Positions 1 through 64,000 of a stretch of 64,000 nt of DNA are shown piece after piece. Within the stretch, counting starts at the first letter, position 1. Every line of letters starts with the position of its first letter. The translations under genes were made by a program, and so were the position numbers. The DNA is taken from positions 2,852,001 through 2,916,000 of the forward strand of contig NZ_CADDWH010000001.1 in the NCBI RefSeq assembly GCF_902809865.1, in the 5' to 3' direction. The notes under the pieces are model-generated. The model saw nothing but the letters and a program-made list of their open reading frames with translations. It was not told the origin of the DNA and did no database searches. The DNA is from Halobacillus sp. Marseille-Q1614. GTDB taxonomy: Bacteria > Bacillota > Bacilli > Bacillales > Halobacillaceae.

Positions 1-1638
1 ACCGATACTCTGCTCAAACGTTTTGGCGCCGAGACGCGGAATGTCCTTAAGCTGCCTGCGGCTTGTAAATTTACCGACTTCTTCTCTTTTCTTAATGACG
101 TTATTCGCTACGGCTTTACTTAAGCCGGATACATATTGAAGAAGTGATGGCGAAGCCGTGTTCACATTTACTCCTACCTGGTTTACGGCCGTTTCTACGA
201 CAAAGGTAAGGGATTCGTTGAGCTTCTTCTGCGTAACGTCGTGCTGATACTGCCCGACACCGATCGATTTCGGATCAATTTTCACGAGTTCTGCCAGCGG
301 GTCTTGGACGCGTCGGGCGATGGATACGGCGCTTCGCTCTTCAACCTTCAATTCCGGAAACTCTTCACGGGCGAGCTTGGAAGCTGAATATACACTTGCC
401 CCCGCTTCGTTAACGATCATATAAGCTGCTTTAAAATCATATGACTGAATCATATTGGCGATAAACTGCTCGGTTTCTCTTGAAGCTGTTCCATTTCCGA
501 CAGCAATCAGCTCTATCGGATATTTATCAAAATAGCCTTTAATCGTTTTCTCGGCACCTTTTACATCATTCTTTGGAGGAGTTGGGTAAATAACAGAAAT
601 ATCGAGTACTTTTCCTGTTTCATCAATGACAGCGAGCTTACATCCTGTTCGGTAGGCAGGATCGACTCCCAGGACAACCTTGCCTTTTAACGGCGGCTGA
701 AGCAGCAGGCTCTTTAAGTTGCTGGAAAATACTTCGATCGCCTGTTCTTCCGCTGTTTCTGATAACGAATTACGAATTTCCCTTTCAACTGAAGGCTGGA
801 TAAGACGTTTATAGCTGTCTTCAATCGCCATCTCCAGTAATTCACGAAGCTTGGCATCCGCTGATGGCTTAATTACTTTGTTTTTCAAGTAATCAATAAT
901 GCTGTCCTGCGGCGGGTTAATCGTTACTTTTAGCACATCTTCCTTTTCCCCTCGGTTTAAAGCCAGGATGCGGTGAGAAACAATGGAGCGAATCGGTTCC
1001 TGATATTCATAGTACATTTCAAAAATCGACTTTTCGTCTTTTTCTTTATCCTTCTCTTTGGCTTCAATTGTACCTGAATGGAAAGTCTTTTGTCTTATAT
1101 TCTCGCGATATTGAGGATCATCAGAAATCCACTCGGCTAAAATATCGTTCACGCCGGCAGTTACCTCTTCAACGGTATGTAACTCGTGTTCTTCGGAGAA
1201 AAACTCTTTCGCTTCTGCTTCATAGTCAAAAGGCTTTTGCTCCCATACTTTTAAAGCTAAAGGCTCGAGTCCTTTTTCCTTGGCTGCCGTAGCTCGGGTT
1301 CTTCTCTTTTGCTTATACGGCCGGTATAGGTCTTCCACTTTCTGCAGTTTAGCCGCGTTTTCGATTTCTTCTTTTAGTTCCTCTGTTAATTTTCCCTGCT
1401 CATCTATCAGCCGGGTTACTTCTTCTTTTCGCTGGGAGAGGTTCTCTACATAGTTCCACTGATCTTCTATCGTTTTTATCTGAACTTCGTCTAATCCTCC
1501 CGTTAACTCTTTTCGGTAGCGGGCAATAAACGGAACCGTGTTCCCATCTGCTAATAATTGAATCACTTGCTGTATAGGCTTTACGGCAATCCCGGTTTCT
1601 TTTGCCACTAACTGAATATGGTCCTGGTTTTCACTCAA
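1..1638 (-). CDS. tex: Tex, S1-domain RNA-binding transcription accessory protein (3' end outside window)
   Basis: The first 546 codons are present; the C-terminus (rest of the helix-hairpin-helix region and the S1 RNA-binding domain of this roughly 720-residue family) lies beyond base 1. The start is TTG at 1638, with GAGGAGG 7-8 bases upstream; no ATG fits. The N-terminal helical region has the Tex signature VPFIARYRKE, and the central YqgF/RNase H-like domain has GVDPAYRTGCKLAVID and the conserved VNEAGASVYSAS stretch. Tex binds RNA and interacts with the transcription machinery. It lies downstream of rsbX in the same direction, as ydcI does in B. subtilis, separated by a terminator. A TG-extended -10 (TGATACAAT) near 1680 could be its own promoter. 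Family assignment is very secure. Confidence 0.95.
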   Translation of the reverse strand, partial: MSENQDHIQLVAKETGIAVKPIQQVIQLLADGNTVPFIARYRKELTGGLDEVQIKTIEDQWNYVENLSQRKEEVTRLIDEQGKLTEELKEEIENAAKLQKVEDLYRPYKQKRRTRATAAKEKGLEPLALKVWEQKPFDYEAEAKEFFSEEHELHTVEEVTAGVNDILAEWISDDPQYRENIRQKTFHSGTIEAKEKDKEKDEKSIFEMYYEYQEPIRSIVSHRILALNRGEKEDVLKVTINPPQDSIIDYLKNKVIKPSADAKLRELLEMAIEDSYKRLIQPSVEREIRNSLSETAEEQAIEVFSSNLKSLLLQPPLKGKVVLGVDPAYRTGCKLAVIDETGKVLDISVIYPTPPKNDVKGAEKTIKGYFDKYPIELIAVGNGTASRETEQFIANMIQSYDFKAAYMIVNEAGASVYSASKLAREEFPELKVEERSAVSIARRVQDPLAELVKIDPKSIGVGQYQHDVTQKKLNESLTFVVETAVNQVGVNVNTASPSLLQYVSGLSKAVANNVIKKREEVGKFTSRRQLKDIPRLGAKTFEQSIG

Positions 1639-1696
1639 AACAAGTCCTCCTCAATAACTAGGTCTACTCTTTATTGTATCAAACATCGCACACTTA

Positions 1697-1740
1697 ATAA
1701 GGGACCTTATTCATGATTTTTCTTAGAATAAGGTCCCTTT
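1697..1740 (-). terminator. Terminator of the sigB operon
   Basis: A perfect 14-bp stem, AAGGGACCTTATTC at 1699-1712 pairing with 1726-1739, overlaps the rsbX stop codon and separates the stress operon from tex. Confidence 0.8.
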
Positions 1741-2338
1741 ATTTATACTTCATGGCGATGAGTGTCGTATCGTCATCAATGCTTTTGCCATAAAGCTCTT
1801 TATACTGTTGAGTCATCACATCTATATTTTTTGAGCTGATATGCTTCGCCGATAATTTCCGATCTTGTACTCCGTCAGAAAACATAAGAAACATCATCCC
1901 TCGTTCTGCCTTACCCCGGCTCACTCTCAGCTTTCTCGGATACCCTGCAAGATAACCAGCAAGAGGAATGTTCCGGCTTCTATTACCATCCTGATCAATG
2001 ATAATAATGCCGATATTCCCTATGGAAGAGTAAGAATAGGTCTGCTCCTTGAAGTCGATATTAAGTATGCCTAGCACTACCCCGCGTTTGCCGAGCAAAG
2101 CATTATTGCATTTCGTAATAATTGACTCAATTTCCAAATCCGGATATTTCTCGATCACGTCCATTACGGCCTGTGAAGAATCCTTCGCCAGCTCTCCGCT
2201 GCCTAAACCGTCAGCAATAGCACAAACAAACTTCTCATCGGTTTCCTTGTAGTAATAACTATCTCCACAAAAGTAATTTCCTTTTTTGGCTTTCTGATAA
2301 ATGGAGACAGCTACTTTTGCCGCTGCACCAGTGTTCAC
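1739..2338 (-). CDS. rsbX: RsbX, PP2C-type phosphoserine phosphatase (SigB feedback)
   Basis: 199 residues, PP2C/SpoIIE-like fold. In B. subtilis RsbX dephosphorylates RsbS and RsbR and so resets the stressosome after stress. Visible metal-site motifs are ADGLGSGELA near residue 43, FSDGVQD near 153 and DDDTTL near the C-terminus. The start is GTG at 2338, directly after the sigB stop, with GAGG 8 bases upstream inside sigB. It is the last gene of the operon and so would be co-induced by SigB through the promoter before rsbV, forming the negative feedback arm. Confidence 0.95.
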   Translation of the reverse strand: MNTGAAAKVAVSIYQKAKKGNYFCGDSYYYKETDEKFVCAIADGLGSGELAKDSSQAVMDVIEKYPDLEIESIITKCNNALLGKRGVVLGILNIDFKEQTYSYSSIGNIGIIIIDQDGNRSRNIPLAGYLAGYPRKLRVSRGKAERGMMFLMFSDGVQDRKLSAKHISSKNIDVMTQQYKELYGKSIDDDTTLIAMKYK

Positions 2339-3118
2339 TTAAAATGCCTCGACGGATTCTGCCTGTAAGGCTTCTTTTAGTTTACGAAGAGCTCGGCGCT
2401 GAAGGCGAGAAACATGCATTTGTGAAATACCGAGCCTCTCCCCGGTATCTTTTTGGCTCAAGTTCTCAAAATAGGTGCACTGCAGAATTTCCTGTTCACG
2501 TTCACTAAGTATCGGCAGCACTTTTTGAAGGAGCATTTTCTGATCGATTTGATCATAGCCGCCTTCAGGATTTCCGATAAGATCAAGAATCGTCACAGTG
2601 CTTCCATCAGAATCGGCTTCGATTTTACGATCCACGGAAAGAGCCTTATAACTTTTGCCCATCTCCATCGTCTCCAGGACATCTTCTTCAGAAACCCCGA
2701 TATAATCAGCGATTTCCAATACCGAAGGAGACCGCTGCAGGTCACTGGTCAGTTCTTCTGCGGCTTTCTTAATCTTAGGTCCTAGTTCTTTAATGCGCCG
2801 GGGAACATGGACACTCCACGTTTTATCTCTGATAAATCGTTTAATCTCCCCGATGATCGTCGGAATCGCAAAGGACTCAAAGGACTTCCCGAACTCCGGG
2901 TCATAGCGGCGGATAGCGGCCAGCAGACCAAGCATTCCGACTTGCACCAGATCCTCATGAATCGTACTGTTTTTTGAATATTTACGGGCGATGGACTCCA
3001 CTAAATCATTATAGGTTAAGACAACTTTTTCTTGAATTTCTTCATCTTTAGGATTTTCTTGTAAATACGCGATCCACTCGTAAACCTCATCATTATGATG
3101 TTGAGATCTGGTCGCCAT
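2339..3118 (-). CDS. sigB: RNA polymerase sigma factor SigB (general stress)
   Basis: About 259 residues with sigma-70 regions 2, 3 and 4: the region 2 segment around LVQVGMLGLLAAIRRYDPE, the region 2.4/3 segment FESFAIPTIIGEIKRFIRD, and a region 4 helix-turn-helix ending in ISQMHVSRLQRRALRKL. SigB directs the general stress regulon and is held by RsbW. I chose ATG 3118, preceded by GAGGTGG at 7 bases, over an in-frame ATG 15 bases upstream that lacks a ribosome site. The chosen start lies inside rsbW, so the genes overlap by 26 bases as expected for translational coupling. Confidence 0.97.
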   Translation of the reverse strand: MATRSQHHNDEVYEWIAYLQENPKDEEIQEKVVLTYNDLVESIARKYSKNSTIHEDLVQVGMLGLLAAIRRYDPEFGKSFESFAIPTIIGEIKRFIRDKTWSVHVPRRIKELGPKIKKAAEELTSDLQRSPSVLEIADYIGVSEEDVLETMEMGKSYKALSVDRKIEADSDGSTVTILDLIGNPEGGYDQIDQKMLLQKVLPILSEREQEILQCTYFENLSQKDTGERLGISQMHVSRLQRRALRKLKEALQAESVEAF

Positions 3119-3566
3119 CTTGACCCACCTCATTTTCCTGAAGGTATTTTGTCATCAGGACAATAACGCCGTATTTGCTGTTGATTTCTACTTTATCCAT
3201 TAATGCGTCAATTAGGAATAGGCCAAACCCGCCTTCCCGCAGTTCGCCGATATCGTCATTATGTTTGTACGGTCCGATATCCTCTTTAATTTCACCAAGG
3301 TTAAAGCTTCCACCATGGTCGGCAACCATTACTTCCAGGCGGTCTTTATAAATTCCAAAGCCAATAGTAATCTCACCTTCGCCTGTTTCCTTATATGCGT
3401 GCTTCACAGCATTTGTGATCGCTTCAGAAATCGCTACTTTAAGATCTTCAATTTCCTCATAGCCAAACCCCATACGGTTTGCAATTCCAGAGGTGCTTAA
3501 GCGGACAACACCAACATATTCAGCTTTAGCAGGAACTTTAACCTCTACAAAATCAAATGGTTCCAT
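3093..3566 (-). CDS. rsbW: RsbW, anti-sigma-B factor and serine kinase
   Basis: 157-residue GHKL ATPase/kinase. It binds and inactivates SigB, and phosphorylates RsbV on serine. The N-box is visible as EAITNAVKHAY near residues 46-56, followed by VADHGGSFNLG (G1 box) and GGFGLFLIDALMDKVE (G2 box). ATG 3566 follows the rsbV stop by two bases, with AAGGTGG upstream, and the gene end overlaps sigB. Placement between rsbV and sigB is diagnostic. Confidence 0.96.
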   Translation of the reverse strand: MEPFDFVEVKVPAKAEYVGVVRLSTSGIANRMGFGYEEIEDLKVAISEAITNAVKHAYKETGEGEITIGFGIYKDRLEVMVADHGGSFNLGEIKEDIGPYKHNDDIGELREGGFGLFLIDALMDKVEINSKYGVIVLMTKYLQENEVGQDGDQISTS

Positions 3567-3568
3567 GA

Positions 3569-3898
3569 TTACATTCCACCTTGTACTTTATTATCAATGT
3601 CCATAATCTCGGTTAACCCAGTGATTTTAAACAAACGGTATACTCGGTCCTGCATGTTAATAAGCTGTAAAGAAGTGTTGTGCTCCTTTGTAGACTTAAG
3701 AGCGCTGATGAAAACTCCAAGCCCTGTAGAATCCATATAGTTTACATCCTGAAGGTCTACTTCAACTGTTTGGCCTTCTTCTTTTGTAAGGGGTAAAAGA
3801 GTGTCTTTCAGCTTAGGTGCTGTAAAGGCATCCACTTCCCCAGATAGCGCCACTGTGGCGATTTTTTCTTTATTCGTAACGTCGATAGTTAAGTTCAT
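3569..3898 (-). CDS. rsbV: RsbV, anti-anti-sigma factor
   Basis: 109-residue STAS-domain protein. Dephosphorylated RsbV sequesters RsbW and frees SigB. The phosphorylated serine is visible as S57 in MDSTGLGVF (S56 in B. subtilis). The ribosome site GGGGAGG lies 8 bases before ATG 3898. A SigB-type promoter sits directly upstream, so rsbV-rsbW-sigB-rsbX can be transcribed autocatalytically apart from the upstream genes. Confidence 0.96.
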   Translation of the reverse strand: MNLTIDVTNKEKIATVALSGEVDAFTAPKLKDTLLPLTKEEGQTVEVDLQDVNYMDSTGLGVFISALKSTKEHNTSLQLINMQDRVYRLFKITGLTEIMDIDNKVQGGM

Positions 3899-3944
3899 CT
3901 CATATGCCTCCCCTTGTAACTTAAAAAAGTCCAGTAGAATAAAA

Positions 3945-3970
3945 GTACCCGGTGCACCTTTATTTTAAAC
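3945..3970 (-). promoter_or_regulatory. SigB-dependent promoter of rsbVW-sigB-rsbX
   Basis: On the minus strand GTTTAA (3965-3970) and GGGTAC (3945-3950) are separated by 14 bases, nearly matching the SigB consensus GTTTAA-N12-15-GGGTAT. The -35 element contains the rsbU stop codon. This is the same position as the autoregulatory promoter of B. subtilis. Confidence 0.9.
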
Positions 3971-4975
3971 CTTCCTCTTCAAAATTATTAAAGTAAAATC
4001 GTCACGCAAATAAAAATCCTGCAGCCTCTCAAAATGCTTGTACACCTGCTCTACTGTTTCCTGAGCGGAAAGGTGGGCATACTGTTTAATGATCTCCAGC
4101 ACTTCATCCTCTTCAATGAAGCGGTCGCCCTGCCTGCATTCAGTAACTCCGTCTGTAAGCAGGATTACCATATCACCTTCGTGCACCTGTTTTGAGCATT
4201 GTTCATACGTGGCTTCTGAAGAAACACCAAGCACCAATCCGGAAGCATCAATCTCTTCAAATTCGTCCTTTTTACTGTTGTAGTAGTAGCCTGGTTCATG
4301 GCCAGCTGATGAAAAACGAAATACGTGATCACGGATATCATACAAGCCGTAAAACATCGTAACAAACATACTGGAATCCACATTTCGCTCAACCACTCGA
4401 TTTAAGCTGCCCAGAATGACACCGGGGTCCATCAAATTCTCAGGAAAACTATCCATCGAATATTTGATCATGGACATACACAGCGCAGCTGGTACACCTT
4501 TCCCTACTACATCGGCAATCGCGATACCAAGCGAACCGTCTTCATCTTTAACAAAATGGTAGTAATCCCCATTCATCTGCTTCGAGGGAACGCTTATTGC
4601 GCCTAGGTCCAGGCCGTCAAAATCAGGTTTTTCCGTAGCAAGAAGCGTCTGCTGCATATTGGCAGCAACAGAAATTTCAGATTTAAGCTCGAGCTGTCTT
4701 TCCCGGAGGGACTGATACTCCTGATAAGCGAGCCCATAAGAAATCATCGTTTCTAACAAAAAGTCCAGTGAAGCCTGAATATATTCAGGCATTTCCGGGT
4801 ATAGGTCCTGTAAGGACTCAATATGAACATTAATAATCTCTTCAGGAGAAATGTTCTGCTGCATCGAATGCTTGCTGAATTGTTCGGCCTGATAAAGAGC
4901 CTGCTCATCTTTTGTTTTTATATATTGATGCATTAATTCTTTATAATTTTCCAGATCGAGTTTAAGCGTACTCAT
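3965..4975 (-). CDS. rsbU: RsbU, RsbT-activated PP2C phosphatase
   Basis: 336 residues: an N-terminal helical RsbT-binding domain (about 1-110) followed by a PP2C/SpoIIE-type phosphatase domain. It dephosphorylates RsbV-P when bound by RsbT. Phosphatase motifs include MNGDYYHF, IADVVGKGVPAAL, FSSAGHEPGYYY and LLTDGVTE. ATG 4975 has GAGGAGGG upstream and lies 12 bases after rsbT. It ends in the SigB promoter of the next gene. Confidence 0.96.
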   Translation of the reverse strand: MSTLKLDLENYKELMHQYIKTKDEQALYQAEQFSKHSMQQNISPEEIINVHIESLQDLYPEMPEYIQASLDFLLETMISYGLAYQEYQSLRERQLELKSEISVAANMQQTLLATEKPDFDGLDLGAISVPSKQMNGDYYHFVKDEDGSLGIAIADVVGKGVPAALCMSMIKYSMDSFPENLMDPGVILGSLNRVVERNVDSSMFVTMFYGLYDIRDHVFRFSSAGHEPGYYYNSKKDEFEEIDASGLVLGVSSEATYEQCSKQVHEGDMVILLTDGVTECRQGDRFIEEDEVLEIIKQYAHLSAQETVEQVYKHFERLQDFYLRDDFTLIILKRKV

Positions 4976-4987
4976 CGTATCCCTCCT

Positions 4988-5389
4988 CTACCGGAGCCAT
5001 TTAACGACTTTGATTTCCGTCCCCTTGCCATACTCTGAGAATATATTAAAATCATCCATTAATCGTTTAACTCCGGGCAATCCCGCTCCCAGTCCTCCAG
5101 AAGTGGAAAAGCCGTCTTCCATTACTTGGTTTAATTCTTTAATCCCCGGGCCATCATCCATCGCAATAATTGTAATCCCTTTTTGATTCATATCTTCAAT
5201 CGGTTCAAAGCAGATCTTTCCTGTCCCAGCATACAAATAAATATTTCTTGCTAATTCAGAAATTGCAGTAGCAATCCTTGCCTGGTCGACTGTTCCAAAA
5301 CCAATTTTTCTGGCAATGTCGCGCCCAAGCTGTCTTGCTCCTACAATATCCCACTCTTTTTTGATATTGACACAGGATTGGATGTCCAT
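4988..5389 (-). CDS. rsbT: RsbT, serine/threonine switch kinase
   Basis: 133 residues from ATG 5389, the same length as B. subtilis RsbT. It phosphorylates RsbS and RsbR in the stressosome, then leaves to activate RsbU. GHKL motifs are visible: ELARNIYLYAGTGKI, DDGPGIKEL and the near-invariant GFSTSGGLGAGLPGVKRLMDDF. A GTG two codons upstream overlaps the rsbS stop, but GGAGGAG 5 bases before the ATG and alignment with known RsbT favour ATG 5389. Confidence 0.96.
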   Translation of the reverse strand: MDIQSCVNIKKEWDIVGARQLGRDIARKIGFGTVDQARIATAISELARNIYLYAGTGKICFEPIEDMNQKGITIIAMDDGPGIKELNQVMEDGFSTSGGLGAGLPGVKRLMDDFNIFSEYGKGTEIKVVKWLR

Positions 5390-5391
5390 AC

Positions 5392-5748
5392 TCACTCCTC
5401 CAATTCCTGACGAAGTTTTATCAGTCCTTGTTCTAAATCTAGTGCAGTTGGGACATCCTGCATATGAATTCCAAGGTCAATTAATGTCATTGCAACAGCA
5501 GGCTGAATACCTGTGAGGACCACTTTTGCCCCCATTAGATCAGACATTGTTACTACATCACCTAGAACCTTGGCGATAAAGGAATCAATAATGTCTACAG
5601 AGGTTAAGTCAATAACCACTCCTGTAGATCCGCTCTCGTGAATTTTACTCAATAAATCTTCCTGAAACTGAATAGCCGTCTGATCATCCAAATCAATCTG
5701 AATAGAAATTAGTAAATAGTTATGGAGCTTTAAAATTGGTATTCTCAC
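5392..5748 (-). CDS. rsbS: RsbS, stressosome scaffold STAS protein
   Basis: 118 residues, a single STAS domain beginning [12 protein letters not shown]. RsbS forms the stressosome core with RsbR proteins and is phosphorylated by RsbT, at S56 in [11 protein letters not shown] here (S59 in B. subtilis). I prefer GTG 5748, which has GGGAG 8 bases upstream; a GTG three codons earlier (5757) overlaps the rsbR stop and has no ribosome site of its own. Confidence 0.95.
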
Positions 5749-5753
5749 TGTTA

Positions 5754-6623
5754 TCACTCCCTGTCCAGAGAATCAATTAGCTTTTCTATATCTTTTTCTT
5801 TGTCTTGTGTCTGTTCAATGGTGCGGTTAGTTAATTCCAGGGCAGTTTGGAATCCTTTTCGGAGTGAGCTCTTCGTCGGGAATTTCCCAAGGTCAATGCC
5901 CAGGTTCACAATCGTCTGCGCAATTTCCGGACGGATGCCCACTAAGATACAGCGGGAACCAATCAAGCGAACCGCTTCGGCTGCCTGAATAATGTGATGA
6001 GCCACCATAGTATCTACAACAGGAACACCTGTAATATCAATTAACACAACTTCAGCATTATGCTTAATCACACCATCTAACAGGTTCTCCATGATAAGTT
6101 TAGCTCTTTCTGTGTCAATGGTGCCAATCAAAGGCATGATTGTAATGTTTTCCATTACCGGAATTAACGGAGCTGACAGTTCTTGAAGAGCTACTCTCTG
6201 CAAGGACACGATGTTTTCCCAGCTTCCAGAAAATTCGTTCACGAGCTTATTAATAACGGGATCTACCCAGTTATCGACCTGGCGCAGAATTTCACCGAAA
6301 TATTTTGAATCGACTTGATCTGATCTTTGTAAGATAAATTCAGTAATTACACGGCGAAACACTTGCATGCCATCCGTTAAGTAACTGAGCGGCCACCCTA
6401 AATTAATCAGGCGTTCTGAAAAGTCTTCCAGGTCGGAAGAGACACCGTTCTTTTCAATACTGGAAAAGATCACATTCACGAATTCTCTATTTGTATTTTC
6501 GAAAAGCTCGTCCGATATTGATGATGTATAATCACTGGATTTCTTGCTGTTTACTTCTTCTAGCCACATTTTCACGATGTCATCGCTATGTTCGATAACC
6601 ATCCCTTTTAATCTCTTGTCCAT
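5754..6623 (-). CDS. rsbR: RsbR, stressosome sensor protein
   Basis: 289 residues. An N-terminal all-helical globin-like sensor domain (about 1-140) forms the stressosome turrets; a C-terminal STAS domain (about 150-275) packs with RsbS in the core. Both RsbT phosphorylation sites known from RsbRA are conserved at identical numbers: T171 (in IDTERAK) and T205 (in [10 protein letters not shown]). The C-terminus has a charged tail longer than the 274-residue B. subtilis protein. It is first in the stress operon; the AT-rich stretch 6640-6760 must hold its promoter, but no strong match stood out. Confidence 0.95.
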
Positions 6624-6782
6624 GATAAACCTCCACGTTATTAACCAGTCTTGTTTATTCCCGTTCAGAGTTATACAAATATAATATTAACAAATTTGCT
6701 GTATTAAATATACTAATTACTTCTATTTTATACTTTTTCCTATATCTTCGCCAACCGAATATGTTTTTTCAATTATTTGCCA

Positions 6783-6920
6783 CTGAACAAAGGCTTAAAG
6801 CGCCCTGGTAGACACAAAACGCATAAGCAAAACGGCCGGAGGAAGGTGACCTTCCCTTCCGCAGGGCGGATTGCTTATGACGCAGTGTCTGAGCGCTGGA
6901 GCTCGATGTCGCTCTTTTAA
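6783..6920. repeat. Long imperfect palindrome (repeat family B) in the rsbR-mazF gap
   Basis: Two arms of about 50 bases fold back on each other, with the matched blocks AGCGC, AGACAC, ATAAGCAA and GGAAGG. One end carries AGCGCTGGAGCTCGAT, which I recall as typical of intergenic repeats in bacilli. No protein-coding signal is present. The remaining gap (6624-6782 and 6921-6960) holds only AT-rich sequence. Confidence 0.6.
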
Positions 6921-6962
6921 ACATATATATCCACAGCTTGGAATTTTATAATTTCCTAGACG

Positions 6963-7001
6963 ACAAAAAACAAAGCTGCCGTATTTTGCGGCAGCTTTGT
7001 T
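6963..7001 (-). terminator. Terminator after mazF
   Basis: A 13-bp perfect stem (6969-6981 with 6989-7001) is followed on the minus strand by six T. It includes two bases of the mazF stop codon. Confidence 0.85.
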
Positions 7002-7350
7002 AAAAGTCAATCAGTCCTAGGCTGATCTGTAACGCTTCATTGACCTGTTTCATCATCGGTTCATCTAGCTGTGTAATTTTATCGGTCAAACGCTGTTTAT
7101 CAATCGTCCTGATTTGTTCCAATAGGATAACAGAATTACGTTCAAAACCATATTTCTTTGCATCGATTTCAACGTGTGTGGGAAGTTTGGCTTTTTGGAT
7201 TTGTGCAGTAATCGCGGCGATAATTACTGTGGGGCTGAAACGATTCCCGATATCATTTTGCAGGATAAGTACAGGGCGCACTCCTCCCTGTTCGGATCCC
7301 ACAACTGGGGACAAATCAGCGAAATAAACATCTCCTCGTTTGACTATCAC
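7000..7350 (-). CDS. mazF: MazF/NdoA endoribonuclease toxin
   Basis: 116 residues from GTG 7350, beginning [20 protein letters not shown], nearly identical to B. subtilis NdoA (EndoA), which cleaves mRNA at UACAU. Catalytic residues R25 (GGVRPVL) and T48 (AAITAQ) are present. A GTG three codons upstream overlaps the mazE stop, but GGGGTG 8 bases before GTG 7350 and the family length favour the shorter form. It lies directly downstream of its antitoxin and upstream of rsbR, the conserved arrangement. Confidence 0.96.
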
Positions 7351-7355
7351 CGATT

Positions 7356-7631
7356 TCACACCCCGCTCACTAGTTGCTCCAGGGTGTGATCTGCCTCCTC
7401 TTCGGCCTGAAACGCTTCTGAAGCGATGTTAAGATTAATTTTAGCCATTTCCATATAACCACGTCTCATAGATTCTCTAATATGGCGTTGTTTTTCTTCA
7501 CGCAGGTACATTTTCGTCGCTTTACACATGAAATCGCTCCGATCACTATTTTCATGTTGAACATGTCCATCTAATTCAACCAAAAGGTTATTCGGAATCC
7601 GAATGACAATCTCTCGCATACTGTCGGACAC
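7356..7631 (-). CDS. mazE: MazE/NdoAI antitoxin, ribbon-helix-helix
   Basis: About 91 residues. The N-terminal ribbon-helix-helix ([18 protein letters not shown]) binds the operator, and the C-terminal part, including [18 protein letters not shown] and [13 protein letters not shown], wraps the toxin. I chose GTG 7631 because GGAGG (7641-7645) lies 9 bases upstream; the ATG two codons earlier is too close to it. Its end nearly abuts mazF. Confidence 0.92.
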
Positions 7632-7689
7632 AACCATACACCTCCACCATCTTTTCCCAAAAGAAACCAGTCTACTTAAGTCCAATTTA

Positions 7690-7718
7690 ATCTTATCATT
7701 CGCCCGTGTCTATTGCAA
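7690..7718 (-). promoter_or_regulatory. SigA-type promoter of mazEF
   Basis: On the minus strand TTGCAA (7713-7718), a 17-base spacer and TAAGAT (7690-7695) stand about 60 bases before mazE. Confidence 0.6.
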
Positions 7719-7794
7719 AGGAGTCTTGGGTTTTTTTCGTGAAAGATGTAGCTTAGCGTCTGGAATTAAAAGGATTCCTGCACATTTTAAAAAT

Positions 7795-8952
7795 TTATAA
7801 GGAATTCTCTACTTCTACTATATGCCCGTTTTCCAAATACATGCGTGGAATTCGCCGACTGATCATACAAGGAATTTCGTAATTAATCGTCTCTAAATAT
7901 GCTGCTACATCGTCCGTGTGCACTTCATCATTCCCTTGCTTTCCAATTAATGTAACCTGACTTCCTGCAGAATATTCCTGATCGAGCTTAATCATGAACT
8001 GATCCATACATATCCGGCCGACAATGGGGTGTTTTTTTCCGCCCACTAACACTTCAAAACCCTGCAGCTTTCGAATCCAGCCATCGGCATAACCGACAGG
8101 AACAGTTCCGATCCATTCTTCCTCTTTGGCCTGATAAGTCGCCCCATAGCTTAAGCTTTCACCTGGCTCCACTTTCTTTACGTGGGTGAGTCTGCTTTGC
8201 AGTGAGAGAGCCGGCTTTAAATCGATAGGCTGTTCCTCTTTTACATCAGGAGATGGATACAGTCCATACATACTGATTCCAAAGCGGACGAAGTGTTTCA
8301 TCTGCTCTGGGAACCGCATGCTTGCCGCACTGTTTCCTGTATGCATTTCTACTTCATGCGGCCAGTCAGCCTTTAAGTGTTTCAGCATAGACTCAAAACG
8401 TTCGACCTGCTTATGGTAGTAGGAAGTATCGGTTTCGTCCGCTGTGGCAAAATGGGTAAATATCGCTTCGAGCTTTAGGTTTTCATTTTTCTTAATCTCA
8501 GCCAGCAGACGGTCCATTTCATCAGAAGAGCGAATGCCGATCCTCCCCATTCCCGTATCCCATTTCATATGGAGAAGCAGCGGTCTTGCAAATCCATTTG
8601 ACGGCAGTGACTGAAGCCATTCTTCCTGAAAGACGGTCACTGCGATACCATGCTCTGCAGCGAGCACGGCATCTTCAGGACGGGTCCAACCCATAACAAG
8701 GATTGGAGCCTGAATGCCGGCTTTTCTTAGTTTTAAAGCTTCATCGAGTAAAGCAACCGCCAGGCGCTCGGCTCCAGCCTTCAGAGCTTTTTTTGCCACC
8801 TGAATATCACCATGCCCGTACCCGTTCGCTTTTACTACGGCATAAATTCCTGTATCTTCTCTTAAACGTGTTTTAAGCTGTTTTATATTGTAATCAATAT
8901 GGGACAACTCTACTTCTGCCCATGTATCTCTGTAAAATTTCTCTGCTGACAC
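7795..8952 (-). CDS. alr: Alanine racemase
   Basis: 385 residues, the usual length. It is a PLP enzyme that makes D-alanine for peptidoglycan. The PLP lysine is K41 in YAVVKANGYGHG, and the second catalytic residue is the tyrosine in ESLSYGATYQ. The C-terminal domain has GRICMDQFMI. The start is GTG 8952 with AGGGGG upstream. It sits between the lipoprotein gene and mazEF, as alr (dal) does in B. subtilis. Confidence 0.96.
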   Translation of the reverse strand: MSAEKFYRDTWAEVELSHIDYNIKQLKTRLREDTGIYAVVKANGYGHGDIQVAKKALKAGAERLAVALLDEALKLRKAGIQAPILVMGWTRPEDAVLAAEHGIAVTVFQEEWLQSLPSNGFARPLLLHMKWDTGMGRIGIRSSDEMDRLLAEIKKNENLKLEAIFTHFATADETDTSYYHKQVERFESMLKHLKADWPHEVEMHTGNSAASMRFPEQMKHFVRFGISMYGLYPSPDVKEEQPIDLKPALSLQSRLTHVKKVEPGESLSYGATYQAKEEEWIGTVPVGYADGWIRKLQGFEVLVGGKKHPIVGRICMDQFMIKLDQEYSAGSQVTLIGKQGNDEVHTDDVAAYLETINYEIPCMISRRIPRMYLENGHIVEVENSL

Positions 8953-9128
8953 TATAAAAGCGCCCCCTGTTCTTATTCATATCTTTCTTATTATTGAATG
9001 TTAGAAAAAGCGTGTCAACTGCCAGGAGAACGGGAGCTGCTTAAACAATAACTTTGGATTAGTTTTTATTGTCAGCCTGACCAGAAAAATGGCTCTGTAA
9101 AACGACATTGTTAAAACATCCCAAAAAG

Positions 9129-9290
9129 AAAGGGAATTTGAGAGACTCCTGTTTAAAGGCGTCCTGCGCCCACGCAGTGAGGTCACGAGCGAGGAGACTC
9201 TAGTAAAGAGAAAGTTCGATTAAGTCCTGCGCCACTCGAACGCACTCAAGATCGTACGGGGCCGCAAAAAGCGAACAGGTTCCCCTTTTT
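9129..9290. repeat. Dispersed palindromic repeat, family A copy 1
   Basis: Contains GAGACTCCTGTTTAAAGG and CACGAGCGAGGAGACTC, matching the family core (see copies near 17.1, 19.4, 25.5, 30.1, 37.3, 58.9 and 62.7 kb). The inner part is longer than in other copies and probably rearranged. The rest of the 415-base gap between alr and the lipoprotein gene shows nothing recognisable. Confidence 0.7.
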
Positions 9291-9367
9291 TTATGAGCAT
9301 TACTATTAAAAATAACATAACTAAAAAAATAAAAGCAGACCGTTAAGCCTGCCTGCATGTCGTACCT

Positions 9368-10423
9368 TTATTTTACGGAGTAGCCATTTACGGAATTGGC
9401 CACAGCTATGAGCTCTTCCTGGGTTAATTCATTACTGGCCACATGGTAAGTTGTTTGGTTCTTCGTCCATTCAAGCTTTTGATTAGAAAGAGCACCTACA
9501 GATCCGTCAGCTAACTGAACGAGCTCGCCATTAACCGCAACCGTTTCTCTTGCACTTGCCGGCTGAGTCGTCGCAGACTCCTGAATGACGGTAAAGTCTT
9601 TTTCTCCTTTATACGTCATAATGGTTCTTGCACCATTCTCTGTCGCCACTTTCTGTTCATCAAAGAGACTGGATCCAAATGTTTCCTCAGGATAAAGAAC
9701 TTCCGCTTCCGCTGATTCTTCCGCCGGCTGCTCTGGTTCTGCCGGGTCTTCTTCAGCTGCATTTACGGCTGTATCTTCCGTTTGGCTCATCGCCATATTT
9801 TCATCAACATCGAAGTCGGTTTCCTTAAAGGAATCATCCTGCGCGAAGTTGGAAAACTGCACTTCTACTAAGGAGGTCATGTCTTTATCTAACACTTTCA
9901 CCATTACAGGAGCATATGTCTTTTTATCAAAATAAATCTCTTGAAAAGGCAGGGATTGATTGTTCTGATAGTTGGTTTTCGTTTTAAAGACGTAATGGTT
10001 ATCAGTTGAGTTAAACTCAGCCTCACTGTCTGCTTTAATGTCTCTAATGAGTGAGTTGAGCAAGTAAGGCTGGCTTGTGTTCTCCGGCCAATCGCTCTGG
10101 AACTTAAAGCTCTTATTGAGCGCAGGTGTCAGTACGAATACACCGCTGTTATTTTTCAAGATAATTTGGCTGCCTTTTTCATCTCGATCACTGGCAAGCT
10201 CGACTTTATAAAAGTCTTTCTTTTTATGGGAGATCTGAATTTGATACTTCTGGTCTTCCTTGCCGGTTTTCATCGTCATCGTGGCATCTGTCTTATAACC
10301 GGCCATCTCCGCCTGCTGGTCTTCGAGTTTTTTCACGACGTCTTCTTTCGACTGCTCTCCACAAGCGCTGAGAACAAGAAGGGCCGCCATGATCATAAAG
10401 AAAAGGATCGGGAAACGCTTCAT
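9368..10423 (-). CDS. LolA-like outer-membrane-sorting-family lipoprotein (YdcC type)
   Basis: 351 residues. A lipoprotein signal peptide (about 1-21) ends in the lipobox LSAC, so the protein is anchored to the outer face of the membrane. Residues 25-205 resemble the LolA/LolB-like fold (repeated strands, QIQISHKKKDFYKVE). They are followed by a very acidic linker (about 210-245, rich in E, P and A) and a C-terminal DUF4367-like segment ending in SVNGYSVK. Position between alr and acpS matches ydcC. The substrate is unknown; the acidic linker would suit a salt-adapted organism. Confidence 0.8.
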   Translation of the reverse strand: MKRFPILFFMIMAALLVLSACGEQSKEDVVKKLEDQQAEMAGYKTDATMTMKTGKEDQKYQIQISHKKKDFYKVELASDRDEKGSQIILKNNSGVFVLTPALNKSFKFQSDWPENTSQPYLLNSLIRDIKADSEAEFNSTDNHYVFKTKTNYQNNQSLPFQEIYFDKKTYAPVMVKVLDKDMTSLVEVQFSNFAQDDSFKETDFDVDENMAMSQTEDTAVNAAEEDPAEPEQPAEESAEAEVLYPEETFGSSLFDEQKVATENGARTIMTYKGEKDFTVIQESATTQPASARETVAVNGELVQLADGSVGALSNQKLEWTKNQTTYHVASNELTQEELIAVANSVNGYSVK

Positions 10424-10485
10424 CTTGATTTCAACTCCTTTGTCTCTTCCTTGAGGACAAAGGGAACGTTCACCAAATGGATGTT

Positions 10486-11982
10486 TTAAGAAAATGCACG
10501 AAAGGTCTGGGATAACCCCTCAATCAGATCGCCAGCCAGAAGCCCCCTTGTAGAATGCTCACCGGCTGTCAACATCTCCGCGGTAAACCCGTGGATGACA
10601 CAGCCATTGGCTAGAGCATCAAACACAGAATCAGACTGAAGGATAAGAGCCAGCAGTACTCCTGAGAGGACATCACCGCTTCCTCCTTTTGCCAGGCCGT
10701 CATTTCCTGACGTATCGACCCGCTGTCTGCCGTCAGGGGCTGTGATAATTGTATTTGGCCCTTTCAGCACAACGTAAACACCGTAACGGCAGGCAAAATC
10801 TCGGCTGATGGAAAAAGGTGAAGCTAAAATCTCAGGAATCGAGCGGCCGGTTAAGTGGGCGAACTCCCCTGGGTGCGGCGTTACAACGATCGGACGGTCC
10901 GGACCAGGCATCGTTCCTAACTTTTCTTTTAGATGGTAGAGGCCGTCTGCATCAATAAGCAAAGGGCCGTCTGTCCCATTAAGCAGCTCGTCTAATAAAA
11001 AGGAACTCTTTTCCTCTCTGCCGATTCCCATACCGAAAGCTGCTCCGTCAAACCCGGAAAAGTCCATGGCCTCCCCACCGTCTGCCAGAGGAAAGTACAT
11101 AGCCTCCTGGACAAATGAGGTGACGAGCGGGACGGCGTTTTTGGGCGTTGCGATAGTTAATAAGCCAATCCCGCTTCTCAAAGCCGCTCGTGCCGTCATC
11201 GCAATCGATCCAGGCATATGAAAGGCTCCGCCTACGGCTAATCCTTTGCCGTGACTGCCTTTATGAGATAAAGCTTGTCTGTCAGGCAAAGTCGATTTGA
11301 CGTTTTCCACCTGCCAATGGCTGCGTTTTGGATCGGAAAGAATCGAAGAAGGCAGACCGATCTCTACTATGCTCCACTCACCATAAAAAGGGCTTGTATG
11401 CTCTAAGAAGACGCTTTGTTTCGGAGCCGCGATGATGACGGTAAAATCTGCTTGAATACCATCAAATTCGGTCACTCCTTCATCAGCAGGCACACCGCTT
11501 GGAATATCCACGGCGATCGTATAGGCTTCATGCTCATTTACGAGCGGAATGATTTCATCAAACGGAGGGCGGAGTTTTCCTTTTACACCAATCCCTAACA
11601 TCGAATCAATCACAATATCGGCCTCACGCAGGGCTGTCTTCCATGACTGAACATCTTCGAGATGCTGGACTGTATACCCGGAATGGACAAACAGTTCCTT
11701 ATGAACGAGGGCATCTCCTTTGATTTTCTCATTAGGTACAACCTGCCAGGCCTGTACACGATAGCCACGATTGAGCAGGGTACGGGCAATTACAAAGCCG
11801 TCACCTCCGTTATTCCCTCCGCCAATTAAGACCATCACCCGATCACCCGGCTGAAGCTTTCGTTCCAAGTCACTGCACACCGCACGTCCAGCATTTTCCA
11901 TCAGCATCGCCCCCGGCATTCCAGCTGACTCTATTGCTAAACGATCCCACTCGTACATTTCCTGCGCGGTCACAATATCCAT
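10486..11982 (-). CDS. nnr: Bifunctional NAD(P)H-hydrate epimerase / ADP-dependent dehydratase
   Basis: 498 residues, a fusion of two repair enzymes. The N-terminal YjeF_N domain (about 1-215) epimerises damaged NAD(P)HX; GGGNNGGDGFVIARTL marks it. The C-terminal YjeF_C/CARKD domain (about 230-495) dehydrates S-NAD(P)HX back to NAD(P)H using ADP; VTPHPGEFAHLTG and GNDGLAKGGSGDVLSG are its signature. B. subtilis has the dehydratase alone (YxkO), but the fused form is common in bacteria. It lies between the YdcC-like lipoprotein and acpS, in the same direction. Confidence 0.94.
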   Translation of the reverse strand: MDIVTAQEMYEWDRLAIESAGMPGAMLMENAGRAVCSDLERKLQPGDRVMVLIGGGNNGGDGFVIARTLLNRGYRVQAWQVVPNEKIKGDALVHKELFVHSGYTVQHLEDVQSWKTALREADIVIDSMLGIGVKGKLRPPFDEIIPLVNEHEAYTIAVDIPSGVPADEGVTEFDGIQADFTVIIAAPKQSVFLEHTSPFYGEWSIVEIGLPSSILSDPKRSHWQVENVKSTLPDRQALSHKGSHGKGLAVGGAFHMPGSIAMTARAALRSGIGLLTIATPKNAVPLVTSFVQEAMYFPLADGGEAMDFSGFDGAAFGMGIGREEKSSFLLDELLNGTDGPLLIDADGLYHLKEKLGTMPGPDRPIVVTPHPGEFAHLTGRSIPEILASPFSISRDFACRYGVYVVLKGPNTIITAPDGRQRVDTSGNDGLAKGGSGDVLSGVLLALILQSDSVFDALANGCVIHGFTAEMLTAGEHSTRGLLAGDLIEGLSQTFRAFS

Positions 11983-12039
11983 TCGTTCCCTCCTACCCGC
12001 ATTACCATGCTATGAATAAATGTATGTAAATATGTCCAT

Positions 12040-12396
12040 TCACACTTCCTCAAGGATGACTTGGGCAATCGCCTGGTGCTGGCTGTGAGAAATAGCGATC
12101 CAGATATTATAACTCTCATAGCCATTCACTTTCATCTGTGGCGCTCCATTTGAATCCGGAAGTATTTCTATATCGTGAAAGCTTAAGCGCCCGATGCCAG
12201 TCCCGGCGGCTTTAGAAAAAGCTTCTTTCGCAGCAAAACGCCCCGCGAAAAATTCAATTTGCCGCTGCCCTTTTAACTTATTAAAAAATTGCTGTTCATT
12301 GTCAGTTAAAATTCGTTGAACCATACGTGGATTTCGACTTATACTTTGATTAATACGCTCAAGGTCGATCAAATCCACACCAATCCCTTTAATCAT
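12040..12396 (-). CDS. acpS: Holo-[acyl-carrier-protein] synthase
   Basis: 118 residues, the usual AcpS size. It transfers 4'-phosphopantetheine from CoA to ACP in fatty acid synthesis. Mg-binding residues D8 (GIGVDLIDLERI) and E58 (RFAAKEAFSKA) are present. It is transcribed divergently from the rhomboid gene. A SigB-like promoter lies 35-60 bases upstream (12431-12456). Confidence 0.96.
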   Translation of the reverse strand: MIKGIGVDLIDLERINQSISRNPRMVQRILTDNEQQFFNKLKGQRQIEFFAGRFAAKEAFSKAAGTGIGRLSFHDIEILPDSNGAPQMKVNGYESYNIWIAISHSQHQAIAQVILEEV

Positions 12397-12430
12397 CTTT
12401 TCATCTTCCTTTTCGTAAGTTGTTTGTAGT

Positions 12431-12456
12431 ATACCCGATCTTTTCCTTTGTTAAAA
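12431..12456 (-). promoter_or_regulatory. Possible SigB promoter before acpS
   Basis: Minus strand TTTTAA (12451-12456), 14-base spacer, GGGTAT (12431-12436): 5/6 and 6/6 against the SigB consensus. Confidence 0.45.
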
Positions 12457-12521
12457 AAGAATACTAGATTAGAAATTCGATTATAGTAGATATAGAATAC
12501 GTTAAAAAGGAGAGCCCGCTA

Positions 12522-13286
12522 ATGTTTGTGCGTACGGAAAGCTTTCAGGAATTCTTGAAATTTTACCCGATTGTTTCGGCTCTGGTCGCCATCCACCTTG
12601 GGTTATGGCTGTTCATTGATGTTTTTCAGCTGGGGCCTGCGCTGGAATTTTACCGCTTCGGCATCGGAAATAATTATTTAGTAGGACAGGGAGAATACTG
12701 GAGAATCATTACGCCTATCTTTTTGCACGCCGGATTTACCCACGCGCTGTTTAATTCATTTTCACTTGTATTGTTCGGTCCAGCACTGGAGCAAATGCTC
12801 GGCAAAGTTAAGTTCATTCTCATGTATATAGCAGCCGGAGCGTTTGGAAATATCGGAACTTACCTGATTGCCCCGAATGAATTTTATCTTCACTTAGGAG
12901 CTTCAGGAGCAATTTTCGGCCTTTTTGGTGTCTACCTCTATATGTACTTCAACAGAAAAGAACTGCTCGGCCCGGCCAATTCCCAAATCGTTATGGTGAT
13001 TTTAATACTAGGCCTGTTTATGACGTTCACACGCTCAGGCATCAATGTATGGGCTCACCTATTCGGCCTGATTGGAGGCTTTGCGCTAGCGCCGCCTCTT
13101 CTTAAAGGAGCACGTCCGTTTTCTATTTGGCAAAACCGGGCGAAGCATTCAAAAGCCGCCAGCGGCGACATCGCGTTTAATCCGAACCGCTGGAAGCGAA
13201 AGCAGACGTTTAAAACGTACGGTAAGTATATTTTCTGGGGAGCGATTCTCTTTCTCGCCGCATTAGCTTTGTTTGGACGCTTGTAA
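12522..13286 (+). CDS. Rhomboid-family intramembrane serine protease (YdcA type)
   Basis: 254 residues with about six membrane segments. Rhomboids cleave substrates within the membrane. The catalytic dyad is S128 in LGASGAIFG and H179 in VWAHLFGLIGG; HALFNSF (N78) supplies the oxyanion asparagine. The C-terminal tail (about 200-235) is basic and cytosolic. It is divergent from acpS; B. subtilis ydcA occupies the same place. AAGGAG precedes ATG 12522. Confidence 0.92.
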   Translation: MFVRTESFQEFLKFYPIVSALVAIHLGLWLFIDVFQLGPALEFYRFGIGNNYLVGQGEYWRIITPIFLHAGFTHALFNSFSLVLFGPALEQMLGKVKFILMYIAAGAFGNIGTYLIAPNEFYLHLGASGAIFGLFGVYLYMYFNRKELLGPANSQIVMVILILGLFMTFTRSGINVWAHLFGLIGGFALAPPLLKGARPFSIWQNRAKHSKAASGDIAFNPNRWKRKQTFKTYGKYIFWGAILFLAALALFGRL

Positions 13287-13359
13287 TTTGGTGGTCAGGC
13301 GCTAAAAAGCAGCTCGCTTTTAAGCGGCCCCAAACGATGTGGCATTTCATAAAGGTTCA

Positions 13360-13403
13360 AAAAAAATCCCTTGGAGAAAACGAATCTTCTCCGAGGGATT
13401 TTA
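13360..13403. terminator. Bidirectional terminator between rhomboid and cshA
   Basis: AAATCCCTTGGAGAA pairs with TTCTCCGAGGGATTT, with A/T runs on both sides; it serves both converging genes. Just before it, 13286-13325 carries a short fragment related to repeat family B. Confidence 0.85.
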
Positions 13404-13413
13404 TTATCTCTTA

Positions 13414-14877
13414 TTAGTTAGAGCTGCGGTTTTTTTGGAAACTTCTGTTGCTCTTCCCTTTGAAATTACGAGATTTCTGCTTGTTAAATGGACGCTTGCC
13501 TTCTTTACGGTAAGGCTTCTTGCTGCCCTTGCCTTTACCACTGCGCTGAGCACCTTTTACACTGATCGGCTGAACAGAGCTTAAACGGACAGGCACTTCA
13601 CTGCGCTCTTTCGTCATCAGTTTAAGTGCTGCTGCTACGATCGTAGACGCATCATGCTGTTCCAGCAATTCATTAGCGGAATTCTGGAACTTGGAAAGGT
13701 CCTGTTTCTCCATCGTATCGACAAGATTTTCAACAGCTACCTGCTGCTGACCGCGGCGCGCTTCATCAGAAGAAGGTACGCTCATGCGCTCCACTTTCTT
13801 CTTCGTTAATTTTTCAATTAAATTAAGCTGCGCTTTTTCACGCGGTGTAACAAAGGAAATGGATTCCCCTTTACGTCCGGCACGGCCAGTACGTCCGATA
13901 CGGTGCACATAGCTTTCAGGATCCTGCGGAATATCAAAGTTGTAAACGTGAGAAACGTCTGAGATATCAAGTCCACGGGCTGCAACGTCTGTTGCTACAA
14001 GGATTTCAATACGGCCTTTCTTAAATTTATTAAGAACGGACATACGCTTACCTTGCGTTAAGTCACCATGAATTCCTTCCGCACGAAAACCGCGGGCCTG
14101 CAATCCATCAGACAGCTCATCGACACGGCGCTTCGTACGGCCGAATACGATCGCTAAAGCTGGTGCGTGAATATCAAGAAGACGTGTAAGTGTATCGAAC
14201 TTATGTTTTTCAGGGATCTCTACATAATACTGTTCGATATTTTCTACTGTCATTTCTTTTGCTTTAACTTTAACTTCTTCCGGGCTCTTCATAAGGGTTG
14301 TTGCGATATTGCGGATTTCTTTCGGCATTGTCGCAGAGAAAAGCAGTGTTTGGCGATGCTCAGGCAATGCTTTTAGAATATCACGAATATCATCGATGAA
14401 TCCCATGTTCAGCATTTCGTCTGCTTCATCTAGTACTGCCGTGTGTACGTACTCAAGCTTAATCGTTTTGCGGCGGATGTGATCAAGTAAACGACCTGGT
14501 GTCGCCACAACAATGTGATTATCTTTCAGTGCACGGATTTGGCGATCCATGTTAGACCCGCCATAAATAGGAAGGGTGCGGATGCCTTTATTTTTACCAA
14601 GACGGTTGATTTCTTCGGCAACCTGAATCGCAAGCTCACGTGTAGGCGCTACGACAAGCCCTTGAACTTTCCGGATGTCTTTATCGATCTTTTCGATCAT
14701 TGGAATACCAAATGCTGCTGTTTTACCCGTACCTGTCTGCGCCTGGCCGATAACATCTTTACCTTGTAACCCAAGCGGAATTGTTTGCTCTTGAATCGGT
14801 GTGGTTTCTTCAAAGCCCATATTGTCTAAAGCTTTTAAAACGGGTTTTGATAAACCTAATGAATTGAATGTTGTCAC
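13414..14877 (-). CDS. cshA: DEAD-box RNA helicase CshA
   Basis: 487 residues from GTG 14877. It is the main DEAD-box helicase of bacilli, acting in cold adaptation, ribosome assembly and the RNA degradosome. The Q motif is [16 protein letters not shown], motif [10 protein letters not shown], motif [10 protein letters not shown], motif III SAT and motif [15 protein letters not shown]. The C-terminal tail (about 430-487) is basic and rich in K, R, N and F, typical for RNA binding. An in-frame ATG upstream has no ribosome site, while the GTG matches the family N-terminus; its AAGGAG is 12 bases away, rather far. A long leader precedes it. Confidence 0.95.
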
Positions 14878-15069
14878 TATAATTCCATACTCCTTTTTAT
14901 ATATAAAATGAAACTTCGTTCTCTTATATGGGCAGTTCATCGTATCATTGAGGGGATTCCGAGCCCTCCATTTATATGTTCCTCTTTAAGTTTCCACAGT
15001 ACCACTAAAGGAAAAGACTACCCCTGAAAGATCACGAAATCTTCTACCTCTATTATGATTAAGACATGT

Positions 15070-15109
15070 AAAAAAAGCCTCCAGTTCCTTCCGACTACGG
15101 AGAGGCTTC
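15070..15109 (-). terminator. Terminator-like hairpin in the cshA leader
   Basis: On the minus strand AAGCCTC pairs with GAGGCTT, with an inner TCCG/CGGA helix, followed by five further T. No minus-strand gene ends here; it lies about 190 bases upstream of cshA and downstream of a likely promoter, so it would interrupt the cshA transcript. Confidence 0.65.
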
Positions 15110-15159
15110 CAAGCACCTGCCTGATAGATTCATTCATCATAACACACATAGCATTATTA

Positions 15160-15188
15160 ATTCTACACATTTTTGTTATGCTTTTCAA
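15160..15188 (-). promoter_or_regulatory. Likely SigA promoter of cshA
   Basis: Minus strand TTGAAA (15183-15188), 17-base spacer, TAGAAT (15160-15165). It implies an untranslated leader of about 275 bases before GTG 14877. Confidence 0.5.
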
Positions 15189-15242
15189 ACCCATCAATGA
15201 TAAAATTAAGAAAGCCATTTAATTGTAGAGGGGGATGTTCCT

Positions 15243-16157
15243 ATGGAAAAACCTCCATTTCATCCATATATATTATTAATCATTGGTGTCATCTCTATTT
15301 CAACATCAGCTATTTTCGTCAAACTGGCAGGAGATGCGCCAGCTTCCATTACTGCTTTTTACCGGCTTTTTATTGCATTCGCTATATTAGCCCCCTATGT
15401 ACTGATGAAGCATATGAGAGATCTTGTGCAAATCGCCTGGAAAGACTGGGTGTTTGCAGCATTATCGGGAATCTTTCTGGCCCTGCATTTTATCATGTGG
15501 TTTGAATCGTTAAATTATACTTCTGTCGCAAGTTCTGTTGTATTAGTTTCGATGCAGCCCATTTTTGCATTTATCGGGACGTATTTATTTTATCATGAGA
15601 GATTTTCCGCAGGTGCTGTGCTCAGCATGCTGATCGCCATTACCGGAAGCGTCATCATCAGCTGGGGTGACTTCCAAATAAACGGGCTCGCCTTATGGGG
15701 AGACATGTTGGCCCTGCTTGGAGCGGTCACGGTAACCGGCTACTTTCTCGTCGGGCAGAATTTGCGAAAGCGTCTTTCCCTGACATCCTATACGTTTGTC
15801 GTCTACGGGGTGGCTGCTTTAATCCTTCTGCTTTATAACGTCGCTCTTCAAGTTCCTTTCACCGGGTATTCATCTGATCAGTGGATGATGTTCCTGGCAC
15901 TTGCGATCATACCCACTTTCTTCGGACACTCTTTATTCAACTGGTCGTTAAGGTGGGTAAGTGCTTCAAAAATTTCGATGAGTATTTTAATCGAACCGAT
16001 TGGAGCTTCTATATTGGCTTACTTTATACTTGATGAAATGATTTCGTCCTCCCAGTGGCTCGGCGGTTCTATCGTATTATTTGGACTTATGCTCTTCATT
16101 ATCAGCACGAAAAAAATGATGAAGCCAAAAATCACCCACCTTCCAAATAAAGAATAG
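15243..16157 (+). CDS. EamA/DMT-family transporter
   Basis: 304 residues with ten predicted membrane segments in two EamA repeats (about 10-140 and 155-290), the drug/metabolite transporter fold. The N-terminus (TSAIFVKLAGDAPASITAFYR) and the second repeat (EPIGASILAYFILDE) carry typical family motifs. The substrate cannot be told from sequence. AGGGGG lies before ATG 15243. The gene is alone, followed 58 bases later by the DegV gene in the same direction. Confidence 0.85.
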   Translation: MEKPPFHPYILLIIGVISISTSAIFVKLAGDAPASITAFYRLFIAFAILAPYVLMKHMRDLVQIAWKDWVFAALSGIFLALHFIMWFESLNYTSVASSVVLVSMQPIFAFIGTYLFYHERFSAGAVLSMLIAITGSVIISWGDFQINGLALWGDMLALLGAVTVTGYFLVGQNLRKRLSLTSYTFVVYGVAALILLLYNVALQVPFTGYSSDQWMMFLALAIIPTFFGHSLFNWSLRWVSASKISMSILIEPIGASILAYFILDEMISSSQWLGGSIVLFGLMLFIISTKKMMKPKITHLPNKE

Positions 16158-16215
16158 CCAGCAGCTTTGTTATACTGGTTCTAACAGATAAATACTCTTG
16201 AGAGCAGGTGAACAA

Positions 16216-17079
16216 ATGACGATTCAAATGATTATTGACGGTGGAGCTGATCTCCCGGATTCTATGATCGAACAGCATCAATTAAAGGTTGTTCCCCTTA
16301 ACATTCATTTTGGGGAAGAGCAGTACAAAACAGGAATAACTATGGATTTACCCGCTTTCTATAAAAAATTAAACAGAACCGACGTCTGGCCTACTTCATC
16401 CTCTCCAAGCCCGCAGGACTTTTATGAAAAGTACAAGGAAGTCCACCCTTCTGTACCTATACTGGTTCTCGCTTTAACACAAGGCTTAAGCTCCACTTAT
16501 AATAGTGCCGTGATCGGACGTAACATGCTGCTTGAAGAAGAGCCTGACCGCCCGATTGCCGTTTTAAATACAAAAACCGCTTCCTGCGGGATTGCATTGC
16601 TTGTGGATGAAGCCGCCCGTCAAATTGAGCGGGGAGCCGAGTTTTCACATATAGTGGCTCATATGGAAAAAAAGATCGAGCAGACGACGACCTTGTTTGT
16701 TTTAAAAACTCTCGAGAATGTTATACGCGGCGGGCGCCTTGACCGTGTCAAAGGAACAATTGCAAAGACCTTAAACATTAAGCTTCTCATGAAGGCTACC
16801 GATGACGAAGGTTCGATTGAAGTTACGGAAAAAGTACGGGGGAACAAAAAGGCCATCCGCCGGTTTATTGAGCAGATCGGTGAATATACTCATCAGTTTG
16901 AAGACAAGGTGATCGCTTTATCTCACAGCAACGATGAAGCTTACGGCCAAAAGGTTTTGAAATCCATTAAAGAAAAATATCCTTTTAAAGATTCAATATT
17001 TACAGAAACAGGGCCGCTCATTTCTACTTATGCTGGAGAAAGCGGACTCGTGATTGCTTTTTTCAGGGATGATTCTTAA
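16216..17079 (+). CDS. DegV-family fatty-acid-binding protein
   Basis: 287 residues. DegV (FakB-like) proteins bind a fatty acid and, with FakA kinase, feed exogenous fatty acids into phospholipid synthesis. The N-terminal lobe has the motif IIDGGADLPDSMI (D..ADLP) and the second part the TSSPSPQDF, LTQGLSSTYNSA and LENVIRGGRLDRVKG motifs. ATG 16216 has AGGTG 6 bases upstream; a TTG six codons earlier is less likely. No kinase gene is adjacent. Confidence 0.9.
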   Translation: MTIQMIIDGGADLPDSMIEQHQLKVVPLNIHFGEEQYKTGITMDLPAFYKKLNRTDVWPTSSSPSPQDFYEKYKEVHPSVPILVLALTQGLSSTYNSAVIGRNMLLEEEPDRPIAVLNTKTASCGIALLVDEAARQIERGAEFSHIVAHMEKKIEQTTTLFVLKTLENVIRGGRLDRVKGTIAKTLNIKLLMKATDDEGSIEVTEKVRGNKKAIRRFIEQIGEYTHQFEDKVIALSHSNDEAYGQKVLKSIKEKYPFKDSIFTETGPLISTYAGESGLVIAFFRDDS

Positions 17080-17112
17080 TTAATAGTTGTTGAACACGAA
17101 ACTGTGGACTTC

Positions 17113-17217
17113 ACAGAAAACGCAAGGGGTTCTACGAGACTCCTGCTTAAAGAACGGGGGGCCACGAGCGAAGAGGCTTGACCGTTCGTCTGCGGAAGGT
17201 AAGCAGGACTCCCTTTT
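17113..17217. repeat. Dispersed palindromic repeat, family A copy 2
   Basis: Carries CGAGACTCCTGCTTAAAGAA, CACGAGCGAAGAGGCTTGAC and GTTCGTCTGCGGAA in family order. It lies between the DegV gene and the following terminator. Confidence 0.8.
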
Positions 17218-17274
17218 AGTATTAAAAACTAAATAAACATATTGTTTTAGCAAGACCCTGTTTTAAAGCACCCT

Positions 17275-17315
17275 AAAAAGCCCAAGAGCTGTTTAACAGC
17301 TCTTGGGCTTTTTTA
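17275..17315. terminator. Bidirectional terminator
   Basis: AAAAAGCCCAAGAGCTGTT pairs perfectly with AACAGCTCTTGGGCTTTTT; it serves the DegV gene and the converging MFS gene, whose stop codon it touches. Confidence 0.9.
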
Positions 17316-18584
17316 ATGGTAATCTTTATAATTCGGTTGAGGAGAAAGCAGCGCTAACACAGCGGCTGTTAAAGGAAATAGAATGGTTAATAAAATAACC
17401 TCCTGATATCCTCCAAGCCAGTCATAAAAGATACCAAACGGCAGAGGTCCGAGCGCAGAGCCAGTGACCATTACTGTTTGAGCGAGCCCTTTAATGCTCC
17501 CTAAGTGCTGACGCCCGAAGTAATTTGGCCAGACGATATTTAATACGATACGTTCAAACCCGTTTACGATTCCCCAGACTATTCCAAATCCAATAGCAAG
17601 CCACCAGGAATTCGAAAAAAATAAAACGAGCAGTGTGGCTATATGGCCAAAGAAAGTAATTGCTAATATGTAGTGCACTTTTACCCTGTCGACTAAATAA
17701 CCGACCACAAACGTAACCGGAAAACCAACGATCGCCATTAAAGCTAGTACTGTCGCGGCGGTTCCTGTACCCAGTCCTTTAATCTCCATAATAGAAACAA
17801 GGTGAAAGGTAACAGCTGTATTAACGAGGGCCGGCACGATCACACAAAAGAGAATAAACCAGAATGCACGGGTCTTCATCGCTTCTTTCAGCGTCCAGCT
17901 GATTTCATTAACCTCAATATGTGGTTCCGCTTCCTCAATTCCCGCCCGCTTTATTATCCCATCCGGAACCTCTCCTATATCTTCAGGCTGATTACGGACG
18001 AACATATAGGCCAGAGGTACAAATAAGCAGAGGAGGACCGTCCCATATATCCCCCAGGTCATTCTCCATCCTGCCTCTTCAATTAAAAAAGCATTTAACG
18101 GAGGAAATAAAGCAGAACTGGTGAATCCTCCAATGGCCATAACGCTTAACGCTCTGCCGCGCTTATGAATAAACCACTGTGGAACAAGCGTATTTGGTAT
18201 TAATGTCATGGATCCCTGACCTAACAAACGAATGAGAAAGAAGCCTACAAACATCATAATAGGTCCCATTATTAAAGCATTCCAAAACAGGGCCAGTGCA
18301 AGCAGGCCTCCTACCGCCGCCATCATGATCCGCTGCCCTAACCGGTCAATCACGCGGCCGACAAGAAACAAAGTGAAACCGGCCAAGAGGGTAGCCGTAG
18401 AATATAACCCGGAAACGAGTGATCGGGAATATTCAAAATCCTCTATATAGTAATCAATAAATATTGAAATTGAATAGGTCTGACCCGGCCCTGAAAAGAA
18501 AACACTAAGGCCGGCCACCATGACGATGACCCACCCATAGTAAAATCGTGTATGTATAGGAGCCTGTCCCGACTTTTTATTCAA
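17313..18584 (-). CDS. Major facilitator superfamily transporter (OFA/monocarboxylate-like)
   Basis: 423 residues, 12 predicted membrane segments, and the opening FYYGWVIVMVAGLSVFFSGPGQTYSISIF typical of the OFA and monocarboxylate porter group. The intracellular loop motif GRVIDRLGQR sits between helices 2 and 3 and GYLVDRVKVH in the second half; a hydrophilic loop (about 205-235) divides the halves. Substrate unknown, perhaps an organic acid. The start ATG 18584 lies 17 bases downstream of the esterase gene end in the other reading order, so the two may be co-transcribed with the esterase first. Confidence 0.85.
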   Translation of the reverse strand: MNKKSGQAPIHTRFYYGWVIVMVAGLSVFFSGPGQTYSISIFIDYYIEDFEYSRSLVSGLYSTATLLAGFTLFLVGRVIDRLGQRIMMAAVGGLLALALFWNALIMGPIMMFVGFFLIRLLGQGSMTLIPNTLVPQWFIHKRGRALSVMAIGGFTSSALFPPLNAFLIEEAGWRMTWGIYGTVLLCLFVPLAYMFVRNQPEDIGEVPDGIIKRAGIEEAEPHIEVNEISWTLKEAMKTRAFWFILFCVIVPALVNTAVTFHLVSIMEIKGLGTGTAATVLALMAIVGFPVTFVVGYLVDRVKVHYILAITFFGHIATLLVLFFSNSWWLAIGFGIVWGIVNGFERIVLNIVWPNYFGRQHLGSIKGLAQTVMVTGSALGPLPFGIFYDWLGGYQEVILLTILFPLTAAVLALLSPQPNYKDYH

Positions 18585-18601
18585 GCGGACCTTCTCCTTT
18601 C

Positions 18602-19306
18602 TTATAAGTCCATGGCAAATTTCAGGACGTTTTCAAATAATACATCACAATCTTCCCCGTGACAGACTAAATGCTTGGACTTCGGCAAGAAGACCAGTTC
18701 CTTTACAGGAGATTTAATTTCCTTATCCAAGAAGTTGGCTGCTTTGCTCGGCACCATGCCATCGAGCTGGCCTTGCATAATGAGCGTCGGGCACTGGATA
18801 TCCTTTAAATAAGGTTTCGTAAATTCTACACAACGCATAAATTCCAGACTCGAAAGAAAATACGTTTGGGTGATCTTCGTCCGGTAGCGCAGGAAGAGCT
18901 CATTCGATGATAAAGACCCCCTCCACGCATCTCCCACGATTCCAAACATATCCTTAATCATCTGCCCGAAACTAATATATTTCAAAGCAGCTGACAGCAA
19001 TACGAGCCGGTCTACTTTATATTTTGCCGCCAAATATGAAGCAATCATCCCGCCCATCGAAAAGCCGATCAAGATAATATGGTCGTATTTTTTTCTCAGT
19101 TCAATGAGGGCGAGCTCCGCTGTGGCAATCCACTCCTGGTAGTAGTGCCCACGTAAATTGAGGCGTTCCCCATGGCCCGGCAGTGTCGGCGCCTCAATAT
19201 GCCAGTTCGTATGCTCCTGAAGGTAATCCACCAGGGGCTCGACTTCTGCGGGGCTTCCTGTATACCCATGAATACACAAACAAGCAGTTGCCATTTCCTT
19301 CACCAT
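18602..19306 (-). CDS. Alpha/beta hydrolase, carboxylesterase (Est30-like)
   Basis: 234 residues from ATG 19306. Nucleophile S83 lies in LIGFSMGGMIA, with HGYTGSPAEVEPL (oxyanion region) near the N-terminus, an aspartate in QGQLDGMVP and a histidine in KSKHLVCHG near the C-terminus. It resembles the Geobacillus Est30 carboxylesterases, which hydrolyse short-chain esters and are cytoplasmic. The start is uncertain: ATG 19294 has GAAGGA very close, and a GTG further upstream (19354) would lie in a repeat copy and is unlikely. Confidence 0.85.
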   Translation of the reverse strand: MVKEMATACLCIHGYTGSPAEVEPLVDYLQEHTNWHIEAPTLPGHGERLNLRGHYYQEWIATAELALIELRKKYDHIILIGFSMGGMIASYLAAKYKVDRLVLLSAALKYISFGQMIKDMFGIVGDAWRGSLSSNELFLRYRTKITQTYFLSSLEFMRCVEFTKPYLKDIQCPTLIMQGQLDGMVPSKAANFLDKEIKSPVKELVFLPKSKHLVCHGEDCDVLFENVLKFAMDL

Positions 19307-19342
19307 CTTTCTTATGCAAAACTCTGGTAAATTTTTATTTTT

Positions 19343-19452
19343 CGGGGAATCCACTCCCTTTCCACAGACGAACCGTCAAGCCTCCTCGCTCGCGCCTCAC
19401 TGCGGAGACTTGCCAGCCGTTTTTTAAGCAGGAGGTGTCGCAGATTCCACTT
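19343..19452. repeat. Dispersed palindromic repeat, family A copy 3 (reverse)
   Basis: Read on the minus strand it has CCTCCTGCTTAAAAAACGGC, GCGAGCGAGGAGGCTTGAC and GTTCGTCTGTGGAAAG in family order. Confidence 0.8.
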
Positions 19453-19481
19453 CTAATCATATAAATTACCAAGCATTATGT

Positions 19482-19514
19482 AAAAAAGGGTGCGTTCGTC
19501 AGCGCATCCCTTTT
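19482..19514 (-). terminator. Terminator of the yppG-like gene
   Basis: AAAAGGGATGCG and CGCACCCTTTT pair on the minus strand, then T-rich; it overlaps the last codons of the gene. Confidence 0.7.
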
Positions 19515-19933
19515 ACAAACGATCCTATTCCTTTAACTACCGGAGAGACTTGCTGAATCGTCTGCATTACTTGGCCAGTAGTTGACATCATCTTGTCAAA
19601 ATCAATCTGGCCTTTATCGTCCTGAAAATACGACATCAGGTTCTTTTTCATAAACCCGTTTGCTCCACCCTCATTATAACCTGGATACCCATAACCATAC
19701 ATGTAAGAAGGATCATATCCCTGCTCCCAGCCGTATGTCTGTGCAGCGCCGCCGCTGTTGCCCTGAGACGCAAATGCCGGCTGAGCCTGAGGGCTGCTGT
19801 AAGGCATATAGGATGACTGTGGTGTCTGGGTCATATTCTGGTTCATAAATGGAGGGTAATTCCGGTACATTTCCTGATAAAAATAGGAATTGTCGGGTGG
19901 CTGCCAATAATAATTAGTTGAATATGGATACAT
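19499..19933 (-). CDS. YppG-like protein
   Basis: 144 residues. The first 100 are low-complexity, rich in Y, P, Q, N, G and M (repeated PY, YGY and GYGYPGYN), like a coat or surface protein. The C-terminal 45 residues are the conserved part: FMKKNLMSYFQDDKGQIDFD followed by KMMSTTGQVMQTIQQVSPVV, the YppG-family signature. Function unknown. Single gene with its own terminator; a ribosome site (AAAGGTGG) precedes ATG 19933. Confidence 0.8.
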   Translation of the reverse strand: MYPYSTNYYWQPPDNSYFYQEMYRNYPPFMNQNMTQTPQSSYMPYSSPQAQPAFASQGNSGGAAQTYGWEQGYDPSYMYGYGYPGYNEGGANGFMKKNLMSYFQDDKGQIDFDKMMSTTGQVMQTIQQVSPVVKGIGSFVKGMR

Positions 19934-19992
19934 AAGAGGACCACCTTTGCTAATTACTACTACAGCCTATGCCCACATCGTTTAAAAAGTGT

Positions 19993-20026
19993 AAAAAAAA
20001 TCAAGTGATCATTGTAATCACTTGGA
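19993..20026 (-). terminator. Terminator of the glutaredoxin gene
   Basis: CAAGTGAT pairs with ATCACTTG, followed on the minus strand by eight T. Confidence 0.8.
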
Positions 20027-20030
20027 GCTT

Positions 20031-20312
20031 TTAAGAAAAATTTAAGTGGTTTAGTTGATGAAAGCGTCCTGTATCTTGAATGCCCAGCGTCCGTTTAAGT
20101 TTTCTCTCCTGGTAACCAAGCACTTTCTCGTCATTAATAAAGGTAGCCGGTGTTCCATACACATTTTGGCTCTGAAGTTCTTTGAAGTAGGTTCTATCAT
20201 CAGAAATATTTCTCTCTTCGAAATCGATATTCCATTCCGATAGCTTTTTAATGACCTTTTCACATTGAGAGCATTGATTACTAGTATAAACGATAACTTT
20301 ATGCTGACTCAT
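20031..20312 (-). CDS. Glutaredoxin-family protein (SigB-controlled candidate)
   Basis: 93 residues with a thioredoxin fold: VIVYTSNQCSQCEKVIKKL carries the redox pair C14-x-x-C17, and YGTPATFINDEKVLGY the cis-proline. A CxxC glutaredoxin of this type may act on bacillithiol or on disulfides; the target is unknown. A very good SigB promoter (20358-20383) lies 45-70 bases upstream, which ties it to the stress response. Confidence 0.88.
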   Translation of the reverse strand: MSQHKVIVYTSNQCSQCEKVIKKLSEWNIDFEERNISDDRTYFKELQSQNVYGTPATFINDEKVLGYQERKLKRTLGIQDTGRFHQLNHLNFS

Positions 20313-20357
20313 AGTTGAACCTCCTCTACCTGGCCTACACTGCGTGTCAATATTTTA

Positions 20358-20383
20358 TTACCCGCCTTATTTACGATTTAAAC
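20358..20383 (-). promoter_or_regulatory. SigB-type promoter of the glutaredoxin gene
   Basis: Minus strand GTTTAA (20378-20383), 14-base spacer, GGGTAA (20358-20363): the -35 is perfect and one base differs in the -10. Confidence 0.7.
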
Positions 20384-20406
20384 GTGTTTGAAACATTTCT
20401 GTAACA

Positions 20407-21033
20407 TTAGCGGATATCTTCAATTGCCTGATCGCCAGAGACTAAATCGTAACTCTTTTGTTCGGCTCCCGGTACGGTTAACAGGCGGACAATCGTTGCT
20501 GCCACATCTTCTCTTGAGATCTCTCCAAAATTGTTGACATGTTCTTTCAGCGTGACTCGTCCCGTCCCCTCATCGTTCGTCAGGGCACCAGGTCTTACGA
20601 TCGTATAGTTCAGTCCCGCTTGTTTCAAATGCTCATCCGCACGGTGTTTCGCAAAAAGATAATGACGGATGCCTGTTGGTGCTGATTCCGGACGGTCGGC
20701 AGCCATTGAGCTCAGCATTACAAAACGCTGCACCCCAAATTGCTTTGCCTTTTCTACCGCCTTAATTGCACCTTCCTGATCAATTAGAATCGTCTTATCA
20801 GCTCCGGTGTCAGGGCCTGAACCCGCTGCGAAAATAACAGCATCTATATTGTAAAAAGCCTGGTCAATCTCATTTTCAAGATTGCCAAGAACAGTAGCCG
20901 CTCCTTGTTCTTCGAAAAAAGGAACCTGGTCAGTATCTCTTACCATTGCTACTGGTTCATGTCCCGTTTCCTTTAATTTTGAAACGATATGCTTTCCTAC
21001 TTTACCATTGGCTCCAATAACTAATACGCGCAC
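20407..21033 (-). CDS. NAD(P)-binding SDR-like protein (YhfK type)
   Basis: 208 residues from GTG 21033. The Rossmann motif VIGANGKVGKHIV is at the N-terminus, DAVIFAAGSGPDTG in the middle, and IVRPGALTNDEG near residue 160, an arrangement typical of NmrA/YwnB/YhfK-like atypical short-chain dehydrogenases lacking a clear catalytic tetrad. GGGAGG lies 8 bases before the GTG; the in-frame extension upstream has no ribosome site. A SigB-type promoter lies at 21086-21111. The substrate is unknown. Confidence 0.85.
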   Translation of the reverse strand: MRVLVIGANGKVGKHIVSKLKETGHEPVAMVRDTDQVPFFEEQGAATVLGNLENEIDQAFYNIDAVIFAAGSGPDTGADKTILIDQEGAIKAVEKAKQFGVQRFVMLSSMAADRPESAPTGIRHYLFAKHRADEHLKQAGLNYTIVRPGALTNDEGTGRVTLKEHVNNFGEISREDVAATIVRLLTVPGAEQKSYDLVSGDQAIEDIR

Positions 21034-21085
21034 TTCCTTTGCCTCCCTTTCTAAAAACAAAAAAACACAATATGTAACAATTTTA

Positions 21086-21111
21086 ATTCCCAAATTTAGA
21101 AAAATTTAAAC
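21086..21111 (-). promoter_or_regulatory. SigB-type promoter of the YhfK-like gene
   Basis: Minus strand GTTTAA (21106-21111), 14-base spacer, GGGAAT (21086-21091). Confidence 0.65.
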
Positions 21112-21147
21112 GCCATCGTTTGAAGCTGAGATATTACGTAATAATTA

Positions 21148-21183
21148 GAAACCACCTGTACTTATAGTGTACAGGTGGTTTCT
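21148..21183 (-). terminator. Terminator of the ABC-F gene
   Basis: AAACCACCTGTAC pairs with GTACAGGTGGTTT (13 bp, loop of 6), adjoining the ABC-F stop codon. Confidence 0.75.
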
Positions 21184-22989
21184 TTAGTTTTTCAACCACA
21201 ACTCATATAATTTGTCGATTTTTGTTTGGAGGTGACGCTTTTTATTTTCTTTCTGTTCAAGCGCCAATTCACTCTCTAAATTTACAATCTGTTCCTCATA
21301 GCTTAAAGAAGGCTGCTGCTCTTCATGAGGTCTGGCATCAACCTTCTTTTCTTTCTTATTGAGACTTTCTTCAAGCAGCTGTTCCCAGTGGCTTTTCGTT
21401 TCCTGATAGCTTCCTAAATAACGATAAAGCCGGCCATCGACTAAATAAGCTGTTTCGTCAAAGCACTGATTTAAAAAATAACGGTCGTGTGAGACCCCAA
21501 TTACCGTACCTTCAAATCCTTTTAAAGCTTCTTCCAGCACTTCTTGTGACTCAATATCCAAGTGGTTGGTCGGCTCATCCAACACGAGAAGATTAATCCC
21601 CATGTGCATAAAAATCGCTAATTGCAGCCTCATGCGCTCACCACCGCTTAAGTGCCCGATTTTTGTAAAGACATCATAGCCATAAAACATAAACCCGGCG
21701 AGAATGTGGCGGGCCTGCCCTTCGGTTACAATGACGTGCTCCCGGAAATGGTCGATTAAACGGCATCCTTCATCCACATTTTTAAGCGGATGCTGCGGTA
21801 AATATCCCACTTTAATGGAGGAGCCCTGTTTGACTTCACCGTCATCCGGACTCAATTCACCGAGCAGAACCTTGATAAAAGTAGATTTCCCGCTGCCATT
21901 TGTGCCGACGACTGCCAAGCGGTCTTGAAAGCGGAGGTGAAGAGATACATCCTCCAGAACCGAGTGGTCGTCAAAAGCAAGACCGACATTTTCTGCGATC
22001 AGTACATCCCCGCCGCTTCGTTCCTTCATTTCGAGCGATAGATTCATTCGTTTCGGGTCAATCACCGGCCGGTCGATCTTCTCCATTCGCTCCATTGCCC
22101 GTTCCATGCTTTTCGCTTTTTTAAAAAGCTTCGGGTTTGGCGGATTGGCTTCATTGGCCCACTGTCTCAGACGCCGAATCGCTTCTTTCATTTTCTTTAT
22201 TTTCTTCTGCTGCTCCTGATACTGCTGGAACTCGGCCAGCAGCTTCTCTTCCTTCTGCTTCTCAAACGAGCTGTAATTCCCTTTATAGCGTTCGGTATCG
22301 CCCGATTCTACATCGACGATCGTATGGACGACTGCATCTAAGAATTCACGGTCGTGCGAAATAATGCAGACAGCGCCCTTGTACTCCCGCAAATACTTTT
22401 CCAGCCACTCAATGGCATGCAAATCCAGATGATTCGTCGGTTCATCAAGCAGCAGTACATCCGGCTTTTCTAGTAAAATTTTCGCAAGCGACAGCTTCGT
22501 TCTTTCGCCGCCGCTCAAACGGCTGATCGGCTGCTCCAGCAAGTGACTGACTTTAAGACCATGGGCTACCTGCTGAATCATTGACTCCATTTCATAGCCG
22601 CCTTTTTCTGTAAACTGATCCTGCAGCACGCCGTATTTCTTTAACGCTTTTTCCATGCAGGCGGGATCCATCATTTTCTGCTCAAGCTGTTTCATTTCAT
22701 CAAGCATCTGATGGAGCTCTGTAAATGCGCTCATTAAATAAGAGGTTCCTGAACCTTCAAAGGATTCCGGAATCTGCTTCAGATAACCAATAGACAATCC
22801 TTTTTTAATAAACAGGCTGCCTCTGTCTAAAGGCTCTTCCTTTGTAATTAATTTAAAAATTGTTGTCTTCCCACTTCCATTTCTTCCGACTAACCCAATC
22901 TTCTGGCCTTCATCTATTTCAAAGTTAAGGGACTCAAACAGTACTTTTCCCCCAATAATTTTATAGGCATCTTTTAACGTAATATACAT
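21184..22989 (-). CDS. ABC-F family ATPase, probable ribosome-protection protein
   Basis: 601 residues with two ABC domains and no membrane segments. Domain 1 has Walker A GRNGSGKTT (about 36-44), signature LSGGERTKLSLAKILLEKP and Walker B VLLLDEPTNHLD. A long charged linker (about 240-320: KEAIRRLRQWANEANPPNP) follows, then domain 2 with GTNGSGKST and LSGGERMRLQLA. The C-terminal extension is coiled-coil-like. ABC-F proteins act in the ribosomal E site; the antibiotic-resistance members displace drugs. Length, linker and an attenuator-like leader with its own peptide suggest a resistance-type member, but the drug cannot be inferred. Confidence 0.9.
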   Translation of the reverse strand: MYITLKDAYKIIGGKVLFESLNFEIDEGQKIGLVGRNGSGKTTIFKLITKEEPLDRGSLFIKKGLSIGYLKQIPESFEGSGTSYLMSAFTELHQMLDEMKQLEQKMMDPACMEKALKKYGVLQDQFTEKGGYEMESMIQQVAHGLKVSHLLEQPISRLSGGERTKLSLAKILLEKPDVLLLDEPTNHLDLHAIEWLEKYLREYKGAVCIISHDREFLDAVVHTIVDVESGDTERYKGNYSSFEKQKEEKLLAEFQQYQEQQKKIKKMKEAIRRLRQWANEANPPNPKLFKKAKSMERAMERMEKIDRPVIDPKRMNLSLEMKERSGGDVLIAENVGLAFDDHSVLEDVSLHLRFQDRLAVVGTNGSGKSTFIKVLLGELSPDDGEVKQGSSIKVGYLPQHPLKNVDEGCRLIDHFREHVIVTEGQARHILAGFMFYGYDVFTKIGHLSGGERMRLQLAIFMHMGINLLVLDEPTNHLDIESQEVLEEALKGFEGTVIGVSHDRYFLNQCFDETAYLVDGRLYRYLGSYQETKSHWEQLLEESLNKKEKKVDARPHEEQQPSLSYEEQIVNLESELALEQKENKKRHLQTKIDKLYELWLKN

Positions 22990-23011
22990 TTATTTTTCCT
23001 CCTAAAGGCAA

Positions 23012-23051
23012 ACAAAAAAAGCCAAAGGCCTCATGGGACCTCTGACTTTGG
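23012..23051 (-). terminator. Leader terminator upstream of the ABC-F gene
   Basis: On the minus strand CCAAAG pairs with CTTTGG around a GGTC/GGCC inner region, followed by seven T. It lies between the leader peptide and the ABC-F ribosome site, so it would switch off the gene unless prevented. Confidence 0.8.
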
Positions 23052-23096
23052 ACGTTCGCAAATATCAAATCAGGTATGAGACGTTATCTTTTTTCT

Positions 23097-23142
23097 ATTT
23101 AACTGCTAAAAAAGGGCATACTTCCCCCTTGGACAGTTAAAT
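23097..23142 (-). promoter_or_regulatory. Anti-/pre-terminator hairpin overlapping the leader peptide
   Basis: ATTTAACTG (23134-23142) pairs perfectly with CAGTTAAAT (23097-23105), enclosing AAGGG/CCCTT and a T-run. A ribosome stalled on the leader peptide would disrupt this structure. Regulatory role is inferred. Confidence 0.6.
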
Positions 23143-23203
23143 CATGAAAAAGCGCACGGTTGATATACAATAGTTCACGGTCAATTACGTGCATCGATAA
23201 CAT
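23099..23203 (-). CDS. 34-residue leader peptide of the ABC-F gene
   Basis: ATG 23203 is preceded by AAAGGAGG (23211-23218) at 7 bases, one of the best ribosome sites in the window. The peptide begins MLSMHVIDRELLYINRAL and ends SMPFFSS. It ends 109 bases before the ABC-F start and its last codons lie in the first leader hairpin. This is the layout of translation-coupled attenuators known for erm and ABC-F resistance genes, in which drug-stalled ribosomes on the leader expose the downstream gene. The peptide itself is unfamiliar to me. Confidence 0.7.
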   Translation of the reverse strand: MLSMHVIDRELLYINRALFHDLTVQGGSMPFFSS

Positions 23204-23239
23204 CTTCATACCTCCTTTCTTTGCCTTTAGTTAATATAT

Positions 23240-23268
23240 ATTATAGCGGAGAATGCTAATTAGTGCTA
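23240..23268 (-). promoter_or_regulatory. SigA promoter of the ABC-F leader
   Basis: Perfect TATAAT at 23240-23245 on the minus strand, with a weak -35 (TAGCAC) 17 bases upstream, overlapping the end of the MarR gene. A CTAATTAG palindrome lies in the spacer and might be an operator. Confidence 0.5.
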
Positions 23269-23727
23269 GTTCAGTTTGGCCGCATATACGCCGAGCTTTT
23301 TCAGCAGCTCAATCGCCTGTTTCTTTTCCTCATCTGACAAACCGCCGGTAATCTTTTCGATCTGCTGCCAGTGATCAGGAAAAATATCATGGAGAAGCTG
23401 TTTTCCTTTTTCATTAATAGCCGCATACGTAATTCTTCGATCACTCGGATCGGGAACACGTTCGATGTACCCTTTTTTCTCGAGCTTGTCGACTACGTAT
23501 GTAATGCTTCCGCTGGCAAGTAAAATCTTTTCACCGATCTTCTGAAGCGGCTGTTCTCCTTCATGATAAAGCAGTTCCATTACACCAAATTCGGTCGGGT
23601 TGAGTCCGTATCTCTGAATGTCTTCCTTCACCAGGTCCGCAATCGCGCGGTTAGCCTTCGATAAGACGACAAACAATTTCAGCGACGGATCTTGTTTTTT
23701 TCTAAGGTATGATTCTTGTTCGTCCAT
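23266..23727 (-). CDS. MarR-family transcriptional regulator
   Basis: 153 residues, winged helix-turn-helix: LNPTEFGVMELLYHEGEQPL, then the recognition region KILLASGSITYVVDKLEKKGYIERVPDPSDRRI with the MarR wing. ATG 23727 has AGAGGAAGAG upstream and is preferred to an ATG seven codons earlier. A TTTAATA repeat (TTTAATACGTTTAATA) upstream at about 23754-23769 next to a possible -10 may be its own operator. Ligand unknown. It lies just upstream of the ABC-F leader but probably ends its transcript separately. Confidence 0.85.
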   Translation of the reverse strand: MDEQESYLRKKQDPSLKLFVVLSKANRAIADLVKEDIQRYGLNPTEFGVMELLYHEGEQPLQKIGEKILLASGSITYVVDKLEKKGYIERVPDPSDRRITYAAINEKGKQLLHDIFPDHWQQIEKITGGLSDEEKKQAIELLKKLGVYAAKLN

Positions 23728-23803
23728 ATTTCTCTTCCTCTCATCCACCCTGTTTAATACGTTTAATATAACAAAGAATCGAAAATTCCTAAAGGTTTAC
23801 AGT

Positions 23804-23832
23804 AAAAAATCCGCTTCCTCCATGGAAGCGGG
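23804..23832 (-). terminator. Terminator of the first lipid kinase gene
   Basis: CCGCTTCC and GGAAGCGG pair around ATGG..., followed on the minus strand by six T. Confidence 0.8.
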
Positions 23833-23837
23833 TATCA

Positions 23838-24782
23838 TTAGGACAACTCAGCCTGGGCACGTCCTTGCTCTACATTTCTCATCATTTCAAGGTCTGGGGC
23901 TAAAAAGGTAAAATGTTCTTCCAAAACGTCGATATGTGTTGGCGTCTCCCCTTTCACTTCGCCATCCATATCAATTTTCTGTGGAACTTCAACATCTATA
24001 AAGATTTCTTTTCCGCGAAGGTACGTAAGCTCTTGAAAACGATCAGGATCTGCGGATGGGTTGTTCATTGACAGAAGTTCTCGAAAGAGTGTTAAGTTCG
24101 AATTTTTCACAATTAATACATCGAGATATTTATCCTGAGGCGTCGATCCTGGTAATGGGACCTCGCGGGTTCCAACAAAGCGTCCGTTCATGATTAAAAT
24201 CATCACCGCTTCCTCCTTGATCACCTCTCCGTCCACTTTTGCCGTGAAGTGAAAAGGATCCGCCTGATTCATCGTTTTAAAAGCACTGATGAAGTAGCTG
24301 AGCACGCCAAAGCGGTCTTTTTGATCTTCGTCGATATTATTGGATGTCTCCGTAATTAATCCAATGCCCCAGAAGTTAATGAAATAGTCGTCGTTCGATC
24401 TTCCGGCATCGACTTTTACTTCTTCACCGTTAATCACAGCACGCGCGGCCTGCTGCATATCCTGAGGAGTGCCAAGCACCCGGCTGAAATCATTGCACGT
24501 CCCTCCAGGCAGAATTCCTAAAACCGGCCGATGATCTTCTGTTGCTAAACAGTTAATACACTCATGTATCGTCCCGTCTCCGCCTAAAATAAAAAGCACG
24601 TCGATCTCTGGGGCATATTCACAGCACGTTTTCTTGAACTCTTCAAGGCTCTCCGTTTGAACGACAGACAACTCCTTCACCCCTTGGGAAATAATCGGCA
24701 GCGTCAGGGAGAGGTTCTGTTCAAGCTCATCGTTTCCTGCATTTGCATTATATAAAAATAAACCACGCTCATAACGAGGCAT
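23838..24782 (-). CDS. YegS/DgkB-type lipid kinase (diacylglycerol kinase catalytic domain)
   Basis: 314 residues. The nucleotide-binding glycine motif FILGGDGTIHECIN lies near residue 82 and GILPGGTCNDFSRVLG follows, both diagnostic of the diacylglycerol kinase catalytic domain. Such enzymes phosphorylate diacylglycerol or similar lipids at the membrane. The second half has DYFINFWGIGLITETS and KVDGEVIKEEAVMILI of the beta-sandwich domain. It is one of two such kinases in the window (the other ends near 42.46 kb). AAGGAGG precedes ATG 24782. Confidence 0.88.
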   Translation of the reverse strand: MPRYERGLFLYNANAGNDELEQNLSLTLPIISQGVKELSVVQTESLEEFKKTCCEYAPEIDVLFILGGDGTIHECINCLATEDHRPVLGILPGGTCNDFSRVLGTPQDMQQAARAVINGEEVKVDAGRSNDDYFINFWGIGLITETSNNIDEDQKDRFGVLSYFISAFKTMNQADPFHFTAKVDGEVIKEEAVMILIMNGRFVGTREVPLPGSTPQDKYLDVLIVKNSNLTLFRELLSMNNPSADPDRFQELTYLRGKEIFIDVEVPQKIDMDGEVKGETPTHIDVLEEHFTFLAPDLEMMRNVEQGRAQAELS

Positions 24783-24922
24783 ACAGTGTCCTCCTTTTAA
24801 CTTCCTCTACCTAATATTGTTTCCTAAAACTTGGTGCTCAAAACATTATCTACATAAGCAGTTAGGTTTACCTCCAGGCCTTAAAGTCCTATACTAAGCC
24901 TTGATTAGGAGGCTAATTAATA

Positions 24923-25351
24923 ATGAAACACGACTTAGAATCATTGGTAGGTTATAACATCGGCACGATATCCCACTTTATTCAAAATGAATATAACCAG
25001 CGCTTAAGCGATTATGGGGTAACCCGCTCGCAGGCCAAGGTGATCTATTTTTTAGCCGTGCACGGCCCCCAGAGCCAGAAGGATTTACAGAAACGGCTCT
25101 ATATTAAAGCTTCCTCGATGAACGGCATCATAGAATCTTTAATCAAAAATGAATGCATCACAAAAGAATCCAGCCCCAACGACCGCCGGGCCAAAGTCAT
25201 TCAATTAACCAAGAAAGGAAAACATATTGAGAAGGAAGTCTGGTCAATCGTCCTTGAGATAGAAGAAGAGATCGGCGAGGGATTTTCCAAAGAAGAGCAT
25301 CAGGTGATTATATCCTTTCTTCAGCGTATCCAAAAGAATATACGCCCGTAG
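24923..25351 (+). CDS. MarR-family transcriptional regulator
   Basis: 142 residues, winged helix-turn-helix with RSQAKVIYFLAVHGPQSQ, recognition helix KASSMNGIIESLIKNECI and wing SSPNDRRAKVIQLT. AGGAGG lies 9 bases before ATG 24923. It is divergent from the lipid kinase gene and shares a 140-base intergenic region with it, so it may regulate itself or the kinase. Ligand unknown. Confidence 0.85.
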   Translation: MKHDLESLVGYNIGTISHFIQNEYNQRLSDYGVTRSQAKVIYFLAVHGPQSQKDLQKRLYIKASSMNGIIESLIKNECITKESSPNDRRAKVIQLTKKGKHIEKEVWSIVLEIEEEIGEGFSKEEHQVIISFLQRIQKNIRP

Positions 25352-25476
25352 GTGCTCAAGCACGGTTTGAAGATCCTTATGACTTTTGGTATCGCCTTTT
25401 AGGATCGAAAGAAGGCTGCAGATGACGGTCGGGCAAAAATTAAAAGGAATGCCGTTGAAGCTGTCGTGCGAGTGAA

Positions 25477-25592
25477 TACCATTTCGCTTTCCGCGGACGA
25501 ACACCCGAGCCTCTTCGCGAATCCCACGCTGCAGGGTATCGGATTCCCCGTTTTTTCGCAGGAGTCTCGCGGTATTGGCTCGCACTTCCCTG
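25477..25592. repeat. Dispersed palindromic repeat, family A copy 4 (reverse)
   Basis: Read on the minus strand: GCGAGACTCCTGCGAAAAAA, CGAAGAGGCTCGGG and TTCGTCCGCGGAAAGCGAAA. It is the copy closest to the general bacillar form. The rest of the 25352-25750 gap has only a terminator and a promoter region. Confidence 0.8.
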
Positions 25593-25635
25593 AAGAGACT
25601 AATAATCTTATATAAAAACTTGAGGTATCACTCCA

Positions 25636-25667
25636 AACCAAAGCGTCGTTCAAACGGCGCTTTTTTC
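25636..25667 (+). terminator. Terminator downstream of the MarR gene/repeat
   Basis: AAAGCGTCG and CGGCGCTTT pair around TTCAAA, then TTTT. Confidence 0.6.
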
Positions 25668-25750
25668 CATTTTCTGATAAAGTTTGATAGAAAGATTAAA
25701 AATTTTCGGTTACACTAAAGGGTACATGGAACATACGAAAGGTGACGGTC

Positions 25751-26425
25751 ATGACTTATTCTATTAATCTGTTAAAGCTACTCACCCGAAGGCGGGAACA
25801 GCTGTGCACTCTGCAAAAAGCAGAACGGCTGAGAAACGGCTGGTTTACGTTTTTTATCTTACTTATCCTGACTCTTCTTACATACATATGGACTTCCTGG
25901 ATTGGGCTGGGAACAGACCCCCTCTCAGGAAACGTCAACCTGCTCAGCCGCATGGACTACGAATTACATAAAACGTGGTTTCTGATAGGAAGAGCCGCAT
26001 TTTCTATTGGTCTGCTCCTTGGCGTTCTGTTTTTCACCTCTCTTATATACTGGATCTTTTTTGACTTACATTATAAAAAAATAGTCATTGTCCAAATGGT
26101 GGTTTGGCTTGTCATGCTGATTGAGAGAATAACGTGGGTTCCTATTATGGTTTACCTTGGACTCGACTGGTTCGTTTCCCCTCTTTCATTTGGCGTGATG
26201 GCATCGTATTTCACTTCTATTGAATGGCTGATTTATTTCTTCGGCTGTCTATCGGTTTTTCAGATTTTCATTATTTGGTATCAAATTCATTGTATTAGCC
26301 GATTATCAACTTCAAGAAAGTGGTGGATCATCACCGGCGTCCTTTTATGGAATCTTATTCTATACGCAGCAACAGCTGCTTTATCCTATTTTGACCACTC
26401 GATTGTTACACTACTTCTTTCCTAA
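25751..26425 (+). CDS. Polytopic membrane protein, Yip1/YknW-like topology
   Basis: 224 residues with about five hydrophobic helices (near 30-52, 75-100, 110-135, 150-180, 195-218) and a charged N-terminus (LLTRRREQLCTLQKAERLRN). I cannot name a family with certainty; the topology and the next gene, a membrane-fusion-like protein, recall the YknW (Yip1) and YknX pair of B. subtilis. ATG 25751 has AAGGTG 6 bases before it; a GTG three codons upstream is an alternative. 13 bases separate it from the next gene. Confidence 0.6.
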   Translation: MTYSINLLKLLTRRREQLCTLQKAERLRNGWFTFFILLILTLLTYIWTSWIGLGTDPLSGNVNLLSRMDYELHKTWFLIGRAAFSIGLLLGVLFFTSLIYWIFFDLHYKKIVIVQMVVWLVMLIERITWVPIMVYLGLDWFVSPLSFGVMASYFTSIEWLIYFFGCLSVFQIFIIWYQIHCISRLSTSRKWWIITGVLLWNLILYAATAALSYFDHSIVTLLLS

Positions 26426-26438
26426 AGGGTGAACTGTA

Positions 26439-27707
26439 ATGAAGAATAATCTTAGAAAGAGACTGTGGCTTGCAGGTCTGCTTCTTTTTGTAGTCACCAA
26501 CAGCATTCTCTTATACGTCGACGCTGACCAAAAGATTGATAGAAAGTCTTACATAAGCAGCTGGTCGGGAACGTTTACTGATGATCTGCAGGAATCCTTA
26601 AATATCCGCGGGGTTTTCGCAGCGGCGGAGTCAAGCCCCTTATATTTTGATAAAAGCCAGGGATCCTTTGGGGAATTTTTCGTAGAAACTGGTGATGAAG
26701 TTACAGAAGGCGACGACCTGTATACCTATCAGGTCGACGATTATGAGAAACAATCAGAAGACCTGCAGCTTGAGGCCGACAAACTTCAAGAAGAGATCAC
26801 AGCAATAGATACCTACATTCAGCAAGTGGAATCGATGTCGATAGAAAGCGTAGAGGCGTCGGGCACGTTTGACTTCCCGTCTTCTGCTGAAGGGGTAAAT
26901 GAGGAGGAAGAGGAGCCGCAGGAGCAAGATTCCTCAGCCGTCGCCCAAATCATTAAAGAAGAAGCGATTGCCGAAAAAGAAAAAGAGCGGACCCAAAAAG
27001 AATCACAGCTTGCAATGGTGCAAGGCCAATTAGAACAGCTCACCTCAACAGGACAGACTATCACGGTGCAGAGCCCTGTTTCCGGAGTGGTAACGGATCG
27101 TTCTGAAAACCTTAGCGATCCTTTACTGACCATTTCTTCAACTGACCTTCTTGTAAAAGGGGAACTCCGGGAAGAACAACGAAAAGCTGCCGAAGAAGAT
27201 ATGACTGCCAAGATTACACTCACAGAAGAGAATGATCCAGTGGAGCTTGAAGGCACGGTCGATAACATTCATCCTTTTTCAAAAAATATTGATGCGAATA
27301 GAGTCAGTCAGTACCCTGTAGAAATTACCGTCCCCAAAGAGGCGGAAGGGGTTCTTCCAGGCTATCACGCAGAGGTGGAGATCATTACAGATGAATCCGC
27401 CGATGCTTTAGCCGTGCTCGAACCGGCATTAAAAACAGGAGAAAACCCTTACGTCTGGCAGATGACGACAGACGGCCTGCTCCTTTATAAGGAAGTGGAG
27501 ACTGGTTTAACAGATGATGGCCGGATTGAAATCCTTAATGGTATCAAAGGCACGGCAAAGCTGGCCGTTGAGTCGGAGAATCAGTTCCGCAGCGGAACAC
27601 CTTTTATTACGCCGATCGATACGGACCATCTGCATCTAAAACAATTAATGAAACAGCCTGCTTCCGTTATTAAGGAAAACATTTATTTAGGTCTGCTTAA
27701 CCGCTGA
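26439..27707 (+). CDS. HlyD/RND-type membrane-fusion (periplasmic adaptor-like) protein
   Basis: 422 residues. An N-terminal membrane anchor (about 8-27) is followed by a lipoyl-type half-domain (FGEFFVETGDEVTEGDDLYTY), a long coiled coil (about 105-225) with a very acidic insert (EEEEEPQEQD), the second lipoyl half (VQSPVSGVVTDRSENLSDPL) and beta-barrel domains. This is the YknX/MacA adaptor plan, normally paired with an ABC transporter. No ATPase or permease follows: a terminator comes 10 bases after the stop. It forms an operon with the preceding membrane gene. Confidence 0.75.
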   Translation: MKNNLRKRLWLAGLLLFVVTNSILLYVDADQKIDRKSYISSWSGTFTDDLQESLNIRGVFAAAESSPLYFDKSQGSFGEFFVETGDEVTEGDDLYTYQVDDYEKQSEDLQLEADKLQEEITAIDTYIQQVESMSIESVEASGTFDFPSSAEGVNEEEEEPQEQDSSAVAQIIKEEAIAEKEKERTQKESQLAMVQGQLEQLTSTGQTITVQSPVSGVVTDRSENLSDPLLTISSTDLLVKGELREEQRKAAEEDMTAKITLTEENDPVELEGTVDNIHPFSKNIDANRVSQYPVEITVPKEAEGVLPGYHAEVEIITDESADALAVLEPALKTGENPYVWQMTTDGLLLYKEVETGLTDDGRIEILNGIKGTAKLAVESENQFRSGTPFITPIDTDHLHLKQLMKQPASVIKENIYLGLLNR

Positions 27708-27714
27708 TCTGGCC

Positions 27715-27746
27715 TGTACCCTTCTTATGGAAGGGTACTTTTTTAA
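27715..27746 (+). terminator. Terminator of the Yip1-like/HlyD-like operon
   Basis: GTACCCTTC pairs with GAAGGGTAC over a 4-base loop, followed by six T. Confidence 0.9.
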
Positions 27747-27821
27747 AAGCTTTGCAAAAGATGTTTCCTCATGACACGATATATAGTAGAAATATTTAAC
27801 GTTAAAAAGGGGCGGCAAAAC

Positions 27822-28826
27822 ATGAAACTAAGCGTACTTGATCAATCCCCCATCCTTTCCGGGATGAGCCCTCAGCAAGCATTACAACAGACAACAGAGC
27901 TTGCCAAACTGACAGACGAATTGGGCTATCACCGCTTCTGGGTAGCCGAGCACCACAGCACGCAGACGCTGGCGGGTTCGGCACCGGAAATACTAGCGAC
28001 ACACCTGCTCGGGCAGACGAAACGAATCCGAGTAGGCACTGGCGGGATCCTTCTTCCTCATTACAGCTCCTACAAAATAGCAGAAACTTTTCGACTGCTT
28101 GAAACACTATATCCTCAGCGTGTTGATTTAGGAATCGGAAGAGCCCCCGGCGGAAAACCCAATGTCAACCTTGCATTAAACCGGGGAAGGCTTCCGAATA
28201 TAGAAAATTATCCATCACAAGTGAGGGAATTAATTTCTTATCTTCATGGAGAAGATCCAGAAGGCATGGGCATTCACGCCTCTCCTTCCGGGCATACAGC
28301 GCCTCCTGTGTGGATGCTCGGCTCCAGCGGAACGAGCGCACGTGTAGCCGCAGAAATCGGTGCTTCCTATTCATTCGCCCACTTTATCAATGGCTATGGC
28401 GGGGCTAAAGCGATGAAGCGCTACACGGATTATTTCCAGCCTTCTGTCCAGCAAAGCAAGCCTGCAGGCAATGTATCGGTATTCGTCATTTGTGCCGCAA
28501 CCGATTCAGAAGCTGAATATTTGGCCGCCAGCCTGGATCTGGCCCTGCTAAAAATTGAACAAGGAGACCTTCGCTCCCATTTTCCTACACCTGAGGAAGC
28601 CTTTCATTATTCTTACACGATGTTTGAAGAAGAACAGATCGCGGAAAACCGCAGCCGTATCATTGTAGGTTCTCCTGAAAGAGTAAAAGAAGAAATTGAG
28701 GACCTGGCCCGCTATTATGATGTCAATGAAGTCATTATTAATTCGATCGTTTCTCCGTTTGAAAACCGTCTTCAATCGTATCAGCTGCTGGCCGAAGCTT
28801 TTCAGTTAACAGAAAATGTTAAGTAA
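27822..28826 (+). CDS. LLM-class flavin-dependent oxidoreductase (luciferase-like)
   Basis: 334 residues from ATG 27822 with AAAGGGG upstream; an in-frame ATG 17 codons earlier has no site. The TIM-barrel motifs of the bacterial luciferase group are clear: LSVLDQSPI, GYHRFWVAEHHSTQTLAGSAPEIL, RIRVGTGGILLPHYSSYKIAE, RVDLGIGRAPGG and IIVGSPERVKEEIEDL. It resembles the single-subunit YceB/YtmO-type monooxygenase-like proteins; the substrate is unknown. It lies 14 bases before the VOC gene, so the two likely form an operon. Confidence 0.9.
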   Translation: MKLSVLDQSPILSGMSPQQALQQTTELAKLTDELGYHRFWVAEHHSTQTLAGSAPEILATHLLGQTKRIRVGTGGILLPHYSSYKIAETFRLLETLYPQRVDLGIGRAPGGKPNVNLALNRGRLPNIENYPSQVRELISYLHGEDPEGMGIHASPSGHTAPPVWMLGSSGTSARVAAEIGASYSFAHFINGYGGAKAMKRYTDYFQPSVQQSKPAGNVSVFVICAATDSEAEYLAASLDLALLKIEQGDLRSHFPTPEEAFHYSYTMFEEEQIAENRSRIIVGSPERVKEEIEDLARYYDVNEVIINSIVSPFENRLQSYQLLAEAFQLTENVK

Positions 28827-28840
28827 CAGGAGGATGTTAA

Positions 28841-29491
28841 ATGTTAGCCTTTGATCACCTCGTCATTGCTTCAGCAGACCCGAAAGCCGATCAGAAAAAG
28901 CTCATGGATACACAGCAGCTCAAAGGAGTTCCAGGCGGTCATCACACCCTCTGGGGAACATATAATGAGCTGTGCTATTTCTCGAACGACTGCTACATTG
29001 AATGGCTTGGCCTAAAATCAGCGGAGACAGCCGCGAAGTCAGAGAATCCGCTGATTCAGGAGTTTAAACAAACGTTTGATCAAGGGCTTACCGGTCCATT
29101 TCAATTTGCTTTACGAACAGATGATATGGAGGCTTACCTCAAGCATTTTAAAGAAAATGATATACCTTACAGTGGTCCATTTGACGGTCAGAGAAAGCGC
29201 CCAGACGGATCACTCTTAAAATGGCAGATGCTGTTTCCAAAAAGCCCGCTTTATCCTCTCCCTTTTCTAATTGAATGGGAAGGAAAAAACGTGCCGGCTT
29301 CAGGTGATGATATTAATTTAGTACGCTTCCTTGAGCTTAAACTTGGCAGTTCGGATCCGAAAAAAATGATGCAAGTCTTTCAGGAAATTTACCTTTTTGA
29401 CAAGCCGATTGGCCAGCTGGAAAACGGCCGGCTATTAATGACTAAAGGAGAAGGAATTACTGCTGTATTTAACTCTTTTCAGATCAATTAA
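28841..29491 (+). CDS. VOC-superfamily (glyoxalase-like) protein
   Basis: 216 residues. The N-terminal unit starts AFDHLVIASADPKADQKKL with a conserved GGHHTLWGTYNELCYFSNDCYIEWLGL block, the hallmark of the Glyoxalase-like_3 group; TGPFQFALRTDDMEAYLKHF marks the second half. Metal-ligand candidates are the N-terminal histidine and the glutamate in CYIEWLG. The reaction is unknown. AGGAGG before ATG 28841. Co-transcription with the LLM oxidoreductase suggests a shared catabolic or detoxification task. Confidence 0.82.
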   Translation: MLAFDHLVIASADPKADQKKLMDTQQLKGVPGGHHTLWGTYNELCYFSNDCYIEWLGLKSAETAAKSENPLIQEFKQTFDQGLTGPFQFALRTDDMEAYLKHFKENDIPYSGPFDGQRKRPDGSLLKWQMLFPKSPLYPLPFLIEWEGKNVPASGDDINLVRFLELKLGSSDPKKMMQVFQEIYLFDKPIGQLENGRLLMTKGEGITAVFNSFQIN

Positions 29492-29523
29492 ATAAGTCAT
29501 GCTTCGCGAGGCTTTCTTAACAG

Positions 29524-29557
29524 CGTAAAGCGAGGCAGAATTCTGCCTCGCTTTTTA
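29524..29557 (+). terminator. Terminator of the LLM-VOC operon
   Basis: AAAGCGAGGCAGAA pairs perfectly with TTCTGCCTCGCTTT, then T. Confidence 0.9.
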
Positions 29558-29585
29558 GAATCCTCCAATACTTGAAGGCAGTGAT

Positions 29586-29636
29586 AAAGACGACAACCTG
29601 TCCCTGGCGATGTTGCTAAGGGCAGGTTGTCTTTCT
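29586..29636. terminator. Second hairpin, possible terminator
   Basis: AGACGACAACCTGTCCCT pairs with AAGGGCAGGTTGTCTTT. It may serve as a backup for the plus-strand operon or for the converging DUF2164 gene. Confidence 0.55.
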
Positions 29637-29732
29637 ATTTACTATGGGAGAGAATATGGCGGCTTCTTGAGGAAAACGAGCGGTAATTCCCCTAGTAATT
29701 TAGTTTCAATGTAAGCTGATTTTTATCTTCCT

Positions 29733-29987
29733 TCAGCGTCTTGGCCGGCCAGCGGGCCTTTCAAGCGACAGTAAGTCTTCATCGAGATTCATCACCTTTT
29801 GATCGACCATCTGCCGGGCGTCATGAACCCCTTTGTTATACATAAACGGTCCTAATTCCTCAACCATGAAATGCAGCAGCTGATCTGCCGCAAGCTCTCC
29901 TAATGGCTCCATCCGCTCCAGCTCAAAATATTCCTGGATACGGTCAATCATGTACTTTTTCTGTTCCGTTGATAATGAAGGATTCAC
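29733..29987 (-). CDS. DUF2164 family protein
   Basis: 84 residues from GTG 29987, preceded by AAAGGAG at 8 bases. The core DRIQEYFELERMEPLGELAA followed by LLHFMVEELGPFMYNKGVHD is the DUF2164 signature. Soluble, acidic, function unknown. The in-frame stretch upstream runs into a palindromic repeat and is not coding. Single gene. Confidence 0.8.
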   Translation of the reverse strand: MNPSLSTEQKKYMIDRIQEYFELERMEPLGELAADQLLHFMVEELGPFMYNKGVHDARQMVDQKVMNLDEDLLSLERPAGRPRR

Positions 29988-30043
29988 GTCATCCACTCCT
30001 TTGTCCAAATCGTACCATAGATTTTTTCTGAATGAAGGATTTA

Positions 30044-30130
30044 AAGGGCAACCTGCCAGCTTTTTCGCGGACGGACGGTCAAGCCTCATCGTTCGTGAAC
30101 TCTCTAGGAGTCGCAGGAGCCTTCCCTTAC
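30044..30130. repeat. Dispersed palindromic repeat, family A copy 5 (reverse, shortened)
   Basis: Minus strand: GGCTCCTGCGACTCC, CGAACGATGAGGCTTGACC and CCGTCCGCGAAAAAG in order; about 30 bases shorter than other copies. Confidence 0.75.
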
Positions 30131-30351
30131 ACATCTTTCAAAAGGAACCTTTATATTGTTCAGATTTATATCCCCTTTTGATAAGTACTAACTCTGTGCC
30201 TTGCCCCGTATCGCAGCATTATCTTCCCAGCTTAAAGCCATTTGATAATACTAAATTAAAAAGCCCATTCGTACAGTTGTATTGTTTCCTTTCCTTTCTA
30301 TTTGTTTGTATGATAGATAAAAAGAAAGCTTATAAAAAGGGAGATTGAAAG

Positions 30352-31578
30352 ATGAAACAGTTGTGCTTATTTCTGCTGCTCCTCCTTCTTGCCGCCTGCA
30401 GCTCAAATGAAGAGCAGCCTTCACTTGAGGAGATCACAAATAAAGAATGGTCTGAAATTGAAGAAACTGCGGATGGTGATGAAGTTCGTTTATATATGTG
30501 GGGCGGTGATGAAGGAATCAATCAATACATAGATAAATGGCTCACCCCTCAATTAAAGGAAGCCCATAACATAACGTTAAAACGTGTACCTATGGATACA
30601 CCGGAAATTCTTCAAAAGCTGCAGACAGAAAAACAGGCAGGAAAGCAGCAGGGCACGATTGATCTCATTTGGCTGAATGGTGAAAACTTTAAAAATGCCA
30701 AGAAAAATGACTGGTTAGCCGGCTCCTTCGTCGATAAGCTTCCGATCTATAACGAGTATTACGATAAAGAAGACCCAGCCATCTCTACAGATTTTGGCAT
30801 GGCAACAGAAGGAATGGAAGCACCGTGGGGCAAGGTTCAGTTTGTCTTTCACTATGATGAAGCTAAATTAGCTGAGCCTCCGCAAAACTTTAAAGAGCTA
30901 AAACAATGGATTGCGGAAAACCCCGGAGAGTTTACATATCCGCAAGCGAGCGATTTCACAGGCAATGCTTTTCTTCGTCATCTGCTGTATGCCAAAGCTG
31001 ACAGTCCGGCGGATATATACGAACAGCCGCTTCAGCAAGAGCAGCTGTCAGAACCGGCGGAAAGCATGTGGGACTATTTAAAAGAAATTGAACCCCATTT
31101 GTGGAGAAATGGAGAGCATTACCCCAATTCTCTAAGTGAGCTTGACCGTTTGTACAGTGATGGAGAAGTAACTATGACGATGGGCTATAACGAAGCCCGC
31201 GCTGAATCGCTCATTGATGAAGGGATTTTTCCTGAAACGACGAAGTCCTTTGTTCTTAACCCAGGTTCGATCGGAAATACACACTTTCTCTCCCTCCCTT
31301 TTAACAGCCCTAATAAATCAGCTGCTCTAGTGGCGGTCAATTATATGCTGTCTCCTGAGGCACAGCTGGCTAAGTACAAGGCCGAATATTGGGGAGAAAA
31401 CACGCCGATCAGTTTTGAAAAGTTAAATAAGGAGCAAAAACAGGCCTTTGCAGAAGTCGACCGTGGCAGCAGTGTGCTTCACCCCCAAAGGTTAGAAGAA
31501 AGCTTTCTTCCCGAATCGGATGCGGAGTATGTAGAATGGATGGAGGATCAATGGTTCAATGAACTGGTTCAAAACTAA
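30352..31578 (+). CDS. ABC transporter substrate-binding lipoprotein, YnjB type
   Basis: 408 residues; lipoprotein signal peptide ending LLAACSS, so membrane-anchored outside. The mature protein follows E. coli YnjB: YMWGGDEGINQYIDKWL, IDLIWLNGENFKNAKKND, STDFGMATEGMEAPWGKVQF. YnjB belongs to the iron/thiamine/polyamine-type binding proteins, but its ligand is not established. It is first in a five-gene operon with two permeases, an ATPase and a TVP38 protein. GGGAG lies 8-9 bases before ATG 30352. Confidence 0.88.
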   Translation: MKQLCLFLLLLLLAACSSNEEQPSLEEITNKEWSEIEETADGDEVRLYMWGGDEGINQYIDKWLTPQLKEAHNITLKRVPMDTPEILQKLQTEKQAGKQQGTIDLIWLNGENFKNAKKNDWLAGSFVDKLPIYNEYYDKEDPAISTDFGMATEGMEAPWGKVQFVFHYDEAKLAEPPQNFKELKQWIAENPGEFTYPQASDFTGNAFLRHLLYAKADSPADIYEQPLQQEQLSEPAESMWDYLKEIEPHLWRNGEHYPNSLSELDRLYSDGEVTMTMGYNEARAESLIDEGIFPETTKSFVLNPGSIGNTHFLSLPFNSPNKSAALVAVNYMLSPEAQLAKYKAEYWGENTPISFEKLNKEQKQAFAEVDRGSSVLHPQRLEESFLPESDAEYVEWMEDQWFNELVQN

Positions 31579-32398
31579 TCCATGGCTCAGCTTGCTGCCC
31601 GCTGCTTTATTTTTGCTTCTTCCTTTTTACGGAATAACAGCAGCCTTTATAGAAAGTGTTAAAGGCAATCCCTGGCAGCATTTGCTGGAATCTGAACGCT
31701 TTTTCGCTTCTCTCTGGTTCAGCCTGCGTACAGCTCTCATAGCTTCCCTTCTGTCTTTAATGGCAGGGATCCTTTTGAGCCGGACGTTTTCAAAGGAATT
31801 GCTGAACCTGTTTCCAAGACTGACGGTATGGCTGCCGATGCTCTTTCCTCACCTCGTTTGGGGATATGTCGTCCTTCTTTTTCTATCAGAAACTGGGTTA
31901 TGGGCGCAGTTTTTTATCAGCATGGGACTTATCGATACGTCAGCTGATTTCCCCATATGGACAAGGGACCCTAACGGTGTTGGTATTATACTGACTTATA
32001 TCGGAAAAGAGGTCCCCTTTGTCATGTTAATGCTTTTTCCTGTTTATTCAGCAATCCCGTCTGCTTATTATGATGTCGTCCAAACTCTTGGCGGAAGCCG
32101 CTGGGATCAGTTTAAGACCGTCGAATGGCCGCATATTCTCCCGGCCGTTACCGAGACGTTTTTCATTTTGTTTGCTTTTACTTTAACAGCCTACGAAGTT
32201 CCTGCTTTACTTGGAACGACGTATCCGGAAATGCTCTCCGTCTTAAGCTATGAATGGTTTTATAACGGAGACTGGGACGACCGGCCGCTTGCTTTTGGCG
32301 CCCTTATACTTGTGAGCATCGGGATCATTTTCTCATCATGGCTTGGATATCTGTACATTAACCGAAAGCGGATGCGGGCCTTAAGGGGGAGGATATAG
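31559..32398 (+). CDS. ABC transporter permease (YnjC N-terminal-half type)
   Basis: 279 residues, six membrane helices. The permease loop (EAA-type) is TLGGSRWDQFKTVEWPHILPA. It corresponds to the first half of the fused YnjC permease of E. coli. ATG 31559 lies inside the end of the binding-protein gene (20-base overlap), so translation is coupled. It couples with the ATPase encoded at 33.2-34.1 kb. Confidence 0.88.
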   Translation: MNWFKTNPWLSLLPAALFLLLPFYGITAAFIESVKGNPWQHLLESERFFASLWFSLRTALIASLLSLMAGILLSRTFSKELLNLFPRLTVWLPMLFPHLVWGYVVLLFLSETGLWAQFFISMGLIDTSADFPIWTRDPNGVGIILTYIGKEVPFVMLMLFPVYSAIPSAYYDVVQTLGGSRWDQFKTVEWPHILPAVTETFFILFAFTLTAYEVPALLGTTYPEMLSVLSYEWFYNGDWDDRPLAFGALILVSIGIIFSSWLGYLYINRKRMRALRGRI

Positions 32399-33181
32399 AT
32401 GAAAAGAAAATCCACCTTCTTCCTGATCGCTGTTCTCTTTTTTGTTATTCCTGTCGCTGTTTTATTCATCCAAAGCTTCACATCACCAGGAGGTTTTGCT
32501 GGAGTTCAACTCGATAGCTGGGGTATCCTTTTTTCTGATCCTCATCTGTGGTCAGCTACGTTCTGGTCTATCGGTATCGGGGCATTTGTGCTTTTGTTAA
32601 ACTTCTTGATTGGGATAAGCAGCGGACGAGCACTGGCACTAAATTCTTTTAAGTTTCATTCCGCGATTGAAGCGCTGCTTTTGGCACCTATCCTTATTCC
32701 TGTACTGCTTGCTGCGATGGGACTTCATTTATTTATGATCCGTATTGGCCTTGCTGATACGTGGATAGGTGTTTCGCTCGTTCATTTAGTGCCGACGATT
32801 CCGTACAGTAACAAAATTTTTCGAAATGCCTACAACCAAGTGGATAAAAAGCTGATGGAGCAGTCTGAAATATTAGGAGCCGCTCCATTTAGGCAGTTTA
32901 TAACGATAGAGCTGCCATTATTAAAAGCGGCCATTCGCAGTGTTACTTTTTTAACCATTGTCATCAGTTTAAGCCAGTACGCCATTACGGCAATCATCGG
33001 CGGCGGGATCGTTATTACATTGCCGATGATCTTTTTCCCTTACCTCGATTCGGCTAACGATTCGGTGATGTCCGCGTTTGCCCTTTGGTTCGCCATACCG
33101 CCTTTAATCATATACTTAATTATTGAGTCTTTATTACTCCTCATCCCTTATTCGAGAAAACCATGGAGGCAACGAACTTGA
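32399..33181 (+). CDS. ABC transporter permease (YnjC C-terminal-half type)
   Basis: 260 residues, six membrane helices, EAA-type loop ILGAAPFRQFITIELPLLKAA. ATG 32399 directly follows the preceding stop; GGGGGAGG lies 6 bases upstream. Together with the previous gene it forms a heterodimeric permease where E. coli has one fused protein. Confidence 0.88.
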   Translation: MKRKSTFFLIAVLFFVIPVAVLFIQSFTSPGGFAGVQLDSWGILFSDPHLWSATFWSIGIGAFVLLLNFLIGISSGRALALNSFKFHSAIEALLLAPILIPVLLAAMGLHLFMIRIGLADTWIGVSLVHLVPTIPYSNKIFRNAYNQVDKKLMEQSEILGAAPFRQFITIELPLLKAAIRSVTFLTIVISLSQYAITAIIGGGIVITLPMIFFPYLDSANDSVMSAFALWFAIPPLIIYLIIESLLLLIPYSRKPWRQRT

Positions 33182-34125
33182 CGAAAAAAATTACCGTACA
33201 GCAGCTGATCAAAAACTATGACTCCCTCTCTGTTATCAATGGACTGAGTTTTGCACTTGATGCCGGTGAGCACTTGAGCATTGTCGGTCCATCCGGGAGC
33301 GGAAAAACGACCCTTCTGCGCATATTAGCCGGACTTGAAAAACCGTCAGCAGGCTCTATCTATCTCACCGGGCAAAATGTGTCCACGATTCCTGCACGGA
33401 AAAGAAGCGTAGGATTCGTTTTTCAGCAGCCGCTGCTGTTTCCGCATATGACCGTTGAAGAAAATATCCAGTATGGAGCAAAATTGCAAAACATCTCTTA
33501 TAATAAAGTTAACGACTTACTCGAAGCGACCAGTCTGTATAAGGCAAAAGATCAATTCCCTGCCGAAATTTCAGGAGGTCAGCAGCAGCGCGCTTCCTTA
33601 GCAAGGTCGCTTGCAGCAGAACCTGATGTGCTTTTATTAGATGAACCGTTCAGCAGCCTTGATCCATCTCTCAGACAGGAACTCAGATACTGGGTCAGAG
33701 ACCTGCTGAAGAAACGGGAGGTCACCTCTATTTTTGTTACTCATGATTATGAAGAAGCGATGCTGATGGGAGACAGGATCGGGGTCTTTCATGAAGGGAC
33801 TTTCCAGCAGATCGGGACGGCAGAGGAGCTGCACAACCTGCCGGCTAATCCTTTTGTTGCCCGATTTCTCGGCGGCCACCTCGTTTTAGAAGATGAACGG
33901 TACATCCCATTGGATCACATTCAGCTGTACACTAAAGTTCCGGAGCAGGAAGCTTTTGAAGCCGAAGTGTTACAAACGACGTTTCACCAGGGACAGCGTA
34001 CTATCCATTTATATATCAGCAGCTTAGATCGTAAATTATCGCTGCCTGTACATGAGACCATTTCCGCACCTAAAGTTTATCTCTCGATTCCCTCGCCGTC
34101 TGTTCAAAGCTTTACCAATCGCTAA
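33178..34125 (+). CDS. ABC transporter ATPase (YnjD type)
   Basis: 315 residues from TTG 33178, overlapping the permease stop in TTGA; TGGAGG lies 8 bases upstream. An in-frame ATG five codons earlier has no site. Walker A GPSGSGKTTLL, Q-loop FVFQQPLLFPH, signature ISGGQQQRASLARSLAAEP, Walker B VLLLDEPFSSLD and H-loop VTHDYEEA are complete. A C-terminal domain (about 235-315) with ERYIPLDHIQLY resembles a TOBE regulatory module. Confidence 0.92.
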   Translation: MTKKITVQQLIKNYDSLSVINGLSFALDAGEHLSIVGPSGSGKTTLLRILAGLEKPSAGSIYLTGQNVSTIPARKRSVGFVFQQPLLFPHMTVEENIQYGAKLQNISYNKVNDLLEATSLYKAKDQFPAEISGGQQQRASLARSLAAEPDVLLLDEPFSSLDPSLRQELRYWVRDLLKKREVTSIFVTHDYEEAMLMGDRIGVFHEGTFQQIGTAEELHNLPANPFVARFLGGHLVLEDERYIPLDHIQLYTKVPEQEAFEAEVLQTTFHQGQRTIHLYISSLDRKLSLPVHETISAPKVYLSIPSPSVQSFTNR

Positions 34126-34140
34126 TTTGAGGTGGTCAGA

Positions 34141-34788
34141 ATGAGCAAGAGAGCCATAATCCGCGGAAGCATCCTGTTATTAGCCTTTGTCGCTGCAGCC
34201 TGGTTTGTCCGATACCAGCTGGATTTATCGCCGCGGGAGATTCGGCTTTATATCCTTTCCTACGGCTGGTGGGGGCCATTAATCTTTATCGGCTTGTACA
34301 CACTTGGCCCGTTTATTGCTTTTCCTACTTCGATCTTATCGCTTGCCGCCGCATTCACCTATGGGGTGTGGCCTGGAATACTCTTTATCGTGATCGGTGC
34401 TTCAGGAGCTGCCGTAGTAGGGTTTGTTATGGGAAAGTGGTTTGGCCACTCTGTTATAAAAATTCCAAACACCCCGTGGATGAAAAACTTATATGCCCGA
34501 ATGGAAGCGAACGGCTTTCTTTACGTACTTACATTACGGCTGATCCCGATCATCGGTTTTAATGTTCTCAGCTACGCAGCAGGCATTGCGAAAGTCAGAT
34601 GGATCTCCTTTATTACCGCCACGATGATCGGCCTGATTCCAGGAACACTTGCGTACAGCTTAGTCGGAAGCAGTCTGGCCGAAGGCGACCGCAGCCTGCT
34701 GCTCGCCGGCCTTTCGATTATTGCCTGGGTCGGGCTTATTATTTATCTCTTTAGAAAAAAAGTATTTACAATATTAAAATTAAAATAA
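34141..34788 (+). CDS. TVP38/TMEM64 family membrane protein (YdjX/YdjZ-like)
   Basis: 215 residues with five to six membrane helices; the family core is LGPFIAFPTSILSLAAAFTYGVWPG and LRLIPIIGFNVLSYAAGIAKV (SNARE-associated/VTT domain, related to DedA). GAGGTGG precedes ATG 34141, 15 bases after the ATPase gene, so it is the last gene of the operon. In E. coli the TVP38 proteins YdjX and YdjZ lie beside ynjABCD, so the association is probably functional. Confidence 0.9.
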   Translation: MSKRAIIRGSILLLAFVAAAWFVRYQLDLSPREIRLYILSYGWWGPLIFIGLYTLGPFIAFPTSILSLAAAFTYGVWPGILFIVIGASGAAVVGFVMGKWFGHSVIKIPNTPWMKNLYARMEANGFLYVLTLRLIPIIGFNVLSYAAGIAKVRWISFITATMIGLIPGTLAYSLVGSSLAEGDRSLLLAGLSIIAWVGLIIYLFRKKVFTILKLK

Positions 34789-34826
34789 GGCGTTCCTCCT
34801 CTTTCAGAAGGAAAACGCCTTATTGG
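34784..34826. terminator. Bidirectional terminator
   Basis: AATAAGGCGTT pairs with AACGCCTTATT, with an inner TCCT/AGGA; it serves the importer operon and the converging FAD gene. Confidence 0.85.
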
Positions 34827-35926
34827 TATTTTCTGATAAAACTTTCATCGATTTTATTTTTCAGCTTCCAGGCACTAAAGCTGTGATTCTTAAGCTTTCC
34901 ATAAAGAAAGAGGCCTTTTTTATTGCCTGTCGATAAAATATATAATGCCTGCTTCTGAGGCTTAAAGGGCTGAAGCGGAGCCCCCTTTACGAAGTTCAGC
35001 AGGTTCTCAAACAATACCGGTCCTTGCTTTACTGCATAAACCCCGCTCTTATCCAGGTCAGGGTGTGAACTCATCGTCACACAATCACCGGCTCCGAACA
35101 TAAAATCATAATCTTCAAACTGAAGAGTATCTTGAACGAGTGCAAAGCCGCGTTTATCGACTTGCAGGCTGGACCTTTTAAAAATTTCATCCGCCTGAGG
35201 TCCGCTCATCCATAATAGGTCACTGTGCCTGATGCGATTATTTGTATGAGTTAACACATAATCATCATAGAGCTCTTTTACCTTCTCATGCTCCCAGAGC
35301 TGTACACCTGCTTCTTTTAAAATCGAACGGAGCTTCTTCGTGGACCCTTTCGAACCTGAGGAGAGAACCTCTGTAGAAGTAACAAGGCGCACTTGACCTA
35401 CTGCATTATGATTATTTTTATAAGCCTGCAGGGCTAAAGCCAGCTCACTTCCCGCTGCCCCTCCGCCAATAATCAGCGGCATAGGCGCTTCTCTTAAACT
35501 GGAGATCTGGTCGACAAAGTGACTGTACGGCTTAACCGATTGGGTAAAGGAATACTGAAATTGATCTGGCACTTTGTTTGAACCAATATCGAAGCTTATC
35601 ATATCAAAGGGATAAACCGCGCCGCCTTCACAGTGGAGTTTCTTACGCTTGGGATTCACGAAATCCGCTCTCTTTTTTATAAAATTAACGCCTGCTTTCT
35701 CAGCCATCTTCTCCACATTTATCCGGATTTCTTCTTTTTCATATAATCCTTCCACATACCCAGAAAGCATCCCCGAATAATATTGATATTTCGACGGAGA
35801 CAAAAGACATACGTCGACGTCATCATTCGGATTCTGGCCGTACTGGTTAATGACCTCTAAATGTGCATGCCCCGCTCCCACTAACAACAGTCTCTGTCTC
35901 AGAAGAACCCCTCCCTTAAACTGCAT
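34820..35926 (-). CDS. FAD-dependent pyridine nucleotide-disulfide oxidoreductase, NDH-2-like
   Basis: 368 residues from ATG 35926. The FAD-binding motif LLLVGAGHAHLEVI is at the N-terminus, the NAD-binding motif LIIGGGAAGSELALAL near the middle, and the second FAD motif FMFGAGDCVTM near the C-terminus. The HAHLEV sequence recalls the FAD domain fused to SelD and related NDH-2-like enzymes. A reading frame continues 116 codons upstream but runs antiframe through the thioredoxin gene and is not real. AAGGA lies 8 bases before ATG 35926; CTG 35902 with GGGAGG 7 bases upstream is an alternative. The electron acceptor is unknown. Confidence 0.82.
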   Translation of the reverse strand: MQFKGGVLLRQRLLLVGAGHAHLEVINQYGQNPNDDVDVCLLSPSKYQYYSGMLSGYVEGLYEKEEIRINVEKMAEKAGVNFIKKRADFVNPKRKKLHCEGGAVYPFDMISFDIGSNKVPDQFQYSFTQSVKPYSHFVDQISSLREAPMPLIIGGGAAGSELALALQAYKNNHNAVGQVRLVTSTEVLSSGSKGSTKKLRSILKEAGVQLWEHEKVKELYDDYVLTHTNNRIRHSDLLWMSGPQADEIFKRSSLQVDKRGFALVQDTLQFEDYDFMFGAGDCVTMSSHPDLDKSGVYAVKQGPVLFENLLNFVKGAPLQPFKPQKQALYILSTGNKKGLFLYGKLKNHSFSAWKLKNKIDESFIRKYQ

Positions 35927-35944
35927 GCCGTATTTCCTTATTTC

Positions 35945-35978
35945 AAAAACACCCACACGGCCGAGCCATGTGGGTGCG
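35945..35978 (-). terminator. Terminator of the thioredoxin gene
   Basis: CACCCACATGGC pairs with GCCGTGTGGGTG-like sequence around TCGG, then TTTTT on the minus strand. Confidence 0.8.
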
Positions 35979-35984
35979 CTGTTT

Positions 35985-36302
35985 TTACAGATGCTTTTGT
36001 AAAAAGCTTTCAACCTCTTCAGGTGTCTTTGCATAGGCACTATGAAGATGGCCGATTTTCTCGCCCTTTTGGAAAATGAGAAGACTTGGGATTCCCATAA
36101 CTTCATATTTATCCGCCACTTCAGGAAGCTCATCGCGGTTAATATCGTACCACTTGTAATCTTTATATTCTTCAAGGATGTCACCGATAAACATATCCAT
36201 CCGCCGGCAATCCGGGCACCAGTCCGCGTGGAATTTAATGATGATCGGCTGTTCACTTTCAATAGTTTTCTCAAATGCGTCTTGCTGCTTAATCGGTTCC
36301 AT
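35985..36302 (-). CDS. Thioredoxin-family protein (YtpP/YdfQ-like)
   Basis: 105 residues, thioredoxin fold. The redox motif is C29-P-D-C32 in FHADWCPDCRRMD (instead of CGPC), with GIPSLLIFQKGEKIG carrying the cis-proline. CPDC variants occur in the thioredoxin-like YtpP group of bacilli. Soluble, cytoplasmic. It lies 59 bases upstream of the FAD oxidoreductase gene in the same direction, separated by a terminator, so partial read-through is possible. Confidence 0.88.
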   Translation of the reverse strand: MEPIKQQDAFEKTIESEQPIIIKFHADWCPDCRRMDMFIGDILEEYKDYKWYDINRDELPEVADKYEVMGIPSLLIFQKGEKIGHLHSAYAKTPEEVESFLQKHL

Positions 36303-36375
36303 AAGAATGATGCTCCTTTGCGTTCTTTATGCTTAATATCATACCGTGATTTTGTTGAAAAGTCTTATCTTCTGC

Positions 36376-37191
36376 TTATTTATATTCCACTCTACCAAGG
36401 AGCCATGCACTTAGCAACCCTGTAATAAAAGTGATGATACTTGCGATTAACAAAGGAGTTGACTCAGGTACACCTGGGAAAATGACGAATATCGAACCGA
36501 CGACCAATCCTATGATCAGCCCAAACGTAGCGGAAGTATAATTTTCAAGAAAGTAATTAATGATCTTACTCATAATCACAATCCCAATAGCAACGCCCAG
36601 TCCTACGGTTAATATGATATCGAACCGAAGATTAGCCACCCCGGATATAATTGTGCTGTACATACCAATCAGCAGCAAAATAAACGATCCGCTTATCCCC
36701 GGGAGGATCATCGCACTGCTGGCAAGCCACCCGGAAAAGAAAAGCCCGATGTAAGAAGCCAGCGTCAGATTAGTCATTGGCTCTCCTTCTGTTGCTTGAA
36801 AGAAAGCCATCGATCCAACTAGAATGGCTCCCAGCAGCAGAAGACCATAATGCCTGCCTTCAAATTTATTTTTCATATCCGCTTTATTAGTTAAATAAGG
36901 GATGACCCCGATAATTAATCCTAAAAAGAAGAATTTAGTAGGGCCTGGATAGTGCTCAAACAACCATTCAATCAGGTTAGCCAACATTAAAATAGAAATG
37001 ATAATCCCTGCTCCTAAAGGAAGCAGAAACTTTAAATGCTTTTTCCATTCTCTACTGAAGAAACCGTTAATCGCTTCTATTAATTGATCATAGATACCTA
37101 ACACGACTGCGATTGTTCCGCCGCTTACCCCCGGGACTACGTCACTCGCTCCCATCAGCATGCCGCGGTAAATATTTTTCCATCTCCACAT
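36376..37191 (-). CDS. popT: DUF368 polyprenyl-phosphate transporter (PopT family)
   Basis: 271 residues, about eight membrane helices. The DUF368 signature is at the N-terminus (GMLMGASDVVPGVSGGTIAVVLGIYDQLI) and repeated in the middle (SSAMILPGISGSFILLLIGMY), an internal inverted duplication. DUF368 proteins (PopT of Staphylococcus aureus) recycle undecaprenyl phosphate across the membrane for cell-wall synthesis, alongside DedA-family UptA. Single gene. The symbol follows the family; orthology to PopT is inferred. Confidence 0.88.
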   Translation of the reverse strand: MWRWKNIYRGMLMGASDVVPGVSGGTIAVVLGIYDQLIEAINGFFSREWKKHLKFLLPLGAGIIISILMLANLIEWLFEHYPGPTKFFFLGLIIGVIPYLTNKADMKNKFEGRHYGLLLLGAILVGSMAFFQATEGEPMTNLTLASYIGLFFSGWLASSAMILPGISGSFILLLIGMYSTIISGVANLRFDIILTVGLGVAIGIVIMSKIINYFLENYTSATFGLIIGLVVGSIFVIFPGVPESTPLLIASIITFITGLLSAWLLGRVEYK

Positions 37192-37253
37192 AAGTTATAT
37201 TTCTCCTTCTCCATCTCTATCTTTTTAATTTGAGCTCTGGCTGATCCTATTCA

Positions 37254-37376
37254 GAAAAAGCAAGGGGTTCTGCGAGACTCCTGCTTAAAAAACGGGCGGG
37301 CATGATCTCAACCACAGGTTTCGCGAGGAGGCTTGACCTGTCGTCCGCGAAAAAACGACTGGCTCCTCTTTTTCAT
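37254..37376. repeat. Dispersed palindromic repeat, family A copy 6
   Basis: TGCGAGACTCCTGCTTAAAA, CGCGAGGAGGCTTGACC and GTCGTCCGCGAAAAA in order. It fills the middle of the 295-base gap; the remainder is AT-rich without features. Confidence 0.85.
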
Positions 37377-37486
37377 GAAGATCAACGTTAACAATTAAAA
37401 GAGCCTTGTTTTTTAAAACAAACCTATTTTATTCTATCAAAATTCCCCAGCTGATATGGCATATTTTATAAAAAAGTAATCTTCCC

Positions 37487-38065
37487 TTAATACAGTAATT
37501 TTTCCAGCCAAGGGTGCTGCGGCTGATGCTGAATTAACGACTGCTTCAGCCACTCTTTCTGATGCTCATTTAAGTGAGGGAAGACGTAGCGGAAATCCTG
37601 CTCATCCTTCTCCTCAGTATTTTTCGCCTTATAGAGAAGTACGATTTCCGGGTTTAAATAAGGAATCCCCTGCTCAGAATGTAAATTCATATTAGAAAGT
37701 GGAAATGTGACTTCCTCATCTCTGCGGAACACCCACTTTTCTCTCTGTTTACGATTGAGGAGCACTTCTAATTTAGCCTCATCCCGGTGTGCATGAATCT
37801 CGTGGATATGCTCATCAAGCGGCTCCTTAAGATTATTCTCGATCATTTGTGAATGATCGACGACATATGTCTCCCAGCCATTAAGGAACTTAGACAGCTG
37901 AGTAAGATCCTCTCTGAATATCGCAACCTCAATGTCGTCATGATCTCTCGTCTCCTCACCTATATGTAAATCAATAGCCCAGCCCCCGGCTATCATCCAT
38001 TTCCCTTCAAACCCTTCCAAAAACCCTTTCACCTGCAAACATGGTTCAAACATTTTCTTAAGCAT
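37487..38065 (-). CDS. Nucleotidyltransferase-domain protein (aminoglycoside/lincosamide adenylyltransferase-like)
   Basis: 192 residues. The minimal nucleotidyltransferase signature is intact: WMIAGGWAIDLHIGEETRDHDDIEVAIF, giving the GG-x8-11-D-x-D pattern with metal-binding D residues. This resembles ANT(2'')-like and Lnu-like enzymes, but many chromosomal homologues in bacilli have no shown resistance role. Single gene with AGGAGG before ATG 38065. Function cannot be set from sequence alone. Confidence 0.75.
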   Translation of the reverse strand: MLKKMFEPCLQVKGFLEGFEGKWMIAGGWAIDLHIGEETRDHDDIEVAIFREDLTQLSKFLNGWETYVVDHSQMIENNLKEPLDEHIHEIHAHRDEAKLEVLLNRKQREKWVFRRDEEVTFPLSNMNLHSEQGIPYLNPEIVLLYKAKNTEEKDEQDFRYVFPHLNEHQKEWLKQSLIQHQPQHPWLEKLLY

Positions 38066-38154
38066 CCTCCTTTGTCTTTACCCATACCATTCCCTAAAAA
38101 GAGAAAAGGTAATAATGGTAGAGCCAATTCCGGTACCTGATACCCAGAAAAAAG

Positions 38155-38187
38155 AAAAAAGTGCGCTTTCTACTTAAGCGCACTCTA
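38155..38187 (-). terminator. Terminator of the NmrA-like gene
   Basis: GAGTGCGCTT pairs with AAGCGCACTT-like sequence, then T-rich on the minus strand. Confidence 0.8.
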
Positions 38188-39036
38188 GTTGTCCAGAAAT
38201 ATAGGCTTGTAATTTTGTATGAATTCCTGCATGCCTCTTGGCTGCCTCTGCAGGAGCTTCTCAGTATCGAGGCTGGTTGTTTTAAAGAATCCATTCTTTG
38301 CCGATGTGTAGATGTTAGCCAGCTGCTTAGCTAATGAACTGCTGTATCCTCTATGATAACAGTATTCTAAAAACTGATGTTTCGTAGGATTTGAATAAGT
38401 AATCACTGTATTTAATTCTTCTGAAAACAGCTGAGCTGCCTCTTTCATCGTTAAGGCTTGCTTTCCGGTAACTTTGTAAACATCTTTAGCCGTCAGTGAA
38501 TTCCGAAGCGCTAAATAAGCAATTTCGGCTACATCACGGCTGTCGACAAAGCTGATTTTAGCAAAACCGGCAGGAGCATTGATCTCATGATCCTCTTTCA
38601 TTGGAAGAATTTGATATTTTAAAAAATCCTGCATTAAATGGCTGGCTCTAAGGATCGTATAGTTAAAACCCAGCTCCATAATAGCTTTTTCTATCCGGCG
38701 GTGCGGAAGAAAGCCCATCCGTTCTGCTCCTAAGACAGACAAGAAAACTAAACGTTCCACTCCACACTCTTTGGCCGCTTTCATCGCGTTTACGATCGGC
38801 TCAACATCCCCTATATTAGATGGCCTTGTTAAAAACCACCGCTTCACTCCTGAAAAAGTTTTTTCATAAGTAGAATCTTTTTCAAAGTCAAAATAGACAC
38901 TATCGGCTAAGTGACTGTCTAACATCTCTTTCGTTTCTAACGGATGGCGGGAACCAGTACGAAAAGGCACGCCTTCGTCGAGAAGCCAGCCAGCAAGCTC
39001 ACTCCCTACAAAACCCGTTACTCCTGTAATAAGCAT
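38185..39036 (-). CDS. NmrA-like NAD(P)-binding oxidoreductase
   Basis: 283 residues from ATG 39036 with AAGGGG upstream; an ATG 23 codons earlier lacks a site. Rossmann motif MLITGVTGFVGSELAGWLL, then YTILRASHLMQDFLKYQIL and ISFVDSRDVAEIAYLAL, typical of the NmrA/QOR2-like family of quinone or redox-sensing SDR proteins. Substrate unknown. It is unrelated in detail to the YhfK-like protein near 20.5 kb. Confidence 0.85.
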   Translation of the reverse strand: MLITGVTGFVGSELAGWLLDEGVPFRTGSRHPLETKEMLDSHLADSVYFDFEKDSTYEKTFSGVKRWFLTRPSNIGDVEPIVNAMKAAKECGVERLVFLSVLGAERMGFLPHRRIEKAIMELGFNYTILRASHLMQDFLKYQILPMKEDHEINAPAGFAKISFVDSRDVAEIAYLALRNSLTAKDVYKVTGKQALTMKEAAQLFSEELNTVITYSNPTKHQFLEYCYHRGYSSSLAKQLANIYTSAKNGFFKTTSLDTEKLLQRQPRGMQEFIQNYKPIFLDN

Positions 39037-39120
39037 GATGTCTGTGCCCCTTTCGCTTGTTTCCTGTCTTATATACCTTCCACTTAAGAGGGCTCTCTTA
39101 ACCATATAATTACCTATTCG

Positions 39121-39732
39121 CTAAAATACTTGCGAAATAAGATACCAGACATTCCAAATGGACAGTACCGTAACCATGATCTTCTCGGCAGATGAACCTG
39201 TTCTCATGGTAATAATAAACCGAAAGTACTTTTTGGAAATCGGGTAAAAAAAGGGAATGCCTCGTTTAGTGAGGTAATCCCCAAGCAGATGAGAACAAAC
39301 ACCCAACATAAATCCAACAAAATAATACGGCGGTACTTCAAAAAAGTAAGTAATCACAAGATGATAAAAAAGCAGCAGACCAATAAACACAACCGAATGG
39401 GTCATTTTTCTATGGCTTTTTACCATGACTAATAACGGGAAGGTCAGCATAACAAATACTTTCAACTGTTCTCTGTACGTTTCTAAGTATTCCGGGGCAA
39501 AAAGATATAAGACTGCCGCCGCCAATAATATGTACATAAGTGCTCTCCAAAACTTCCTGCCTAATGTGGAGCTGGGTGTATCAATGTCAGGTAATAAGGA
39601 GCCAAATAATACAAAAACAAAAAATAAAATTGTTTCCAGTGTACCATTTGGAATATACTCCACCTGCGGTAAAAGGGTAATGGATAATAAACCTGCTGTT
39701 ACCCCAACAGTTTGGTGTCCTGATGCCATCAT
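39121..39732 (-). CDS. YdjM-type membrane-bound metal-dependent hydrolase
   Basis: 203 residues with four to five membrane helices. Metal-ligand motifs of the family: the N-terminal ASGHQTVG, FGSLLPDIDTPSSTLG, KSHRKMTHSVVFIGL and GVCSHLLGDYLTKRGIPFFYP. YdjM/YfhO-type hydrolases are LexA-regulated in some bacteria; the substrate is not known. Start at one of two adjacent ATG codons. Single gene. Confidence 0.85.
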   Translation of the reverse strand: MMASGHQTVGVTAGLLSITLLPQVEYIPNGTLETILFFVFVLFGSLLPDIDTPSSTLGRKFWRALMYILLAAAVLYLFAPEYLETYREQLKVFVMLTFPLLVMVKSHRKMTHSVVFIGLLLFYHLVITYFFEVPPYYFVGFMLGVCSHLLGDYLTKRGIPFFYPISKKYFRFIITMRTGSSAEKIMVTVLSIWNVWYLISQVF

Positions 39733-39761
39733 AATTGTATGTATACCTCGCCTTTCAAGAA

Positions 39762-39797
39762 TAAGCCCCGATTCGACAGGAACCGGGGCTTTTATTA
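39762..39797. terminator. Hairpin terminator between the YdjM-like and HesB-like genes
   Basis: AAGCCCCG pairs with CGGGGCTT; T-rich on both sides. It would end the HesB-like transcript on the minus strand. Confidence 0.6.
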
Positions 39798-39857
39798 GCT
39801 TATCTTATAAAATTATATTCGTAAATAAGCAATCCGCCTGCCCTTTGCTCAGAGGCT

Positions 39858-40142
39858 TTAGCAGTCTTTTTCCGGCAGTCCAAGCATTTGGAATTTCGGC
39901 CCTTCCATCGTGGCTTTCCCATCAATGGTTATGTTTTCGGTAAGGTGAATGATTCTTCGATCGATCGCTACGGGAATGGAATTAATATTGAGAATCTCAT
40001 CATCCGCTTCAGGTTCAGAAATCGTCATCCCGACATCAGGCTCACCGCACCCGTAGCCGGCAAAATACAAGCGTAAACTCCCTGATCCTGTTTCCTCGAG
40101 TAATTCATCGAGTAATTCACGGGCTTCTTCTGTAATTCTCAT
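39858..40142 (-). CDS. HesB/IscA-like protein (YadR/YfhF family)
   Basis: 94 residues from ATG 40142, with AAGGAGAG 7 bases upstream. The HesB/IscA fold is seen in MRITEEARELLDELLEETG and SLRLYFAGYGCGEPDVGM. Only two cysteines stand where A-type Fe-S carriers have three (GYGCGEP and the C-terminal DC), as in the HesB group of Firmicutes whose role is unclear. Single gene. Confidence 0.8.
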   Translation of the reverse strand: MRITEEARELLDELLEETGSGSLRLYFAGYGCGEPDVGMTISEPEADDEILNINSIPVAIDRRIIHLTENITIDGKATMEGPKFQMLGLPEKDC

Positions 40143-40223
40143 TTGTTTTCTCTCCTTAAGCATCTGTCATACCTCTAGTATGAAGTTTAACTCTATTTTC
40201 TAATATAAATATGCTCACAATAA

Positions 40224-40269
40224 ATTACGATAAAAAAGCCCCCAGTAACGGAGGCTTTTTTATCGTAAT
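40224..40269. terminator. Bidirectional terminator of ohr
   Basis: ATTACGATAAAAAAGCC pairs with GGCTTTTTTATCGTAAT around a 12-base loop. Confidence 0.85.
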
Positions 40270-40271
40270 CA

Positions 40272-40691
40272 TTATACAGCTTTTGCGTTTAATTCTACAT
40301 CAATATTTCCTTTAGTTGCCTTGGAATAAGGGCAGAAATCATGAGCATCCTTTACAAGCTGATCGGCTTCCTCCTGGGAAACACCTTTTACACTTACATT
40401 TAAAATGACACCAATTTTAAAGCCATCGTCTGACTCATCTTTAATAAGGCTTACATCGGCAGTAGTTTCAGATTCTATGTCTTTCTTCTGTTTGCTGGCA
40501 ATCAAGTTTAGAGCACCATCAAAGCATGCAGAGTATCCTGCGGCAAACAGCTGCTCTGGATTAGAGCCTGATTCATTGCTGTCACTTCCTGGCATTACAA
40601 GATTTACATCAATAACACCATCATCTGATTTAACATGGCCTTCGCGACCGCCTTTTGCTGTCGCATGAGAAGTAAACATTACATTACTCAT
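40272..40691 (-). CDS. Organic hydroperoxide resistance protein (OsmC/Ohr family)
   Basis: 139 residues from ATG 40691 (AAGGAG 8 bases upstream). Ohr proteins are thiol peroxidases reducing organic hydroperoxides. Both catalytic cysteines are present: C56 in AAGYSACFDGA and C120 in DAHDFCPYSKAT. Single gene; no OhrR neighbour or clear OhrR operator was seen, so it may be the stress-type (OhrB-like) paralogue, but I saw no SigB promoter either. Confidence 0.92.
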   Translation of the reverse strand: MSNVMFTSHATAKGGREGHVKSDDGVIDVNLVMPGSDSNESGSNPEQLFAAGYSACFDGALNLIASKQKKDIESETTADVSLIKDESDDGFKIGVILNVSVKGVSQEEADQLVKDAHDFCPYSKATKGNIDVELNAKAV

Positions 40692-40762
40692 TATACTCAC
40701 TCCTTGATTTTTAGAAATCCATTCACAACTAATATGTACCTCAATTGGAAGTACACTAAACC

Positions 40763-41047
40763 TTACAGTTTTTCCTCGGGGTGAAATTCCTTTTTCAAGG
40801 ATTCCGGTGCCATCTTAACCATCTGCTGCAAAACAAATGCAAGAATTGCGACATCATCTACGAACCCTAGAAGAATAAGAAAATCAGGAACGATATCCCA
40901 GGGAAAGAGAAAATAGCCGATGATCAGCAAAATCGAAAGCAGCTTGTGTTTAAGCTTCACATCTGAGGAACGGAAAAACTTAATGATGAAAGGCACCGAC
41001 TTTCTTATATTGGCCAAAAATTTGATTCTGCGCCAAAATTTCCTCAT
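40763..41047 (-). CDS. DUF1232 (YkvA-type) membrane protein
   Basis: 94 residues. The DUF1232 core KHKLLSILLIIGYFLFPWDIVPDFLILLGFVDDVAILAFVL holds one to two hydrophobic helices and the hallmark P-x-D-x-I-P-D pattern. Function unknown; small membrane-associated protein. Basic N-terminus (RKFWRRIKFLANIRK). AAGGGGAG before ATG 41047. Confidence 0.82.
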   Translation of the reverse strand: MRKFWRRIKFLANIRKSVPFIIKFFRSSDVKLKHKLLSILLIIGYFLFPWDIVPDFLILLGFVDDVAILAFVLQQMVKMAPESLKKEFHPEEKL

Positions 41048-41178
41048 TTTTCTTCTCCCCTTTCAAAACCGACGCAATTCCTCTGTCACAATTGCTTATT
41101 GCCTACGTATGATTTAACATAAGTGTTAGCAAATATTGTATCAGGCGCCACCCGAACGAATAAAGGAGAGACCTTGTC

Positions 41179-41718
41179 ATGAAGATCCTGCTTCTTAACG
41201 GTACTATCGTGGGCAGTAAAACGAAAGCATTGCTAAATGAAATCGAAAGATATATTCATAAACTTAATAAAGGCTACGAAACCTCTATCCTATACTTAGA
41301 AGACTACCAAATGGAATTCGTAGATGGCCGCCCTGGTGAGGAATATAACGAGGAAATGCAGCAGCTGATCCGTGAGGTAGAACAAGCAGATGCCTACGTG
41401 ATAGCTACTCCTATTTTCCAAGGGTCGATTCCAGGTACTTTAAAAAACTTGTTCGACGCTATTTCACCCCGGGCTATGCGCCATAAGCCTGTCTCCATTG
41501 TAGCAAACGGAGGGACATTGCAGCATCACCTGGTGATCGAAAACCAGTTAAAACCCATCCTGAATTATTTCCGCTGCCTCGTGACCCCTAACTATGTCTA
41601 TACGCATACGAATCACTTTTCAACACAAGGGGAACTGATCGATGAAGATGTTCATAATCGCCTTCAGGAAATGACGCTCGTCTTCGATCAATATATGGAG
41701 ATGAGCCAAAAAATCTAG
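41179..41718 (+). CDS. NAD(P)H-dependent FMN reductase
   Basis: 179 residues, flavodoxin-like fold: ILLLNGTIVGSKTKALL (FMN phosphate loop), AYVIATPIFQGSIPGTLKNLFDAIS and KPVSIVANGGTLQHHLVIENQLKPI. It belongs to the SsuE/ArsH/YwqN-like reductases that supply reduced flavin or reduce quinones. AAAGGAGAG before ATG 41179. Single gene with its own terminator. Partner oxygenase not evident. Confidence 0.9.
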   Translation: MKILLLNGTIVGSKTKALLNEIERYIHKLNKGYETSILYLEDYQMEFVDGRPGEEYNEEMQQLIREVEQADAYVIATPIFQGSIPGTLKNLFDAISPRAMRHKPVSIVANGGTLQHHLVIENQLKPILNYFRCLVTPNYVYTHTNHFSTQGELIDEDVHNRLQEMTLVFDQYMEMSQKI

Positions 41719-41725
41719 CGCGTAT

Positions 41726-41757
41726 AATCCCTCCTTTAACCAGGAGGGATTTTTTAT
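41726..41757 (+). terminator. Terminator of the FMN reductase gene
   Basis: AATCCCTCCT pairs with AGGAGGGATT over a short loop, followed by T. Confidence 0.9.
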
Positions 41758-41852
41758 GCGAAGCTGAGCACTTTCTTTACGTAGTTTTGTGTTTCTTTAA
41801 AAGGAGGAATCCCGCCGTATTTATCAACATTGCCCGGTCCGGCATTGTACGC
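41754..41852 (-). pseudogene. C-terminal remnant of a lytic transglycosylase (SLT domain)
   Basis: On the minus strand 32 codons ending in TAA read [18 protein letters not shown] then [14 protein letters not shown], the unmistakable end of an SLT-domain peptidoglycan lytic transglycosylase (AYNAGPG..V and the Y-V-K-K-V tail). Nothing upstream (41853-42060) continues the domain in any frame, so at least about 100 residues are missing. It overlaps the terminator of the plus-strand FMN reductase gene. Confidence 0.8.
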
Positions 41853-42060
41853 TGGTTCCCGGCATGCTTGATGACAGCCTGCTTTCTCCATTCAAAACAG
41901 AGAAGGCCTGCATGTGTATCAGTATTTGAATTTTACTATAATCCATCGACCCACCTCGACTCTCTAAATTCTCTTTATTTTACATGAGCAGAAAACAATA
42001 GACAATCTGCCCTTCGATCTTCCACAATTACCCAAAACTTGCGAAAATACATAACCTAAT

Positions 42061-42270
42061 GCCGCAATTATTGGCTTCTTTTGCGAATCTTTTCCCAAAG
42101 ACGCACGCCTGTAAACGATGATACAATGGTAAATAACAAAAGGGATTTCACCATTCCGGCAATGGTCCCGAGATACTTCTGGTCATATATCTCGAAATGA
42201 AAAGAACTCTCTTTTGTCTCTAATGTCGAATCACCCTCTATTCTTTCCGAAAGAATAGACCTGTAGATTT
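42061..42270 (-). other. Uncertain short open frame, possible membrane-protein remnant
   Basis: A minus-strand frame ending with TAA near 42071 contains FHFEIYDQKYLGTIAGMVKS followed by a hydrophobic stretch and the basic tail WEKIRKRSQ. It reads like the C-terminus of a membrane protein, but no start codon with a ribosome site is visible; the only ATG would give 28 residues. Probably part of the same decayed region as the transglycosylase remnant. Confidence 0.3.
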
Positions 42271-42289
42271 TTTATGGCAGTTATTCTGC

Positions 42290-42332
42290 GAACCCTTTCT
42301 TTGATATTATCGTCAGAGAAGGGCTTTTTTTA
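42290..42332 (+). terminator. Orphan plus-strand terminator
   Basis: AACCCTTTCTTTGA pairs with TCAGAGAAGGG, then seven T. No plus-strand gene precedes it closely, which supports gene loss in this gap. Confidence 0.65.
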
Positions 42333-42336
42333 TACT

Positions 42337-42371
42337 AAAAAAAGCTTAAGGATTTTACCTTAAGCTTTCAG
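42337..42371 (-). terminator. Terminator of the second lipid kinase gene
   Basis: GAAAGCTTAAGG pairs with CCTTAAGCTTTT, followed on the minus strand by T. Confidence 0.75.
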
Positions 42372-42459
42372 ATTGCAGAAAACCTCTGTGTTTAGGTTTT
42401 CTACAAGTTTATTATCCTTCTCGTTAGCAGCGTCTACAACCGAAAAAGACTCTATTTCC

Positions 42460-43341
42460 TTATACGACAACATCTATATGCTGGGGCTTTACTTCAAGGG
42501 AAACAGGAAGCTCATCTCCCTCTTCTCCATCTACGTTCGTGTGAAGTTTTTCTTCAGAAGAAATGCGCAGCTTTTTCGCTGTAAAATATTCCACATCTTT
42601 GTCTTCTTTTACGTTACCTCTTAAAACAGAGGTGATGATTGAAGCCAACCGGATCATATTTACTTCTTTAATCGCGTAACAGTGCAGAACACCGTCATTA
42701 ACCTTAGCTTCAGGCGACAGCTTTTCAAAGCCGCCCGTTGATTTTGTTAATGCGGCGAGAAATAAAAAGGAATCCCCTTCCCATACTTTATCATCAAATT
42801 CCACCCGTATCGGATAAGACTGGTTAGAAGCCAGTGTTTTCACTCCTTCAATAAAGTAGGCTAAAGATCCGAATTTTGTTTTTTGTTCAGGAGAAACTTC
42901 AAACGTCGCCTCAGCTATAGCTCCAACGGCCACAATATTAACAAAATACCGGTCGTTGAATTTCCCGATATCTACTTTTTTTGTATGATCTGACCGGAGC
43001 ACTTCAATAGCTTTCTTTGGGTCAAGCGGCAAATCCAGAGCCCTTGCAAAATCATTCACTGTACCTAATGGAACGACTCCAAGTTTCGGTCGGTGCTCCT
43101 GATCGACCATGCCATTTATCGTTTCATGCAGTGTGCCGTCTCCTCCTAAGGATACGACTAAGTCGATTTCACCGTGACAGGCTTCAATACAATAATTCGT
43201 AGCATCGAATTCCTTTTTCGTTTGAACGGTTTGAAGCTCGTATCCTTTTCCCGTAAGAATGTCTTCAATTTGCTCTACATAGTCGGCCGCATCTTCTTTT
43301 CCAGAAGAAGGGTTTACAATAATCATAGCTTTTTCAGGCAA
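42460..43341 (-). CDS. YegS/BmrU-type lipid kinase (diacylglycerol kinase catalytic domain)
   Basis: 293 residues from TTG 43341, with GGGAGG 7 bases upstream; the in-frame ATG 14 codons earlier lies inside the preceding acetyltransferase gene end. Motifs: AMIIVNPSSGKED, VVSLGGDGTLHETING and GVVPLGTVNDFARALDLP, diagnostic of the family (YegS, BmrU, DgkB). It phosphorylates a lipid at the membrane. Second paralogue in the window, only moderately similar to the one at 23.8-24.8 kb. Confidence 0.87.
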   Translation of the reverse strand: MPEKAMIIVNPSSGKEDAADYVEQIEDILTGKGYELQTVQTKKEFDATNYCIEACHGEIDLVVSLGGDGTLHETINGMVDQEHRPKLGVVPLGTVNDFARALDLPLDPKKAIEVLRSDHTKKVDIGKFNDRYFVNIVAVGAIAEATFEVSPEQKTKFGSLAYFIEGVKTLASNQSYPIRVEFDDKVWEGDSFLFLAALTKSTGGFEKLSPEAKVNDGVLHCYAIKEVNMIRLASIITSVLRGNVKEDKDVEYFTAKKLRISSEEKLHTNVDGEEGDELPVSLEVKPQHIDVVV

Positions 43342-43369
43342 GAGATCTCCTCCCACTTTTTCGCTTAAT

Positions 43370-43804
43370 TTAGTGGACGGCATGTATGGTTAGGTCATCA
43401 AAGGTTTGAAAGAATTCCCTGCCATAACTATCAGGTATATTTACGTGAATACTGTTGATACTCTGACTTTCCATCCAGCTTCTTATCGATTCCATCAGCT
43501 TAGTTCCGATTCCTTCACGCCTGTAAAATTCATCAACGTATATTTCACGGATCCAGCCTGTTTTGTTATTTTCCACGGTTCCAAATATATAACCGACCGT
43601 ACGTCCTCCCTGTTCAGCAACGAGCACGCGGCGATTAGGATGATCATTAAATAAATGTTCAGCAGCCCAGTCTTTTCTTCCTCTCAAACGTTCAGTTCTC
43701 TGCGGCTGGTCATGCTGTTCATCTACAAGCTTTGCCCAGTCAATCGCATACCTCGTCACGTGGACTAAGTCTCTTGGCTCGGGCTCTCGTACAATGCCTG
43801 ACAT
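43370..43804 (-). CDS. GNAT-family N-acetyltransferase
   Basis: 144 residues. Acetyl-CoA-binding motif A: GWIREIYVDEFYRREGIGTKLMESI, with R-x-x-G-I/G at residues near 110. N-terminal DLVHVTRYAIDWAKLVDEQH. Substrate unknown. AAGGGGG before ATG 43804. It precedes the lipid kinase gene, which starts 29 bases after its stop, so co-transcription is likely. Confidence 0.85.
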   Translation of the reverse strand: MSGIVREPEPRDLVHVTRYAIDWAKLVDEQHDQPQRTERLRGRKDWAAEHLFNDHPNRRVLVAEQGGRTVGYIFGTVENNKTGWIREIYVDEFYRREGIGTKLMESIRSWMESQSINSIHVNIPDSYGREFFQTFDDLTIHAVH

Positions 43805-43825
43805 AAGATTCCCCCTTAAAAAAAT

Positions 43826-44098
43826 CTATTTCGCAAGCACGTCTTGAAATTCCGTACGTTCTTCTATCACTTTCTTGGCAAACGAACACATCGGATTAAT
43901 TTTCATATTTTGTTCTCTCGCATATTCGACGGCATTCTCCACTAACTCTGTTGCAAGACCTTCCCCTTGCTCAGATTCCTTAACATGAGTATGGGTAATG
44001 GTCATCGTGGAGCCACCTTGTTTATAAGCTAATTCAGCCACTCTTTCACTATTTTCCTCTACAAAAAATGTACCATTATCTCTTTGTATTGAATTCAA
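43826..44098 (-). CDS. Small GNAT-type acetyltransferase (COG2388/YidJ-like)
   Basis: 90 residues from TTG 44098. It has the reduced GNAT fold of COG2388: FFVEENSERVAELAYKQGG, TMTITHTHVKESEQGEGLATELVENAVEYAR and a C-terminal INPMCSFAKKVIEE motif with a conserved cysteine. Target unknown. First of a three-gene minus-strand group (this, a GNAT, the lipid kinase) with short spacings. Confidence 0.85.
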   Translation of the reverse strand: MNSIQRDNGTFFVEENSERVAELAYKQGGSTMTITHTHVKESEQGEGLATELVENAVEYAREQNMKINPMCSFAKKVIEERTEFQDVLAK

Positions 44099-44200
44099 AG
44101 CTATTCACCCTTTCCTCCCTTATATACCCTTAACCTTTTTAGGCTATGCAATGATAGGGGGAATTTATTTTGTTAGAATAAAAAGAAAAGAGGTGAAACG

Positions 44201-44983
44201 ATGACAACAACTATTGCTATTATTCAAATGGATATCGCGTTCGGTGATCCGGAAACGAACCGAAAGAACGCCATTCCCCGCATTAAAGAAGCTGCCCAAA
44301 ATGGCGGTAAAGTGATCTTACTCCCTGAACTATGGACCACCGGGTATGATTTAGAGCACTTTGATAAGATCGCCGAAACATTAGATGGACCGACCCATAC
44401 GATGATGGCCGATCTGGCAAAAGAACTTGGGGTAACCGTTGCTGGATCTGTCGCAGAAGATGATCACGGGGAATTTTTCAATACATTTGTTGCCTATAAC
44501 AAGGACGGAGACAGGGTTCTTAAATACCGTAAAGTCCACCTGTTCCGCTTAATGAACGAAGAAAAATTTCTCCATGCCGGTTTTCATAAAGGAAACTTTG
44601 TTGTCGAAGACACCCTTGCCGCGGGAGTCGTATGTTATGATATTCGCTTTCCCGAATGGATCCGCACCCATATGCTAAATGGGGCACGAGGGTTGTTCGT
44701 AGTTGCTGAATGGCCGAAGCCTCGAGTCGAGCATTGGCGTAACCTGCTCATCAGCCGCGCCATTGAAAATCAGTGTTTCATTATTGCCTGCAACCGCGTA
44801 GGATCTGATGAAAATAACGAATTTGGCGGACATTCGATTGTTATCGATCCTTGGGGGAATATTGCAGCAGAAGCCGGGGAAGATGAAGAGATCTTATACT
44901 GTGATGTCGACTTCTCCCGTGTGGAAGCAATCCGCGAACAAATCCCGATTTTCCAGGACCGCCGCCCGGACTTATATGAATGA
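44201..44983 (+). CDS. mtnU: Nitrilase-superfamily carbon-nitrogen hydrolase, MtnU-like
   Basis: 260 residues (B. subtilis MtnU has 259). Catalytic triad E43 (LLPELWTTGYD), K111 (LKYRKVHLF) and C145 (AGVVCYDIRFPEW). MtnU is an omega-amidase-like hydrolase that removes 2-oxoglutaramate/2-oxosuccinamate formed by the transaminase MtnE in methionine salvage. mtnE lies 2.8 kb downstream on the same strand, separated by the opposing nos-cdr pair. AAGAGGTG before ATG 44201. Confidence 0.85.
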   Translation: MTTTIAIIQMDIAFGDPETNRKNAIPRIKEAAQNGGKVILLPELWTTGYDLEHFDKIAETLDGPTHTMMADLAKELGVTVAGSVAEDDHGEFFNTFVAYNKDGDRVLKYRKVHLFRLMNEEKFLHAGFHKGNFVVEDTLAAGVVCYDIRFPEWIRTHMLNGARGLFVVAEWPKPRVEHWRNLLISRAIENQCFIIACNRVGSDENNEFGGHSIVIDPWGNIAAEAGEDEEILYCDVDFSRVEAIREQIPIFQDRRPDLYE

Positions 44984-45034
44984 GGCTTGTGTTGGCAGTC
45001 CTTAGCATTAATAAACATATTGTTGATACCTTAT

Positions 45035-45112
45035 AAGAGAGGCGTAGAAAACAGCTCGCTTTTCTAGGGTGTTCGGCCACGGAAAACGAAGTGGTCTTCG
45101 CTCCCGGAGCCA
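45035..45112. repeat. Repeat fragment (family B-like)
   Basis: GTAGAAAACAGCTCGCTTTTCTAG with a following CGGCCACGGAAAACG/CGAAGTGGTCTTCG inverted segment. Similar in style to the element before mazF, but too degraded to align safely. Confidence 0.35.
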
Positions 45113-45116
45113 AACA

Positions 45117-45152
45117 CAAAAAAAGCCTGAGTTTCATAACTCAGGCTTTCTT
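45117..45152. terminator. Bidirectional terminator of nos
   Basis: AAAGCCTGAGTT pairs with AACTCAGGCTTT over a 6-base loop; it overlaps the nos stop codon. Confidence 0.9.
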
Positions 45153-46210
45153 TCTTCATACGCTTTCTTTTGATAATAATAATTCGGGGAATCCATTCGG
45201 TCTTCAAATGACTGGTGAAAGATCTCCGTTGTCGCAGGTGAGACGGGAGGAATCAGCCATGTCCAGTCACCTGTCGCTTCTCTGCCGCACTTTCTTTCGT
45301 TATTTTGAAAAAGCTGAAACTGCTTTGCGGCGCTATGATGATCCACGATGCTGACTTTATCCTCCTTGTAGGAATGAATCACTGCCTGATTCAGTTCAAT
45401 TAATGCCCGGTCTTTCCATAAGGACGTATTTCTTTTTATATTAAGTCCCATCGCTTCGGCAACTCCAGGCAGCATATTATAGCGGAATCCATCAGCCAGG
45501 TTGCGTGCTCCAATTTCCGTTTCCATGTACCAGCCGTTAAAAGGAGCGGCCCGGTAACTCAGTCCGCCTATTTCGAGTCTCATATCAGAAATTATCGGTA
45601 CTGCATACCATTTCAGCTCAAAATCGGCAAACCAATTATATTTGGGATGCCGAAGAGGCACTTCCATTACGATGGCTTCAGGGATTGAAAACCACTTCGG
45701 TTTCTGATTCCCTATTTGAATGACTAGCGGGAGAATATCGAACCTGCTCCCTTTTCCTTTCCACCCGAGCTTCTGGCACTCTTTCGTAAACTCTACAGAA
45801 GCAGGATCGCCAATTATGCCCGTTTCCTCTTCATAACCCGCATACCGAATCAACTGGTGGTTCCATATTCGAATGCCGGACTCAGGACTAAATATAGTAA
45901 TCGTCGAGCGTACTCTTCCTTTATTCGTAGCAAACTCTATATGATGAAATAAGGCATCGCGGATCTCTTCTCCCGTTTGCAGATCACGGCAGTCAAACAC
46001 CTGCAGACTGTCCCAAAATAGCCGGCCGATGCACCGGTTGCTGTTTCTCCAGGCTGCCTTCGCACCATATTCCAATTCTTCATACGTATGGCGGTAAGTC
46101 CCTGTACTCTCAATCGAATCAATTACTTCATCGACCCGGTTCTCTATTAGTGAATCCTTTCCTAACTCTCCATAGCATTGACGGATAAAAGCTTCTGCTT
46201 CTTGATGCAT
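45134..46210 (-). CDS. nos: Bacterial nitric oxide synthase, oxygenase domain
   Basis: 358 residues, the size of bacillar NOS, which lacks a reductase domain and borrows electrons from flavodoxins. The heme-thiolate ligand is C60 in [16 protein letters not shown]; the arginine-binding region has [22 protein letters not shown] and [16 protein letters not shown] (glutamate). It makes NO from L-arginine, protecting against oxidants and antibiotics. It starts 67 bases after the CoA-disulfide reductase gene, so the two are likely one operon. ATG 46210 with GAGAGGG upstream. Confidence 0.96.
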
Positions 46211-46277
46211 GGTCTAATCCCTCTCATCTAGTTCCTTTGTCCTTATACTATCACAATCAGACCAAAGGCTTCGAAGA

Positions 46278-47606
46278 TTAAGTCGCCTTTCTGGCCGCCT
46301 GCTGAACAGGGTCCCATACACTGTTATAAGGAGGAGAGTAGGAAAGATCGAGGTCGAGAAGGTCGTCTATCGTCATCTCATTATAAAGCGCAGTCGCCAG
46401 CACATCGGTCCGTTTATCGATCCCTTCTTCTCCAATCATCTGCCCGCCTAAAAGCTTTCTCGTTTTTTCATGATAAATAAGCTTCAGTGTCATCTTTTTC
46501 TTCGAATAGTATCCGGCCGCATGCGTGGATTCAACCGACACCGTACGGTAAGGAATATGTTCCTGCTCCGCTTCCCGGCAGGAGATGCCCGTGCGTCCCA
46601 GTGTTAAGTTAAAAAACTTCAATATAGAGGTTCCTACAATTCCGCGGAAGCTTTTATGGATATCTACCATATTTAAGCCTGCAATCTGTCCCTGCTTATT
46701 CGCATGGGTCCCAAGCGGTATGTAGTCATGGCGCTCTTTCACACGGTGATACTGTGTAGCACAGTCACCTGCAGCATATATGTCCATGATGCTCGTTTCC
46801 ATAAAACCATTCACTTGAATCGCATCATTGTAACTTTTATAAATACCCGTTCCTTCGAGAAATTTGGTATTAGGGGTTACTCCTACAGCGAGCAGCACGT
46901 GTTCACATGAATATTTACCTTTATCCGTGATGACAGCTTCTACACGATTTTCTCCTTCAAAACCTTCCACCGATTCCCCTAAGGAAAGTTCTAAACCGTT
47001 ACGCTTGGCTTCCTCATGAATGAGTTCTGACATATCGGGGTCAAAAATTTTCGCAAGCTGGCTGCTTCGATCGATTATCCGAACTTTTTTTCCTAAATGT
47101 ATAAGGTTTTCAGCCATTTCAAGCCCGATGTATCCGCCGCCTACAATCGCGATGTTTTCCACTTCTTCCGTCAAATCTTCCATAATGGCTTCAGCGTCAG
47201 GTATGGTTTTTAAAGGAAAAACTCCTCCCAGGTTCTTTCCTTCCCATGGAGGAAGAATCGGATCAGCACCTGTTGCAATCAGCAGCCGGTCATATTTCAC
47301 TTCAAACTCCTTTTCTGAATGATGATCGAAGCCGTGCACGATTTTATTATCACAATCCACCTTGGTCACTTCTTGATGGACTCTGGCATCTATCCCATGC
47401 TTTTCACGGAAGGTTTCGGGTGTCCGGGCAATTAAATCGTCCGCAGCTTCTACCTCCCCGCCTATTAAGTAAGGAAGACCGCATTGGCCATAAGAATAAA
47501 TCCCTCCACGCTCGAGTGTAATCACTTCAAGCTCTTCACTGTTTCGAACGATCTGCATCGCTGCACTCATTCCGGCAGCGTCTCCTCCAATAATTACAAT
47601 TCGCAT
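46278..47606 (-). CDS. cdr: CoA-disulfide reductase (CoADR family)
   Basis: 442 residues from ATG 47606, with AAGGAG 8 bases upstream. N-terminal FAD motif VIIGGDAAGMSAA, the single redox cysteine C42 in YSYGQCGLPYLIGG (C43 in staphylococcal CoADR), NAD motif IVGGGYIGLEMAE, second FAD motif DIYAAGDCAT, and C-terminal tyrosines in LDLSYSPPYNSVWDPV. It regenerates CoASH from CoA disulfide or reduces related persulfides. A good SigB-like promoter lies upstream at 47633-47658. Co-directional with nos. Confidence 0.9.
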   Translation of the reverse strand: MRIVIIGGDAAGMSAAMQIVRNSEELEVITLERGGIYSYGQCGLPYLIGGEVEAADDLIARTPETFREKHGIDARVHQEVTKVDCDNKIVHGFDHHSEKEFEVKYDRLLIATGADPILPPWEGKNLGGVFPLKTIPDAEAIMEDLTEEVENIAIVGGGYIGLEMAENLIHLGKKVRIIDRSSQLAKIFDPDMSELIHEEAKRNGLELSLGESVEGFEGENRVEAVITDKGKYSCEHVLLAVGVTPNTKFLEGTGIYKSYNDAIQVNGFMETSIMDIYAAGDCATQYHRVKERHDYIPLGTHANKQGQIAGLNMVDIHKSFRGIVGTSILKFFNLTLGRTGISCREAEQEHIPYRTVSVESTHAAGYYSKKKMTLKLIYHEKTRKLLGGQMIGEEGIDKRTDVLATALYNEMTIDDLLDLDLSYSPPYNSVWDPVQQAARKAT

Positions 47607-47632
47607 AACCTTCACTCCTTCTACACGTAGTT

Positions 47633-47658
47633 ATACCCTTATTTCACCTTACTTAAAA
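47633..47658 (-). promoter_or_regulatory. Possible SigB promoter of cdr-nos
   Basis: Minus strand TTTTAA (47653-47658), 14-base spacer, perfect GGGTAT (47633-47638), about 27 bases before cdr. Confidence 0.5.
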
Positions 47659-47738
47659 TCCGCCCTTTACAAATTCAATACGCCACGTTAGTATGAATTA
47701 TTAAACTTTTCAAAAAACGATATGGAAGGTAGGAGTTT

Positions 47739-48911
47739 ATGAAAGAGTTCCAGCAGTCAGAGTCATTAAAACGGTTGCCCGATCAGTTTTTTGCCAAGCT
47801 TGTAAACAAGCTTAATACATATCAGCAGCAGGGACATGACCTTATTAACCTGGGACAGGGGAACCCTGATCAGCCGACCCCTGGCCATATTGTTGAGGCC
47901 TTAAAAAAAGCCGCCGAAAATCCTTTGAATCATAAATACCCCCCTTTTCAAGGCTTTAGCCACTTAAAAGAAGCAGTAGCGACATACTATAAGCGGGAGT
48001 ACGATGTCGATGTAGATCCGGAGAAAGAAGTTGCCATATTATTTGGCAGTAAAGCAGGACTTGTTGAACTAAGTCAGTGTTTTCTAAACCCGGGAGATGT
48101 CGCGCTCGTTCCTGACCCTGGTTATCCAGACTACTGGTCAGGTGTGGCACTGGCCGATGGAGTCATGGAGCCTATGCCGCTTCTTGAAGAAAATGCATTC
48201 CTTCCCAAATATAACGACATCGACCCAGCTGTTCTAAAAAAAGCAAAGCTGATGTTTCTTAACTACCCGAACAACCCGACATCAGCTTCAGCAAATCGCG
48301 AGTTTTTTGAAGAAACGATTGAAGTAGCAGATCGAAACGATATATGTGTCGTTCATGATTTCGCATATGGAGCCATCGGGTTTGATGGAGAAAAGCCGCT
48401 AAGCTTTCTAGAAATTCCGGGCGCCAAAGATGTGGGTGTTGAAATTTACACGATGTCGAAAACATACAACATGGCCGGATGGCGGATCGCTTTTGCTGTC
48501 GGCAACCACAGCGTCGTTCAAGCGCTTGAGCTGATTCAGGATCATTACTACTGCAGTCTGTTCGGAGCGGTTCAGGATGCAGCCGCTGCTGCCCTTTTAG
48601 ATTCGCAAAAGTGCGTGGAGGACCTGCGCGATACGTATGAAGAGCGCCGCCACATTCTAGAAGAAGGCCTGAGAGAAGCCGGCTATGAAACCACACCATG
48701 TAAAGGTTCATTCTTTATGTGGCTGAAGGTTCCAGAAAGCTATACTTCTGAAACATTTGCCGATGCCCTCCTGGAGAAAGTAGGACTATTCGTTGCCCCC
48801 GGCATTGGATTTGGAGAGTATGGAGAAAACTATGTAAGAATCGGGCTTAACAATTCGAACGAAAGCTTAAAGGATGCGGTTCAACGGTTTAAAAAGTTCA
48901 AGCAGGCATAG
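47739..48911 (+). CDS. mtnE: PLP aminotransferase MtnE (methionine salvage)
   Basis: 390 residues, fold-type I. LKRLPDQFFAKLVNKLNTYQ, LINLGQGNPDQPTPGHIVEAL, DPGYPDYWSGVALADG, LNYPNNPTSASA and the PLP-lysine motif IYTMSKTYNMAGWRIAFAVGN follow B. subtilis MtnE throughout. MtnE transaminates ketomethylthiobutyrate to methionine using glutamine and others. No SAM riboswitch precedes it, unlike some mtn operons. AGGTAGGAG before ATG 47739. Confidence 0.87.
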   Translation: MKEFQQSESLKRLPDQFFAKLVNKLNTYQQQGHDLINLGQGNPDQPTPGHIVEALKKAAENPLNHKYPPFQGFSHLKEAVATYYKREYDVDVDPEKEVAILFGSKAGLVELSQCFLNPGDVALVPDPGYPDYWSGVALADGVMEPMPLLEENAFLPKYNDIDPAVLKKAKLMFLNYPNNPTSASANREFFEETIEVADRNDICVVHDFAYGAIGFDGEKPLSFLEIPGAKDVGVEIYTMSKTYNMAGWRIAFAVGNHSVVQALELIQDHYYCSLFGAVQDAAAAALLDSQKCVEDLRDTYEERRHILEEGLREAGYETTPCKGSFFMWLKVPESYTSETFADALLEKVGLFVAPGIGFGEYGENYVRIGLNNSNESLKDAVQRFKKFKQA

Positions 48912-48930
48912 AAAAACCTCCGGAATGGAT

Positions 48931-48972
48931 TAAAAGAAGGAACTTCCTCTTTATGGAAGTTCCTTCTTTTAT
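48931..48972. terminator. Terminator of mtnE
   Basis: AAAAGAAGGAACTTCC pairs perfectly with GGAAGTTCCTTCTTTT; works in both directions. Confidence 0.9.
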
Positions 48973-49002
48973 AACCTCTTGCTCACAGACGTATGTTCCC
49001 AA

Positions 49003-49461
49003 CTAAGATTTCCTTGCCGGCGGCATCTTCATTACCATATCCACGTGCGGAATATTATCTTCAAGGTATACTTCCGTTACTTCTTCAAACCCAAACGAAC
49101 GATAAAAATCCCTTAAGTACTCCTGGCCATGAAGCTGAACAGCAGGGACATCCCACTCATTTAGAGTTAATAACGCTGTATTCATCAGCTTCCTGCCGTA
49201 TCCCTTCCCTCTGGCCGCTTTTGAGACGAGGACGCGTCCAATCGAGTAATACTCATCCGGCTTCTCCGGGGGAACAAGGCGGCAGTATGCCACGATCTCA
49301 CCTGCGTCTTCTTTCCATATATGCATGCACTCCTCGTCACGCCCGTCCACTTCTTCATAAGGGCAATTTTGTTCCACTACAAAAACCTGGGTTCGGATTC
49401 TTAAGATAGAGTAAAGCTCTCTTTTCGTTAAATCCTCAAACGACTTCTTCTGCCAGCACAT
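49003..49461 (-). CDS. ElaA-like GNAT acetyltransferase
   Basis: 152 residues. ElaA signature at the N-terminus: LYSILRIRTQVFVVEQNCPY, then YSIGRVLVSKAARGKGYGRKLM (acetyl-CoA motif, R-G-K-G-Y-G) and VQLHGQEYLRDFYRSFGFEEV. Substrate unknown. AGGAGG lies 11 bases before ATG 49461. It is divergent from the DUF2254 gene. Confidence 0.88.
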   Translation of the reverse strand: MCWQKKSFEDLTKRELYSILRIRTQVFVVEQNCPYEEVDGRDEECMHIWKEDAGEIVAYCRLVPPEKPDEYYSIGRVLVSKAARGKGYGRKLMNTALLTLNEWDVPAVQLHGQEYLRDFYRSFGFEEVTEVYLEDNIPHVDMVMKMPPARKS

Positions 49462-49499
49462 TTTTCAACCGCCTCCTGTTATTGGTTCCACGTCTTCCA

Positions 49500-49524
49500 G
49501 TTTAAATTATATACCGCAGGGTAA
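49500..49524 (+). promoter_or_regulatory. SigB-type promoter of the DUF2254 gene
   Basis: GTTTAA (49500-49505), 13-base spacer, GGGTAA (49519-49524), 42 bases before the ATG; eleven of twelve consensus bases. Confidence 0.7.
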
Positions 49525-49565
49525 AGTAAAGATTAACAAAATTCTACTAAAAAGGAAGGCGTTCT

Positions 49566-50930
49566 ATGTTTTTAAATTTGCTGCCTTTATCTTTACAAAA
49601 ATACTTCCAGATGTCTAAACGGCTTCGAAAACATGAAATACAGTCTACATTATGGTTAATGCCGCTTATTTACATAATTATCTCCATTTTTTTAGTGGCG
49701 CTCACTTTAACTTTAGACCTTGTGATTGGCCTGGAGGACGTTATACCACCTTTGCTTCACTTTGAGCCCCAGGCGACGAGAACTTTGATCAGTGCCCTGA
49801 TTGGCGGTATTTTAACGCTGAGCGCCTTTACGCTCAACTCCCTCTTAGTTGTTTTAACAACATTCAGCGGTCAGTTTTCACCGCGGATGCTGCTGAACTT
49901 TATTTCCGACCGCCAAACCCAGCATGCTTTAGGAATATTTAACGGCAGCTTTGTGTTTGTGTTGCTTTTATTTCTTTTTATTGGAGGAACTTCGCAAAAA
50001 GTCCTGATTGCTACACCTATTATGACAGCAACCCTAGCTTTTATTACAGCATTGGTTTTTGTATATTTTATCAACCATGCGACAACGTGGATGCAGGTCC
50101 ACAATATCACGTACAGTATGAAAAATGTCTCTAAGGATATTATTTACGAGTCCTTAAGAAAAGATCTGGATAAACACCGCACAAAGGATCCAAGTAACTT
50201 AATGGAAGATTATCAGGAGGAATCCCACAATGTACTTTCAAGGAAAACGGGCTATATTCAGCTGTTTGATTATAACCGAATGATTGACGAAGCCCGTCAG
50301 GATGATATTATTCTCCAGCTGCATGTTCAGACAGGCGACTATATCCTGGCAGGCAATGACCTGATTAGTTATTGGGGTCCGGGCGCCGACAAAGTAGATG
50401 AGTCTAAATACTATGAAATGGTGGAAATCGGCTACAAAGAAACAGAAGTTCAGGATATTCAGATGGGGATGCACAAGCTTGCCGAAATTGCGATTAAGGC
50501 ACTTGGCAATGATGATCCTAAAACAGCGTCCAATACCCTTCACCAGATGGCCGACCTTATGCTTTCCGTTGACAGCTACATTACGTTCAGCCCTTACCTT
50601 GCCGACGATGATAAGCAGGTGCGGGTGATTCTAAGAGAAGAAACTTTCGACTACTACATTTACCGGGGCTTTGGCTATATCCGCCACTATGCAAAGGATA
50701 ACCATTTAATTATTACCGAAATTGTTGCCTGCTTAGCCAAGGTCGCTGAGTCTATTGATAAAGATAAACATGATAAGCTGTGGAATTTTGGCTGTAACAC
50801 GATTGATCATATTGAGAAGCAAGTCATTTATGAACTTGATAAAACCTTCCTCCTTCGGGAAGTGAAGCGTCTGGCAGAAGTTACCGGCCATTTAGACGAT
50901 TACCCGCCGATAGAAAGTAAGTTTTATTGA
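49566..50930 (+). CDS. DUF2254 family membrane protein
   Basis: 454 residues. Four N-terminal helices (about 30-55, 75-100, 120-140, 150-170) are followed by a long cytosolic part (about 180-454). Family-typical text: ATRTLISALIGGILTLSAFTLNSLLVVLTTFSGQFSPRML and DPKTASNTLHQMADLM. DUF2254 proteins are widespread and uncharacterised. AAGGAAGG before ATG 49566. A strong SigB promoter suggests a general-stress role. Single gene with its own terminator. Confidence 0.88.
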   Translation: MFLNLLPLSLQKYFQMSKRLRKHEIQSTLWLMPLIYIIISIFLVALTLTLDLVIGLEDVIPPLLHFEPQATRTLISALIGGILTLSAFTLNSLLVVLTTFSGQFSPRMLLNFISDRQTQHALGIFNGSFVFVLLLFLFIGGTSQKVLIATPIMTATLAFITALVFVYFINHATTWMQVHNITYSMKNVSKDIIYESLRKDLDKHRTKDPSNLMEDYQEESHNVLSRKTGYIQLFDYNRMIDEARQDDIILQLHVQTGDYILAGNDLISYWGPGADKVDESKYYEMVEIGYKETEVQDIQMGMHKLAEIAIKALGNDDPKTASNTLHQMADLMLSVDSYITFSPYLADDDKQVRVILREETFDYYIYRGFGYIRHYAKDNHLIITEIVACLAKVAESIDKDKHDKLWNFGCNTIDHIEKQVIYELDKTFLLREVKRLAEVTGHLDDYPPIESKFY

Positions 50931-50942
50931 TATTCTATACTT

Positions 50943-50980
50943 AAGCGCCGGGCTTTTTAGGAAGCCTGGCGTTTTCTTCT
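50943..50980 (+). terminator. Terminator of the DUF2254 gene
   Basis: CGCCGGGCTT pairs with AAGCCTGGCG (one mismatch), then TTTT. Confidence 0.85.
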
Positions 50981-50988
50981 TTAATTTA

Positions 50989-51016
50989 TTGACACTTTAA
51001 TTCTTTCCCATAATAT
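50989..51016 (+). promoter_or_regulatory. SigA promoter of czcD-czrA
   Basis: TTGACA (50989-50994), 16-base spacer, TAATAT (51011-51016). Confidence 0.7.
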
Positions 51017-51018
51017 GA

Positions 51019-51043
51019 TATATATGAACATATACACATATAT
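51019..51043 (+). promoter_or_regulatory. Candidate ArsR/CzrA operator
   Basis: TATATATGAACATATACACATATAT is an imperfect palindrome right after the -10 element, in the style of SmtB/CzrA operators (TATATGAA-type half sites). Confidence 0.6.
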
Positions 51044-51064
51044 TGAAGTAAGGAGGCGATCTAT

Positions 51065-51958
51065 TTGGGACACCATCACCATCATCATGACCATACGACC
51101 GGAAATATCAAAACAGCTTTCTTTCTTAATTTTTTCTTCACAATTATTGAACTTATTGGAGGTATCTTAACAAATAGTATGGCGATTATCTCTGATGCGC
51201 TCCATGATTTAGGGGATTCCCTGTCACTTGGACTCGCATGGTTTCTGCAGAACTTCTCTAAGAAGGAAAAAAGCAAGCAATTTTCGTTTGGCTATAAGCG
51301 TTTTTCTTTATTAGCAGCGTTAATTAACAGTGTGGTACTCATAGTAGGATCAATTTTCATTCTAACAGAAGCTGTACCGAGGCTGCTTGACCCGCAGGAG
51401 CCTCATACATTAGGTATGATGGGACTCGCGGTGCTCGGGATTCTCGTTAATGGTGCTGCCGTTTTTAAACTTCGCGGCGGTTCCTCAATGAATCAGAAAG
51501 TAATCACCTGGCACCTGCTTGAAGACGTGCTCGGCTGGGTGGCTGTATTAATTGTCAGTATCGTCATGACATTTGCCGAGCTGCCGATTCTTGACCCGAT
51601 CGCATCAATTTTCATTACGTTGTATATTTTATATAATGTTATTCTTAATTTAGTAAAAACCATGCGTCTGTTCTTAGAGGCTGTACCAGAGAACATTAAT
51701 TTAGATGAAATTATTAATACGATCCAGCAGCTGCCTGACGTGAAGTCCACCCACCATACTCACTTGTGGTCTTTAGATGGGGAACACCACGCGTTTTCCA
51801 CACATGTCGTTGTGCCGGCATCCTCCAGCAAGGAAGCTGTGTGCAACATTAAAGAACAGGTGAAGCAAGTGATTGAAGATATTCATCTCGACCATATAAC
51901 GATAGAAATTGAATATGAGGATGAATATTGTTCGATGAATGAAGAAAAAGGAGGATAA
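51065..51958 (+). CDS. czcD: CDF-family zinc/cobalt/cadmium efflux protein CzcD
   Basis: 297 residues from TTG 51065, with AAGGAGG 8 bases upstream. The N-terminus begins GHHHHHHDH, a natural metal-binding stretch. Six membrane helices; metal-site motifs [13 protein letters not shown] (helix 2) and [10 protein letters not shown] (helix 5). The C-terminal cytosolic domain has [22 protein letters not shown]. It exports Zn, Co or Cd against protons. It is followed by its ArsR-type repressor. Confidence 0.94.
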
Positions 51959-51962
51959 ACAT

Positions 51963-52277
51963 ATGGATGACCACCCTTTTTACTCAAAAGACCTCGATGA
52001 AGAAACGCTTTTCGTCGTCACGCAAACCTTCAAGGCCTTATCAGACCCGACGAGGGTGAGAATTCTTAACCTTCTTTTTGAAAAGGAGTACAGTGTCAAT
52101 GAGATTGCGGAAAGCCTCCACCTAAGGCAATCCACGGTTTCCCACCAGCTGCGTTTTTTAAAAAACTTACGGCTAGTTAAATACCGGCGGGAAGGAACAA
52201 CGATGTACTATTCTCACGACGATGAGCACGTCATTAATGTACTGCAGCAGATGATTCAGCACGCCCTGCACCATTAA
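51963..52277 (+). CDS. ArsR-family metal-responsive repressor (CzrA-like)
   Basis: 104 residues from ATG 51963 (AAAGGAGG 8 bases before), five bases after czcD. Winged helix: [27 protein letters not shown] and recognition helix [25 protein letters not shown]. The last helix carries D, H, H and H ([21 protein letters not shown]), as in the alpha5 metal site of CzrA. It should release the operator upstream of czcD when Zn or Co is bound. Confidence 0.92.
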
Positions 52278-52314
52278 AGAAGCTGCCTCCCCTAAAGGGA
52301 AGCAGCTTCTTTCA
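52278..52314. terminator. Bidirectional terminator
   Basis: GAAGCTGCCTCCC pairs with GGGAAGCAGCTTC over CTAAA; serves czrA and the converging YdaG-like gene. Confidence 0.85.
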
Positions 52315-52315
52315 T

Positions 52316-52741
52316 TTACATCTCTAATGTTTGCGGAGTTTTATCGCCGGCGTTCATCAGCCGGATGCTTTCAGGGTAAATCTCGAGCACGATGTAGTCT
52401 GGATCTTCTTTTCCGTTAAACCAGTGTTCCATCTGTTCGGTCCAAAGCCAGTCTTTAACCTTCTGGTCTTCTCTAATCTTCGCCTGGCCTTCCACCTCTA
52501 AATAGGTGTCGCCATAACCTTCCCCTTCATAGCCGATAAGGATATGAACATTAGGATTCTCTTCAATTTCATCCGTCTTATGGGTCTCTCTGTGAGTAGG
52601 TGTATAGAACGTGAACTCATCGTCATTCGCAAATGTCATATAACGGGAGTGCGGCTTGCCCTGCTTTACCGAGGCAAGAGTACCGATTTTATGCTGATCC
52701 ATAATATTGTATATCTTTTTCTTCAATTCTTCTTGATTCAA
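52316..52741 (-). CDS. General stress protein 26-like (YdaG), pyridoxamine-phosphate-oxidase fold
   Basis: 141 residues from TTG 52741 (AAAGGAG 7 bases upstream), matching the length of B. subtilis YdaG. Split-barrel flavin-binding fold: YNIMDQHKIGTLASVKQGKPHSRYMTF, then YLEVEGQAKI and DYIVLEIYPESIRLMN. The in-frame upstream extension (33 codons) has no ribosome site. YdaG belongs to the SigB regulon in B. subtilis; here only a weak candidate (GTTTAT-N15-GGAAAA near 52.78 kb) is visible. Confidence 0.86.
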   Translation of the reverse strand: MNQEELKKKIYNIMDQHKIGTLASVKQGKPHSRYMTFANDDEFTFYTPTHRETHKTDEIEENPNVHILIGYEGEGYGDTYLEVEGQAKIREDQKVKDWLWTEQMEHWFNGKEDPDYIVLEIYPESIRLMNAGDKTPQTLEM

Positions 52742-52842
52742 AACGATTCTCCTTTCTAATTGAAAACTTATCCTTAGTTTTCCTGTAAAAAGGAAAATAT
52801 AAACATCGTAATACTTTATTCGTTTCTTCCCCCGGCACATAT

Positions 52843-52866
52843 GTTTAACTATATAATATCGGGAAA
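52843..52866 (+). promoter_or_regulatory. Possible SigB promoter before the Bax-inhibitor-like gene
   Basis: GTTTAA (52843-52848), 12-base spacer, GGGAAA (52861-52866), 34 bases before the ATG. A TATAAT in the spacer may be an overlapping SigA -10. Confidence 0.5.
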
Positions 52867-52900
52867 TAGACAGATAGCACGAAGATAGGAGAGGAAGACT

Positions 52901-53626
52901 ATGCGCTCAGGAAACCCTGCCTTAAACGAGAAAGTGTTCTCCAGGAATCATTCAGGTGGATCTTCTATGACCTTTGGAGGCACTATTGGTAAAACGAGCT
53001 TATTATTTATCTTTTTATTAGGTACTGCAGGGTATACATGGTATCAATATATCCAAGGTACGGACGTACGTACAATGATGATGATCGGCCTGATCGGCAG
53101 TTTAATTTTTGCATTAATTACGATTTTCTTTAAAAAGGCAGCCCCCGTTACCGCCCCGGTTTATGCAGCTCTTGAAGGCTTTTTTATCGGCGGCCTATCG
53201 TCCATTGTGGAATCAATGTATCCGGGCATCGTCCTTCAGGCGGTATCTATCACATTTGGAGTAATGGCCGGACTGCTCATCCTTTATTCCTTAAGAATCA
53301 TACGGGTCACGCAAAAGTTCCGGCAGATGGTCATTGCGGCTACAATCGGGATATTAATCGTTTATTTAATCAACTTTATTTTAAACATATTTTTTAACAC
53401 TCAGGTCCCTTATCTTCATTCAAATGGATGGATTGGAATCGGGATTAATATCTTTATTGCTGCTATTGCCGCATTAAACTTAGTGCTGGACTTTGACTTT
53501 ATTGAACGAGGAGTTAAACGGCAGGCGGCTAAACATTTAGAATGGTATGCAGCATTTGGACTTATGATTACGCTCGTCTGGTTGTATATTGAAGTCTTAA
53601 GATTACTGCAAAAACTGAGAAGATAA
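52901..53626 (+). CDS. Bax inhibitor-1/YccA-like membrane protein
   Basis: 241 residues, seven membrane helices. N-terminal NPALNEKVFSRN and FGGTIGKTSLLFIFLLGTAGYTWYQ are typical of the Bax1-I group; ALEGFFIGGLSSIVESMYPGIVLQAV and NLVLDFDFIERGVKRQAAKHLEWYAAFGLM follow, the latter with the conserved aspartates of helices 6-7. It may be a calcium-leak channel like YetJ, but this branch differs from YetJ. AGGAGAGGA before ATG 52901. Confidence 0.88.
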   Translation: MRSGNPALNEKVFSRNHSGGSSMTFGGTIGKTSLLFIFLLGTAGYTWYQYIQGTDVRTMMMIGLIGSLIFALITIFFKKAAPVTAPVYAALEGFFIGGLSSIVESMYPGIVLQAVSITFGVMAGLLILYSLRIIRVTQKFRQMVIAATIGILIVYLINFILNIFFNTQVPYLHSNGWIGIGINIFIAAIAALNLVLDFDFIERGVKRQAAKHLEWYAAFGLMITLVWLYIEVLRLLQKLRR

Positions 53627-53639
53627 GCCATCTTCTCCA

Positions 53640-53672
53640 TTAAAAAGTCAGCCTTCTGCGCTGGCTTTTTAT
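53640..53672 (+). terminator. Terminator of the Bax-inhibitor-like gene
   Basis: AAAAGTCAGCC and GGCTTTTT flank TTCTGCGCT; short stem with T-run. Confidence 0.55.
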
Positions 53673-53770
53673 CATAAAACCGTAATATTTGTAACAAAAA
53701 TGAAATAATAGGTTTATAATAAATCAATTCTATATTACACTGGAAGAAGTACAGTTTTTGGAGGCTCACC

Positions 53771-54625
53771 ATGCTTGATAAGGTATTACACCATAGAAAA
53801 AAGTTCATATGGATAACCGTGTTATCCTTTTTACTGGGGGCGTCGATTTTCTTTGTCAATTCTACACCGACTCGTTCTGAAAAGCCTTCGGTCGTGACAC
53901 CGACTATTTTTGTGCATGGCTACAAGGGCGGGCCTGGCTCATTTAATACAATGCTGGACCGGTTTGAAGATAATAATTGGGGAACAAAGCGAATGGTCAT
54001 ATATGTTACAAATGAAGGTAATGTAAGGGTTCGCGGAGGTATCCCTTATACAATGAACCCGTTTATTCAGGTCATTTTTGAAAACAACCGTGCGAGCATT
54101 GCTGACCAGACGAGCTGGCTTCGTACGATAATGACGAAGCTTCACAATGACTACGCAATTTCACAAGTTAATTTAGTCGGTCATTCCATGGGAGGATTAG
54201 CTTCCACTAACTTTTTACTGAACAACCAAGAAGGCGACTATCCGGAGGTTAAAAAGTTAATTACGATCGGCAGTCCTTTTTTAGGGATTGGGCAAAATGA
54301 TTATTTCAGTTTAAACACAGGAGAAGCCACTGTGGACCTGCAAGTGAAATCCAATGCACTAGTCACAATGTTAAACAGTAAAGAGAACTTCGAAAAAGAT
54401 ATTCAAGCACTTTCGATTGCGGGTGTCATTAATGAGAATGACCTTGAAGAAGATCAATGGGATGGGGTTGTAACAAAACCAAGCGCCCTTGGACTGCGAG
54501 GAATTGTCCCGCGGAAAAACTTCTCTGAGCTTGTTTTCAGCGGTCCTTCAGCCACACACTCCGGGCTGCACGAACATACTGGAGTAGATGAAGCTGTTGC
54601 CGAGTTTTTATGGAATATTCACTAA
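53771..54625 (+). CDS. DUF915 alpha/beta hydrolase (secreted or membrane-anchored)
   Basis: 284 residues. An N-terminal hydrophobic segment (about 14-31) is a signal anchor or uncleaved signal. PTIFVHGYKGGPGSFNTML (oxyanion region), nucleophile in NLVGHSMGGLASTNFLL, and C-terminal TGEATVDL..., with HSGLHEH supplying the likely histidine. DUF915 hydrolases are extracellular esterase-like proteins of unknown substrate. GGAGG 6-7 bases before ATG 53771. Confidence 0.87.
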   Translation: MLDKVLHHRKKFIWITVLSFLLGASIFFVNSTPTRSEKPSVVTPTIFVHGYKGGPGSFNTMLDRFEDNNWGTKRMVIYVTNEGNVRVRGGIPYTMNPFIQVIFENNRASIADQTSWLRTIMTKLHNDYAISQVNLVGHSMGGLASTNFLLNNQEGDYPEVKKLITIGSPFLGIGQNDYFSLNTGEATVDLQVKSNALVTMLNSKENFEKDIQALSIAGVINENDLEEDQWDGVVTKPSALGLRGIVPRKNFSELVFSGPSATHSGLHEHTGVDEAVAEFLWNIH

Positions 54626-54626
54626 T

Positions 54627-54662
54627 GTATAAGAGCACAGGCTGCTGGCCTATGCTCTTTTT
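54627..54662. terminator. Bidirectional terminator
   Basis: AAGAGCACAGGC pairs with GCCTATGCTCTT (one mismatch); serves two converging genes. Confidence 0.8.
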
Positions 54663-55206
54663 AAATGTGTTTATATTCAAGCTGGACGACTTCTCCAATG
54701 GCGGCGATCGTCTGGTCTTTAAATTCCATAGGGACACTCTGGCCGGAAGGATCTCTGTAATAATATTCTTCTTTTTCGTTTAGAGGGCTGTAACCCAAGC
54801 CTTCAAGCTTTTCCCTAAGCGATTCAGGTATCTTGGAGTAGCCTGCTGACTTTTTAAAATAGGGCGTGGCATAAATTCTTACATCGATATCCCCTGCTCC
54901 TGCATGCACAACAAATAAATCCTTAGGTTTCTGAGCAATCCACTGCCCTTTCGAAAATACAGAAATTCGAAGCTTCTCCAAAGCTGATATTCCTTCAAGG
55001 TTGATACCGAAAATTTCTAAGATTACGCTGCGGATCTTCTCTGGTGAAATCTTTTCCCCATAATCCTGTAGGTATAAGTCCATCACTTGGACTTTTGTTA
55101 AATTTTCTATATAGGCGGAAGACGTATTGCTTCCCAGCTGATTGAGGGATTGTTGAACGCGCCTGGTTACCTCTTGCGAATACATGTGATTTATGCCCCT
55201 TTTCAT
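54661..55206 (-). CDS. Uncharacterised soluble protein
   Basis: 181 residues from ATG 55206 (AGAGG 8 bases before); ATG 55185 with AAGGGG is an alternative. I do not recognise the family. The N-terminal third is helical and rich in Q and N (QEVTRRVQQSLNQLGSNTSS); the middle (ISPEKIRSVILEIFGINLEG) looks like a helical pair; the C-terminal half is beta-rich (AGAGDIDVRIYATPYFKKS, YYRDPSGQSVPMEFKDQTIAAIGEVV). No signal peptide or membrane segment. It stands alone between a DUF915 hydrolase and tcyP. Confidence 0.6.
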   Translation of the reverse strand: MKRGINHMYSQEVTRRVQQSLNQLGSNTSSAYIENLTKVQVMDLYLQDYGEKISPEKIRSVILEIFGINLEGISALEKLRISVFSKGQWIAQKPKDLFVVHAGAGDIDVRIYATPYFKKSAGYSKIPESLREKLEGLGYSPLNEKEEYYYRDPSGQSVPMEFKDQTIAAIGEVVQLEYKHI

Positions 55207-55282
55207 TAGGTTAACCTCTTTGTTTAATGTATTCTCCAAATTACGAGTAAATCCTGCAATGTTCTACATAAACTGACAACAT

Positions 55283-55314
55283 AAAAAAGAGCCGTCGAGT
55301 GCCGGCTCTTTTAG
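55283..55314 (-). terminator. Terminator of tcyP
   Basis: AAAAGAGCCGGC and GCCGGCTCTTTT-type arms around TCGAG, with T-run on the minus strand. Confidence 0.85.
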
Positions 55315-55334
55315 AAACTCTGTTCAAGCTTTAT

Positions 55335-56729
55335 TTAAATAGCAATGTCTTTTTCCACTGCTTTTGCGTCGTTAAACTTTTCACGGTTGAACTTACCGAG
55401 AATGCGTGAGGTTATCGTTCCAGACGTCATCGCACCGTTTACATTTAAAGCTGTACGTCCCATGTCAATCAGCGGCTCTACCGAAATCAAAAGGCCGGCC
55501 AAAGCTACTGGAAGATTCATGGAAGATAACACGATGAGAGCTGCAAATGTCGCGCCTCCCCCTACTCCGGCTACTCCAAAGGAGCTGATGCCAATCAGCA
55601 GGATCAACTGAATTAAAAATCCTGGACTAAGCGGATCGATACCGACAGACGGTGCAATCATAACCGCAAGCATAGCAGGATAAATTCCGGCACATCCATT
55701 CTGACCGATCGTCGCACCAAAGGAAGCTGACATGTTGGCGGTACCTTCATCGACGCCCAGGCTGTTTTTCTGAGCTGAAATATTTAAAGGAATTGTCCCT
55801 GCACTAGAGCGGGAAGTAAAAGCAAAACCGAGAACCGGCAATACTTTTTTCAGATAAGTGAATGGGTTAAGTCCGCTGAATGCGATAAGTGTGAGATGCA
55901 AAATAAACATGACAAGCAATGCAACATAAGAGGCTAAAACGAATTTACCCATTTCTAAAATTCCAGCCACATTTGTTTGAGCAACCGTATTGGCCATTAA
56001 TCCCATAATCCCAATTGGCGTCAAACGAAGGATCAATGTAACAATCCTCATGACGACAGCATAAACCGCGTTGACTCCTTTAGTAAATACGGCTGCCTGC
56101 TCAGGATTCTTTCTCCTGACGCCTAATACAGCTATACCAACAATTGCCGAGAAGATTACGACAGCAATCGTTGATGTAGCCCGGTCGCCTGTCATATCTA
56201 AAAATGGATTGGCCGGAATAAATTCGAGAATTTTTTCAGGTGTGCTCATATCCTGAAGGCTTCCTAAGTTTTCCTCCATATAGGCGCCCCGTTCCTGCTC
56301 CTCCTGGCCGGCTTCAATCTGATCGGCATTTAAATCAAACATAAGCGAGCTGCCGACACCAACCACTCCGGCCACCATTGCTGTCGCCACAAGAATTCCA
56401 ATAATCCATGCCGACATCCGTCCGAGTTCTGATGCCTTCTCTAAATTAATGATCGCCTGAATGATCGAAACCATAACGAGCGGAATGACGATCATCATCA
56501 ACAATTTGACGTAGCCGCTGCCCGCCAGACTGTACCAGTCCGTCGTTTGAGTTACAATTTCTGATTCTGTACCGAATGCGGTCTGTAAATAAATACCTAA
56601 AATGATTCCAAACCCTAGACCTGCAAACACACGTTTACTGAACGAAAAGTGCTTTTGCTGCATTTTAATTAATACACCAATGAGCGCCAGTAAAACTGCA
56701 ACGTTTACGACTACTAGAAATGTACTCAT
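55335..56729 (-). CDS. tcyP: L-cystine/cation symporter TcyP
   Basis: 464 residues (463 in B. subtilis). Dicarboxylate/amino acid:cation symporter family with eight helices and two re-entrant loops; FTSRSSAGTIPLNISAQKN and ASFGATIGQNGCAGIYPAM are the transport-core motifs, and SVEPLIDMGRTALNVNGAMTSG the last helix. It imports cystine. A SigA-like -35 (TTGACA) is seen about 115 bases upstream; no riboswitch. AAGGGGG before ATG 56729. Confidence 0.93.
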   Translation of the reverse strand: MSTFLVVVNVAVLLALIGVLIKMQQKHFSFSKRVFAGLGFGIILGIYLQTAFGTESEIVTQTTDWYSLAGSGYVKLLMMIVIPLVMVSIIQAIINLEKASELGRMSAWIIGILVATAMVAGVVGVGSSLMFDLNADQIEAGQEEQERGAYMEENLGSLQDMSTPEKILEFIPANPFLDMTGDRATSTIAVVIFSAIVGIAVLGVRRKNPEQAAVFTKGVNAVYAVVMRIVTLILRLTPIGIMGLMANTVAQTNVAGILEMGKFVLASYVALLVMFILHLTLIAFSGLNPFTYLKKVLPVLGFAFTSRSSAGTIPLNISAQKNSLGVDEGTANMSASFGATIGQNGCAGIYPAMLAVMIAPSVGIDPLSPGFLIQLILLIGISSFGVAGVGGGATFAALIVLSSMNLPVALAGLLISVEPLIDMGRTALNVNGAMTSGTITSRILGKFNREKFNDAKAVEKDIAI

Positions 56730-56873
56730 TCTAATCCCCCTTCTTCAGTTCAATATGATATGAATGCTGCTTAAAAACTAAACTATATAATTCCGATGAT
56801 TTTTGTCAGCATTCATATAATTCAAACTTAATCTATATTTATGTCAATAGTTGGTTAAAAATCCTTTAAAGCC

Positions 56874-56905
56874 ACAAAAAAATGCGCCATAAAATGACGC
56901 ATTCT
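56874..56905 (-). terminator. Terminator of the methyltransferase pair
   Basis: AATGCGTCATTTTATGGCGCATT forms a stem with one mismatch, followed on the minus strand by T. Confidence 0.8.
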
Positions 56906-56921
56906 GCAAATGGTTATTCAG

Positions 56922-57599
56922 CTATTTTTCCAATAAGAACACCCACATGAACGACAGGGCCTGCTGAAGCTCCTGAGGCAGATCAGAAAGGTCTTTCCCT
57001 TCAACTTCCCGCTTCCATACACCATGCCCATCTACCAGCTTCCAGCCTGATTCTAAAGCCAGCTGCTCAAACTCCCAGGGCATCATGGTATTGCAGATAA
57101 CTTCTTCTCCGTAAACCCTGCGGTAACTATTTACTCTTGGTTTGGCTGTAGGCCCAAGGATACCTATGCACAATTTCCCTCCAGGCTTTAAAACCCGCTT
57201 CATCTCTTTTAAGCCTTCATCAGGCACTTGCACCCACTCTAAACTGTTAACTGCCATAACAGCATCAAAGCTTTCATTCGCTAAAGGCAGATCCACTAAA
57301 TCACCTTGGACGAATTGAAGAGTTTCTTCCTCAACTCGACTTTTCGCACGCCGAATCATATCTTCTGAAATATCCACTCCGGTCACATGATATCCAGCCT
57401 GATACAACTTAAAAGAGCCATAACCATCGCCGCAGCCCAAATCTGCAACGGTAATTCCTTTATCAATGAACCGTCCCATAAAAGGAATTATCGTTTGCCT
57501 GCTGCCTTTGTCCCACATGCTGCGGCTGTTGGCATTCCAAAATTCCGCCCGTTCATCCCACTGTTTTTCTGCTTCTGTATGCCAATTAAAAGATTTCAT
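56922..57599 (-). CDS. Class I SAM-dependent methyltransferase
   Basis: 225 residues. SAM-binding motif I VADLGCGDGYGSFKL, acidic strand end GVDISEDMI, motif II LPLANESFDAVMAVNSLEWV and motif III LKPGGKLCIGI. N-terminal EKQWDERAEFWNANSRSMWD recalls YxbB/YodH-like small-molecule methyltransferases. Substrate unknown. ATG 57599 with GGGGAATGA upstream; the second methyltransferase gene ends 13 bases before it, so the two form an operon. Confidence 0.88.
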   Translation of the reverse strand: MKSFNWHTEAEKQWDERAEFWNANSRSMWDKGSRQTIIPFMGRFIDKGITVADLGCGDGYGSFKLYQAGYHVTGVDISEDMIRRAKSRVEEETLQFVQGDLVDLPLANESFDAVMAVNSLEWVQVPDEGLKEMKRVLKPGGKLCIGILGPTAKPRVNSYRRVYGEEVICNTMMPWEFEQLALESGWKLVDGHGVWKREVEGKDLSDLPQELQQALSFMWVFLLEK

Positions 57600-57612
57600 T
57601 CTTTCATTCCCC

Positions 57613-58359
57613 TTACTTTCGAACTTTTATTATAAAAGTGGCTGGTACTTTACTCGCTTTAAAGGAAGAATAATATCTCTGCGAGTATGACGCTTCCGCT
57701 TCAGACCTCCCACTCCCCTCAATAAGCTTTTCAATCGTAAAACCTGCTTGAATGAGTTCATTTATATATGTACTCAATGTTCTGCGTTTCATCACAGCTT
57801 GAATTCCATCTTCTTTAAAGCTTTCAAAAATCCTATGTTGAGACTGTTCATACGCCTGCGTTACTTCAATTCTTCCTTCTTTGACATCAACTGTCGGATA
57901 AAAAGGATGCTCCCAGCTAAACACAAAGATCCCTCCCTCTTTTAAGTATGAGTATACGAGCGACAGGGTTGTTCTCAAATCCATCGTCCACCCTAAAGCA
58001 TAAATAGAGTAAACGATGTCAAAATAATTTTCTGGAATAGTGCCCTTTTCTTCCATCGGGCCGCAATGCAAGGATACGTTCTCATAAGGGAGAAGCGTCC
58101 TGGCCGTCTGGATCTGCGATTCAGAAATGTCTACCCCCCATACTTCACGCGCGCGTTTATTTCTTACATACTCCAAAGAATGCCCGCTTCCACAACCTAT
58201 ATCAAGCACCGTCGTATTATCAATATTTCCAAGCAGCTGAAGCTCTTCTTCACTCTGGCTGTAAGGCCCGTAATCAGGTAATGCATCTTTACCGTCAAAA
58301 TGATGAGCAATTGAATCCCAGCACTTTTTGTTAATTGTTAATGCCTTTTCTGACTTCAT
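57613..58359 (-). CDS. Class I SAM-dependent methyltransferase
   Basis: 248 residues. Motif I TVLDIGCGSGHSLEYV, then GVDISESQI, IPENYFDIVYSIYALGWT and LKEGGIFVFSWEHPFYP. It differs clearly from its neighbour and is not a recent duplicate. Substrate unknown. GGGAGGACGCT before ATG 58359. First gene of the pair, divergent from the cobalamin riboswitch and nrdAB. Confidence 0.88.
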   Translation of the reverse strand: MKSEKALTINKKCWDSIAHHFDGKDALPDYGPYSQSEEELQLLGNIDNTTVLDIGCGSGHSLEYVRNKRAREVWGVDISESQIQTARTLLPYENVSLHCGPMEEKGTIPENYFDIVYSIYALGWTMDLRTTLSLVYSYLKEGGIFVFSWEHPFYPTVDVKEGRIEVTQAYEQSQHRIFESFKEDGIQAVMKRRTLSTYINELIQAGFTIEKLIEGSGRSEAEASYSQRYYSSFKASKVPATFIIKVRK

Positions 58360-58506
58360 TAGCGTCCTCCCTTTCTCCCTATACTTTTCGATATAAGTCG
58401 ATCGTTCCCTCTATTTTCAAACACATTCTTTCTGCTTATTTTTGTATAAAATTGTTGCACTTCATTTTAAACTTCGTTATGCTTATAACACAATATAAGC
58501 TAATTA

Positions 58507-58534
58507 TTGATTTTAAAAACACTATATATAGTAT
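58507..58534 (+). promoter_or_regulatory. Likely promoter of the riboswitch-nrdAB transcript
   Basis: TTGATT (58507-58512), 16-base spacer, TAGTAT (58529-58534), immediately upstream of the riboswitch. Confidence 0.5.
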
Positions 58535-58539
58535 CCGCG

Positions 58540-58690
58540 AATAGAAGATGCCACTAGGCTTAATAGGGAATCTGGTACAATTCCAGAACTGCCCCCGCAA
58601 CTGTAATCACTCGCGAAACGGATCACCCACTGTGCATTCACGGGAAGGGCCGGAGTAGGATCGAGTGTAAGTCAGGAGACCTGTCTTCGT
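58540..58690 (+). ncRNA. Cobalamin riboswitch
   Basis: The conserved aptamer is plain: AATAGGGAATCTGGT, ACTGCCCCCGCAACTGTAA and, at the 3' side, the B12 box AAGTCAGGAGACCTG. It senses adenosylcobalamin. Downstream, GATGAAAC (58725-58732) can pair with GTTTCATC (58770-58777), an antiterminator that captures the left arm of the terminator at 58775-58804. So B12 should favour termination and lower nrdAB expression. Confidence 0.93.
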
Positions 58691-58724
58691 TCGCAGGAGT
58701 TTCTACTTCTTCGGGGATTGAGAA

Positions 58725-58777
58725 GATGAAACGATGGAATGCAGGCAGCCTTACCTCCTCCGTTTCATGGTTTCATC
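58725..58777 (+). promoter_or_regulatory. Antiterminator arms of the cobalamin riboswitch
   Basis: GATGAAAC and GTTTCATC are complementary; the second overlaps the first bases of the terminator stem, giving a mutually exclusive switch. Confidence 0.6.
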
Positions 58778-58805
58778 CGCTCAATTTATTGAGCGGATTT
58801 TTTTA
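58775..58805 (+). terminator. Riboswitch-controlled terminator
   Basis: ATCCGCTCAA pairs with TTGAGCGGAT over TTTA, followed by seven T. Confidence 0.9.
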
Positions 58806-58838
58806 TGGTCAGACTTTGTTAAAAACTTTTTCAGCATA

Positions 58839-58960
58839 AAAAGGAGGAATCCGCTCCCTTTTAAGCGGAAGAACCTTCGGGCCACCTCGCTCGTTACATC
58901 GCTGAGGGCTTCCGTGAGCACGTTTTTTAAGCAGGAGTGCCGAAAGATTCCTTCCCCGCC
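58839..58960. repeat. Dispersed palindromic repeat, family A copy 7 (reverse), in the nrdA leader
   Basis: Minus strand: GGCACTCCTGCTTAAAAAAC, TAACGAGCGAGGTGGCCC and TTCCGCTTAAAAGGGAG. It sits between the riboswitch terminator and the nrdA start, so it is transcribed with nrdAB. Confidence 0.75.
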
Positions 58961-59011
58961 CGCAATAACAAAGCCTATGGATAAAAAGCTTTAAAACAAA
59001 GGAGTGGTGAT

Positions 59012-61234
59012 ATGCAATCAATTCAAACGACTTTTTGGCAGGAATGGCTGGAAACACAAAAAGCCTCCTTTCCTTCTTTAGAATTGGATCGAATCATTGA
59101 AAAATCAAAGAATTTACCAGGAAACAGAAACGAACAGGCAAAAACTCTTGTGCTGGAATGCCTTGCAGAAATTAGTGAAACATTGCCGGACTGGACGTAT
59201 GTAGCGAGCCGGATCCATTTGCAGCAAATGTACGAAGAAGCTATGAAAAATCGCGGAACCGAACATCCATATACCGGGTTCTATCAATTGCTGAATCAGC
59301 TTATGGAGGAAGATATTTATACTTCTTCCCTTCTCAATTACTATTCAGAAGCAGAAGTAAATGAGTTGGAAGAGGCGCTTGTACCAGAGAGGGACGGACT
59401 GTTTACTTATATTGGGGTGAAAACGCTCGGAGACCGCTATTTAGCCAAATCTAAGTCTGGCCAAGTTTTTGAACTTCCGCAGGAGCGTTTTATGATTATC
59501 GCCATGACTCTGATGGCAGATGAACCAAAAGCCAATCGTTTAAAATTAGTTAAAGAATCCTATTGGGCGCTGAGCAGCCTCTATATGACGGTGGCCACCC
59601 CGACTCTGGCCAATGCCGGGAAGCGGTATGGGCAGCTGAGCTCCTGCTTTATAGATACGGTGGATGACAGCCTCCAATCGATTTACGACAGCAACACAGA
59701 TATTGCGAACTTAAGCAAGCACGGTGGAGGAATTGGTGTTTACTTAGGAAAAATCCGCAGCCGCGGCAGTGATATCCGCGGATTTAAGGGGGTTTCCTCC
59801 GGAGTTCTCCCCTGGATGAAGCAGATTAACAATACAGCTGTCAGCGTTGATCAGCTCGGACAGCGTCAGGGGGCTGTAGCGGTTTACTTAGATGTATGGC
59901 ATAAAGATATTTTCCCGTTCTTAGATAGCCGGCTGAATAATGGCGATGAGCGCCAGCGGACTCATGACCTATTTACAGGCGTCTCTATCCCTGATCTGTT
60001 CATGGAAGCCGTCGAGAACCGTGATAACTGGTATTTATTTGACCCTCACGAAGTTCGAACCGTCATGGGTTTTTCATTAGAGGACTCTTATGATGAAGTG
60101 CGGGGTTTGGGATCCTTTAGGAACCGCTATGAAGCATGCATTCAGGAGGACCGCCTTTCAAAGGAAAAGGTTCCCGCCATTGAAATCATGAAGCGTATTA
60201 TGATTGGACAGCTCGAAACCGGTACGCCATACATGTTTTACCGTGATGAAGTAAACCGAATGAACCCAAATTCTCATAAAGGCATGATCTACTGCAGCAA
60301 TCTCTGCACAGAAATCACCCAAAACCAGAGTCCGACAACGCAGGAAGAACAGCGGGTCGAAGATGGAAAAATCATTACTATAAAGACTCCCGGCGAATTT
60401 GTTGTCTGCAATCTGTCCAGCATTAATCTAGGCAGAGCCGTCCCCGCCAACGTGCTGCAAAGACTCATTTCGATTCAAGTACGAATGCTCGACAATGTCA
60501 TCGAGCGAAATACGATCCCTGTCCTGCAGGCACAGCTGACGAACCAGTCTTACAGAGGCATTGGCTTAGGAACTTTTGGATGGGCGCATCTATTAGCACA
60601 GAAAAAAATAGCCTGGGAGTCAGGTGAGGCTGTCGATTACACAAATGAGGTTTATGAAGAGATTGCCTATTACACGATAGTAGCCAGCAGCGAGCTGGCA
60701 AAAGAAAAAGGCAGCTACCCGCTCTTTGAAGGATCAGACTGGGATACGGGGCAATTTTTTGTTAAACGGGCGTTTGACCAACACGGAAAGTTTGACTGGC
60801 CTAAGCTTCAGGATAAGGTGCATCGTGATGGCATCCGCAATGGTTACCTTATGGCCGTTGCCCCTAATTCAAGTACGTCTCTTATTGCAGGAAGCACAGC
60901 CAGCATTGACCCTATATTTAAAAAATTCTATTCCGAAGAAAAGAAAGATTTCAAGATTCCAGTCACAGCTCCCGATCTAAGCCCTGAAACTTACTGGTAT
61001 TATAAATCAGCTTATGACATTGATCAGCATACGAGCATTAAGCAAAATGCTGCACGTCAGCGATATGTGGACCAGTCGATTTCTTTTAACTTGTATGTAA
61101 AAAACACCATTAAAGCAAAAGAGCTGCTTACTCTCCACCTGGACGCATGGAAATCAGGGTTAAAAACGACTTACTACACCCGCTCTACTTCAAGCCAGGG
61201 TGAATTTGACGAATGTGAAAGCTGCTCATCGTAA
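59012..61234 (+). CDS. nrdA: Class I ribonucleoside-diphosphate reductase, alpha subunit
   Basis: 740 residues, catalytic subunit. Substrate-site cysteines C212 (QLSSCFIDT) and C466 (FVVCNLSSINLG), radical cysteine C432 with N430 and E434 (SNLCTEI), and the C-terminal redox pair C735/C738 (ECESC). The sequence is of the NrdA type rather than the NrdE of B. subtilis. Only the last part of an ATP-cone-like region is present at the N-terminus, so dATP inhibition may be absent. AAAGGAG before ATG 59012. Preceded by a cobalamin riboswitch; no nrdI gene nearby. The symbol follows similarity; some would label it nrdE. Confidence 0.93.
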   Translation: MQSIQTTFWQEWLETQKASFPSLELDRIIEKSKNLPGNRNEQAKTLVLECLAEISETLPDWTYVASRIHLQQMYEEAMKNRGTEHPYTGFYQLLNQLMEEDIYTSSLLNYYSEAEVNELEEALVPERDGLFTYIGVKTLGDRYLAKSKSGQVFELPQERFMIIAMTLMADEPKANRLKLVKESYWALSSLYMTVATPTLANAGKRYGQLSSCFIDTVDDSLQSIYDSNTDIANLSKHGGGIGVYLGKIRSRGSDIRGFKGVSSGVLPWMKQINNTAVSVDQLGQRQGAVAVYLDVWHKDIFPFLDSRLNNGDERQRTHDLFTGVSIPDLFMEAVENRDNWYLFDPHEVRTVMGFSLEDSYDEVRGLGSFRNRYEACIQEDRLSKEKVPAIEIMKRIMIGQLETGTPYMFYRDEVNRMNPNSHKGMIYCSNLCTEITQNQSPTTQEEQRVEDGKIITIKTPGEFVVCNLSSINLGRAVPANVLQRLISIQVRMLDNVIERNTIPVLQAQLTNQSYRGIGLGTFGWAHLLAQKKIAWESGEAVDYTNEVYEEIAYYTIVASSELAKEKGSYPLFEGSDWDTGQFFVKRAFDQHGKFDWPKLQDKVHRDGIRNGYLMAVAPNSSTSLIAGSTASIDPIFKKFYSEEKKDFKIPVTAPDLSPETYWYYKSAYDIDQHTSIKQNAARQRYVDQSISFNLYVKNTIKAKELLTLHLDAWKSGLKTTYYTRSTSSQGEFDECESCSS

Positions 61235-61246
61235 GGAGGAATTAAT

Positions 61247-62287
61247 ATGGATCAAATACTAGACAAACGAAAGCTCGTGGATCATAACGCGCCAAACGCA
61301 TCTACCGGGATCGTCAATGGCAGAAGTTCCAATGTGCTGAATTGGGACAACACCCGCTATTCCTGGGCATACCCAATGTATAAAACGATGCTTGCCAACT
61401 TCTGGATACCAAGTGAAATTAACATGAGCAATGACTTGAAACAGTGGCCGTCTCTTTCTGAGCAAGAACAGAACTCTTTTAAAAAGATCATTGGACTGCT
61501 TGCATTCTTAGATTCTATCCAAACAGATTACTCCGGCAAAATCGCAGACTATTTAACAGATTCGAGCCTCTCGGCATTAATGCAGGTGCTTGCTTTTCAA
61601 GAGGTTGTCCATAACCAGTCTTATTCTTATGTATTATCCACTCTTGTCGATCAAGGCGAACAGGAGAAAATTTTTGAGTACTGGAAGCATGACGACATTC
61701 TAATAGAAAGAAATCAGTTTATCACTGATGGATATGAAGAATTTGCCGATCATCCAAGCCTTGATTCTTTCTTAAAATCCATCGTGTATGATGTCGTGTT
61801 AGAAGGCTTGTTCTTTTATGCCGGTTTTGCCTTCTTCTACAACCTGGCAAGAAATCAGAAAATGGTTTCGACAAGCACAATGATTAACTACATCAACCGG
61901 GATGAGCAGATCCACGTTAATTTATTTGCCCATATTTTTAAAGAAACGCTAAACGAAAATCCTGATCTCGACCGTAAGAAATATGAAGAGTTTACGACAG
62001 AAACCTTTAAAAAAGCCGTGGAACTGGAAATCAAATGGGCTCACCATATCATCGGCAGCAGTTTTCCAGGGATTCCAATTAAAGACTTAGAAGATTATAT
62101 CCGCTATATTGCCAACAAACGCTGTAAGCTCCTTGGCGCAGTCAAGCCATACCCTGAATATAATGAAAATCCATTAAAATGGATTCGCGCTTATCAAGAA
62201 GTCGATGAAGGAAAATCCGATTTCTTTGAGCAGAAATCAAGACAATACACGAAAGTATCAGAAGACAATGGATTCGATGATTTATAA
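61247..62287 (+). CDS. nrdB: Class I ribonucleoside-diphosphate reductase, beta subunit
   Basis: 346 residues, ferritin-like. Metal ligands D89, E119, H122, E186, E220 and H223 and the radical tyrosine Y126 (FQEVVHNQSYSY) are all present in the E. coli R2 pattern. The conserved acidic tail GFDDL binds the alpha subunit. It generates the tyrosyl radical with a Fe or Mn centre. 12 bases after nrdA with AAGGAGG; a terminator follows. Confidence 0.94.
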   Translation: MDQILDKRKLVDHNAPNASTGIVNGRSSNVLNWDNTRYSWAYPMYKTMLANFWIPSEINMSNDLKQWPSLSEQEQNSFKKIIGLLAFLDSIQTDYSGKIADYLTDSSLSALMQVLAFQEVVHNQSYSYVLSTLVDQGEQEKIFEYWKHDDILIERNQFITDGYEEFADHPSLDSFLKSIVYDVVLEGLFFYAGFAFFYNLARNQKMVSTSTMINYINRDEQIHVNLFAHIFKETLNENPDLDRKKYEEFTTETFKKAVELEIKWAHHIIGSSFPGIPIKDLEDYIRYIANKRCKLLGAVKPYPEYNENPLKWIRAYQEVDEGKSDFFEQKSRQYTKVSEDNGFDDL

Positions 62288-62304
62288 ATCCGCGATCCTC
62301 CCGC

Positions 62305-62343
62305 TAACAGGTTATTCTCTTGAAGAATGGCCTGTTTTTTATT
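62305..62343 (+). terminator. Terminator of nrdAB
   Basis: AACAGGTTATTCT pairs with AGAATGGCCTGTT (two mismatches), then TTTT. Confidence 0.85.
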
Positions 62344-62372
62344 CTTTATGGTGATTAAGACTGCTCAATAAA

Positions 62373-62842
62373 TAAAAACAGCTCAGGCCCTCCGTGGCCA
62401 CTGAAAAACTGAAGATCTGTGAAAGGTAGAATTTCAAGAGATTTGTGCCCTTATTCCTTCATAAGTTTCACGATTTGTTTCCCATTAGCTGTGAAATTCG
62501 CCATCGCACCTTGAATGTGGACGGTCTAACATCAAATCTCTCACTTTTATGTATTACTTTCATTGTACAAGAAAAAAGAGTGACTTTCTTTTAAAAATCT
62601 AAGAAAATCACTCTTTATAGATTGGCTCTGTTGATTCTACGATGAGCGTTCGGTGGTGACGCCTGCGGGAACAGCGCGAGCCGAAGATCCACTTGGTCAA
62701 GTGATCTTCTTGACTAAGTTAGCTTCAGGCCGTGCCCGCGGCAAGCATCCACCGACAAGCGGTTCGGAACAACAAACTTTAACAGCTCTTTTAGATTAGA
62801 AAGGACTTTTTCAGTGGCTTCGGCCATCCTGAGCTGTTTTTA
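62373..62842. repeat. Inverted-repeat-bounded intergenic segment (possible decayed mobile element)
   Basis: The outer sequences match in inverted orientation: TAAAAACAGCTCAGG at 62373-62387 and again, complemented, at the right end, each continuing to GCCACTGAAAAA. Inside are a further hairpin (AAAGAGTGA...TCACTCTTT, about 62576-62617) and repeat family A copy 8. No transposase is seen. This fills the 550-base gap between nrdB and nadA; the right arm abuts the nadA stop codon. Confidence 0.5.
62640..62770. repeat. Dispersed palindromic repeat, family A copy 8 (divergent)
   Basis: GACGCCTGCGGGAACAGCGC, AGCCGAAGATCC and GGCCGTGCCCGCGGCAAGCA with near-palindromic ends (TTCGGTGG/TCGGTGGA). Closest to the GC-rich form of the family. 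Confidence 0.7.
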
Positions 62843-63937
62843 TCGCGACAACATTCTTTCCAGGGCAGCCATTGCCAGCTGTTTAGTCTCTGTATCCACG
62901 GTTATAATATGGTGAGGATCCTCCTCTATAATGCTTTCAAGTGACCATAGCAAATGAGGCAGGTCAATTCGGTTCATTGTTAAGCATGAACACATATTAG
63001 GATTTAATGAAAAAACATTTTTTTCAGCTTCCTGCTGTGCTATACGGTTTACTAGGTTCATCTCTGTTCCAACGGCCCATTTCGTTCCAGCAGGGGCTTG
63101 TCGAATCACATCGATAATTTTATTCGTCGATCCCGCTTCATCTGCTGACTGAACAACATCGAATGAACACTCCGGGTGGACGATTACATTTACATCAGGG
63201 TGATTAGCTTTTACTTGCTTTATATTTTCTAAGGTGAATTTTTCATGTACAGAGCAGTGCCCCTTCCACAAGATCATTCGAATATTATGAGCTTCTCCTT
63301 CATATTCAAGCGTATCACTTAACGGGTTCCATACAGCCATTTGGCTCAGGGAAATCCCAAGGTCATAAGCCGTATTACGACCCAGATGCTGATCAGGCAG
63401 AAATAGAACACACTGCTTCTTAGTAAAAGCCCATTCAAGCATCTGAGCAGCATTTGAAGAGGTTACGGTCGAACCGTTATGTTCTCCGCAAAAAGCTTTA
63501 ATCGCGGCTGTACTATTAACGTAGGTGACTGGCAGAATGTTATCTCCCAGCTTCGCCTGGAGTTTTGGCCATGCTCTTTCCACTTGCTGAATAGTAGCCA
63601 TATCAGCCATAGAACAGCCAGCTCTTAAATCTGGGAGCAGCACTGTTTGATGCTCAGCAGATAGTATATCAGCTGTTTCTGCCATAAAGTGCACCCCACA
63701 AAAAACGATATACTCTGCCTCTTTGTTGCTCGCAGCTGCCTTTGCCAGCTGCAGCGAGTCCCCGGTCGCATCGGCAAATTGAATAACTTCATCTTTTTGA
63801 TAATAATGCCCTGGCATATATAGACGTTTTCCGAGCTTTCTTTTTATTGACCAGACCCGTCTTTTCATCTCCTGTTCACTCATCGAGCGGATATGCTCAG
63901 GAAGTGTATGAGCCTGAAAGCTTTGTAAGACCTTCAT
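62840..63937 (-). CDS. nadA: Quinolinate synthase
   Basis: 365 residues (368 in B. subtilis). It condenses iminoaspartate with dihydroxyacetone phosphate to quinolinate in NAD synthesis and carries a [4Fe-4S] cluster. The three cluster cysteines appear in DLRAGCSMADMA (C108), IVHPECSFDVVQ and NPNMCSCLTMNRI. MPGHYYQKDEVIQFAD and YVNSTAAIKAF bind substrate. It starts at ATG 63937, 63 bases from the window edge; any nadB/nadC neighbours lie outside. Confidence 0.95.
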   Translation of the reverse strand: MKVLQSFQAHTLPEHIRSMSEQEMKRRVWSIKRKLGKRLYMPGHYYQKDEVIQFADATGDSLQLAKAAASNKEAEYIVFCGVHFMAETADILSAEHQTVLLPDLRAGCSMADMATIQQVERAWPKLQAKLGDNILPVTYVNSTAAIKAFCGEHNGSTVTSSNAAQMLEWAFTKKQCVLFLPDQHLGRNTAYDLGISLSQMAVWNPLSDTLEYEGEAHNIRMILWKGHCSVHEKFTLENIKQVKANHPDVNVIVHPECSFDVVQSADEAGSTNKIIDVIRQAPAGTKWAVGTEMNLVNRIAQQEAEKNVFSLNPNMCSCLTMNRIDLPHLLWSLESIIEEDPHHIITVDTETKQLAMAALERMLSR

Positions 63938-64000
63938 GTAATGACTTCCTTTCTATCTTGAATTTAATAATTACTGTTTTGGGCTTTCTATTAAAAGGCT

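Follow-up and report, generated by a model that had tools for sequence, protein, structure and literature searches.

Among the closest described counterparts of the leader RNA analysed here are Listeria rliI (RF01487) and the Bacillus subtilis vmlR leader. For RliI, initially taken for an sRNA, binding to lmo1035-lmo1036 mRNA has been reported (PMC8079631); it was later described as a putative conditional terminator, Term-seq reportedly marking it as that of lmo2760 (PMC8079631). In the vmlR leader an anti-antiterminator holding the start of an upstream open reading frame (uORF), an antiterminator and a terminator precede an ABC-F gene, and a pause hairpin with TTNTTT is present (PMC9226507). 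Further leaders offer partial parallels. In B. subtilis tlrB an RNA structure would bury the leader's own ribosome site, and an upstream RNA polymerase pause gives the leader time to be translated (PMC6851288). The MTHSMRLR-type leaders of erm(K), mef and msr genes act by transcription attenuation (PMC4335068), and Listeria hflXr/rli80 is a uORF-dependent transcription attenuator first catalogued as a small RNA (PMC6310831).

The window, i.e. the whole 64,000-nucleotide stretch of Halobacillus sp. Marseille-Q1614 DNA that was analysed, contains a leader that has in common with rliI the helices P1, P2 and P3, the terminator, a uORF of the type ...FLYIVRAIF... and a position directly upstream of an ABC-F gene, P1 being shorter in Listeria. 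With vmlR it shares the set of anti-antiterminator, antiterminator and terminator, the pause-type hairpin and the ABC-F target, but the vmlR uORF is the tripeptide MIN and those of the other ABC-F leaders in PMC10201436 have 3-4 codons, whereas that of the window has 34 codons inside a three-way junction and its target is of another ABC-F subfamily. The remaining systems differ as well: tlrB has a 9-codon leader ending RYR, an rRNA methyltransferase as target and no identified antiterminator, the erm(K)/mef/msr leaders encode an RLR peptide, and hflXr/rli80 has a 14-aa RLR uORF and is unrelated to the window's leader in sequence and target gene. We consider it probable, on the strength of sequence comparison and modelling, that the leader is an rliI-family uORF-coupled transcription attenuator of VmlR-like logic, in which the ABC-F gene would be on when a ribosome is held at the uORF start. 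The attenuator would combine this logic, and its homology to rliI, with a long uORF set in a three-way junction.

The uORF and its ABC-F gene

The regulated gene encodes a 601-aa ABC-F ATPase (21184..22989, ATG at 22989) and, like all leader features described below, lies on the minus strand of the window, its Shine-Dalgarno (SD) sequence at 23003-22998 following directly after the terminator. The protein scores 465.9 bits against the NCBIfam model NF000355 (ribosomal protection-like ABC-F), above the cut-off of 380, and falls below the cut-offs of the NCBIfam models for the named resistance proteins Vga, Msr, Lsa, Sal, OptrA and CplR. On these matches it is a ribosomal protection-like ABC-F outside the named resistance families. 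ABC-F paralogues within the same genome are at most 37% identical across most of the protein, while the ABC-F of the nearest named relative, H. massiliensis, is 80% identical. Orthology to VmlR or VmlR2 was considered and rejected, as the PDB sequences of both score under YheS, Uup, EttA and PoxtA. Upstream, a MarR-family regulator gene (window 23266-23748, minus strand) ends 62 nt before the uORF start. Elsewhere the window carries a cobalamin riboswitch (58529-58701, plus strand, 102 bits).

The first-pass annotation had described a 34-codon leader with a well-spaced ribosome site, and this holds: the SD AAAGGAGG (23218-23211) stands 7 nt before the ATG at 23203 of the uORF MLSMHVIDRELLYINRALFHDLTVQGGSMPFFSS (23203-23099, stop codon 23101-23099). 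A homologous uORF of about 30-50 codons is present in 82 of 86 distinct upstream regions of ABC-F relatives from Halobacillus, Thalassobacillus, Pontibacillus, Terribacillus, Psychrobacillus, Jeotgalibacillus, Rossellomorea, Metabacillus and others, and the uORF is probably translated in vivo. A probable -10 box, TATAAT (23240..23245), lies 42 nt upstream of the uORF start; it has no convincing -35 element and is absent from the list of a consensus promoter scan. In 29 of 34 divergent leaders a -10 box matching at least 5/6 positions is found, mostly about 40 nt upstream. The uORF contains no R/K-X-R/K motif, i.e. the RLR/RYR-type macrolide arrest motif. An amino-acid-starvation attenuator was rejected, since the uORF has no run of one amino acid.

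Three-way junction and modelled switch

With a folding energy of -82.3 kcal/mol (z = -7.3), the leader of 256 nt is more stable than any of 200 shuffled sequences. It is a three-way junction, in which the closing helix P1 encloses P2 and P3 and buries the SD and start codon of the uORF. The 5' strand of P1, termed A (23213-23196), comprises the uORF SD, start codon and first codons and would act as the anti-antiterminator strand; it pairs with the 3' strand, D (GATAACGTCTCATACCT, 23088-23072), whose alternative partner, indicated by covariation and folding, is the 5' arm of the terminator. P2 is formed by TGCACG (23188..23193) and CGTGCG (23153..23158), with 92.7% of alignment cells paired and changes on both sides in six of its six pairs. 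P3 (23150-23091), likewise defined from pair counts, includes a perfect stem of 9 bp, ATTTAACTG/CAGTTAAAT (23142-23134 with 23105-23097), with the stop codon of the uORF inside it; this is the hairpin in which the leader had already been seen to end.

Conservation of this fold is evident at several depths. In a 15-sequence alignment both-side changes occur in 34 cells, compared with 11.7 in shuffles, and sliding the partner along lowers pairing from 91% to 35-47%. The class-wide alignment of 81 sequences, which was fitted to the structure and so leans towards it, has 719 double-changed cells against 210 when shuffled, a number reached in none of 500 shuffles. From the leaders of all genera aligned with plain MAFFT, RNAalifold recovered only a 3-bp hairpin, because the P1 arms are too diverged, and pairing tests and covariance models were used instead. 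Independent of any alignment of the arms is a duplex-energy test on 35 divergent leaders: A pairs with its own D at -22.9 kcal/mol as against -15.4 with the D of distant relatives, the native partner being better in 34 of 35 (p=6e-11). A further helix in the minimum free energy fold joins CTAAAGGCAAA (23230-23220) to TTTGCCTTTAG (23012-23002), which abuts the ABC-F SD. Its pairing is kept in the Halobacillus and Thalassobacillus examples inspected and is weak elsewhere (p=0.014); in the Halobacillus group it may restrain ABC-F translation, and a general helix between 5' end and ABC-F SD was rejected beyond that group. The elements listed in the first-pass annotation were thus correctly described, but P1 and P2, the sequestered uORF start and this Halobacillus-type helix had been missed.

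The second hairpin of that annotation, with seven T before the ABC-F SD, is an intrinsic terminator (23049-23014) with a 13-bp stem, the hairpin spanning 23049-23018 and then T7. All 76 homologous leaders tested carry a terminator, compared with 2 of 76 shuffled ones. Conservation of the peptide frame and of both hairpins in related species, on which the original proposal had been made to depend, was borne out in silico, by the uORF frame (82/86), the terminator (76/76) and the retention of the hairpin in these species. Evidence for an antiterminator is modest: D pairs with the 5' arm of its own terminator at -9.0 kcal/mol compared with -7.8 for others, the native arm being better in 24 of 35 leaders (p=0.002), and a control duplex of A with the terminator arm shows no covariation (p=0.78). 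All three VmlR-type elements, an anti-antiterminator that includes the uORF start, an antiterminator (with the modest evidence just given) and a terminator, are present in the leader. Sequence and folding together support a switch in which A:D opposes pairing of D with the terminator 5' arm. The earlier proposal of attenuation stands as regards a uORF-coupled transcription attenuator; the 9-bp hairpin it had cast as the switch is not itself the antiterminator and gives way to these alternative pairings of D.

We folded the transcript up to the terminator loop for 34 leaders, with the uORF start either free or masked as by a ribosome. A:D folds in all 34, and pairing of D with the terminator arm rises from 8 leaders with the start free to 26 with it masked. 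In the window, the antiterminated fold becomes the most favourable once the start is masked (-47.1 kcal/mol, compared with -45.6 when the terminator is forced), and in it D and flanking bases (23082-23056) pair to 23052-23028; the margin is just 1.5 kcal/mol, which counts against our best explanation. So does the full-length fold with A masked, in which the terminator is still best in 33 of 34 leaders, and antitermination would therefore have to be kinetic in most species. A modelled ribosome at codon 17, single or with one queued behind it, leaves the off state of A:D and terminator intact. Since masking the start flips the fold and codon 17 does not, the uORF start is the position that matters in the model, as has been reported for vmlR (PMC9226507).

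In the mechanism that we propose, the default would be a uORF that is translated and its ribosome released; in that state the A:D helix and the terminator would both form, keeping the ABC-F gene off. A ribosome-targeting antibiotic, the presumed inducer, would hold a ribosome on the uORF start or first codons and so mask A, leaving D to pair with the terminator 5' arm and letting transcription continue into the ABC-F gene. RNA polymerase would probably pause at the apical P3 hairpin and T-run before D is made, giving time for a ribosome to load.

Peptide and RNA selection within the uORF

We first read conservation of the whole uORF peptide as coding, a reading rejected on codon analysis of related pairs, which shows the apical part to be RNA-driven. 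The codons of the P2 loop have a pN/pS of 0.25 (CI 0.17-0.33), denoting peptide selection, and those of apical P3 one of 2.7, denoting RNA selection. In two loci (L147 and L257) the uORF keeps FLY[IF]VRAIF and the apical GGGANAAGTCTGCCCTTTTTT motif is read in another frame (G[QE]VCPFL), indicating an RNA-level constraint there. Part of the uORF peptide probably matters, and its conserved end is an effect of RNA. The suggestion that an unfamiliar leader peptide might betray a new inducing drug thus finds no support: the conserved end of the peptide reflects RNA conservation, the family had already been catalogued in Listeria as rliI, and the modelled trigger is occupancy of the uORF start, involving no stall in mid-uORF.

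The peptide signal does bear on a different view, in which the nascent segment [L/I]-Y-[I/F]-x-R-A-[I/K/Q]-[F/T] stalls the ribosome at about codons 16-20, with a drug or with none, perhaps with ribosomes queued behind. The low pN/pS lies in the codons just ahead of this segment, A17 is unchanged alongside 40% synonymous change, Y13 is changed in 13% alongside 37% synonymous change, and the signature [L/I]-Y-[I/F]-x-R-A is also found in Listeria, in family f62 with its short uORFs and in two genomes from outside Bacilli (L207 and L208). We nevertheless judge such arrest unlikely, as the modelled ribosome at codon 17, queued or not, fails to disturb the off state, and the R16 and A17 codons double as the P2 3' arm, which accounts at the RNA level for part of their conservation. 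Our preferred reading, masking of the uORF start, has its own difficulty here: the strongest peptide constraint (L12, Y13, R16, A17, H20) falls downstream of the codons at which a ribosome flips the model. Start masking does not explain why residues 12-20 are constrained, which counts against it.

The apical hairpin and the rliI family

P3 ends in the hairpin GGGGGAAGTATGCCC followed by TTTTTT (23128-23108), conserved as a motif and proposed as an RNA polymerase pause signal. GGGANA[AC]GUNUGYCC is near-invariant in 81 leaders, usually followed by Ts, the window having G at the fourth position. The window's hairpin (23128-23114) runs directly into TTTTTT, the arrangement of hairpin and TTNTTT that marks NusG pause sequences, and TTNTTT is found in this region in 53 of the 81 leaders; the T-run is absent in part of the Halobacillus clade, which counts against our best explanation. 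A hairpin followed by a T-rich motif serves in vmlR and tlrB as a NusG-dependent pause, keeping RNA polymerase in step with the ribosome on the leader (PMC9226507, PMC6851288, PMC12288461), the TTNTTT motif being insufficient on its own (PMC12288461). By analogy, the apical P3 hairpin and T-run probably pause RNA polymerase in the same way.

The apical motif with T6 occurs 57 times in 52 of 200 genomes, against no occurrence of a reversed control pattern. It is also present in leaders of MFS-family genes (uORF MHTF...SFFS) and, as GGGATAAGTCTGTCC with T6, lies outside the uORF in the MTHSMRLRFPTLNQ-type leaders we read, those of Msr-family ABC-F genes, which score 780 and 743 bits against a cut-off of 680, and of a Mef-like pump. 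The MTHSMRLRFPTLNQ-type leader peptide is that of erm(K), a gene regulated through transcription attenuation (PMC4335068). One further occurrence (L217, G127:C8:73875-73895) stands ahead of a gene for a 249-aa protein that has no NCBIfam match, its leader having its own short ORF and terminator; this is possibly another drug-response gene. A 9-nt loop so nearly invariant might be taken for the binding site of a small molecule that is recognised directly by the loop or the junction. Such a riboswitch seems to us very improbable, given that this loop is also present in leaders whose uORF and gene are unrelated and that part of the uORF is under peptide selection.

The window's leader is matched over its full length by the Rfam rliI model (24.8 bits, E=1.1e-4), short of the gathering score of 45, and a model built from Bacillaceae leaders only finds L. 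monocytogenes rliI in return (36.4 bits, E=1.7e-6, L198:2205-2348), inside an RF01487 match of 282.6 bits. Both RNAs lie upstream of an ABC-F gene and have a homologous uORF, MFLLNARTSIAKFLYIVRAIF...; no published report of an rliI uORF was found in a partial literature collection. By sequence the leader is homologous to rliI, yet it is no member of RF01487 by Rfam's own criterion. The ABC-F gene directly downstream of L. monocytogenes rliI is 47.6% identical to the window's, in a locus between a GH1 gene and a pair encoding an ADP-ribose-binding protein and guaB, and can be taken as lmo2760 by position because a review names lmo2760 as the gene after RliI.

A first covariance model matched 83 of 400 Bacilli genomes and 38 of 146 genera, and a second also matched five genomes outside Bacilli. 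In the 50 loci read, the ORF that follows is ABC-F-like by its first residues in all but three (L166, L178 and L185), with one ambiguous (L145); L185 is a weak match ahead of a GNAT gene. For an Enterococcus homologue, a search by locus name in the partial literature collection found no published work. That the RNA acts chiefly in trans as an sRNA, its position before the gene being secondary, was the first proposal for Listeria rliI and draws on the reported binding of lmo1035-lmo1036 mRNA (PMC8079631). We give this very little credence, since at nearly all loci read, drawn from dozens of genera, the RNA adjoins an ABC-F gene, and A, D and the terminator are laid out as a cis switch.

The same Halobacillus genome holds, outside the window, a second copy of the leader RNA (L166/L205, G000:C1:2587259-2587412, plus strand), found at 45 bits and later scoring 77 bits with a model whose training set includes it. 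It has a uORF, MHTFIEDIKIEKKYLVLMMSFTGILAVLGTSLSFFS, and a terminator, and precedes the gene for a 396-aa MFS transporter, a distant relative of tetracycline pumps; the pair of MHTFIEDIKIEKKYLVLMMSFTGILAVLGTSLSFFS uORF and MFS gene is seen in other genomes too (L227-L229, L246, L247, L249). On three staphylococcal plasmids (L200, L201, L204) a uORF, MFLIAYCCRYLQIIRNKFS..., lies upstream of ABC-F homologues with about 46% identity, and the SD is preceded by a hairpin of the CTATAAGGAA..TTCCTTATAG type; the leader model scores only 14-21 bits there. No terminator is seen in these three leaders, which are possibly a translational version of the switch.

Lmo2760 is listed as newly made only during infection, with no drug (PMC8407217), which counts against our best explanation. 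It would suit a feedback sensor in which translation of the uORF is inherently difficult and the stall is resolved by the ABC-F protein itself, so that what is sensed is missing ABC-F activity or a physiological ribosome problem and not a drug. Peptide selection in the uORF and the placing of the window's gene outside the named resistance ABC-Fs agree with this view, which we think improbable all the same, as the apical element common to the MTHSMRLR macrolide-type Msr and Mef leaders points to a drug response. A broader conjecture, advanced tentatively and itself rather unlikely, makes rliI the Listeria member of an ancient and widespread Bacillota attenuator family. In that conjecture the long uORF would encode an undescribed arrest or sensor peptide (LYIxRA[I/K/Q]F) that senses the ribosome state its ABC-F resolves, and the pause hairpin would be modular and common to the macrolide leaders (Msr, Mef, MTHSMRLR type).

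With the homology described here, what was one Listeria 'sRNA' becomes a cis-regulatory family that about a fifth of the sampled Bacilli genomes contain. Because the uORF separates peptide from RNA selection codon by codon, the sensing step is directly testable, and the sharing of the pause-like hairpin suggests a common module behind unrelated drug-response leaders. The ABC-F subfamily downstream of this attenuator family is uncharacterised and gains from it a function that can be tested.
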